Source of the DNA: Candidatus Caccousia avistercoris
Lineage (GTDB): Bacteria; Bacillota; Clostridia; Oscillospirales; Acutalibacteraceae
Direction: 5' to 3'
Assembly (NCBI GenBank): GCA_018715025.1
Contig: DVMK01000036.1
Span: forward strand, 1-33,253
Length of the DNA: 33,253 nucleotides
Shown one piece after another: positions 1-33,253 of this stretch. Position 1 is the first letter of the stretch; each line of letters begins with the position of its first letter. Position numbers and translations under genes: made by a program. The notes under the pieces were generated by a model. The model was given only the letters and a program-made list of their open reading frames with translations, ran no database searches and was not told the origin of the DNA.

Positions 1-1
1 C

Positions 2-1324
2 CTAGTTCCGGTAATTGTCCCACACGCTCTTGACGGCGGCCGGGTCGGTAAGGCCGTTGTAGGTGTAGCTTTTCTCCCCCGGGCTGGTGGTGGTGATGAA
101 GTGGGTGATGACGGAGGTGCCGTCGATGCCCTTCCACTCAAAGGTGTCGTAGGGGAGGAAATTTTGGTCGTTCCAGCTGATCTTCGTGGTGATGAAGGTT
201 TCAATTTCGCTCTTTTTCAAAATCTGGGGCAGGGCGGCAGAGTAGCCGAATACGTCCGGCAGCCACAGGTAGGTGCTCTTGTTGCCGAACTCCTGCTCGA
301 AGAAGCGGGTGCCGTACAGGATTTGGCGCACCAGGGATTCGCCGGAAGGCAGGTTGCAGTCGCACTCTACCCACATGCCGCCGGCGGGCTCCCACCGGCC
401 TTCCCTGGCCCGGTTCTTAATGTACTGGTACACCTCCGGGTAGTCGTGGCGCACAAAGTCGTACTGCTGGGGCTGGGTGTGCATAAACACATAATCCGGG
501 TATTGCTCCATCAGCCGGTTGACGGTAGAGAAGGAGCGGGCGCACTTTTCCCGGGTGTGGCACAGCCGCCACAGCCAGGCCGAGTCAATGTGAGTGTGGC
601 CCACCACGGTGACGGCCACCTTTTTGGCCTCCTCCGGCAGCTCGCTTTCCAGGAAGGAAACCGCCCTGGCGCAGGAGTCGAAGAATTCCTGGGAGCCTGG
701 GTCGCTGGTTTCCACCATGTCCCAGGCTTTGGCGGCCAGGTTCAGCACATGGCCCTTCTCCGGGTTGGTGTCCTCCAGCACCTGGTGAGAGCCCAGCAGG
801 CAGCGCAGCCAGTAGTACAGGCTGTCCGCGCCGGGATCCAGCACGGCCAGGGCGGCCAGCTTGATCTTGTGGTCGTTGTTGCGGGGGCGGCCGCCGCCCA
901 CCAGGCCGGACCAAAGGCGGAACTGCAGGCGCAGCTTTTCGCCGGGGGCGGCGGAAAGGGGAACGTCCTGGTGGTTTTGGTCCACGCCCTGCCAGGGGGT
1001 GCCGTTGACGTACAGCAGGCTTTCAAAGCCGCTGTTGTTGCCGCCGCCGGTGATGCCGAAATCGAAGCGGCCCCACAGGTTTTCGGTAAAATCCTCCGGA
1101 ACGGCGACGGTGGCGTCCAGCCACACATACCGGTCGTAGCCGCTCCAAATATCCCCCAGGCGGAAAATTTCCTTTCCGGGAACGGCCGGGGGCTGTTCGC
1201 CGTTTTTGCCGCTGTCCTCCGCGGCGGCAAAGCTTTCAATGGGAAGCTGCTTTTTCCAGCGCTCTTCCCGCAGGCGGCCTGCCGCCCGGTTCAGACGTTC
1301 ATAGTCATAAAAACGAAATGGCAT
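2..1324 (-). CDS. GH38 alpha-mannosidase, N-terminal part ending at an in-frame amber stop
   Basis: Glycoside hydrolase family 38 enzymes are retaining, zinc-dependent alpha-mannosidases. An N-terminal beta-rich segment (about residues 1-170) precedes the catalytic barrel. Visible landmarks are the metal-binding stretch HTHIDSAWLW (H243, H245, D247) and WLPDVFGYS, whose D357 is the expected nucleophile. The ATG at 1324 has AAAGGAG upstream at good spacing. The reading frame ends in TAG at 4-2 after 440 codons, directly after the sequence SVWDNYRN, whereas family members run to about 900-1050 residues. The mannosidase middle and C-terminal domains are therefore absent from this frame. TAG is an ordinary stop here (the GH51 and GntR genes also end in TAG), so a nonsense mutation or base error is likelier than recoding. 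The rest of the gene, if present, lies to the left of the window. The family call is secure; functionality is doubtful. Confidence 0.85.
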   Translation of the reverse strand: MPFRFYDYERLNRAAGRLREERWKKQLPIESFAAAEDSGKNGEQPPAVPGKEIFRLGDIWSGYDRYVWLDATVAVPEDFTENLWGRFDFGITGGGNNSGFESLLYVNGTPWQGVDQNHQDVPLSAAPGEKLRLQFRLWSGLVGGGRPRNNDHKIKLAALAVLDPGADSLYYWLRCLLGSHQVLEDTNPEKGHVLNLAAKAWDMVETSDPGSQEFFDSCARAVSFLESELPEEAKKVAVTVVGHTHIDSAWLWRLCHTREKCARSFSTVNRLMEQYPDYVFMHTQPQQYDFVRHDYPEVYQYIKNRAREGRWEPAGGMWVECDCNLPSGESLVRQILYGTRFFEQEFGNKSTYLWLPDVFGYSAALPQILKKSEIETFITTKISWNDQNFLPYDTFEWKGIDGTSVITHFITTTSPGEKSYTYNGLTDPAAVKSVWDNYRN

Positions 1325-1387
1325 GACAGTATCTCCTTTTCACAAACAGACATTTCCCCAGCAAGCCGGAAACGTCATTCTCCCTTA

Positions 1388-1420
1388 ATCATACACATTT
1401 CTATCTTGTTTGCAATGTGT
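1388..1420 (-). promoter_or_regulatory. Promoter of the GH38 gene with inverted repeat
   Basis: Reading leftwards, TTGCAA (1415-1410), a 16-base spacer and TATGAT (1393-1388) form a sigma-A-type promoter, leaving a leader of roughly 55 bases before the ATG at 1324. A perfect 7-base inverted repeat, ACACATT (1393-1399) and AATGTGT (1414-1420), brackets the spacer and overlaps the -35 hexamer. It is placed like a repressor operator. No regulator is encoded nearby, so the binding protein is unknown. Confidence 0.5.
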
Positions 1421-1436
1421 TTTTTCTCCTTTTCCG

Positions 1437-1480
1437 CAAAAAAAATTTTGCAGATTATTTGAATAAATTATACAAATAAT
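1437..1480 (-). terminator. Possible AT-rich terminator of the TetM-like gene
   Basis: On the minus strand an AT-only 8-base stem (ATTATTTG, 1480-1473, with CAAATAAT, 1461-1454) overlaps the stop codon of the GTPase gene and is followed by an eight-T run near 1442-1449. The stem is weak and lacks the GC-rich base of the other terminators here, so the call is tentative. Confidence 0.35.
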
Positions 1481-3492
1481 TCCTGGGAAATCCGCCCTTC
1501 CGCCGCTTTTCTCCAGTCGCAGTGCATGTGGGAGGCCGCCTCCTGCCATGGGACGAAATACCCCGCCCCATGGGAGCAGAACACCGAGCCCGCCGGGTTT
1601 TCTGTGTCTGCCTCGGGCCGGTAGGGGGAAGCGGCCAGCACCTCCGCTTCGTTGTGGCAGGGCTCGCAGCCGTCAAAGCGGAGGGAGAGGGCGCCGCGGC
1701 CCCTGGTGAAGGCGGTCAGCTCCTTCTGGTAGGGGAGGAAGGCGGCGGCGGGGGCCCGGCCCGTTACCACCGCCGCGCCCCCCTCCTGCAGGGGCGGCTC
1801 CGCCGTGCCGCACAGCCGCTGTACGTCGGCCAGAACCCGGCCGGCGTACTCCTGGGGAACGGAAATCCGGAAAGCGCACCAGGGCTCCAGCAAAAGGCAG
1901 TCCGCCTGCATGAGCCCCTGGCGAAGGGCCCGGTACACCGCTTCGCGAAAATCGCCCCCCTCGGTGTGTTTCAGGTGGGCCCGGCCGGTGAGCAGGGCCA
2001 CGTGCAGGTCGGTGACAGGCGCGCCGGTGAGCACCCCTGCAATGGGCCGCTCAAACACGTGGGTGCGGATGAGGTTCTGCCAGTTTTTGTCCAGCACATC
2101 CAGCGGGCACAGGCTTTCAAAGGTGATGCCGCTGCCCCGCGGGCCGGGGGAGAGCAGAAAGTGAACCTCCGCGTAATGGCGCAGGGGCTCGAAGTGGCCG
2201 CAGGCGTGCACCGTATTCCGGATCGTCTCCTGGTACATGACCCGGCACTCCCCAAAGGTCACCTCCAGCTGAAACCGCTCCCGCAGGATTTCCTGCAGGA
2301 TTTCCAGCTGCACCTCCCCCATTACGTGAACCCGAAGCTCCTGCAGGGCTTCGTTCCATTCCACCGAAAGAGCGGGTTCCTCCTCCTCCAGGGTGCGGAA
2401 GGCGGCCAGCACCGGGCGGGGATCCTGCGGCCCCGCCCACTGCACCCGGGAGAGCAGCATGGGGGCAAGCTCCCACCCGGTGCGGAAGCGCCTGGCCCCC
2501 AGGCCCTCGCCGGGCCGCAGGCCGGAAAATCCGGCGGCGCAGCACAGCTCACCGGCGCGCACCTGCTGCACCGGGATCCGTTTTTCCCCCTGGCACCGGT
2601 ACAGGGCCGTCACCTTTTCCTTCTGGACGGAGCCGTCCGCCGCCAGGGTGTCCGCCTCCTCCCGGCAGGCGAGGGTTCCCGCCGTCACCTTCAGGTAGGT
2701 CAGGCGGGCGTCGGCCCGGCGCACCTTGTAGGCCACGGCGGAAAAGGGCTCTTTCTCCTTTTCTTCATAGCCGGTTTCCGTCAGCCAATCCATGGCCCGC
2801 AGGAATTCCTCCACCCCCAGGCCCTGCAGGGCGGAGCCGGAAAAACAGGGGAACAGTTTTCGCTGCCGCACCAGGCGGCGCAGGGCGGGCTGCCATTCCT
2901 CCTGGGGAACGCCCCCTTCCAGGTACTGTTCCAGCAGGGCGTCGTCCAGGGCCGCCAGCTCCTCTGCCAGGGGCTCCTCCACCTGCCCGGCAAAGCCGTC
3001 CATTGGCAGGACGGCGGGGCTGCACTTCCTCCGCAGCTCCTCCAGGGCGCGCTCCACGCTGGCCCCCGGGCGGTCTGTCTTGTTCAGGAACAGGAACGCC
3101 GGCAGCCGGTAGTGGGCCAGCAGCCGCCACAGGGTTTCTGTGTGGGCCTGCACCCCCTCGGCGCAGCTGACCACCAGCACGGCGTAGTCCAGCACCTGCA
3201 GGGCCCGCTCCATTTCCGGGGCGAAGTCGGTGTGGCCGGGGGTGTCCAGCAAAAACCAGCGGGTCCCCCCGTAAGAAAATTCCGCCTGGCCGGAAAACAC
3301 GGTGATTCCCCGCTCCCGTTCCACCGGCTCCGCATCCAGGAAGGCGTCGCCGTGGTCCACCCGGCCCCGGCTGCGCAGGGCGCCGCCCAGGTACAGAAGC
3401 TGCTCTGAAAGGGTGGTTTTCCCCGCGTCCACATGGGCCAGCACGCCCAGCGTCACCCGCTTGCCCGGCTGCGCCGCCGCTCCTTTCTCCAT
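1468..3492 (-). CDS. TetM/EF-G-like translational GTPase (ribosomal protection protein family)
   Basis: A 674-residue GTPase of the TetM/TetO/EF-G superfamily, which acts on the ribosome. Visible motifs are the P-loop AHVDAGKTT (19-27), switch I RGIT (61-64), DTPGH (83-87) and NKTD (137-140), followed by EF-G-like domains II-V. The very start, with AHVDAGKTTL followed soon by an RGIT element, and the C-terminal YQKELTAFTRGRG resemble tetracycline-resistance ribosomal protection proteins more than canonical EF-G. It extends beyond the roughly 640 residues of TetM, ending in a tail with GSVFCSHGAGYFVPW. The ATG at 3492 was chosen over an upstream in-frame ATG because GGAAAGGGGG precedes it and the P-loop then falls at the usual distance. 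It is a single gene with its own promoter and no mobile-element context. Whether it gives tetracycline resistance cannot be read from the sequence; it may be a housekeeping ribosome-rescue or remodelling paralogue. Confidence 0.85.
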   Translation of the reverse strand: MEKGAAAQPGKRVTLGVLAHVDAGKTTLSEQLLYLGGALRSRGRVDHGDAFLDAEPVERERGITVFSGQAEFSYGGTRWFLLDTPGHTDFAPEMERALQVLDYAVLVVSCAEGVQAHTETLWRLLAHYRLPAFLFLNKTDRPGASVERALEELRRKCSPAVLPMDGFAGQVEEPLAEELAALDDALLEQYLEGGVPQEEWQPALRRLVRQRKLFPCFSGSALQGLGVEEFLRAMDWLTETGYEEKEKEPFSAVAYKVRRADARLTYLKVTAGTLACREEADTLAADGSVQKEKVTALYRCQGEKRIPVQQVRAGELCCAAGFSGLRPGEGLGARRFRTGWELAPMLLSRVQWAGPQDPRPVLAAFRTLEEEEPALSVEWNEALQELRVHVMGEVQLEILQEILRERFQLEVTFGECRVMYQETIRNTVHACGHFEPLRHYAEVHFLLSPGPRGSGITFESLCPLDVLDKNWQNLIRTHVFERPIAGVLTGAPVTDLHVALLTGRAHLKHTEGGDFREAVYRALRQGLMQADCLLLEPWCAFRISVPQEYAGRVLADVQRLCGTAEPPLQEGGAAVVTGRAPAAAFLPYQKELTAFTRGRGALSLRFDGCEPCHNEAEVLAASPYRPEADTENPAGSVFCSHGAGYFVPWQEAASHMHCDWRKAAEGRISQELFV

Positions 3493-3520
3493 AAAAAATC
3501 CCCCTTTCCGCAATATGCCT

Positions 3521-3549
3521 ATCATACCACAGAAAAGGGGGAGCGTCGA
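3521..3549 (-). promoter_or_regulatory. Promoter of the TetM-like gene
   Basis: On the minus strand, TCGACG (3549-3544), a 17-base spacer and TATGAT (3526-3521) precede the start codon. The predicted leader is only about 20 bases. That is too short for the leader-peptide attenuator found in front of classical tet(M). Confidence 0.5.
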
Positions 3550-3631
3550 TAGGGGGGAGGGAAAAGGGAGGGATGGGAAAGTGCTTGCAGGGGAAATCTG
3601 CCTTCTTGAACCAAGATTATGGAGACAGCAC

Positions 3632-3691
3632 AAAAAGAGCCCTGAGCTGGAATATTTGGATCGGTTCACGCCAGCGGTGGGCTCATTTTTT
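3632..3691. terminator. Terminator downstream of the arabinofuranosidase/DUF6171 pair
   Basis: A two-part stem, GAGCCC (3637-3642) with GGGCTC (3679-3684) and inside it GCTGG (3646-3650) with CCAGC (3671-3675), has A5 on its left (T5 on the minus strand) and T6 on its right. It could stop transcription from either side but sits where the minus-strand pair ends. The rest of 3550-3711 shows purine-rich sequence and no gene. Confidence 0.5.
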
Positions 3692-3711
3692 GCTGCACAA
3701 ATCTTACCGCC

Positions 3712-3990
3712 TCAGCCCCACCTGCGGGGGGAAGCCGGGCATCGGGCGGAACGCTTGGCCGCCCGGATCTCCACATAGCATCCGCACAGCTGGCAGGTGG
3801 CGTTCACCAGCTGGACGCATTCCCGGCAGGCGGCCAGCCTGGCCTGGTACTCCTTGTCAGGGGTGCGCTCCCGCGGGGGCATACGCTCCCGGCAGAGGCG
3901 GACGCTTTCCAGGTACTCTTCCATGCCCAGTTCTTTCATCAGGCACCGGCGGCATACCCGATCCCCCGCCGCCCGGCTTGCCCCTTCCAC
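3712..3990 (-). CDS. Small cysteine-rich protein, DUF6171 type
   Basis: A 92-residue protein with nine cysteines arranged as CRRC (13-16), C33, CREC (55-58), then CQLCGC (66-71) and C84, suggesting two zinc-binding knuckles. Between them lie a short helix (MEEYLESVRLC) and the phrase PPRERTPDKEY. This matches my recollection of the uncharacterised DUF6171 family of Firmicutes, in which the middle CRxCxxLVNxxCxxCGCYVExR block is the signature. The start is GTG at 3990, three bases after the TAG of the arabinofuranosidase gene, with GAGG about eight bases upstream; the next ATG would remove the first CxxC. Translation is therefore probably coupled to the glycosidase. No function is known. A metal-binding or nucleic-acid-binding role is only a guess from the cysteines. 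Confidence 0.75.
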   Translation of the reverse strand: MEGASRAAGDRVCRRCLMKELGMEEYLESVRLCRERMPPRERTPDKEYQARLAACRECVQLVNATCQLCGCYVEIRAAKRSARCPASPRRWG

Positions 3991-3993
3991 AGC

Positions 3994-5466
3994 CTACCTC
4001 AGCTCTACCGCCGCCACGCTGCAGGGGGGCAGGCGGAAGCGCAGGCTCTGGGCGTCCCGTTCCAGGGCTTCCTCCCTGGGGCATACGGCGCATGGGCTGG
4101 AAAAGCTGTTGTAGCTTCCCATTTCCCCGGCCAGCAGGCGCAGCGAGGCCTCCGCCTTTTCCCGCCCGGGGACGCGCAGGCGGATTTCCTGGGCCTCCTC
4201 TGCGGAAAGGTTGGCTACGGTAATGTGGATGCGGCCCTCCCCGTCCATAGAGGCGGACTGGTGCAGGGCGGGCACCCTCCAGGGGCCCGCCCCGGCTTCC
4301 CCGGCCTCCACATAGCTTTCCAGCAGGGCGGCGTCCTGGTGCTCCTTGTACAAATCAAACACGTGGTAGGTGGGGGTGAGCACCATGTCCTCTCCCTCTG
4401 TCAGCACAAGGGCCTGCAGTACGTTCACAGTCTGGGCCAGGTTGGCCATGACCACGCCGCCGGCATGACGGTTGAAAATATTCAGGGTGACGGCGGCCGT
4501 CAGGGCGTCGCGCATGGTGTTCTGCTGGAAGAGGAAGCCGGGGTTGGTGCCGGGTTCCACGTCGTACCAGTTGCCCCACTCGTCCACAATAAGGCCCACG
4601 CGGCCTTCCGGGTCGTACCGGCGCATAATGCGCAGGTGGTTTTCCACCAGTTCCTCCATGCGCAGGGCTTTTTTCAGGGTGGCGTAATATTCCTCCCGGG
4701 AGAAATCCAGCGCGCTCCCCTTGGCTTCCCAGCTTTCTCCGGGAACGGTGTAGTAGTGCAGGGTGAGGCCGTCCATAAACCGCCCGGCAGACTGCATCAC
4801 CTTCTCCGTCCATTCATAATCATCCGCGTTGGGGCCGCAGGCAATTTTGAACACCTTGTTTTCCCCGTAACTGCGCACATAGGTGGCGTAGCGCCGGTAC
4901 AGGTCGGCGTAGTACTCTGGGCGCATGTTGCCGCCGCAGCCCCAGTTTTCGTTGCCCACGCCGAAATATTTCAGCCGCCAGGGCTCTTCGCGGCCGTTGA
5001 CCCGGCGCAGATCCGCCATGGGGGACACGCCGCCGAAGGTCATGTACTCCACCCACTCGCTCATCTCCTGCACCGTGCCGCTGCCCAGGTTGCCGTTCAC
5101 ATAGGGCTCGCAGCCCAGCTGGCGGCAAAGCTCCATAAACTCATGGGTGCCGAAGGAATTGTCCTCCACCACGCCGCCCCAGTGGGTGTTCACCATGCGC
5201 TTGCGGGTTTCCCTGGGGCCTATGCCGTCCTTCCAGTGGTATTCGTCGGCAAAGCAGCCGCCCGGCCACCGCAGCACCGGAATGCGGATGCGCCGCAGGG
5301 CCTGTACAATATCCTGCCGGATGCCCTTTTCATTGGGAATGGTGCTTTCCTCCCCCACAAAAAAGCCGTTGTAGATGCACCGGCCCAGATGTTCGGAAAA
5401 ATGGCCGTACAGGAAACGGCTGATAACGGCGCCCCGCCGCAGGGGATTTACATAGAGAACTGCCAT
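3994..5466 (-). CDS. Intracellular GH51 alpha-L-arabinofuranosidase
   Basis: GH51 retaining enzymes release terminal arabinofuranose from arabinoxylan and arabinan oligosaccharides. The 490-residue protein has the (beta/alpha)8 catalytic barrel with [20 protein letters not shown] (66-85), the acid/base glutamate in [11 protein letters not shown] (E173) and the nucleophile in VDEWGNWYD (E296). A beta-sandwich tail follows. No signal peptide is present, so it acts in the cytoplasm on imported oligosaccharides. The ATG at 5466 is preceded by AAGGAGG; the frame is open much further upstream, but that extension is AT-rich leader containing the promoter. No arabinose transporter or catabolic gene lies beside it. 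The length is normal for the family and all the active-site residues are present. Confidence 0.93.
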
Positions 5467-5528
5467 GGCAAATTCCTCCTTCACAATACGCTTTCCATAT
5501 AATTTTTGACAAAAATGGGTGCTGTTGG

Positions 5529-5561
5529 AATAAGTATAGCTTATTGCCTGGGGAGAAGCAA
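5529..5561 (-). promoter_or_regulatory. Promoter and overlapping operator-like palindrome of the arabinofuranosidase gene
   Basis: On the minus strand, TTGCTT (5561-5556), a 17-base spacer and TATACT (5538-5533) form a near-consensus sigma-A promoter about 60 bases upstream of the ATG. A perfect inverted repeat, AATAAG (5529-5534) and CTTATT (5540-5545) with a 5-base centre, spans the -10 box, the classic place for a sugar-responsive repressor. The regulator is not in the window. Confidence 0.65.
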
Positions 5562-5621
5562 TTGTTTTTGCTACAAAGGCAAAGCAGAAAAGTTTACCTC
5601 TAAAAAATGTCTTAACACTGC

Positions 5622-5667
5622 ACAAAAAGCATGAGCAGGAGGATGATTTCCATCCTCCCACTCATGC
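5622..5667 (-). terminator. Terminator of the transglutaminase-like lipoprotein gene
   Basis: A long hairpin (5629-5667) pairs GCATGAG...AGGAGGATG with CATCCTCC...CTCATGC around the loop ATTTC. On the minus strand it is followed by TTTTT (5628-5624), about 70 bases past the stop of the lipoprotein gene. Confidence 0.85.
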
Positions 5668-5738
5668 CTCTTTCTGTATTGCCGGTTTGCCGGCGGTTTC
5701 TCAGCCAAGCAGGCTGCGGCTGCAGGGGCTGGCGGCTG

Positions 5739-6980
5739 TCAGGGGTACAGCGCCTCCGCCATGCCCATGGCCTGGGCGTCGTCCCAGGTGTGGCCCTCCA
5801 TCTTCGCCGCCTCAACGCCGGCATAGAGGAACCCGTAATCCCCCCGGCCCCGATCGGCCGTAGGATCAAAATAGAGCCAGCGCCCCTCTATTTTTGCCAA
5901 AGCCCACATGTGGTTTTCCCCCGCCCATTCCCCTGAAACAGTGACGCAGGGAACGCCTGCCTGCTGCAGGAGCAGCCGGAAGGCCTGGGCGTAGCCGCCG
6001 CAGATGGCCAGGCCGTCATGGAGGGCGCCGTAGGCGGTGGTAGAATCGTAGGGCATTTCACCCGGCGTGGAATAATAGCGGAAGTCGTAGCGGACGTGCT
6101 CTGTCAGGTACGCGTAAAGGGCCTGTGCCTGTTCCGCTTCGCCCATCCCTTCCGTGACCGTCTGGCGGTAAATTTCTTCTGCCAGCGAGTCCAATTCTTC
6201 CAGTCGCGCAAGGGCCTCATCCATGCTCATTCCGCCCAGAGGCGTAACCATAATGCTTGTGGCGTCCCGGCTCAGCTGGCAGTAAAGGTAGCTTTCCCCC
6301 ACCTGCTGAAGCGCCCGGTTCATGTCATCCACCTGCAGGGCAGGGTTGGTGATGCGGATGGGAATATTTTCCTGATTTTTCAGCCCTTCCCTTGCGACCT
6401 GAATTAGGTCCGCCATGGAATCCACCTGGGCACCCTGGAAACCGTCGGGGAAATCGCCTGTGCGGTAGGGCATGTAAGAGATGGAACAGTGCAGAAGGCC
6501 GTCCGCCCCTATCTCTGCGGTGAGATCATAGGCGTACTTGGCCTGCGGATTTTCGTTCAGGATGGCGTAATAGAGATTCTTCACCGCCATGGGCAGATCT
6601 TCCTGGCCTGTTATGGCAGACACATCAAAGGCAGGGGGCTGCTCCACCTCCGCAATAGCCTGAGCCAGCCTTTCCTGAAGCTCCTGCAGGCTGGAAACCG
6701 CCGTATCTTCCGGCTCCACAGGGGGCTGCGGCTGAGAGGATTCCTCGGGCCCTGACGGCTCCGCAGGAAGCTGCGGCTGGGAGGATTCCTCCGGTTCTGC
6801 CGATTCCTCAGGAAGCTGCGGCTGGGAGGATTCTTCTGGCCCCGGTAAAGCCTGGCTGACAGACGATCCGCTGGACAGCGTTTCCCCCGCTCCGGCCGGG
6901 CTGGAGTCCTGCCGCGCCGAGCAGGCGGAAAAAAACAGCAAGGCTGCGCAGAGAAGCAAAGCCGCGCACATTCGTTTCAT
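5739..6980 (-). CDS. Transglutaminase-like lipoprotein with Pro/Glu/Ser-rich linker
   Basis: A predicted extracellular lipoprotein of 413 residues. A signal peptide ends in the lipobox LFFSAC (lipid-carrying C20). A low-complexity linker (about 45-93) contains three 15-residue repeats built on EESSQPQ. The C-terminal part is a transglutaminase/protease-like domain of the papain fold with catalytic C327 in LAICGGYAQAF, H357 in GENHMWAL and D372 in YFDPTAD. Such domains in Gram-positives are found in cell-surface peptidases and cross-linking enzymes; the substrate is unknown. The ATG at 6980 is preferred because GGGGGAG sits about 11 bases upstream; the ATG at 6989 would leave only two bases. 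The gene stands alone with its own terminator. Fold and active site are clear; biological role is not. Confidence 0.85.
   Translation of the reverse strand: MKRMCAALLLCAALLFFSACSARQDSSPAGAGETLSSGSSVSQALPGPEESSQPQLPEESAEPEESSQPQLPAEPSGPEESSQPQPPVEPEDTAVSSLQELQERLAQAIAEVEQPPAFDVSAITGQEDLPMAVKNLYYAILNENPQAKYAYDLTAEIGADGLLHCSISYMPYRTGDFPDGFQGAQVDSMADLIQVAREGLKNQENIPIRITNPALQVDDMNRALQQVGESYLYCQLSRDATSIMVTPLGGMSMDEALARLEELDSLAEEIYRQTVTEGMGEAEQAQALYAYLTEHVRYDFRYYSTPGEMPYDSTTAYGALHDGLAICGGYAQAFRLLLQQAGVPCVTVSGEWAGENHMWALAKIEGRWLYFDPTADRGRGDYGFLYAGVEAAKMEGHTWDDAQAMGMAEALYP
6721..6845 (-). repeat. Three tandem 45-base repeats in the lipoprotein linker
   Basis: The block containing CTGCGGCTG(A/G)GAGGATTC recurs at 6726, 6771 and 6816, an exact 45-base period. 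On the coding strand it encodes EESSQPQ(L/P)P units of 15 residues. The high DNA identity between copies suggests recent expansion and likely copy-number variation between strains. Confidence 0.85.
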
Positions 6981-7096
6981 ATTCAACATCTCTCCCCCGA
7001 AATGAACTATTCAACTAATAGACGCGCCGGGGACGGAAAAAGTTCTGTGGAAAAGAAGACGCCCGGAAATAATTTTTTCCATGCCGTCCCACAGCG

Positions 7097-7142
7097 AAAA
7101 GCGAGGCCGGACGCCCTTTTTCAGGGGCGCGGCCTCGCTTTC
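7097..7142 (-). terminator. Terminator of the hydEGF operon
   Basis: AAGCGAGGCC (7099-7108) pairs with GGCCTCGCTT (7131-7140), with an inner GCCC/GGGC helix. On the minus strand the stem is followed by the T-rich TTTTCGCT. It sits about 70 bases past the hydF stop. A few T residues on the other side mean it may also act in the opposite direction. Bases 6990-7096 hold the leader of the lipoprotein gene; I found no convincing promoter there. Confidence 0.75.
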
Positions 7143-7209
7143 TGCTTCCATAATATAATTATTTTTTGCGCAAAAGAAAAACAGGAGGGGGCAGGCCGCC
7201 CGGCCCGCC

Positions 7210-8403
7210 CTACCAGCTGATCTTGTCCAGAATGCCGGAAAGGTAGGCGATGGCCACGCCGTAGTTGGTCATGGGCACGCCCTGGCGCTTGGCCTGCTCC
7301 ACCCGGGCCAGCACATACTTCCGGTTGAACATGCAGGCCCCGCAGTGGATGATGAGATCATACCCGGAAAGATCCTGGGGGAAGTCGGTACCGCTTACGA
7401 TTTGCACAGAGAGCCCCTCCCCGGCCCGCTTCCGCAGCATGCGGGGGATCTTCTCCCGGCCGATGTCCTCCGTGAGGGGGGCGTGGGTGCAGGCCTCGGC
7501 AATAAGCACGCGGGAATGCTCTGTCAGGCTGCCGATGGCGGCGGCGCTTTCCGCGAAGTAGGCCAGGTCCCCCTTGTACCCGGCGAACAGCACCGAGAAG
7601 GAGGTGAGCAGGGACTGGGGCGGCTTTTTGTCGTACACCTGGCGGAAGATCTGGCTGTCGGTGATGATGAGCTTGGGCGGGGCCGCCAGCGAGGCCAGCG
7701 CCTGCTCCAGGGTGTCGCCGGTACAGCAGGAAACCAGGCATTTTTTGTCCAGAAGCTCCCGGATGGTCTGCACCTGGGGCAGGATGAGCCGCCCCTTGGG
7801 GGCCTGGATGTCCTGGGGCATGACCAGCAGCACCTGGTCGCCGGGGCCGCACAGGGCGCCGGTGATGCTGGGCTGCTCAAAGTCCTCCGGCAAAGCGCGG
7901 ATGAGGGCCTCCCGCAGGGCGGGGATCCCCTCGCCGGTGGCGGCGCTTACCAGCAGGGCCGGCGCGCCGCAGGCCTCCCCGGCCCGGCGGGCCAGGGCCA
8001 GGGCTTCTTCCCTGCCCTCGTCCGCCTTGTTCACCACGGGGATGACGGGGGTTTTCTGCTCCCGGAAGCGGGCCAGCCAGGCCAGCTCCTCCTCCAGGCC
8101 GCCGCCGGAAAACACCAGCAGGGCCACGTCCGTTTTCCGGGCGGCTTCCTCTGTTTTTTCCACCCGCAGGCGGCCCAGCTCGCCCACGTCGTCAAACCCT
8201 GCCGTGTCAATGAACACACAGGGGCCTATGCCGTGAATTTCCATGGCCTTGTACACCGGGTCGGCGGTGGTGCCGGCCACCTGAGAGACCAGGGCCGCCT
8301 GCTGCCCGGTGAGGGCGTTTACCAGCGAGGATTTCCCGCTGTTCCGCTTGCCGAAAATGCCGATGTGCAGCCGGTTGGCCCGGGGGGTGTCTGTCAGGCT
8401 CAT
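7210..8403 (-). CDS. hydF: [FeFe]-hydrogenase H-cluster maturation GTPase HydF
   Basis: HydF is the scaffold GTPase on which the 2Fe subcluster of [FeFe] hydrogenase is assembled before delivery to HydA. The 397-residue protein has a Ras-like GTPase domain with GKRNSGKSS (18-26), DTAG (66-69) and NKAD (125-128). A dimerisation domain follows, then a C-terminal [4Fe-4S]-binding domain with CTH (305-307) and HCGAC (C354, C357), the family CxH...CxxC pattern. The ATG at 8403 has AAGGAGG seven bases upstream. It is the last gene of hydE-hydG-hydF, 19 bases after hydG. All diagnostic residues are present and the length is normal. Confidence 0.97.
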   Translation of the reverse strand: MSLTDTPRANRLHIGIFGKRNSGKSSLVNALTGQQAALVSQVAGTTADPVYKAMEIHGIGPCVFIDTAGFDDVGELGRLRVEKTEEAARKTDVALLVFSGGGLEEELAWLARFREQKTPVIPVVNKADEGREEALALARRAGEACGAPALLVSAATGEGIPALREALIRALPEDFEQPSITGALCGPGDQVLLVMPQDIQAPKGRLILPQVQTIRELLDKKCLVSCCTGDTLEQALASLAAPPKLIITDSQIFRQVYDKKPPQSLLTSFSVLFAGYKGDLAYFAESAAAIGSLTEHSRVLIAEACTHAPLTEDIGREKIPRMLRKRAGEGLSVQIVSGTDFPQDLSGYDLIIHCGACMFNRKYVLARVEQAKRQGVPMTNYGVAIAYLSGILDKISW

Positions 8404-8422
8404 AAGCGTCCTCCTTCCCCGG

Positions 8423-9844
8423 TCAGAACCGGAAGTCCCGGCGCCCGCCGTGGATGTCGCTGATGTGCTCCTCCGCGATGCGGCGCACCTTCTCGTTGGG
8501 AATCTTTTTCAGTTCCTCCCGGATCACCTGCTCCCCAATCTCCCTGGTGGCGGGGGAGGCGTAGTCCTCCAAATACTCCTTCAGCGTCATCAGCGCGTTG
8601 GGCTGGCAGCAGTTTACAATCTGCCCGGATTTCAGCAGGGACATGAACCGGTCGCCGGTGCGGCCCTCCCGGTAGCAGGCGGTGCAGAAGCTGGGAATGT
8701 AGCCCAGCCGCAGCAGCCAGTCCACCACCTGGTCCAGGGTGCGGTTGTCGCTCACGTCAAACTGGCAGGAGTTCTCGTCCTCCGGCTCCGGTTCCTCATA
8801 GCCGCCCACGCTGGTGCGGGAACCGCCGCCAATTTGGGAAACGCCCAGCTGAAGCACCCGCTCCCGGCTCTTTTTCGACTCCCGGGCCGAGATGATCATG
8901 CCGGTGTAGGGCACGGCCAGCCGGATGAGCGCCACAATCTTGGCGAACATATCGTCCGAGATGGAGTTGGCGAAATCCTCCGGGTTGATGTCGTCCGCCG
9001 GGCGGATGCGGGGCACGCTGATGGTGTGGGGCCCCACCCCGTGTACGGCCTCCAGATGCTCCGCATGCATCAGCAGGCCCACAAAGTCGTAGCGGTACAG
9101 GTCAAGGCCGAACAGCACGCCGATGCCCACGTCGTCTATGCCGCCCTCCATGGCCCGGTCCATCGCCTCTGTGTGGTAGGCGTAGTTGTGCTTGGGGCCT
9201 GTGGGGTGCAGCTTTTCGTAATTTTCCTTATGGTACGTTTCCTGGAACAGGATGTAGGTGCCGATCTCCGCTTCCTTCAGCTTCCGGTAATTTTCCACCG
9301 TGGTGGCGGCGATGTTCACATTCACCCGGCGGATGGCCCCGTTCTTGTGCTTAATGCTGTAAATGGTGCGGATGCTTTCCAGTACGTATTCAATGGGGCA
9401 ATTCTGGGGGTCCTCGCCGGTTTCCAGGGCCAGGCGCTTGTGGCCCATGTCCTGCAGGGCGATGACCTCCCGGCGGATCTCCTCCTGGGTGAGCTTCTTC
9501 CTGGTAATGGTCTTGTTCTGGTGGTGGTAGGGGCAGTAGACGCAGCCGTTCACGCAGTAATTGGAAAGATACAGGGGCGCCACCAGCACAATCCGCCTGC
9601 CGTAAAACCGTTCCTTGATTTGGATGGCCAGCTCTTCCACCCGCCGGTTCACATCCTCCAGCTCGCAGTCCAGCAAAACGGCGGCTTCCCGGTGGGTAAG
9701 GCCCTTGCACTGGGCCGCTTTTTCCAGAATCCCCTCAATCAGGGGGCGGTTTGCCTTATTCTGTTCCGCGTAGGCCAGCGTTTCCTGGATTTCCCCGTCG
9801 TTGATGAATTCCTCTGCCTGCAGGGATTTGGGATCGTATTTCAT
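8423..9844 (-). CDS. hydG: [FeFe]-hydrogenase maturase HydG (radical SAM tyrosine lyase)
   Basis: HydG cleaves tyrosine to p-cresol and dehydroglycine and turns the latter into the CO and CN- ligands of the H-cluster, delivered as an Fe(CO)2(CN) synthon. The 473-residue protein has the radical-SAM cluster motif CVNGCVYC (C97, C101, C104). It also has the second, C-terminal cluster motif CX2CX22C (C387, C390, C413), which separates HydG from the related thiamine enzyme ThiH. The start at 9844 lies three bases after the hydE stop with only a weak upstream AAGAA/GAG element, so translation is probably coupled to hydE. Full length with all cluster ligands. Confidence 0.97.
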   Translation of the reverse strand: MKYDPKSLQAEEFINDGEIQETLAYAEQNKANRPLIEGILEKAAQCKGLTHREAAVLLDCELEDVNRRVEELAIQIKERFYGRRIVLVAPLYLSNYCVNGCVYCPYHHQNKTITRKKLTQEEIRREVIALQDMGHKRLALETGEDPQNCPIEYVLESIRTIYSIKHKNGAIRRVNVNIAATTVENYRKLKEAEIGTYILFQETYHKENYEKLHPTGPKHNYAYHTEAMDRAMEGGIDDVGIGVLFGLDLYRYDFVGLLMHAEHLEAVHGVGPHTISVPRIRPADDINPEDFANSISDDMFAKIVALIRLAVPYTGMIISARESKKSRERVLQLGVSQIGGGSRTSVGGYEEPEPEDENSCQFDVSDNRTLDQVVDWLLRLGYIPSFCTACYREGRTGDRFMSLLKSGQIVNCCQPNALMTLKEYLEDYASPATREIGEQVIREELKKIPNEKVRRIAEEHISDIHGGRRDFRF

Positions 9845-9847
9845 AGC

Positions 9848-10969
9848 TCATTCTTCTTTCTGCGCTCTCTGCGCCAGTGAATTTCCTCCCGGGCAAGGCC
9901 CGGCGGGGCGGTAGTCCCCGCGCTCCGCCGGAAGCGTGAAGCCGATGGCCGCCATGCGCCGTTCCAGGGCGGCGCGGCCCTCGGCCGCCTCCTCGTCCAT
10001 ACAGATTTTGTTGTCGTACAGGGTATACTTCCGCCGCACCCCCACCGGCGAAAGGTTGGGCATGACCACATTGGCCCCGCTGAGCACCCCCTGCTCCCGG
10101 CCGTTTTCCAGCAGGGTGCCCAGGGCGGTGGTGGCCGGGATGAGGGCGTCCGGCAGCATGAGCCGCAGCAGGGCCACAAGGAAGAGCGTCTGCTCTGCCG
10201 AGCCCGCGGGCTCCGCCCCCAGAGGCGTGTCCCTGTGGGGTACGAAGGGGCCGATGCCCACCATGGCCGGGGAAAGCTCCCGAATGAAGCAAAGGTCCTG
10301 GGCCAGACAGTCTGCCGTCTGGCCCGGCGAGCCCACCATGAAGCCGGTGCCCACCTGGTAGCCGATCTCTTTCAGGTCCCACAGGCAGCGCTTCCGGTTT
10401 TCCAGGCTCAGCTCCGGCGGGTGCAGGCGGCGGTAATGGGCCGGGTCTGCCGTTTCGTGCCGCAGCAGGTACCGGTCGGCCCCCGCGTCAAACAGCGCCT
10501 GGTACGAGGCCCGGCTCCGTTCCCCCACCGAAAGGGTCACGGCGCAGCCGGGCCAGCGGGCTTTGATTTCCCCCACCAGGGCGCAGAGCCTTTCGTCGGT
10601 GAAGTACGGGTCCTCGCCCCCCTGCAGCACAAAGGTGCGGAACCCCAGCCCGTACCCGGCCTGGCAGCAGGCCAGAATCTCCTCCTGTGTAAGGCGGTAC
10701 CGCTCCGCCCGCCGGTTGCCCCGGCGGATGCCGCAGTACAGGCAGTCGTTTTTACAGTAATTGGTAAATTCGATCAGGCCCCTGGTGTACACCCGGCTTC
10801 CAAACCGGGCCCGGGCGGCCGCCCCGGCCCGCTCCCGGGCGAAGGCCATGTCCTCTGCGGCGGCATGCTCCAGCAAAAACCGCCATTCCCTCCTGGCAAG
10901 GCGGCGGTCCCGCTCCAGCTTTTCCAGCAGGGCGCGGGGGGAGGCGCCGCCCCTTTCCCAGTGCTCCAT
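9848..10969 (-). CDS. hydE: [FeFe]-hydrogenase maturase HydE (radical SAM)
   Basis: HydE is the third H-cluster maturase, a radical-SAM enzyme that processes the organometallic HydG product on the way to the 2Fe subcluster. The 373-residue protein has the cluster motif CKNDCLYCG (C72, C76, C79) and a BioB-like barrel with LQGGEDPYF and FMVGSPGQT. The ATG at 10969 has GGAGG seven bases upstream. It is the first gene of the operon and has a clear promoter about 90 bases upstream. In many Clostridia and Thermotoga a small TM1266-type regulator or hydA lies beside these genes; neither is seen here. Confidence 0.96.
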   Translation of the reverse strand: MEHWERGGASPRALLEKLERDRRLARREWRFLLEHAAAEDMAFARERAGAAARARFGSRVYTRGLIEFTNYCKNDCLYCGIRRGNRRAERYRLTQEEILACCQAGYGLGFRTFVLQGGEDPYFTDERLCALVGEIKARWPGCAVTLSVGERSRASYQALFDAGADRYLLRHETADPAHYRRLHPPELSLENRKRCLWDLKEIGYQVGTGFMVGSPGQTADCLAQDLCFIRELSPAMVGIGPFVPHRDTPLGAEPAGSAEQTLFLVALLRLMLPDALIPATTALGTLLENGREQGVLSGANVVMPNLSPVGVRRKYTLYDNKICMDEEAAEGRAALERRMAAIGFTLPAERGDYRPAGPCPGGNSLAQRAQKEE

Positions 10970-11032
10970 TTCCTTTCCTCCGGTGCAAGGCGTCCGCAGC
11001 GCGGCCTTCGTCAGAATCCGCAGCCGTTTTCG

Positions 11033-11052
11033 CCGTAATCTGTCTATTACGG
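11033..11052. promoter_or_regulatory. Palindromic operator candidate at the hydE transcription start
   Basis: A perfect inverted repeat with arms CCGTAAT (11033-11039) and ATTACGG (11046-11052) and a 6-base centre lies just downstream of the hydE -10 box, overlapping the predicted start site. It could be a repressor site or the base of a short RNA hairpin. It does not match the Rex or FNR consensus as I know them. Confidence 0.5.
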
Positions 11053-11058
11053 TACACT

Positions 11059-11087
11059 ATTATACTACAACTTCTCAGAAAACACAA
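11059..11087 (-). promoter_or_regulatory. Promoter of the hydEGF operon
   Basis: On the minus strand, TTGTGT (11087-11082), a 17-base spacer and a consensus TATAAT (11064-11059) form a strong sigma-A promoter. The predicted start is near 11052, giving a leader of about 80 bases before hydE. Confidence 0.75.
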
Positions 11088-11116
11088 GAAACTCGACCGG
11101 CGCCGGGCCGGGCGGG

Positions 11117-11145
11117 TAGACGGAGGGCGAAACTTCTGGTATACT
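11117..11145 (+). promoter_or_regulatory. Promoter of the TtcA-like gene
   Basis: TAGACG (11117-11122), a 17-base spacer and TATACT (11140-11145) with an extended -10 TG at 11137-11138. It diverges from the hydE promoter; the two -35 boxes are 29 bases apart. Confidence 0.6.
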
Positions 11146-11176
11146 GGGGAAAAACGCCGTGGGGAGGAATGGAAGG

Positions 11177-12061
11177 ATGGAACAGGGGGAACGCTGCCTC
11201 CAGGCGGAGCGGAGCATCCAGAAAAAATACCGGAAAAGTATTTGGAATAAATTTGTGGGCGGACTGAAGGATTACGAGATGATCCAGGAGGGGGACCGGA
11301 TTGCCGTGTGCATCTCCGGCGGCAAGGATTCCATGCTGCTGGCCAAGTGCATGCAGCTGCTGCAGCGGTACAGCCCCACCCGGTTTCAGCTGACATATTT
11401 GGTGATGGACCCGGGCTACAGCCCGGAAAACAGGGCGAGGATTGAGGAGAACGCCGCCCTGCTGGGCCTGCCGGTGACGGTGGAGGAGACGAACCTGTTC
11501 CAGGCCGCCGAGGCGGCGGAAAAATCCCCCTGCTACCTGTGCGCCCGCATGCGGCGGGGCTGCCTGTACCGCCTGGCCCGGGAGCACGGCTGCAACAAGA
11601 TCGCCCTGGGCCACCACCTGGACGACGTGGTGGAAACCGTGCTGCTCAGCATGTTCTACGGTGCCGAAATGAAAACCATGATGCCCAAGCTGCACAGCAG
11701 CCACTTCCCCGGCATGGAGCTCATCCGCCCCCTGTACCTGGTGAAGGAGGCGGACATTGTGGCCTGGGCCAGGTACAACGGGCTGGAGTTCATCCGCTGC
11801 GCCTGCCGCCTGACGGCCGGCACGGCCGAGGGGGTGCTGGACTCGAAGCGGCAGGAGATGAAAGCCCTTCTGGCAGAGCTGCGGAAGCGGAACCCCAGCG
11901 TGGACTGGAACATTTTCCACAGCTTCCACAACGTAAACCTGGGCACCCTGGTGGGCTACACCACCGGCCGGGAGGATTTCCCCTTCCTGGCAGAGTACAG
12001 CCGGCCCGGTTCCCCCTACTGTTCCCTGGGGGAGGAGGCGTCTTTTTCCGGGGAAAATTGA
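11177..12061 (+). CDS. PP-loop ATPase, TtcA family (probable tRNA 2-thiolation enzyme)
   Basis: TtcA-type enzymes adenylate a tRNA cytidine and replace its oxygen with sulfur (s2C32), using an oxygen-sensitive Fe-S cluster. The 294-residue protein has the PP-loop SGGKDS (47-52), the CYLC pair (C119, C122), and C208/C210 in RCACR as candidates for the third cluster ligand. GHHLDDVVETVL (145-156) is typical of the TtcA/TilS/CTU1 superfamily. The ATG at 11177 has GGGGAGG nine bases upstream; the GTG at 11159 in the same frame has no such site. It is transcribed divergently from hydE, alone. TtcA itself is mostly proteobacterial, so the exact substrate in this clostridial subgroup is uncertain. 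TilS is unlikely because the TilS C-terminal domains are absent. Confidence 0.8.
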   Translation: MEQGERCLQAERSIQKKYRKSIWNKFVGGLKDYEMIQEGDRIAVCISGGKDSMLLAKCMQLLQRYSPTRFQLTYLVMDPGYSPENRARIEENAALLGLPVTVEETNLFQAAEAAEKSPCYLCARMRRGCLYRLAREHGCNKIALGHHLDDVVETVLLSMFYGAEMKTMMPKLHSSHFPGMELIRPLYLVKEADIVAWARYNGLEFIRCACRLTAGTAEGVLDSKRQEMKALLAELRKRNPSVDWNIFHSFHNVNLGTLVGYTTGREDFPFLAEYSRPGSPYCSLGEEASFSGEN

Positions 12062-12184
12062 CATTTTTCCCATTGTGGGGTACCCTTATGGTACCGGGGG
12101 AAGGCGCGCCCCGCTGCCCCGCCCCCTTTCCTTGAAAGAATGCCCCAGACAGATCGAACGATATTTGGCGAGGGAGGCCGTTTC

Positions 12185-13357
12185 ATGAGCAGTCAGTTTG
12201 ACGAAATTATCGACCGCAGGCACACGTTCAGTGAAAAGTACGACGATTACGAGAGCTTCGGCAAGCCCCAGGACGCCATGCCCCTCTGGGTGGCGGATAT
12301 GGACTTCCGCTCTCCCCCTTCGGTGCGGGAGGCCCTGCAGCAGCTGGTGCAGCGGGGGGTGTTCGGCTACAGCCGGGTGGATGAAACCTACTTCGCGCCG
12401 ATTCAGGACTGGTACCGCACCCGCTTCGGCTGGGAGCCCCAGTACCAGTGGCTGGTGTGCACCCCCGGGGTGGTGTACGGGTTTTCCGCCGCCCTGCAGG
12501 CCCTGACGGAGGAGGGCGACGGGGTCATGATTCAGGAGCCGGTGTACCCGCCCTTCCGGGGAGCGGTGCAGGCCAACGGCCGCCGGGTGGTGAACAGCCC
12601 CCTGCGGGAGGAAAACGGCCGGTACCAGATGGAGCCCCCGGAGGAGATGGAGCGGCGCATGGTGGAAAACCATGTGAAGGCCTTCCTGCTGTGCAGCCCC
12701 CACAACCCGGTGGGCCGGGTGTGGACCCGGGAAGAGCTGCTCACCATAGGCCGGCTGTGCCAGAAGCACGGGATCTACGTGATCTGCGATGAAATCCACG
12801 GGGATTTTGTGTTCCCGGGCCATAAGCACCATGTGTTTGCCTCCCTGGATCCCCAGTTCGCCTCCTTCACCGTCACCTGCACGGCCCCCAGCAAGACCTT
12901 TAACCTGGCGGGGCTGCAGACCTCGAACCTGTTCGTTCCCAACCCGGAAATCCGGGAAAGGCTTCGCCGTGTGCTGGGCCGCCTGCACTACGAGCAGCCC
13001 AACCTGGCCGGCCTGACGGCCTGCATGGCGGCTTACCAGGGCGGCGCGCCCTGGCTGGAGGAGCTGCTTCTCTACCTGCAGGGGAACGTGGCCTTCACCC
13101 GGGACTTCCTGCGGGAAAACCTGCCTCAACTCCGCTTCCCTGAGCCGGAGGGCACCTACCTGCTGTGGATGGACTTCCGCGCCCTGGGTATGGAGGAAAA
13201 GGAGCTGGACCACTTCCTCACCCACAAGGCCAAGCTGTGGCTGAACATGGGCGGTTCCTTCGGCGAGGCGGGCCGCGGCTTCGCCCGCATGAACATCGGC
13301 TGCCCCCGGTCTGTGCTGGAAAAGGCCCTGCGGCAGCTGAAGGACGCCATTGGGTAA
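12185..13357 (+). CDS. MalY/PatB-type PLP-dependent C-S lyase (cystathionine beta-lyase-like aminotransferase fold)
   Basis: MalY/PatB proteins are fold-type I PLP enzymes that cleave cysteine-S-conjugates and cystathionine to pyruvate, ammonia and a thiol. The 390-residue protein shows PLWVADMDF (33-41), SPHNPVG (N174), CDEIH (D202) and the Schiff-base lysine in APSKTFNLAGL (K237). A C-terminal small domain ends with an RMNIGCPRS arginine motif for carboxylate binding. The ATG at 12185 has GAGGGAGG seven bases upstream, a better fit than the ATG at 12140. It may share transcription with the TtcA-like gene, whose stop is 123 bases upstream; that gap holds a GGTACC-cttat-GGTACC hairpin (12079-12095) without a T-run. 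Cysteine desulfuration would suit a sulfur-transfer neighbour, but that link is inference. Confidence 0.88.
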   Translation: MSSQFDEIIDRRHTFSEKYDDYESFGKPQDAMPLWVADMDFRSPPSVREALQQLVQRGVFGYSRVDETYFAPIQDWYRTRFGWEPQYQWLVCTPGVVYGFSAALQALTEEGDGVMIQEPVYPPFRGAVQANGRRVVNSPLREENGRYQMEPPEEMERRMVENHVKAFLLCSPHNPVGRVWTREELLTIGRLCQKHGIYVICDEIHGDFVFPGHKHHVFASLDPQFASFTVTCTAPSKTFNLAGLQTSNLFVPNPEIRERLRRVLGRLHYEQPNLAGLTACMAAYQGGAPWLEELLLYLQGNVAFTRDFLRENLPQLRFPEPEGTYLLWMDFRALGMEEKELDHFLTHKAKLWLNMGGSFGEAGRGFARMNIGCPRSVLEKALRQLKDAIG

Positions 13358-13376
13358 ACAACGGGATTCTTTCCAT

Positions 13377-13410
13377 AAAAAACTCCCCTCCGGCCGGAGG
13401 GGAGTTTTTT
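13377..13410. terminator. Bidirectional terminator between the C-S lyase gene and nrdJ
   Basis: A perfect 12-base-arm hairpin, ACTCCCCTCCGG with CCGGAGGGGAGT (13382-13405), is flanked by A6 on the left and T6 on the right. It can end both the plus-strand lyase transcript and the minus-strand nrdJ transcript, whose stop codons lie within 30 bases on either side. Confidence 0.92.
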
Positions 13411-13433
13411 CGCTCTTTTCTATCAGGAAAGGG

Positions 13434-15776
13434 TCAGCGCACCGGACAGACGCCGTTGGCGCATTCGCTGTCGCCGATGTCCAGAAGGGATTCCTCGTGC
13501 TCGAATTTGGAGATGAGGGAGGGGTTGAAGGGCTTCATGGCCGCCTTGCGCTTCTCGTACTCCTCCCGGGAAATGGCCTCGTAGGGGAGCAGCTCGTAGA
13601 AGCTGTCGTCATAGCTGAGGAACGAGAGGGCCACCACATCGTCCCAGTTGTTCCAGACCCATTCCTCCACCTGCTCCCACTCGTTGTCGCGCACATGGAC
13701 GGTGATGGAGCAGTTGTGGTCCACATAATGCGTCATGAACAGCTTGTAATTTTCCAGCTGCTCCACGGCGGAAACGTCCGCCTTCACCCGGCCCTCGGGG
13801 GCCTTCACGGGGAATTCCACCACCTTGGTGCGGCAGGTTTCCGGGTCCTGGCCCACCTCGGGGAACACCGGGTAGCCAAGCTCCTCGCACACCTTGCACA
13901 GAGGGTCGGTGGCGGTGATGCGCACCCGGCGCACATAGTAGGGGGCGTGGGAGTAATGCACGCCGCTGGACACGGTGGGCAGCAGCGAAAGGGTGCCCTC
14001 CGGCTTTACCGTGGTCACCAGCAGGGGTTCCCTCTGGCCCAGCTGGCCGGCAATCTTTTTCGCGGCCTCGTGGGCGGTTTCCCGCAGCTTTTCCAGCAGG
14101 CGGGCCTGATCCTCCCGGGTGAGGCCCGCAGCGTTCACCATGTCCTGCCAGCCGGTGAGGGAGCAGCCCAGCAGGCGGTCCCGCTGCTGCACCCGGTTCC
14201 ACTCGTGCATTTCCAGCTCACGGCAGGTCATGCGGTAGCCGGCCCGGGCAGAAAGCCGCTGGGCTTCCAGCAGGGCCTCTTCGTCCAGCACGCCGCCGCG
14301 GACAAAGGCCATCACGTTCAGGGTGGTCAGGTTGCACATGCCGTGGCTGTCCAGCAGGATTTCCCCGCAGGGGTTGCAGCCGCGGAAGTTGGGGCGGCGC
14401 TTCAGGCCCGCCTCCTCGTTGACCCAGCCCGGCTCGCCGGAGTACCGCATCTGCTGCAGATGCCAGTGAAGCTGCTCCCGGGTGGGCTTGTGCCGGTAGA
14501 AGATGGAGTTGTTGCTCATTTGCCGGTGAGCGATGGATTTGTCAATCTCCCAGCGGCCGTTTACCTGGCGGTACAGGCTGCCCTTGGCCTTGATGCACTC
14601 CTCGTCGTCCTGGTCGATGAGCCCGATCTCCGAGGTGCGGCGCACCCCGCCGGACACCACGTTTTCCCCGATGATGTTGGCAATATCCAGAAGATCGATG
14701 GGGGCCAGCTGCACCATGCGGGATTCGCCGCGGGCCCCGGCCTTGCTGATGACCTTGTGGATCTTGTCCAGCATGGCCATCATGGACTCGTAGCCGCTGG
14801 CGGTGCCGCCGAACACCTTCAGCCGCTCCCCTCTGGGGCGGATGCTGTCATATTCCACAATCACCGTGTCGATTTTGCTGTATTCGCTGTTGGTGAGAAT
14901 TTGGAAATAATGCTCCAGCGCCTGGGCCCAGCCCTCTTTGGAGTCGCCGATGGCGATGGTGACGGTGTTGGCGGTGAAATCCAGGTTGGTGTACTCCAGC
15001 CGGTCCTTCACCGGGCGGGGGGAGTAGGCCTTGTGGAGGATCTTCATGTCCGTGCGGATTTTCGGCAGCTTTTCCGCATCCTCCTTCAGCACGCGCACCC
15101 CCACGCCGCTGCCCACCATGAGCAGGTAAAACAGGTCGTGGTAGGCGTGGAAGCTGTCAATAACCTCAAAGGCGCAATTGTAGTTGGCCATGGGGTACGC
15201 GTCCGCCACCGGGGTGTTGCCCACCCACAGGGTGCGGCCCGACAGAAACTGGCGCAGGTGGTAGACGTTGTCGTACAGCTGCTCCGCCTCCTCCCGCGAG
15301 GTGGGCGCCAGCGAGCAGTTGTACTCTACCGCCCGGCGCACCGTCTCCCACCAGAATTCCCGCCGGCCGTACTTGGGCAGGTAGCGGGAATAGGTGCGGG
15401 AATACACAAAGGAGCCCAGCTGCTCCATGGGGTTGGGGGCATGCTTGTACTTGCTGAGGAACTCACGGGAAAGCAGCCCCTCCCGCCAATCCTCCCTGCC
15501 CCGCTCCTTCTCCTTCTCAATGCGGTACAGGATGTAGGCCTTGGCGGTGCGGAAGCGCTGCTGCTCAAACAGGCACTCCTCCACAGTGTCCTGAATGGTT
15601 TCAATGCCCACCGTTTCCTGCTGGGCGGCCTGCAGCTTTTGGACGATGGCCTCTGTGGTGCGGGCTACGGCCTCGTCGTCGTGCTCCCCCGCGGCAGCGG
15701 CGGCAAGGCTGATGGCCCTGCTGATGAATTCCTTCTCAAAGGGAACCACCGCGCCGTTCCTCTTGCGTACATACAT
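13434..15776 (-). CDS. nrdJ: Adenosylcobalamin-dependent ribonucleoside-triphosphate reductase (class II)
   Basis: Class II RNR makes deoxyribonucleotides with a thiyl radical generated from coenzyme B12, working with or without oxygen. The 780-residue protein carries an N-terminal ATP-cone (about 1-90). The rest aligns by motif with the monomeric Lactobacillus leichmannii enzyme: C201 in NYNCAFE and C481 in MCNLTT (redox pair), C470 in NPCGE (thiyl radical, with N468 and E472), and the C-terminal CX4C in ECANGVC (C772, C777). The 11-residue spacing C470-C481 equals C408-C419 of the Lactobacillus enzyme. The ATG at 15776 is preceded by AAGGGGG. The ATP-cone adds about 60 residues compared with the 739-residue Lactobacillus protein and implies dATP/ATP overall control. 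It forms a single-gene transcription unit with its own promoter and terminator. Confidence 0.95.
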   Translation of the reverse strand: MYVRKRNGAVVPFEKEFISRAISLAAAAAGEHDDEAVARTTEAIVQKLQAAQQETVGIETIQDTVEECLFEQQRFRTAKAYILYRIEKEKERGREDWREGLLSREFLSKYKHAPNPMEQLGSFVYSRTYSRYLPKYGRREFWWETVRRAVEYNCSLAPTSREEAEQLYDNVYHLRQFLSGRTLWVGNTPVADAYPMANYNCAFEVIDSFHAYHDLFYLLMVGSGVGVRVLKEDAEKLPKIRTDMKILHKAYSPRPVKDRLEYTNLDFTANTVTIAIGDSKEGWAQALEHYFQILTNSEYSKIDTVIVEYDSIRPRGERLKVFGGTASGYESMMAMLDKIHKVISKAGARGESRMVQLAPIDLLDIANIIGENVVSGGVRRTSEIGLIDQDDEECIKAKGSLYRQVNGRWEIDKSIAHRQMSNNSIFYRHKPTREQLHWHLQQMRYSGEPGWVNEEAGLKRRPNFRGCNPCGEILLDSHGMCNLTTLNVMAFVRGGVLDEEALLEAQRLSARAGYRMTCRELEMHEWNRVQQRDRLLGCSLTGWQDMVNAAGLTREDQARLLEKLRETAHEAAKKIAGQLGQREPLLVTTVKPEGTLSLLPTVSSGVHYSHAPYYVRRVRITATDPLCKVCEELGYPVFPEVGQDPETCRTKVVEFPVKAPEGRVKADVSAVEQLENYKLFMTHYVDHNCSITVHVRDNEWEQVEEWVWNNWDDVVALSFLSYDDSFYELLPYEAISREEYEKRKAAMKPFNPSLISKFEHEESLLDIGDSECANGVCPVR

Positions 15777-15796
15777 TGTATTTTCCCCCTTCAGTT

Positions 15797-15843
15797 ATAC
15801 CAAATGTAGTATGGTCAAAAAATCGGAATCAAACATCTTGTAT
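15797..15843 (-). promoter_or_regulatory. Two NrdR-box-like sites upstream of nrdJ
   Basis: On the minus strand, ATACAAGATGTTTGAT (15843-15828) and ATACTACATTTGGTAT (15812-15797) each match about 10-11 of 16 positions of the NrdR consensus ACACWATATATWGTGT. They are separated by 15 bases, so they repeat at 31 bases. NrdR boxes normally occur as such helically phased pairs at RNR promoters. The first overlaps the -10 box and the second lies in the leader. No nrdR gene is present here. Confidence 0.5.
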
Positions 15844-15869
15844 TATACCACGAAGGGGAGAAAAAGCAA
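15842..15869 (-). promoter_or_regulatory. Promoter of nrdJ
   Basis: On the minus strand, TTGCTT (15869-15864), a 16-base spacer and TATAAT (15847-15842), preceded by TGG. The leader to the ATG is about 60 bases, too short for a cobalamin riboswitch. Confidence 0.65.
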
Positions 15870-15900
15870 GAGCAATTTCCGCGGGCCGCGCGGCAGGCGT

Positions 15901-17706
15901 TCAGCTCAGCTCGAACATGCCGTTGTACAGCTGGTAGTACATCCCCTTCTGGGCCAGCAGCTCCTCGTGGCTGCCCCGCTCCACAATCCGGCCCTGGTCC
16001 AGCACCAGGATGGCGTCGGCGTTGCGCACCGTGCTGAGCCGGTGGGCGATGACGAACACCGTGCGGCCCTCCATCAGCTGGTCCATGCCCTTTTCAATGA
16101 GGGCCTCGGTGCGGGTGTCGATGGAGGAGGTGGCCTCGTCCAGAATGAGCACGGGCGGGTCTGCCACGGCGGCCCGGGCGATGGCCAGAAGCTGGCGCTG
16201 CCCCTGGGAAAGGTTCGCCCCGTCGGAGGTTACCATGGTGTCGTAGCCCTGGGGCAGGCGGCGGATGAAGGAATCCGCGCTGGCAATGCGGGCGGCCCGC
16301 TCCACCTCCTCCTGGGTGGCGTCCAGCTTGCCGAAGCGGATGTTGTCCGCCACGGTGCCGGTGAACAGGTGGGTGTCCTGCAGCACGATGCCCAGGGAGC
16401 GGCGCAGGCTGGCCTTGCGGATGTCCCGCACGTCGAAGCCGTCGTAGGTGACGCGGCCCTTCTGCACGTCGTAGAACCGGTTGATCAAATTGGTGATGGT
16501 GGTTTTCCCCGCGCCGGTGCTGCCCACAAAGGCGATTTTCTGGCCCGGCTTGGCGTACAGGCTGATCCCCTTCAAAATGGGCCGCCCCACCTCGTAGCCG
16601 AAGTCTACCTGTTCAAAGCGCACGTCCCCCCGCAGGGGCGTCCGCGCGCCGTCCTCCCGCTGCCAGAACCAGCGCCCGCCCTGGGCGGCCAGCTCTACGC
16701 GGCCCTCGTCCGTTTCCGGCTCCTGGTCCATTACCTGGAACACCCGCTCGGCCCCGGCCAGGGCGGCCAGCAGAAAGTTGCTCTGCTGGGTGAACTGGTT
16801 GATGGGCGCGGCCGCCTGCCGCACAAACACCAGGTAGCTGGCCAGGCTGCCCAGGTCGGTGGTGCCGTTCATGGCCATAATGCCGCCCAGCACCGCCACA
16901 ATGGCGTAGTTGACGTAGGAGATGCTCACCACGGCGGGCACCATGGTGGCGGCGTAAGACTGGGCCCCGGTGCCGGCCCGGCGCAGGGCTTCGTTTTTCT
17001 GCCGGAAGCCCTTCAGGTTTTCATCCTCGTGGCTGAACACCTTCACCACCTTCTGGCCGTTCACCATCTCTTCAATGTACCCGTCCAGGTCGCCCAGGCT
17101 GGCCTGCTGGCGGGTGTAGTACGCCTTGCTGCGCCTGCCGCTGAACCGCACGTACCAGAACATGACCCCGTAGCACACAGCCACTACCAGGGAAAGCCGC
17201 CAGTTGAGAAGGAACAGGATCACCAAAGTGCCCGCCATCTGGATAAAGCTCTGAATGGCCATGGCGAAGCTGTTGTTCAGCGCGTCAGAGATGGTGTCCA
17301 CGTCGTTGGTAAAGTAGCTCATCACATCCCCATGGCGCCTGGTGTCAAAAAAGCGCAGGGGGAGCTTCTGCAGGTGGGCGAACAAATCCCGCCGGATGTC
17401 GAACAGCACCTTCTGGGCGGCCCGCACCATAACCTGGGTGTAGCCGTAGGCGCAGGCCGCCCCCACAGCGTAAATGGCGGCGGTCGCCGCTACGCCGGCA
17501 GCCAGGGCGGCGGTTCCGCCCTCCTGCAGGCTGTTTACCACCGGGCGGATCATATATGTGCCCAGCAGGTTGGCCAGAGCGCTGACGGTCACCAGAAGGG
17601 CCACCGCCAGCAGCAGGAATTTGTGCCGCCCCATGTAGGAAAGGAGGGTGCGCACGGTGTACCCCAGATCCTTAGGCTTTTTCGCACTGAGCTGCCGCGC
17701 CGCCAT
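15901..17706 (-). CDS. Heterodimeric ABC exporter, subunit with the catalytic Walker B
   Basis: A 601-residue type IV ABC half-exporter: six membrane helices (about 30-310) followed by a nucleotide-binding domain with Walker A GSTGAGKT (395-402), signature LSQGQ (499-503) and Walker B ILDEATSS (D523, catalytic E524). The signature has Q in place of the usual first G, the complementary half of the asymmetry seen in its partner. The ATG at 17706 (AAGGGGG about ten bases upstream) lies inside the end of the partner gene, overlapping it by 35 bases, so the two are made together. Like BmrCD, LmrCD and TM287/288 the pair probably exports drugs or other amphipathic compounds; the substrate is unknown. 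The MarR gene at the front of the operon fits multidrug or toxic-compound induction. Confidence 0.92.
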   Translation of the reverse strand: MAARQLSAKKPKDLGYTVRTLLSYMGRHKFLLLAVALLVTVSALANLLGTYMIRPVVNSLQEGGTAALAAGVAATAAIYAVGAACAYGYTQVMVRAAQKVLFDIRRDLFAHLQKLPLRFFDTRRHGDVMSYFTNDVDTISDALNNSFAMAIQSFIQMAGTLVILFLLNWRLSLVVAVCYGVMFWYVRFSGRRSKAYYTRQQASLGDLDGYIEEMVNGQKVVKVFSHEDENLKGFRQKNEALRRAGTGAQSYAATMVPAVVSISYVNYAIVAVLGGIMAMNGTTDLGSLASYLVFVRQAAAPINQFTQQSNFLLAALAGAERVFQVMDQEPETDEGRVELAAQGGRWFWQREDGARTPLRGDVRFEQVDFGYEVGRPILKGISLYAKPGQKIAFVGSTGAGKTTITNLINRFYDVQKGRVTYDGFDVRDIRKASLRRSLGIVLQDTHLFTGTVADNIRFGKLDATQEEVERAARIASADSFIRRLPQGYDTMVTSDGANLSQGQRQLLAIARAAVADPPVLILDEATSSIDTRTEALIEKGMDQLMEGRTVFVIAHRLSTVRNADAILVLDQGRIVERGSHEELLAQKGMYYQLYNGMFELS

Positions 17707-19435
17707 AGGACGCACCCCCTTTCTTCTGGGAAGCATAAATTTCCTGGTAAATGGGGTCTGACGCCAGAAGCTCCTGGTGGGTGCCCGCTGCGTGAACCCT
17801 GCCGTCGTCCAGCACAATAATCTGGTCCGCGCCCATGACGGAGGAAATCCGCTGGGCGATGATGATTTTCGTGACCCCTTCCAGCCGGGCCAGGGCGCTG
17901 CGGATCTGGGCTTCGGTGGCGGTGTCCACCGCGCTGGTGGAATCGTCCAGAATCAGCACCCTGGGCTTTTTCAGCAGGGCCCGGGCAATACAGAGGCGCT
18001 GCTTCTGCCCGCCGGAAAGGTTCACGCCCCCCTGGCCCAGGTCGGTGTCGAGCCCCTTGGGCAGTTTTTCCAGAAACTCGCTGGCGCAGGCGGCCCGGCA
18101 GGCGGCCCACAGCTCCCCGTCGCCGGCCCCCCGGCCGCCCCACTGCAGGTTTTCCCGCACAGTGCCGGAAAAGAGCACGTTTTTCTGCAGCACAATGCCC
18201 ACCGCGTCCCGCAGGCTGCGCAGGCTGTACTGCCGCACGTCGCGGCCGCCCACCAGCACCGTCCCCTGGGTGGCGTCGTACAGCCGGGGGATGAGCTGAA
18301 CCAGGGTAGTTTTGGCAGAGCCCGTCCCACCCAGAACGCCCACAGTCTGCCCGGCGGGGATGCGCAGGTTCACCTGGGAAAGGGCGTACTCCCTGGCGCC
18401 GCTGTCATATTTGAAAGAGACGCCGCGGAATTCCACGCTGCCGTCGGGCACCTCCTCCACCGGGTTTTCCGGCGAGGTGAGCACCACCTGTTCGTCCAGC
18501 ACCTGGCCTATGCGGCGGGCGCTGGCCAGCGACCTGGTGAGCAGCAGAAACACATTGGAGATCATCATCATGGAATTCATCACCTGGAACACATAGCTGA
18601 GGAAGCCGGTGAGATCCCCCACCTGCAGGGTGGAATGCAGGATCATGCCGCCGCCGAACCACATGATGAGCACCACGGCGGTGTACATGACCACCTGGAA
18701 GGCGGGCAGGTTCAGCACGGCGAAGCGGAAGGTGTTCTGGCTTGTCTTCATGAGGGACTCGTTCACCTGGCGGAATTTTTCCTCCTCATACTCGTCCCTG
18801 ACGAAGGCCTTTACCGCCCGGATGGCGGCGAGGCCCTCCTGCACCACGCTGTTCAGCCTGTCCACCGCCTTCTGCAGCGGGCCGTACATGGGGGCGATTT
18901 TCCGCACAATGAAAAAGAGGACGACCCCCAGCAGGGGGGCGCACACCAGAAAGACCAGGGCCAGGGCCGGGTTCATCCAGAAGGAGAGGGCCACGCCCAT
19001 CACCAGCATGACGGGCCCCCGCACCAGCGGCCGGAACCCGCCGTTCACCGCGTTCTGCAGCACGGTCACGTCGGTGGTCATGCGGGTGACCAGGGAGGAG
19101 GTCTCAAAATGATCCAGATTGGCGAAAGAAAACTGCTGCACCCTCTCGTACTGGGCCTGGCGCACCTGGGCGCCCCAGCCGTAGGCGGCCTTCGCCGCAA
19201 ACCGGGCGTACAGCAGGCCCGTGCCCAGGGAAAGAAGGGCGCACACGCCCATCTGTACGCCCTTCTGCAGAATGAACCCCATGTCCCGGTTGGCCGCCCC
19301 CTCGTCGATGAGGGAAGCCATCAGCAGGGGGATGAACAGCTCGAAGCCGGTTTCTGCCACAATGAGCAGGGCGCCCAGCGCCATGTCGCGCCGGTAGGGG
19401 CCAAGGTAGCGGAGCAGGCGCTTCAGGTCACGCAT
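17672..19435 (-). CDS. Heterodimeric ABC exporter, subunit with the degenerate site
   Basis: A 587-residue half-exporter: membrane domain (about 20-310), then a nucleotide-binding domain with Walker A GGTGSAKT (369-376), canonical LSGGQ (473-477) and Walker B LILDDSTSAVD. The catalytic glutamate is replaced by D498, and Walker A carries SAK rather than SGK. These are the known marks of the non-hydrolysing site in heterodimeric exporters such as TM287/288. The ATG at 19435 has GGAGGGGG six bases upstream and overlaps the end of the MarR gene by eight bases. It is the second gene of a marR-ABC-ABC operon. Confidence 0.92.
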   Translation of the reverse strand: MRDLKRLLRYLGPYRRDMALGALLIVAETGFELFIPLLMASLIDEGAANRDMGFILQKGVQMGVCALLSLGTGLLYARFAAKAAYGWGAQVRQAQYERVQQFSFANLDHFETSSLVTRMTTDVTVLQNAVNGGFRPLVRGPVMLVMGVALSFWMNPALALVFLVCAPLLGVVLFFIVRKIAPMYGPLQKAVDRLNSVVQEGLAAIRAVKAFVRDEYEEEKFRQVNESLMKTSQNTFRFAVLNLPAFQVVMYTAVVLIMWFGGGMILHSTLQVGDLTGFLSYVFQVMNSMMMISNVFLLLTRSLASARRIGQVLDEQVVLTSPENPVEEVPDGSVEFRGVSFKYDSGAREYALSQVNLRIPAGQTVGVLGGTGSAKTTLVQLIPRLYDATQGTVLVGGRDVRQYSLRSLRDAVGIVLQKNVLFSGTVRENLQWGGRGAGDGELWAACRAACASEFLEKLPKGLDTDLGQGGVNLSGGQKQRLCIARALLKKPRVLILDDSTSAVDTATEAQIRSALARLEGVTKIIIAQRISSVMGADQIIVLDDGRVHAAGTHQELLASDPIYQEIYASQKKGGASYGGAAAQCEKA

Positions 19436-19862
19436 GGCCGTCCCCCTCCTCCCTCAGGTTGCGGTAGGCCCTGGCCAGGTAGGCAGAGAACTGCGCCTGC
19501 TCCTGGGGGGTGAAATCTGCCAGCATTTTGTCCTCCAGCTCCCGGCAGCGGTTCCGCCACAGGCGGTTGGCCTGCCGCCCGCGCTCTGTGCACGCCACCT
19601 GGTTGCAGCGCCGATTCCCCTCGTCCATTTTCCTGGTGACAAAGCCGCCCTTTTCCAAAGAATCCAGCATACGGGAAACCGCCGCAGAATCAATGTCGAA
19701 ATATTCCGCAATCTGGTTCTGCCTGCTGGGGCCGTTGTCGGCCAAATAAGCCAGAAGCTTGGGCTGGCCCACCTCCAGCCCCGCTTCCCCCAGGCAGGGG
19801 CGCAGGTACGCCCGCTGGGCGTGGAACAGGCGGTACACCAGCATGTGAAAGCTTCGTTCCAT
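19428..19862 (-). CDS. MarR-family transcriptional regulator
   Basis: A 144-residue winged-helix regulator. The helix-turn-helix covers about residues 35-75 (PSRQNQIAEYFDIDSAAVSR), followed by the wing with RKMDEGNRRCNQV and the conserved LTxxG-like TERGRQ. The ATG at 19862 was chosen over in-frame starts further upstream because AAGGGGG precedes it, the promoter lies in the upstream extension, and this gives the normal MarR length. It heads the operon with the two exporter genes and overlaps the first by eight bases. It most likely represses its own operon until a ligand, perhaps an exporter substrate, binds. Confidence 0.9.
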   Translation of the reverse strand: MERSFHMLVYRLFHAQRAYLRPCLGEAGLEVGQPKLLAYLADNGPSRQNQIAEYFDIDSAAVSRMLDSLEKGGFVTRKMDEGNRRCNQVACTERGRQANRLWRNRCRELEDKMLADFTPQEQAQFSAYLARAYRNLREEGDGHA

Positions 19863-19882
19863 GACTTCTTCCCCCTTTATTA

Positions 19883-19913
19883 TTGACAGGTCAATAGTTA
19901 ATCTGTCAACTAT
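19883..19913 (-). promoter_or_regulatory. Probable MarR operator with two interleaved inverted repeats
   Basis: Just downstream of the -10 box lie ATAGTT (19894-19899) with AACTAT (19908-19913), 8-base centre, and TTGACAG (19883-19889) with CTGTCAA (19903-19909), 13-base centre. Both are perfect. Position between promoter and marR start, and the roughly 20-base palindrome size, suit autorepression by MarR. Confidence 0.65.
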
Positions 19914-19939
19914 TATATCCCTGCGGAAGGATTTGTCAA
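19912..19939 (-). promoter_or_regulatory. Promoter of the marR-ABC-ABC operon
   Basis: On the minus strand, consensus TTGACA (19939-19934), a 16-base spacer and consensus TATAAT (19917-19912). Such a strong promoter fits an operon that is normally held down by a repressor. Confidence 0.8.
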
Positions 19940-19993
19940 GGCGGAGCAGCGCCCCCGGAAATGCTTCCGGCGGTGGCGGAAAAAGAGTTCCTG

Positions 19994-20002
19994 TGCTATA
20001 AT
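19994..20002 (+). promoter_or_regulatory. Extended -10 promoter of the PHP-domain gene
   Basis: TGCTATAAT is an extended -10 element with no clear -35 box. It lies about 55 bases before the ATG at 20062 and faces away from the marR promoter. Confidence 0.5.
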
Positions 20003-20061
20003 CCTTCTCAGCAGCGTTTGTTCCGCCCCGCCCGGGCAGGAAAAAGGAGGAGAGGAAGCCT

Positions 20062-21267
20062 ATGCAAGAACAGAAAACGATCCCCCTGCATATCGCCAAA
20101 GAGCAGGAGGGCTCTTACTTCACCCTGCCGGTGGAGGTCCCGGCGCATGTGGAAAGGCTTGACATTGCCTATGAATACCCCCGATATGAAGAGGTTTCCC
20201 ACGAGGGGTGGACAGAGCGCCGGGAGGTGTGCGTGGTGGATCTTGCCGTCAGCGCGCCGGGCGGCGCCTATGTGGGTTCCTCCGGCTCTGACCGCAGCCG
20301 CATCTGGATCTGCAGCGCAGGCAGCGCGCAGGGGTACGATTCGGTTCCCATTTCCCCAGGCACATGGGAGATTATTGTGGGCGCTTATAAAATTCCTGCG
20401 GAAGGGGCCGACGTGCGCTACACCGTGACCTTTACCAGGAAGGAGCTCCGGCTGTTCCGGGGGGACACCCACCTTCACACGCTGGGCTCCGACGGCTCCA
20501 TGAGCGTGCTGGACGCCGCCCGCTGCGCTCAATTCCGCGGCTTGAATTTTATCTTCCTTTCCGACCACAACAATTTTGCCCAGAATTTTTCCAGGGTCAG
20601 CGTGCCGGGCGTCACCGTGCTGCCCGGCACGGAATGGACGCACTACAAGGGGCACTGCGGCATGCTGGGGGTAGAACGCCCCTACCGCAGCGCGTTCTGC
20701 GTCAACACCCGGGAGGAAGCCGCCGCCAAGCTGGAGGAAGCCAGGGCCAACGGGGCCGCTGTTGTTCTCAACCACCCCTTCTGCCCCAGCTGCGGCTGGA
20801 AGATGTGGATTATTTCAAAAGGATCAACGACCAATACGGCCACCCGGAGGGGGATCGCTGCCTGGAAGGCGCCGCCCGGGAGCTGCGGAAGGTTTTCGAG
20901 CAGGAAGGGATTCTGGGCCGGCTGGGCGGCGATGAATTCGCGGTGCTGCTGTACCTTCCCATCCCCCGGGAAAGGTTGGAGGAAAAGCTGCGCCGCCTGC
21001 AGGAGAGACTCCGCCACATTGAGACGGAAGGCGGGCTTTCCTGCAGCATTGGGGCTCTTCCCGTGGCGGAAGAGCAGTCTGCGGAAGAGCTTTACCAAAG
21101 TGCTGACCGGCTGCTGTACCAGGCAAAGGAGCAGGGCCGCGGCCGGTATGTGGTGGGAGAGCCGGAAGGGGCAGGCTCCCCCGGCGGCGCGTCCTGACGG
21201 AAAAAGAGGAAAAACCTCCTGTTTTGGAGGTTTTTCTTGCTTTTGCGGAGAAGATGTATTACAATGA
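20062..21267 (+). CDS. PHP-domain metallohydrolase (CehA/McbA-like), front part joined to an out-of-frame tail
   Basis: Residues 1-248 are a genuine protein: a beta-rich N-terminal region, then a PHP metal-dependent phosphoesterase domain with DTHLHT (135-140), GSDG (142-145), SDHNN (167-171), PGTEWTH (188-194), H198 and LNHPF (236-240). These recall CehA-like hydrolases. After about position 20800 the frame runs through a GGDEF-encoding sequence in the wrong phase and ends at 21267, beyond the transcription terminator at 21210-21240. Residues 249-401 are therefore nonsense. The final metal-binding Asp/His segment expected after the NHP motif is missing. The ATG has AAGGAGG upstream. The product is probably non-functional; an assembly or base error at the junction is the alternative. 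Confidence 0.6.
   Translation: MQEQKTIPLHIAKEQEGSYFTLPVEVPAHVERLDIAYEYPRYEEVSHEGWTERREVCVVDLAVSAPGGAYVGSSGSDRSRIWICSAGSAQGYDSVPISPGTWEIIVGAYKIPAEGADVRYTVTFTRKELRLFRGDTHLHTLGSDGSMSVLDAARCAQFRGLNFIFLSDHNNFAQNFSRVSVPGVTVLPGTEWTHYKGHCGMLGVERPYRSAFCVNTREEAAAKLEEARANGAAVVLNHPFCPSCGWKMWIISKGSTTNTATRRGIAAWKAPPGSCGRFSSRKGFWAGWAAMNSRCCCTFPSPGKGWRKSCAACRRDSATLRRKAGFPAALGLFPWRKSSLRKSFTKVLTGCCTRQRSRAAAGMWWESRKGQAPPAARPDGKRGKTSCFGGFSCFCGEDVLQ
20802..21197 (+). pseudogene. C-terminal fragment of a GGDEF (diguanylate cyclase) domain
   Basis: In the frame of 20802 the sequence encodes DVDYFKRINDQYGHPEGD, then GRLGGDEFAVLL (GGDEF at 20925-20939), a middle with CSIGAL, and YQSADRLLYQAKEQGRGR. This is the classical second two-thirds of a GGDEF domain, which makes cyclic di-GMP. 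The opening D.LTGL.NRR segment and all sensory input domains are missing. No RxxD inhibitory site is present. Its TGA at 21195-21197 lies 12 bases before a terminator, so this frame is the original end of the transcript. It has no start signal of its own; the open frame extends left into PHP coding sequence. It is a remnant left by a deletion that removed the front of this gene and the back of the PHP gene. Confidence 0.85.
21210..21240 (+). terminator. Terminator after the GGDEF remnant
   Basis: AAAAACCTCC (21210-21219) pairs with GGAGGTTTTT (21226-21235) around TGTTTT, continuing into CTTGC. It immediately follows the GGDEF-frame stop. Confidence 0.85.
21237..21265 (+). promoter_or_regulatory. 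Promoter of the purine permease gene
   Basis: TTGCTT (21237-21242), a 17-base spacer and TACAAT (21260-21265). The predicted start near 21272 gives a leader of about 100 bases. Confidence 0.65.
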
Positions 21268-21277
21268 ATAAGTATTC

Positions 21278-21361
21278 ACCGGAAGGGGATTCCCCCGGAA
21301 GGTACAGCGGCACTTTTTGTCTGAGGGAACAACCGCGAGGGCGGTTAAATAACTAAGGAGG
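21278..21361 (+). other. Structured mRNA leader of the purine permease gene
   Basis: The leader contains CCG-gaa-GGGG-att-CCCC-CGG near 21280-21300 and a strong AACCGC-gagg-GCGGTT hairpin (21331-21346) ending nine bases before the AAGGAGG ribosome binding site (21355-21361). GCGG at 21307-21310 could compete for CCGC at 21333-21336, so two exclusive folds are possible. I could not match it to the purine riboswitch or other known classes. Confidence 0.35.
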
Positions 21362-21371
21362 GTCAATCTTT

Positions 21372-22742
21372 ATGGAACGTTTCTTCAAGCTGAAGGAGAA
21401 CGGCACCACGGTGAGCCGAGAGATCATCGCGGGCCTGACTACCTTCTTCGCCATGGCCTACATCATTGTGGTCAACCCCAACGTGCTGAGCGGCCAGGCT
21501 GCCGGCACTGAGCTGATGCCCTGGGGCGCGGTATTCCTCGCCACCATCATCGCCTCCATCATCGGCACCCTGATTATGGGCCTGGTGGCCAATGTGCCCT
21601 ACGCGCAGGCCCCCGGCATGGGCCTGAACGCCTTCTTCGTGTACACCGTCTGCCTGGGGCTGGGCTTCACCTGGCAGCAGACCCTGTCCATGGTGTTCAT
21701 CTGCGGCCTCATCAACATTTTCATCACCGTTACCAAAATCCGCAAGTACATCATCAAGGCCATTCCCCGCAGCCTGCAGAACGCCATCGGCGGCGGCATC
21801 GGCCTGTTTGTGGCGTACATCGGCATTCTGAATGTGGGCATTGTAAACTTTGATTCCGGCGTGCCCGCCCTGGCCACCCTGAACCAGCCCGCCCTGTGGC
21901 TGTTCATCATCGGCCTGGTGCTCACCATTGTGCTGCAGGTTTGCAAGGTGAAGGGCGCTATCCTCATCGGCATTGTAGCCACCACCCTCATTGGCATTCC
22001 TATGGGCGTGACCGTCACCGCCAACACCATCAGCTTCCAGGATGCCTGCCAGCAGCTGCCCACCACCTTCGGCGCCATCTTCACCAGCGCGGGCCTGCCC
22101 TCCCTCTTCTCTGATATGGCGAAGCTGCCCCTGGTGCTGGTCACTATTTTCGCCTTCAGCATCTCCGACACCTTCGACACCATCGGCACCTTCATCGGCA
22201 CCGGCCGCCGCACCGGCATTTTCAGCGACGAGGACGAGCGTTCCATGGAAACCAATCCGGGCTTCAAATCCAAGATGGACAAGGCCCTGTTTGCTGACGC
22301 CACCGCCACCTCCATCGGCGCTATTTTCGGCACCTCCAACACCACCACCTTTGTAGAGAGCGCCGCGGGCATCGGCGCTGGCGGCCGCACCGGCCTCACC
22401 AGCGTGGTGGTTGCCCTTTGCTTTGCCGCCAGCGCTTTCCTGGCCACCTTTGTGAGCGCCATCCCCTCCGCCGCCACCGCCCCCGCGCTGGTAGCCGTAG
22501 GCATCATGATGGCCTCCTCCTTCCGGGAGATTAAGTGGGACGACTTTGACGAGGCGGTGCCCGCTTTCTTCGCCGGCGTATTCATGGCCCTCTGCTACAG
22601 CATCTCCTACGGCATTGCCGCCGGTTTCATCTTCTACTGCATCACCAAAGTGTGCAAGGGGAAGGCCAAGGAAGTCCATCCTATCCTCTGGGTGGCTACC
22701 GCACTGTTCATCCTGAACTTCATTCTGCTGGCGATTATCTAA
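21372..22742 (+). CDS. NCS2-family purine (adenine/guanine/hypoxanthine) permease, AzgA/PbuG type
   Basis: NCS2/AzgA proteins import purine bases by proton symport. The 456-residue protein has the expected multi-helix pattern and family motifs: GLTTFFAMAYIIVVNPNVLS in the first helix, QAPGMGLNAFFVYTV in the third, ISDTFDTIGTFIGTGRRTG around helix 8, and GTSNTTTFVESAAGIGAGGR around helix 10. The last two contain the substrate-binding acidic residues. The ATG at 21372 has AAGGAGG 10 bases upstream. It is a single-gene unit between two terminators. Which base it prefers cannot be told. Confidence 0.93.
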   Translation: MERFFKLKENGTTVSREIIAGLTTFFAMAYIIVVNPNVLSGQAAGTELMPWGAVFLATIIASIIGTLIMGLVANVPYAQAPGMGLNAFFVYTVCLGLGFTWQQTLSMVFICGLINIFITVTKIRKYIIKAIPRSLQNAIGGGIGLFVAYIGILNVGIVNFDSGVPALATLNQPALWLFIIGLVLTIVLQVCKVKGAILIGIVATTLIGIPMGVTVTANTISFQDACQQLPTTFGAIFTSAGLPSLFSDMAKLPLVLVTIFAFSISDTFDTIGTFIGTGRRTGIFSDEDERSMETNPGFKSKMDKALFADATATSIGAIFGTSNTTTFVESAAGIGAGGRTGLTSVVVALCFAASAFLATFVSAIPSAATAPALVAVGIMMASSFREIKWDDFDEAVPAFFAGVFMALCYSISYGIAAGFIFYCITKVCKGKAKEVHPILWVATALFILNFILLAII

Positions 22743-22772
22743 AGGTTCAGGGGCAAAATTCCAAAAACTCCC

Positions 22773-22811
22773 GCAAGGGCGGAAGCGCATTGCTTCCGCC
22801 CTTGCTTTTTG
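22773..22811 (+). terminator. Terminator of the purine permease gene
   Basis: A perfect 14-base stem, GCAAGGGCGGAAGC (22773-22786) with GCTTCCGCCCTTGC (22792-22805), is followed by TTTTT (22806-22810). Confidence 0.95.
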
Positions 22812-22830
22812 TCTTGCTTGAAAAACAGGC

Positions 22831-22861
22831 AAAAAACCGCCCTCACATTCTGTGAGGGCGG
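22831..22861 (-). terminator. Terminator of tadA
   Basis: CCGCCCTCACA (22837-22847) pairs with TGTGAGGGCGG (22851-22861) around TTC. On the minus strand it is followed by TTTTTT (22836-22831), within 10 bases of the tadA stop codon. Confidence 0.93.
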
Positions 22862-22868
22862 CTGAGAA

Positions 22869-23351
22869 TTATGTTTCAGAAGGCCTCTGCTGCCGCTTTT
22901 CCCGCAGCCTGCGGAAAAAGTCCCGCAAAGCGGCGGCACACTCCTCCTCCAGCACACCGGCGGTCACCTGGGGCCTGTGGTTGTAGGGCAGGGCGAACAG
23001 ATCCACCACCGAGCCGCAGGAACCGGCCTTCGGGTCGCCCGCCCCGTACACCACCCGGGCCAGCCGGGCGTTGATGATGGCCCCCGCGCACATGGGGCAG
23101 GGCTCCAGGGTGACGTACAGGCTGCACTGCCACAGCCGCCACCCCCCCAGGGCGCGGCAGGCGGCGTCAATGGCCTCCAGCTCTGCGTGGCACAGGGCGT
23201 TTTTGGCCTGTTCCCGCCGGTTGCGGCCTGCGCCCACCACCTGGCCGTCCTTCACCACCACCGCGCCCACGGGCACCTCCCCCTGGGCGGCGGCTTCCCG
23301 GGCCAGGGCCAGGGCTGCCCGCATGAAATACTCGTCGTCACGCTGTTCCAT
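22869..23351 (-). CDS. tadA: tRNA-specific adenosine deaminase TadA
   Basis: TadA deaminates adenosine 34 to inosine in tRNA-Arg(ACG), letting one tRNA read CGU, CGC and CGA. The 160-residue protein has the cytidine-deaminase zinc motif CHAELEAID (H55, catalytic E57) and PCPMC (C85, C88), plus GEVPVGAVVV at the start of the domain and the family phrase ARVVYGAGDPKAG. The ATG at 23351 lies 13 bases after the CPBP gene stop, with only a weak GGGGGCGG ribosome binding site, so translation may be coupled to the upstream gene. TadA is an essential enzyme in most bacteria. Confidence 0.95.
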   Translation of the reverse strand: MEQRDDEYFMRAALALAREAAAQGEVPVGAVVVKDGQVVGAGRNRREQAKNALCHAELEAIDAACRALGGWRLWQCSLYVTLEPCPMCAGAIINARLARVVYGAGDPKAGSCGSVVDLFALPYNHRPQVTAGVLEEECAAALRDFFRRLREKRQQRPSET

Positions 23352-23364
23352 AGCCCGCCCCCGC

Positions 23365-24399
23365 TCAGTAGTAGATCAGGTAAGAAACGCAGGAGATAAG
23401 CACATAGCACAGGAACACAATGACGCCGGGGTTGCCGAACAGGGCCCCCGCCTTGCCGCCGGTGGTGAGCAGCGACGGCCTGGGCTGGGGCAGGCGGAAC
23501 AGCCCCCCTTTGGAGCGCAGCAGCAAGAAAAGCAGGGCGGCGGCCCCCAGTACCCACAGCACGATGGGGAACACTGTGCCGTATACGACGGCCGCCGCAG
23601 TGCCCTGGTACAGCTCGATGAGCTGGTAGGCGGCGGAAAGCCCGTTGTTCAGGGCGTGCACCAGAATGGGAAGCCAGATGCTGCCCGACTTTACCGCCAG
23701 GAAGGCCATGACAAGCCCGCAGGGGAAGGCGAACACAATTTGGGCGAAATTGCCGTGCATGGCGGCAAACAGAAAGGACGAGGCCACTATGGCAAAGCCT
23801 GTGCCGAAGCGGCGCAGACTTCCTAAAATTACCCCGCGGAACAGGAATTCCTCCACCAGGGGCGGGATGACGGCGCTGGAAATGACGAAAAGCACCGCCA
23901 CCTCAGGGGACTGGGAAAGGGGGGAGGAAGGCATGTCGCCGCTGAAGCCCATGCCCTGCAGAAGGATTGTCACCAGGTTGGCCGGGTAGTTGGCCAGGTT
24001 GCAGACGGCGGCGCCGAACAGCACCAGGGGAACGGCCGTGGCCAGGGAAACGCGCCCCATGGGAAGCGCGGCGGAAAGGGGCATGCGCAGCCCCCACATG
24101 AGAAGGAGGGCGGGCAGAAAAAAGCCCGTCAGGTAGCACAGGTTTGAGATGTAATAGTACTGGTTGTCCGCCATCTGGCTTGCGCTGAGGGTGAACAGCA
24201 GGCTGCAGAAGGTAAACAGCAGGTTCAGCAGCAGAATGGCGCCCAGCGACGCCCAGCCGGCCCAGCTGCACCGCCGCCGCAGCAGCTTGCTCTCTGCGGC
24301 CCGGTTCCGCAGAAGATCCTCCTGGTACGGGCTGCGCTGGGGGAAGAAGCCGGCCTGGCCCTGGCCGGGAAAATATGGGTATGACGGGGGATAATACAT
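23365..24399 (-). CDS. CPBP-family intramembrane glutamic endopeptidase-like protein
   Basis: CPBP (Abi, CAAX-like) proteins are membrane proteases related to Rce1. The 344-residue protein has a cytosolic N-terminus rich in Tyr/Pro/Gln (1-45) and about eight membrane helices. The signature residues are EE at 183-184 with R188 (LVEEFLFRG), H215 in FAAMHGN, and H248 with N251 in LVHALNN. The ATG at 24399 is preceded by AGGAGGGG; the ORF reaches further up, but that extension lies next to the promoter and reads as leader. It is co-transcribed with tadA 13 bases downstream, a pairing without obvious functional meaning. CPBP proteins take part in peptide maturation, bacteriocin self-immunity or signalling; no bacteriocin gene is seen here. 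Confidence 0.88.
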   Translation of the reverse strand: MYYPPSYPYFPGQGQAGFFPQRSPYQEDLLRNRAAESKLLRRRCSWAGWASLGAILLLNLLFTFCSLLFTLSASQMADNQYYYISNLCYLTGFFLPALLLMWGLRMPLSAALPMGRVSLATAVPLVLFGAAVCNLANYPANLVTILLQGMGFSGDMPSSPLSQSPEVAVLFVISSAVIPPLVEEFLFRGVILGSLRRFGTGFAIVASSFLFAAMHGNFAQIVFAFPCGLVMAFLAVKSGSIWLPILVHALNNGLSAAYQLIELYQGTAAAVVYGTVFPIVLWVLGAAALLFLLLRSKGGLFRLPQPRPSLLTTGGKAGALFGNPGVIVFLCYVLISCVSYLIYY

Positions 24400-24452
24400 C
24401 ACAGCACCCCTCCTGTATTCTTTCGTTTTGGGCCTTGCGCGGCCCTTTTCCC

Positions 24453-24481
24453 ATTGTAGCATAAAAGGGGAGGGGCGTAAA
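24453..24481 (-). promoter_or_regulatory. Promoter of the CPBP-tadA unit
   Basis: On the minus strand, TTTACG (24481-24476), a 17-base spacer and TACAAT (24458-24453) with an extended -10 TG before it. Confidence 0.55.
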
Positions 24482-24588
24482 CAGCGCCGGGCAATAATTC
24501 ACAGACCGGTAAAATTTCACAGGGCCCATTTTTCGAGATTTCACAAAAAATACGAAATTTGGGGGTGGATCCTTCGCCGGATTTACGC

Positions 24589-24594
24589 TATAAT
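24589..24594 (+). promoter_or_regulatory. -10 element of the YcxB-like membrane protein gene
   Basis: A consensus TATAAT lies 57 bases before the ATG at 24651. The -35 position reads TGGATC, a poor match, so activation or low basal use is possible. The rest of 24482-24650 is AT-richer intergenic DNA without a gene. Confidence 0.45.
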
Positions 24595-24650
24595 AAATCA
24601 TAACGCGCACTGCGCGGTGAATTCACATAAAGGGACGAGGAATAGAAACC

Positions 24651-26000
24651 ATGAAACGAATTGCATCTGTATTGATGGCGCTGCTGCTGGCCATTGGCTG
24701 TGCCGTGCCTGCCTTCGCCGACGTGAAGGAGTACACCATCCCCGACATGGACATGACGGTGGAGCTTCCGGATGATCTGTATATTTTCGAGCGGGAGGAT
24801 GTGAGCATCCTGAGCCCGCACCCTGACCTGGAGAAGGCGGGCATTGACGATGTGCAGGGCCTTTCCCAGCAAATGCAGGATTACGGGATCTACCTGACCG
24901 CCGTTTCCCAGGATCAGCAGCTCACCATTAACATTTCCAAAAAAGAGAGCTCCACCACCCAAAGCGTGTACAACCTGAAGGACTTGACGGACGAGGAATT
25001 CGAGAGCTTTTTGGGCACCATGGAGCAGACGGAGGAAAACCCCGAGCTGGAGGAGTACGAGGTGGCCCGCTATGACGGCCAGCCGGAACGGCCCTTCTTC
25101 ACCCTGCGCCTGAAGGCCAGCGGCGAAACGCTGGGCCAGCTGGAAGAGCTGTGTTACGTCACCGTTGTGAACGGCTTCTCCATTACGGTAGACGGCGTGG
25201 CCCAGGGGGAAATGACCGACGAACAGGCCGCCATCGTGAAGCAGATTGCCGACAGCGTACACATCACCCAGGAGCTGGAAACCCCCGCCCAGGAGGAGAT
25301 TACCCCCATGGCGCTGCTTTCTCTGCTTCTGCCGGTGATCGTGATTCTCATTCTTGTTCTGGTCTCTGTGATCATGCGCATTCGCCGCCGCAAGGCCATG
25401 AAGGAGCGCAAGCTTCTGGCCGACCGGCTTTCTGAGTACCGCAGGCAGCAGAAAAAGCTTGAGGAGGAGGCCGCCGGGCAGGGTGTGGTTCTGGAAGAGC
25501 CCGCCGCCCTGTTCCGCAATTCCACCGAGTACAACGAAGAGGTGGCCCACGCCTTCTGCGCCTTCCATTTCCTGCGCCGCCGGATCGGCACCATGGCTGC
25601 CTACGCTATTTTCGGCGTTCTGATGGTGGCCGCCGCCGTTTTTGTGGATTCCGAGTGGTATATGCGGCTTATTTTCGCCGGCGCGGGCATCTTCCTGATC
25701 GTGTGGGAATGCCTGCTGCCCGGGAAAATGTTCAACAACGTCATGGCCACCTTCCGCAAATCCAAAAACAAGGTGAACGAGTACACCTTCCGGGAGGAGG
25801 ACTTCCGTGTGGCAGGCATCCAGGCCGCATCGGTGTACCCTTATTTCCAAATCACCAGGGCTTACGAGACCTCCCGCTATTTCTACCTGTACTTCGGCGA
25901 GGATCAGGCCTATTATTTGAAAAAGGATGGCTTCACCGTGGGGGACGCCGCCCAGTTCCGGGAATTCCTGAAAAGGAAGCTGGGCAAAAACTTTAAATGA
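24651..26000 (+). CDS. Secreted-domain membrane protein with C-terminal YcxB-like domain
   Basis: A 449-residue protein of unknown role. A signal peptide (1-23, cleavage after AFA) leads into an extracellular domain of about 190 residues with mixed alpha/beta character. A membrane helix (220-242, MALLSLLLPVIVILILVLVS) and a charged, probably coiled, cytosolic linker (243-275) follow, then two more membrane helices (313-333 and 336-353). The cytosolic tail (about 355-449) contains VNEYTFREEDF, YFYLYFGEDQAYYLKKDGF and FREFLKRKLGKNF, resembling the YcxB-like domain found behind paired membrane helices in Firmicutes. The fusion of a secreted sensor-like domain to YcxB suggests signalling across the membrane, but this is inference. 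The ATG has ACGAGGA upstream, and a terminator follows at once. Confidence 0.75.
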   Translation: MKRIASVLMALLLAIGCAVPAFADVKEYTIPDMDMTVELPDDLYIFEREDVSILSPHPDLEKAGIDDVQGLSQQMQDYGIYLTAVSQDQQLTINISKKESSTTQSVYNLKDLTDEEFESFLGTMEQTEENPELEEYEVARYDGQPERPFFTLRLKASGETLGQLEELCYVTVVNGFSITVDGVAQGEMTDEQAAIVKQIADSVHITQELETPAQEEITPMALLSLLLPVIVILILVLVSVIMRIRRRKAMKERKLLADRLSEYRRQQKKLEEEAAGQGVVLEEPAALFRNSTEYNEEVAHAFCAFHFLRRRIGTMAAYAIFGVLMVAAAVFVDSEWYMRLIFAGAGIFLIVWECLLPGKMFNNVMATFRKSKNKVNEYTFREEDFRVAGIQAASVYPYFQITRAYETSRYFYLYFGEDQAYYLKKDGFTVGDAAQFREFLKRKLGKNFK

Positions 26001-26007
26001 ACGCAGG

Positions 26008-26040
26008 CAAGCCGGGGCGAAGCGACCCGGCTTGTTTTTG
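26008..26040 (+). terminator. Terminator of the YcxB-like membrane protein gene
   Basis: CAAGCCGGG (26008-26016) pairs with CCCGGCTTG (26026-26034), followed by TTTTT (26035-26039). Confidence 0.92.
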
Positions 26041-26083
26041 TGGGGCCAGGGCCCCCAGCCTGCGGCAGGCAGGAGATTTGCTT

Positions 26084-26785
26084 ATGACAACGTCAAACAA
26101 AAAAGAGGGCGGCCTGGCCCAGCGTGTGGCGGGGGAGATCCTCTCCCTCATCACCATTGAAAAGGCGTTCCGCCCAGGGGATAAGCTGCCCAACGAGCTG
26201 GAGCTGGCCGCCCGGCTGGGGGTGAGCCGTACCACCCTGCGGGAGGGGATCCGCATCCTTTCCTCCCGCAATGTGCTGGAAATCCGCCGGGGCAGGGGCA
26301 CCTTTGTGGCCGTGCGGGGCGAGCACGAGCCCCCCATTGCCCGGGGCGATCTGCTGCGCGCCCCGGTGAATGTGAAATCCCTCTATGAAATGCGGCTTAT
26401 GGTAGAGCCTCAGACGGCCTACTACGCCGCCAAGCGGGCTTCCCAGGAGGAGCTGGAGCGCATCCTCATGTACGGGGAACAGGAGGAGCGGGAGATTGCC
26501 CAGGGGAAGGACCGCACCAAAACGGAGCAGGCCTTTCACAAATCCATCGCCATGGCCGCGCACAACGAGTTTGTGGAACGGCTGCTGCCCATAATTTACG
26601 AGGCCATCGACTCTGGCGTGCGCCTTTCCGAGGAGCGGGCCGGCGTGGTGCAGGACACCCGCGCCGACCACCGCATGCTCATGAACGCCCTCAGGGCCCG
26701 GGACGCGCTGGCCGCCCGGGCCGCCATGGAGCTGCACATTCTTCACGCCATGCGTGCCTTTGGCATCTGCGACGAAGCTTACTAG
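26084..26785 (+). CDS. GntR-family regulator, FadR subfamily (FCD domain)
   Basis: A 233-residue regulator: N-terminal winged helix (about 10-78) with PGDKLPNELELAARLGVSRT and the typical GRGTFV wing (70-75), then a helical FCD ligand-binding domain (about 95-225). Candidate metal ligands lie in EMRLMVEP, FHKSIA, DHRMLM and the last helix with LHILHAM. FCD regulators usually sense small carboxylates or sugar acids and control their catabolic genes. No catabolic enzyme is adjacent; the only close partner is the 36-codon ORF nine bases downstream. The ATG at 26084 has AGGAG nine bases upstream; the longer frame from 25997 runs through the preceding terminator and is rejected. Confidence 0.9.
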   Translation: MTTSNKKEGGLAQRVAGEILSLITIEKAFRPGDKLPNELELAARLGVSRTTLREGIRILSSRNVLEIRRGRGTFVAVRGEHEPPIARGDLLRAPVNVKSLYEMRLMVEPQTAYYAAKRASQEELERILMYGEQEEREIAQGKDRTKTEQAFHKSIAMAAHNEFVERLLPIIYEAIDSGVRLSEERAGVVQDTRADHRMLMNALRARDALAARAAMELHILHAMRAFGICDEAY

Positions 26786-26794
26786 GAGGCGCTT

Positions 26795-26905
26795 ATGGAA
26801 CGTTTTTACCGCGTCCGCCCGCCGGGGCGCGTTCCCCTGGGCAGGGCGCTGCTTCACGCCGCCCTGGTGCTGGCCATGGGCGTTCTGCTTTCCCTGGCGC
26901 TTTGA
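26795..26905 (+). CDS. Small single-pass membrane protein (36 aa), unknown
   Basis: A 36-codon ORF with an excellent ribosome binding site (AGGAGG at 26784-26789, overlapping the GntR stop codon, five bases before ATG). The product has a basic N-terminus (MERFYRVRPPGR) and one hydrophobic helix (ALLHAALVLAMGVLLSLAL), giving an N-in membrane topology. Spacing implies translation in the same transcript as the GntR gene. I do not recognise a family. Chance cannot be excluded for such a short frame, but the ribosome binding site and amphipathic-to-hydrophobic pattern argue for a real microprotein. Confidence 0.55.
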   Translation: MERFYRVRPPGRVPLGRALLHAALVLAMGVLLSLAL

Positions 26906-26980
26906 GGGGCGGCCCGCAAAACCGGGAAAAAATCCGCAAATTGTTAATTAAAATTTCTCCAATTTGCAGATGGAGTATAG

Positions 26981-26986
26981 TATAAT
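26981..26986 (+). promoter_or_regulatory. -10 element of the smr operon
   Basis: TATAAT lies about 40 bases before the smr ATG in an AT-rich stretch (26930-26995). The -35 position (TCCAAT, 26958-26963) matches poorly. Confidence 0.45.
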
Positions 26987-27026
26987 AGGAAAAGAATGAT
27001 ACAAGACCAGAAGAAGAGGGATTCGT

Positions 27027-27302
27027 ATGGTGACAAGGCGGAAGGGAAACGTGTTGGAGGCGGACATTCACGGCATGAGCGCCATGCAGGCGAAGAAGGC
27101 CCTGGAACAGCTTCTCTCCCGCGCCGACGATTCCCTGCAGGAGCTGGTGGTAATCCACGGCTACAACGGGGGGCAGGTCCTGCGGGACATGGTGCAGCGG
27201 CAGCTGAAGCACCGGCGCATTGCCGCCAAGCTGCTCAGCCTGAACCCGGGGGCCACCAGGCTTCTGCTGAAAAAGCGAGGTGACGGAGATGGCCTTCGTT
27301 GA
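27027..27302 (+). CDS. Stand-alone Smr-domain protein
   Basis: A 91-residue Smr domain, as at the C-terminus of MutS2, where it acts as a nuclease on DNA or on mRNA near stalled ribosomes. Motifs are EADIHGMS (D13, H15) and VIHGYNGGQVL (H44-G49), followed by the end block HRRIAAKLLSLNPGATRLLL. The canonical HGxG loop is here HGYNGG. There is no MutS part, and the length is that of single-domain Smr proteins. The ATG at 27027 has AAGAGGG upstream. The gene overlaps the ABC ATPase gene by 14 bases and so belongs to the same operon, although a functional link is not obvious. Confidence 0.88.
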   Translation: MVTRRKGNVLEADIHGMSAMQAKKALEQLLSRADDSLQELVVIHGYNGGQVLRDMVQRQLKHRRIAAKLLSLNPGATRLLLKKRGDGDGLR

Positions 27303-27990
27303 GTTTCGGGATGTGACAAAGTTTTACCAGATGGGCGGCCACCAGATCGCCGCGGCCGACGGGGTGAATTTCCAGATTGAAAAGGGCGAGTTCGTGGTGA
27401 TCGTGGGCCCCAGCGGGGCGGGAAAGACCACCGTGCTGAACATGCTGGGGGGCATGGATTCCTGCTCCGGCGGGGAAATCTGGCTGGACGGCAGCCTGAT
27501 CAGCGCCTACAGCCGGAAGCAGCTCACCGAGTACCGCCGGTACGACGTGGGCTTTGTGTTCCAGTTTTACAACCTGGTGCAGAACCTGACGGCCCTGGAA
27601 AATGTGGAGCTGGCCTCGGAAATCTGCCGGGATCCGCTGGATCCCCGGGAGGTCCTGCGGGAGGTGGGCCTGGAGGACCGCATGGGCAACTTCCCCGCCC
27701 AGCTTTCCGGCGGCGAGCAGCAGCGGGTAGCCATTGCCAGGGCCATTGCCAAAAACCCCAAGCTGCTGCTGTGCGACGAGCCCACCGGCGCTTTGGACTA
27801 TAATACCGGCAAGGCGATTCTGCGCCTTCTGCAGGACACCTGCCGCGGCACAGGCCGCACGGTGGTGGTCATTACCCATAACCAGGCCTTTACCGCCCTG
27901 GCAGACCGGGTCATCCGCATCCGGAGCGGCAGGGTGACGGAAATGCTCACCAATCCGTCCCCCGCCTCTGCGGAAAGCATTGAATGGTAA
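27289..27990 (+). CDS. ABC transporter ATP-binding protein (MacB/LolD type)
   Basis: A 233-residue ATPase of the class that drives FtsX/MacB-type mechanotransmission permeases. Walker A is GPSGAGKT (40-47), the Q-loop is FVFQFYNLV (Q92), the signature is LSGGE (139-143) and Walker B is [12 protein letters not shown] (D163, E164). The phrase [16 protein letters not shown] is typical of the MacB/LolD group. The ATG at 27289 has GAGG eight bases upstream and is preferred to a GTG at 27280. It is followed after 28 bases by the giant permease gene, its evident partner. No separate periplasmic adaptor is encoded, as expected in Gram-positives. Confidence 0.93.
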
Positions 27991-28018
27991 GGAAGGAATC
28001 ACAGGGGGCGTATCGTAT

Positions 28019-31000
28019 ATGCGCATAAAGTCCTTCTATAAAGATATCGGGCGGGCCGTCACCCACTCCTGGAGCCGTTTCCTGGCGCTGCTTGTCATTG
28101 TGGCGCTGGGTTCCGGTATGTACAGCGGCCTGCGCGCCACCGCGCCCGACATGCGCGCCACCGCAGACCAATATTTTGACAGCAGCCGTTTTATGGACGT
28201 CCATTTGGTCAGCACCTTCGGCTTTACCCAGGAGGACGTGGAGGCCATCCGCGCCGCCGAAGGCGTGGAGAATGTGATGGCCGGCTACACAGCCGACGTG
28301 CTCTCCCGGGTGGGGGAGCGCGACCTGGTGCTGCGCCTGCACAGCCTGCCGGAGTATATGGGGGAGGACAACGGGGATTACCTGAACCGCCCCACCCTGC
28401 TGGCCGGGCGCATGCCGGAAAAGTCAGGGGAATGCGTGCTGAGCACCGACTCCCTGGAAAACGATCCGGTTTCCCTGGGGGACACGATTGTGATCGAGGA
28501 CACCGACGGCACCCTGGAGGACAACCTGGCCCGCAGCGAATTTACCGTGGTGGGCTTTGTGGAGTCCTCCTATTATATTTCTGTCAGCCTGGGCTCCAGC
28601 ACCATTGGCAGCGGCACGCTGGACCGGTATATGTACCTGCTCAGCGAGGATTTTTCTCAGGAATATTACACGGATTTGTTCGCCACCGTGACAGGCGCCG
28701 CCGCGCTGGACACCTTCACGCAGGAGTACCAGGATACGGTGGACCCGGTGCTGGACCGGCTGGAGGTGCTGGCCGAGGATCGGGCGGAGATCCGCTACCA
28801 GGATATCCGCGACGAGGCCCGGCAGGAGCTGGACGACGCCCAGAACACCTACGACGAGGAAAAGGCCAAGGCCGAGCAGGAGCTGGCCGATGCGGAGCAG
28901 GAGCTGCTGGACGCAGAGCAGGAGGTGGCCGACGGGGAACAGGAGCTGGCCGATTCCCGCCAGAAGCTGCTGGACGCAGAGCAGGAGCTGCAGGACGGCC
29001 GGGAAGAGCTGGCCGACGCCCAGCAGTCTTATGAGGACGGCCTGCGCCAGCTGGAGGAAGGAAAGCAGGAGTATGAGGACGGCGTGAAGGAGATCGCCGA
29101 CGGCCGGGAGCAGTGGATGGACGGCTATTCCCAGTACCTGACCGGCCTGAACCAGTACGAGTACGGCCTTTCTCAGCTGGAAATGCAGAAAGAGGACGCC
29201 TACGCCCAGCTGGCGGACGCCCGCAAGCAGCTGAACGACGCCCAGAAAGAGCTGAACGACGCGAAAGAGCAGCTGGAAGAGCAGAAGGAAAATTACAACC
29301 TGGCCAAGCAGCTGTCCGGCGTGGTGGACAGCCTGCTGGAATCCAAGCCGGAGGATCCGGAAACCCCGGAGGAGCCGCAGATTTCCTCCGAGGAGGAGGC
29401 CGCCGCCTTCCTGCAGGAGCTCATGGGCCAAAACCCGGCCGACGCAATGACGGCGGTGAGCGGGCTGGATGAATCCAGCAAGAGTTATTTGTCAAATTAT
29501 ATACAAACAGTATTGGAAAATCCAGACGTACCAGAGGAGCAGCAGGCCCTTCTGCGGCAGCTGCTGGCCTTGCTGGGCGGCTCCGGCGAAGAGGAAGGCG
29601 GCGGGGAGCTCACAGAGGACAATGTGGCGGACTTCCTGCAGGAGCTGGCCGGGATGGACGAGGCCCAGGCAGCTGAGAAGCTGATGGGGCTGAGCCGGGA
29701 CGAGCTCGTCATCCTCTCGGACTACTTGCACAGCGCGGTGGACCAGTACGAGGACGGCAGGGCGCAGATTTCCAGCGCCAACTGGCAGCTGCGGGAGGCC
29801 AGGGCAGAGTACAACCGGCAGAAGGCGGAAGCGGACGAACAGTTTGCCGAAGCCGAGCAGGAGCTGGCCGACGCCAAGGCAGAGCTGGACGACGCCGCCC
29901 AGGAGCTGGAGGATTCCAAGGCGGAGCTGGACGACGGGGAGCAGCAGCTGGTGGACGCCAAGGCGGAAATTGAGGAAAACGAACAGAAGCTGGCGGACGC
30001 CGAGAAGGAGCTTGCCGACGGCCGCCAGGAGCTGGCCGACGCGGAACAGGAAATCCGCGACGGCTGGCAGGAGCTGGCCGACGGCGAGGCGGACTTGAAC
30101 GATGCGAAGCAGGAACTGGCCGACGGCTGGCAGGAATATGAGGACGGCCGGCAGGAGGCGGAGCAGGAGCTGGCCGACGGGGCGAAAGAGCTGAACGACG
30201 CCCGGGACGAGCTGGCCAAGCTGGAACGGCCCGAGTGGTACGTGCTGGGCCGGGACGCCAACGTGGGCTACGTAAGCTTTGAAGGCGACTGCGACCGCAT
30301 GGAGTCCCTCTCCACGGTGTTCCCGGTTATGTTCTTCCTGGTGGCCGCGCTGGTGGCCCTCACCACCATGACCCGCATGGTGGAGGAAGAGCGCGGCGTC
30401 ATCGGCACCTACAAGGCCCTGGGCTACGGCAGGGGGAAAATCGCCTCCAAATACCTGCTGTACGCCGCCATCCCCACCCTGCTGGGCAGCGTGTGTGGCG
30501 TGCTGCTGGGCTTCCAGACCCTGCCCCGGGTGTGCTGGAGCGCGTATTTGATGATGTACAACGCCCCCGCCCTGATCAGCGGCTTCCATTGGGCTTACGC
30601 GCTGACGGGCACGGCCGCGTCCGTGCTGTGCACCCTGGGCGCCACCTGGCTGGTGTGCCGTTCCGAGCTGAAGGAAACCCCCGCCGCCCTGCTGCTGCCC
30701 AAGGTCCCCAAGGCGGGCAAGCGCATTCTGCTGGAGCGGCTGGGATTTGTGTGGAAGCGGCTGAAATTCACCCAGAAGGTGACCTGCCGCAACCTGTTCC
30801 GCTACAAGCGCCGCCTGTTTATGACGGTGGTGGGCATTGCGGGCGCCACGGGCCTTCTGCTCACCGGCTTCGGCATCAAGGATTCCATTGCCGATATTGT
30901 GGAAAAGCAATATAGCGACATTTACCGCTACGACACTGTGATAAGCTTGAAGGACGGCGAGGTGAGCGAGGGGCTGCGCTCTGTGCTGGAAAGCGACGCC

Positions 31001-31891
31001 TTCAGCGGCTGGCTGCCGGTGATGAAGAAGGCGGTTGACATTGAGGCTGGCGAAAACTCCCTTTCCGGCTATGTGTTTGTGCCCCAGGAGACGGAACGCC
31101 TGAAGGAATTTGTCTCTCTGCGCAGCCGCACCACCGGCGAGGACGTCCCCTTCGGGGAGGACTCCGTGGTTCTGACAGAGAAGGCCGCCGACATCCTGGG
31201 GGTGGAGGTAGGCGGCACCATCACGCTGGAAAACGAAAGCAGCCGGAAGATCAATTTGACGGTGACGGGCATTACCGAAAATTATGTGTACCATTATGTG
31301 TACATCGCCCCGGAGCTGTTCCAGCAGGAAATGAACGATCCCGTCGAGATTACCGAGGTGGAGGCCGTCTGTGTTCAGGGCCCGGAGGAGCGGGAGGCGA
31401 CGGCCCGCCTTCTGCAGGAGCAGGAGGGAGTGGCCACCGCAGGCTTTACCGAGGACACGCGCGCTTCCTTCGACGACCTGGTGGAAAGCCTGAACGTAAT
31501 CATTGTTGTGATTATTTTCTGTGCCGGAGCCCTCGCCTTTGTGGTATTATATAACCTGACGAACATCAACATTACCGAGCGCCAGCGGGAGCTGGCCACC
31601 ATCAAGGTGCTGGGCTTCTTCGACGGCGAGGTGGCGGGTTACATTTACCGGGAAACCACCATCCTTTCCCTGCTGGGGTGCCTGTTCGGGCTGGGCTTCG
31701 GGGTGGTGCTCCACTCCTTTGTCATCCAGACGGTGGAGGTGGACATGGTGATGTTCAGCCGTTCTATCGCCTCCCTGAGCTTCTTGTGGAGCGTCCTCAT
31801 TACCATGGTGTTCACAGCCGTTGTGGACGTCATTATGCTCCCCAAAATGAAGCATATCAACATGGTGGAAAGCCTGAAATCAGTGGATTAA
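28019..31891 (+). CDS. Giant FtsX-like ABC permease with two extracellular coiled-coil segments
   Basis: A 1290-residue permease. An N-terminal membrane helix (about 12-32) is followed by a MacB-like extracellular domain to about 255. Next comes a heptad-repeat coiled coil (about 255-430) of units such as EQELADA and EQELLDA, then an insert (about 435-578) and a second coiled coil (about 580-738). FtsX membrane block one starts at 761, a second extracellular domain spans about 1000-1150, and FtsX block two runs to the C-terminus. Ordinary permeases of this type are 400-850 residues; the extra length is the coiled-coil stalk. The insert contains two related helical units 75 residues apart (FLQEL at 464 and 539). 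The ATG at 28019 has AGGGGG upstream; a TTG at 27980 is in frame but less likely. With the ATPase it probably moves lipids or peptides, or works mechanically on wall enzymes as FtsEX does. Confidence 0.88.
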   Translation: MRIKSFYKDIGRAVTHSWSRFLALLVIVALGSGMYSGLRATAPDMRATADQYFDSSRFMDVHLVSTFGFTQEDVEAIRAAEGVENVMAGYTADVLSRVGERDLVLRLHSLPEYMGEDNGDYLNRPTLLAGRMPEKSGECVLSTDSLENDPVSLGDTIVIEDTDGTLEDNLARSEFTVVGFVESSYYISVSLGSSTIGSGTLDRYMYLLSEDFSQEYYTDLFATVTGAAALDTFTQEYQDTVDPVLDRLEVLAEDRAEIRYQDIRDEARQELDDAQNTYDEEKAKAEQELADAEQELLDAEQEVADGEQELADSRQKLLDAEQELQDGREELADAQQSYEDGLRQLEEGKQEYEDGVKEIADGREQWMDGYSQYLTGLNQYEYGLSQLEMQKEDAYAQLADARKQLNDAQKELNDAKEQLEEQKENYNLAKQLSGVVDSLLESKPEDPETPEEPQISSEEEAAAFLQELMGQNPADAMTAVSGLDESSKSYLSNYIQTVLENPDVPEEQQALLRQLLALLGGSGEEEGGGELTEDNVADFLQELAGMDEAQAAEKLMGLSRDELVILSDYLHSAVDQYEDGRAQISSANWQLREARAEYNRQKAEADEQFAEAEQELADAKAELDDAAQELEDSKAELDDGEQQLVDAKAEIEENEQKLADAEKELADGRQELADAEQEIRDGWQELADGEADLNDAKQELADGWQEYEDGRQEAEQELADGAKELNDARDELAKLERPEWYVLGRDANVGYVSFEGDCDRMESLSTVFPVMFFLVAALVALTTMTRMVEEERGVIGTYKALGYGRGKIASKYLLYAAIPTLLGSVCGVLLGFQTLPRVCWSAYLMMYNAPALISGFHWAYALTGTAASVLCTLGATWLVCRSELKETPAALLLPKVPKAGKRILLERLGFVWKRLKFTQKVTCRNLFRYKRRLFMTVVGIAGATGLLLTGFGIKDSIADIVEKQYSDIYRYDTVISLKDGEVSEGLRSVLESDAFSGWLPVMKKAVDIEAGENSLSGYVFVPQETERLKEFVSLRSRTTGEDVPFGEDSVVLTEKAADILGVEVGGTITLENESSRKINLTVTGITENYVYHYVYIAPELFQQEMNDPVEITEVEAVCVQGPEEREATARLLQEQEGVATAGFTEDTRASFDDLVESLNVIIVVIIFCAGALAFVVLYNLTNINITERQRELATIKVLGFFDGEVAGYIYRETTILSLLGCLFGLGFGVVLHSFVIQTVEVDMVMFSRSIASLSFLWSVLITMVFTAVVDVIMLPKMKHINMVESLKSVD
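29483..29533 (+). other. AT-rich codon patch inside the permease gene
   Basis: Seventeen consecutive codons (AGT TAT TTG TCA AAT TAT ... GTA CCA), encoding SYLSNYIQTVLENPDVP, have A or T at 14 third positions, whereas the flanking codons end almost only in G or C. The reading frame is unbroken. It lies in the first unit of the duplicated helical insert. Confidence 0.8.
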
Positions 31892-31936
31892 TTTTTAGAT
31901 TTGCCCCAGGGCAAGCGGCAGAGGAGTGCGGGACAA

Positions 31937-33112
31937 TTGAAAATTGAGGATCTTCGGAACATTTTCACCGGCAGCCGGGTGGAGCTGATCGAGCTGAGCG
32001 GGGAATACATTTACTATGCGGAGGAAAAGCAGGAGGAGGGGCTGAACAGCCTGTTCCTGCTGGAGTACAACCGGCGCACCAAGCGGGAGCGGGTGGTGGC
32101 CAACTATATTTTGAACGATCCTTCCTTTGTGCACCATTATTTTGCCTTTCCGGCAGATATTGTGATGCTCATTGAGGACGGCGGAAGCGAGCTCTGGATC
32201 CTCTCCCTGGACAAGGAGAGCGGCCGGGAGCGCACCATGGCCCGCCTCAGCCTGATCGGCGGCTTTCAGGGCTGCGCCGCCCTGGACAGCAGCCACCTGC
32301 TGGTGTGGACGCAGGAGAATGAGAAAAGCCGCGAGCTGTTCCGGGCTTACCGCTCCATGACAGGCCAAGAGCGGGTCTGCTACCTGTACGACCTGGCGGA
32401 GGGAAAATACTACTATGTGAAGGACCCCCGCCTCTGCGCCGCCCAGCCGGGCGAGGTGGTGCCCTGCCAGGTGCAGGGGGCGGAGCAGCTTCTGGTGCTG
32501 GAGCCTCACGGCGACGAGGCGGAAAAGCGGAAATGCTACCGGAACCGCCGCTGGCTGGGGGAGGATGTGAACGACAACGTGTGGCTGTGCCCTGTGCTGG
32601 ACGCGGTGGTGTCCATCAAGGCGGGGGAGCCGAAAACGCCCATGGATCTGGTGCTCAGCGTGGGCACCGGCGGGCTGCTGCGCTATGCCGGCCTGGATTC
32701 CCAGGGCCTTTATTTCCGGGCGGAATACTTCCCTGACAGCGACCAGCGCCTGGTGGTGCTGCGCCGGGAGGACGGCGGCAAGGAGGCCGTCTGCTCCCTT
32801 CCCCAGGGGGAGGGGGACCGGCTTCTGTTCCAGTCCGGCGGGGCCGGGCCCTTCCGGGCTTACCTGGTGCAGGACAAGGGAGAAGAGTACCAAGTCAGGG
32901 GCCTTTACGGCGCTTCGCTGGACACGGCCTTTTCCAAGGAATTGGGAGAACTGGTTGCCTGCGTGGAGGACCGCTACCTGGTGGCCCGGTACATACTGGC
33001 AGACGAAACCGACTCGTTTGAATTCCACTCGGTGCGCGACGCCCAGACGGGAAGCCAGCAGAGCTACGAGTGCCGCTGCGCCGTCCTGGACCAAACCGTG
33101 GTGCTGTATTGA
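31937..33112 (+). CDS. Conserved-looking protein of unknown function downstream of the permease
   Basis: A 391-residue soluble protein with no signal peptide or membrane helix that I do not recognise. It is rich in beta-strand-like alternation and short GxLxRYAG, LYFRAEYFPDSDQRLVVLRR and RYLVARYI phrases, which would fit a beta-propeller or similar all-beta fold; this is only an impression. The TTG at 31937 is chosen because GAGGAG (31921-31926) lies 10 bases upstream; a TTG at 31901 in the same frame has no ribosome binding site. No ATG occurs near the start of the frame. It begins 45 bases after the permease stop without an intervening terminator, so it is probably the last gene of the smr-ABC operon. 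No terminator is evident in 33113-33165. Confidence 0.65.
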   Translation: MKIEDLRNIFTGSRVELIELSGEYIYYAEEKQEEGLNSLFLLEYNRRTKRERVVANYILNDPSFVHHYFAFPADIVMLIEDGGSELWILSLDKESGRERTMARLSLIGGFQGCAALDSSHLLVWTQENEKSRELFRAYRSMTGQERVCYLYDLAEGKYYYVKDPRLCAAQPGEVVPCQVQGAEQLLVLEPHGDEAEKRKCYRNRRWLGEDVNDNVWLCPVLDAVVSIKAGEPKTPMDLVLSVGTGGLLRYAGLDSQGLYFRAEYFPDSDQRLVVLRREDGGKEAVCSLPQGEGDRLLFQSGGAGPFRAYLVQDKGEEYQVRGLYGASLDTAFSKELGELVACVEDRYLVARYILADETDSFEFHSVRDAQTGSQQSYECRCAVLDQTVVLY

Positions 33113-33167
33113 GTGCTTGCGCCCTCCTCCCCTTTGCGCCCGGCAAAATCCCCTGCGGAATTTTTTC

Positions 33168-33196
33168 TTGACAAATCCGGGCGTTTAGAGTATATT
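33168..33196 (+). promoter_or_regulatory. Promoter of a gene beyond the right edge
   Basis: Consensus TTGACA (33168-33173), a 17-base spacer and TATATT (33191-33196). The predicted start is near 33203. GGGAAGGA near 33241 may be the ribosome binding site of the next gene, whose coding part is outside the window. Confidence 0.75.
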
Positions 33197-33253
33197 AAAA
33201 TTTATCACGTTAGTATTGCAAAAAGACAGATGCTGTGATGGGGAAGGAATGCG

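Follow-up and report, generated by a model that had tools for sequence, protein, structure and literature searches.

We analyzed a 33,253-nt stretch of DNA from Candidatus Caccousia avistercoris (contig DVMK01000036.1), hereafter the window. The [FeFe]-hydrogenase maturation genes hydE, hydG, and hydF were convincingly identified on its minus strand (Table 1), where they form one block divergent from a TtcA-like PP-loop ATPase gene (ttcA). The genome encodes HydE, HydG, HydF, [FeFe]-hydrogenase genes, and a Rex-type protein. TM1266 was not found in this genome, whose assembly is 85% complete. The TtcA-like gene adjoins hydE in the window and hydF in the other four genus genomes (L141-L144), and this persistent neighborhood may tie the ATPase to hydrogenase maturation. 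Elsewhere in the window (1468-3669, minus strand) lies an elongation-factor-G-like gene whose top score is to the tetracycline ribosomal protection family, below the curated cut-off.

Upstream of hydE lies the 20-mer CCGTAATCTGTCTATTACGG, whose 7-bp arms match perfectly across a 6-base spacer; the perfect palindrome described in an earlier note on this DNA is borne out in the sequence. On the minus strand the order of elements is TTGTGT-N17-TATAAT-AGTGT-A-CCGTAAT-AGACAG-ATTACGG. A11053 is the first purine at a suitable distance from TATAAT, so the repeat would start 1 nt into the predicted mRNA, in agreement with that note's placement of the palindrome at the hyd operon start. The hydEGF transcription start near A11053 is a prediction from TATAAT. 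A promoter scan of 10000-12000 returned the ttcA promoter only, and the hydE promoter was missed because of its weak −35 element.

Table 1. Positions of the features at the hyd locus of the window and of the leader RNA in other loci
Feature	Location	Strand	Basis
hydE, [FeFe]-hydrogenase H-cluster radical SAM maturase	9848-10969	−	TIGR03956, E=2.3e-166
hydG	8423-9844	−	TIGR03955
hydF	7210-8403	−	TIGR03918
Divergent TtcA-like PP-loop ATPase gene (own promoter-like site at 11117-11145)	11159-12061	+	
Perfect inverted repeat CCGTAAT-N6-ATTACGG; 7-bp hairpin with 6-nt loop as hyd RNA	11033-11052	−	
Predicted −10 TATAAT of the hydEGF promoter	11059-11064	−	sequence
Weak −35 TTGTGT, 17-nt spacer, 3/6 matches to TTGACA	11082-11087	−	sequence
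Predicted 84-nt hydE 5' UTR, Shine-Dalgarno stretch GGAGGAAAGGAA at its end	10970-11053	−	
Leader RNA before TM1266/hydE/hydG operons	L005 2919-2957 (−); L042 2051-2090; L095 2058-2096, 2108-2147; L038 2038-2077; L041 2042-2082; L016 1071-1108, 1120-1155; L318-L346 near 1501-1540		
Leader RNA over the hydG ribosome-binding site	L009 2553-2591; L011 2548-2584; L012 1446-1482 (−); L065 3571-3602; L092 3571-3606; L321/L325/L327/L340/L341/L342 near 1501-1540		
Leader RNA before aspartate ammonia-lyase, sulfonate-type ABC transporter, and ECF-type genes	L328 1501-1538 (−); L282 1501-1539; L323 1501-1540 (−); L344 1501-1539 (−); L329 1501-1538; L338 1501-1538 (−)		

Folding, chance expectation, and recurrence of the palindrome

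The isolated 5' end of the predicted transcript folds into a single 7-bp hairpin of −7.4 kcal/mol (z about −5), a value equaled by none of 200 shuffles. The whole hydE leader is no more stable than its shuffles (z −0.87). When perfect repeats with ≥7-nt arms and 3- to 8-nt loops are counted, the window, with 62% GC, contains 21, compared with 12.0 ± 1.8 in shuffles, and a comparable repeat was present in 6% of the shuffles of the local 201-bp intergenic stretch. The occurrence of the repeat in the window as a whole is not beyond chance. Stems starting at +1 to +4 were found in 0.1% of shuffled UTRs, a post-hoc figure. Of the 89 promoters predicted across 1.14 Mb of this genome, two have a stem of at least 7 bp located 2-7 nt after the −10 element (a 6-nt bin), which is no clear excess over the other bins, and no clear enrichment of 5' hairpins was found at the predicted promoters of this genome and its relatives. 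Another promoter of the same genome (L245, about 12500-12540) carries the dyad TATACCCC..GGGTATA at its predicted start, which we take to resemble a copper-responsive operator.

The palindrome might mark an undescribed hydrogenase regulator, as the earlier note had proposed. The FNR operator consensus is TTGATNNNNATCAA, and the palindrome, written as CCGTAATNNNNNNATTACGG, does not fit it. Nor does it fit the Rex consensus, TTGTGAANNNNTTCACAA as quoted in PMC6391272, and the statement of that note on both regulators was correct. The whole-genome search at up to 2/14 mismatches found no second copy of the palindrome, while the reversed control pattern gave six matches. In 150 family genomes, at up to one mismatch, the palindrome matched 45 places and the reversed control 48, which is no excess, and no hydE locus matched except that of the window. 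The genome's own hydA-type [FeFe]-hydrogenase genes have no such site in their upstream regions, to the extent that the contigs cover these, and no regulator gene adjoins the palindrome. Comparison of hydE upstream regions in 108 relative loci, the footprinting that the note had suggested, gave a best match of 3/14 mismatches, indicating the lack of conservation that the note had named as refuting its proposal; this comparison is weakened by the hyd genes lying elsewhere in the genus. The hydE 5' region is non-syntenic even within the genus, so true footprinting is impossible. Neither a regulon operator nor the note's regulator proposal is supported by these searches.

A leader RNA at the hyd operons of relatives

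In the other four genus genomes, ttcA is followed by hydF, and hydE and hydG, where found, are elsewhere. TM1266 lies directly before hydE or close to it in three of these genomes; in the fourth, neither HydE nor TM1266 was found. Among the 58 genomes examined, TM1266 is present in 31 of the 34 with a clear HydE. The viral contigs gave one distant HydE (43%). The hyd locus of the window adjoins ttcA and is not behind TM1266. As the locus is arranged unlike those of the relatives and the genome has no detected TM1266, its promoter and leader are peculiar to this lineage.

The leaders of TM1266/hydE/hydG operons across Clostridia, for example that of Acetobacterium bakii (L041), contain a recurring covarying RNA hairpin, CUGA-stem-AA-RGG..CCY-GA-stem-AAAGG. 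Its model (R2) has 39 positions. A conserved CUGA opens it, an outer stem of 3-4 bp encloses an inner 3-bp stem (RGG/CCY) whose loop has 4-6 nt, AA and GA separate the two stems on the 5' and 3' sides, and AAAGG closes it. The 11 seed sequences have 22 cells with a change on both sides, versus 6.8 in shuffles, and 39 sequences gave 90 double changes versus 30.6. Beyond the training set, 43 matches in 37 loci showed 111 double changes versus 36.7 in shuffles on the same columns, with sliding controls far lower, in an alignment that was fitted to the model and is hence biased towards it. The leader RNA matched no Rfam family above noise.

The leader RNA often occurs as two copies spaced by about 50 nt, and it usually lies upstream of a terminator-like hairpin. 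Its 3' end, which contains AAGG, can pair with the 5' arm and loop of the terminator, an antiterminator-like complementarity that is better between cognate partners than between swapped ones (permutation p 0.003, 39 leaders). We had also considered the terminator-like hairpins upstream of the relatives' TM1266 as simple terminators of the preceding gene, an idea dropped given the conserved RNA before them. Other copies of the leader RNA overlap the hydG ribosome-binding site, AAAGG included. AAAGG or AAAGAAAGG is the Shine-Dalgarno sequence in these copies, which suggests a translational version of the control.

The leader RNA was found in 15 of the 58 relatives, all 15 of which have TM1266 (p 2e-5), and in 32 of 243 genomes of the class. 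It is followed by TM1266 with hydE, hydG, or hydF, by hydG alone, or by aspartate ammonia-lyase; further genes behind it are an ECF-type membrane protein following TM1266 and SsuC/SsuA-like (sulfonate-type ABC) transporters. The presence of ammonia-lyase, transporter, and ECF-type genes behind it is a hint of either a broader H-cluster regulon or the ligand. A role of ammonia-lyases in assembling the H-cluster bridging ligand has recently been investigated (PMC11736057). The solved structure of TM1266 was deposited as a hypothetical protein (PDB 2NZC), and the family is named only as a putative regulator. A literature search with incomplete coverage found no description for TM1266 or for a hydrogenase maturation riboswitch, and the leader RNA is apparently undescribed so far.

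We favor reading the leader RNA as an attenuator. Expression would be off while a binder, for which TM1266 or a small molecule is the candidate, keeps the hairpin closed and AAAGG out of reach, which lets the terminator form or masks the ribosome site. Otherwise, AAAGG would pair with the terminator arm and expression would be on.

The window gave no match in a normal search with the leader RNA model, and no Rfam family at gathering score; its genome, too, seems to lack the leader RNA. The unfiltered search produced two weak alignments 43 nt apart in the hydE leader: the first, at 6.0 bits, covers the palindrome, and the second, at 6.5 bits, runs from CUGAC as far as the AAAGG of the Shine-Dalgarno sequence. 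The palindrome does not show the CUGA/AAAG flanks, the AA/GA internal loop, and the two covarying stems of the TM1266-associated leader RNA. Neither was assigned to the leader RNA, since CUGA and the AA/GA loop are missing at the palindrome and no inner stem can form beside the AAAGG of the second alignment.

Readings of the palindrome and known systems

Most likely, the palindrome is a lineage-specific 5'-terminal mRNA hairpin, possibly stabilizing and possibly functionless. That it encodes the 5'-terminal stem-loop of the hydEGF mRNA, with the start near A11053, is a tentative preference that falls somewhat short of an even chance. The placement relative to TATAAT, the −7.4 kcal/mol hairpin, and the rarity of such placement in shuffled UTRs (0.1%) argue for it, but the start is predicted only, the −35 is weak, the whole UTR is unremarkable (z −0.87), and the site is without conservation. 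The 21 comparable repeats in the window and the lack of a clear 5' hairpin enrichment at the genome's promoters also speak against it. The same repeat count, where 12 are expected, the 6% of local shuffles, and the absence of conservation or a second copy would suit a chance inverted repeat without function, in which promoter DNA merely happens to hold a 7-bp dyad. This is a substantial possibility; against it stands the precise match with the predicted +1 (post hoc, 0.1%). A dimeric repressor that binds the dyad over +2 to +21 and blocks hydEGF transcription is unlikely. The perfect two-fold symmetry, a position typical of repressor sites, and the likewise placed dyad of the L245 promoter (TATACCC..GGGTATA) would be consistent with such an operator, but there is no other genomic site at up to two mismatches, none upstream of the own hydA-type genes, no excess in the 150 family genomes, no adjoining regulator gene, and no match to Rex or FNR. 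The site is solitary and unconserved, so an mRNA hairpin suits it better than a regulon operator.

It is also very unlikely that the hydE leader is a decayed or rewired descendant of the Clostridia hyd leader RNA, in which the palindrome took the place of the first hairpin, or derives from it, after loss of TM1266. The narrower reading, in which the palindrome itself is the decayed first hairpin of the relatives' TM1266-associated leader RNA, is likewise very unlikely. The unfiltered alignments at 11060-11021 (6.0 bits, E 0.13 for 161 nt) and 11017-10968 (6.5 bits, E 0.096) point in this direction, and their distance of 43 nt recalls the tandem copies of the relatives, about 50 nt apart. However, the normal search of the window was without match and the genome is without detectable TM1266. 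The palindrome also has no conserved CUGA, adjoining AAAG, or AA/GA internal loop, and the AAAGG of the second alignment comes from the Shine-Dalgarno sequence.

For the preferred 5'-terminal hairpin, transcription would begin near A11053, one unpaired nucleotide ahead of the 7-bp stem. The likeliest effect, if any, would be a modest protection of the hydEGF message, since RNA pyrophosphohydrolase and nucleases that depend on the 5' end work inefficiently on an end of this kind. RppH of B. subtilis requires at least two unpaired 5' nucleotides (review PMC3997798). The sequence, its place relative to a good −10 box, its predicted fold, and its absence elsewhere are shown here; the start site, the formation of the hairpin in the cell, and any effect on mRNA life are inferred. 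The earlier note had suggested a hairpin that stabilizes the message; the geometry agrees with this (one unpaired 5' nucleotide and a stable 7-bp stem), and the stabilization remains putative.

The palindrome alone, one unconserved hairpin at one promoter, matters little, and the leader RNA is the more interesting outcome than the palindrome that prompted it. The comparison indicates that a compact leader RNA tied to TM1266 may control hydrogenase maturation genes in many Clostridia, in terminator and ribosome-binding-site versions. If true, the regulation of H-cluster assembly, long an open question, becomes directly testable, and the species of the window would be a natural case of lost leader RNA control.

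Among known systems, the Rex operators upstream of hydG and FeFe-hydrogenase genes in Caldicellulosiruptor bescii (PMC6391272) are likewise symmetric, 18-20 bp long, and upstream of a hydrogenase maturation gene, but the palindrome has another half-site and spacing and is unique in its genome despite the encoded Rex-type protein. For a 5'-terminal stabilizing stem-loop, the class of E. coli ompA and papA and of the B. subtilis aprE leader (PMC3997798), one would expect a stable stem of the transcript 0-4 nt from the real start and a longer mRNA half-life. Here, the stem (−7.4 kcal/mol) comes 1 nt after the start that TATAAT predicts. Although the palindrome differs from these in its short stem (7 bp) and predicted start site, it resembles them in a stem predicted at or near the 5' end with almost no free 5' nucleotides.
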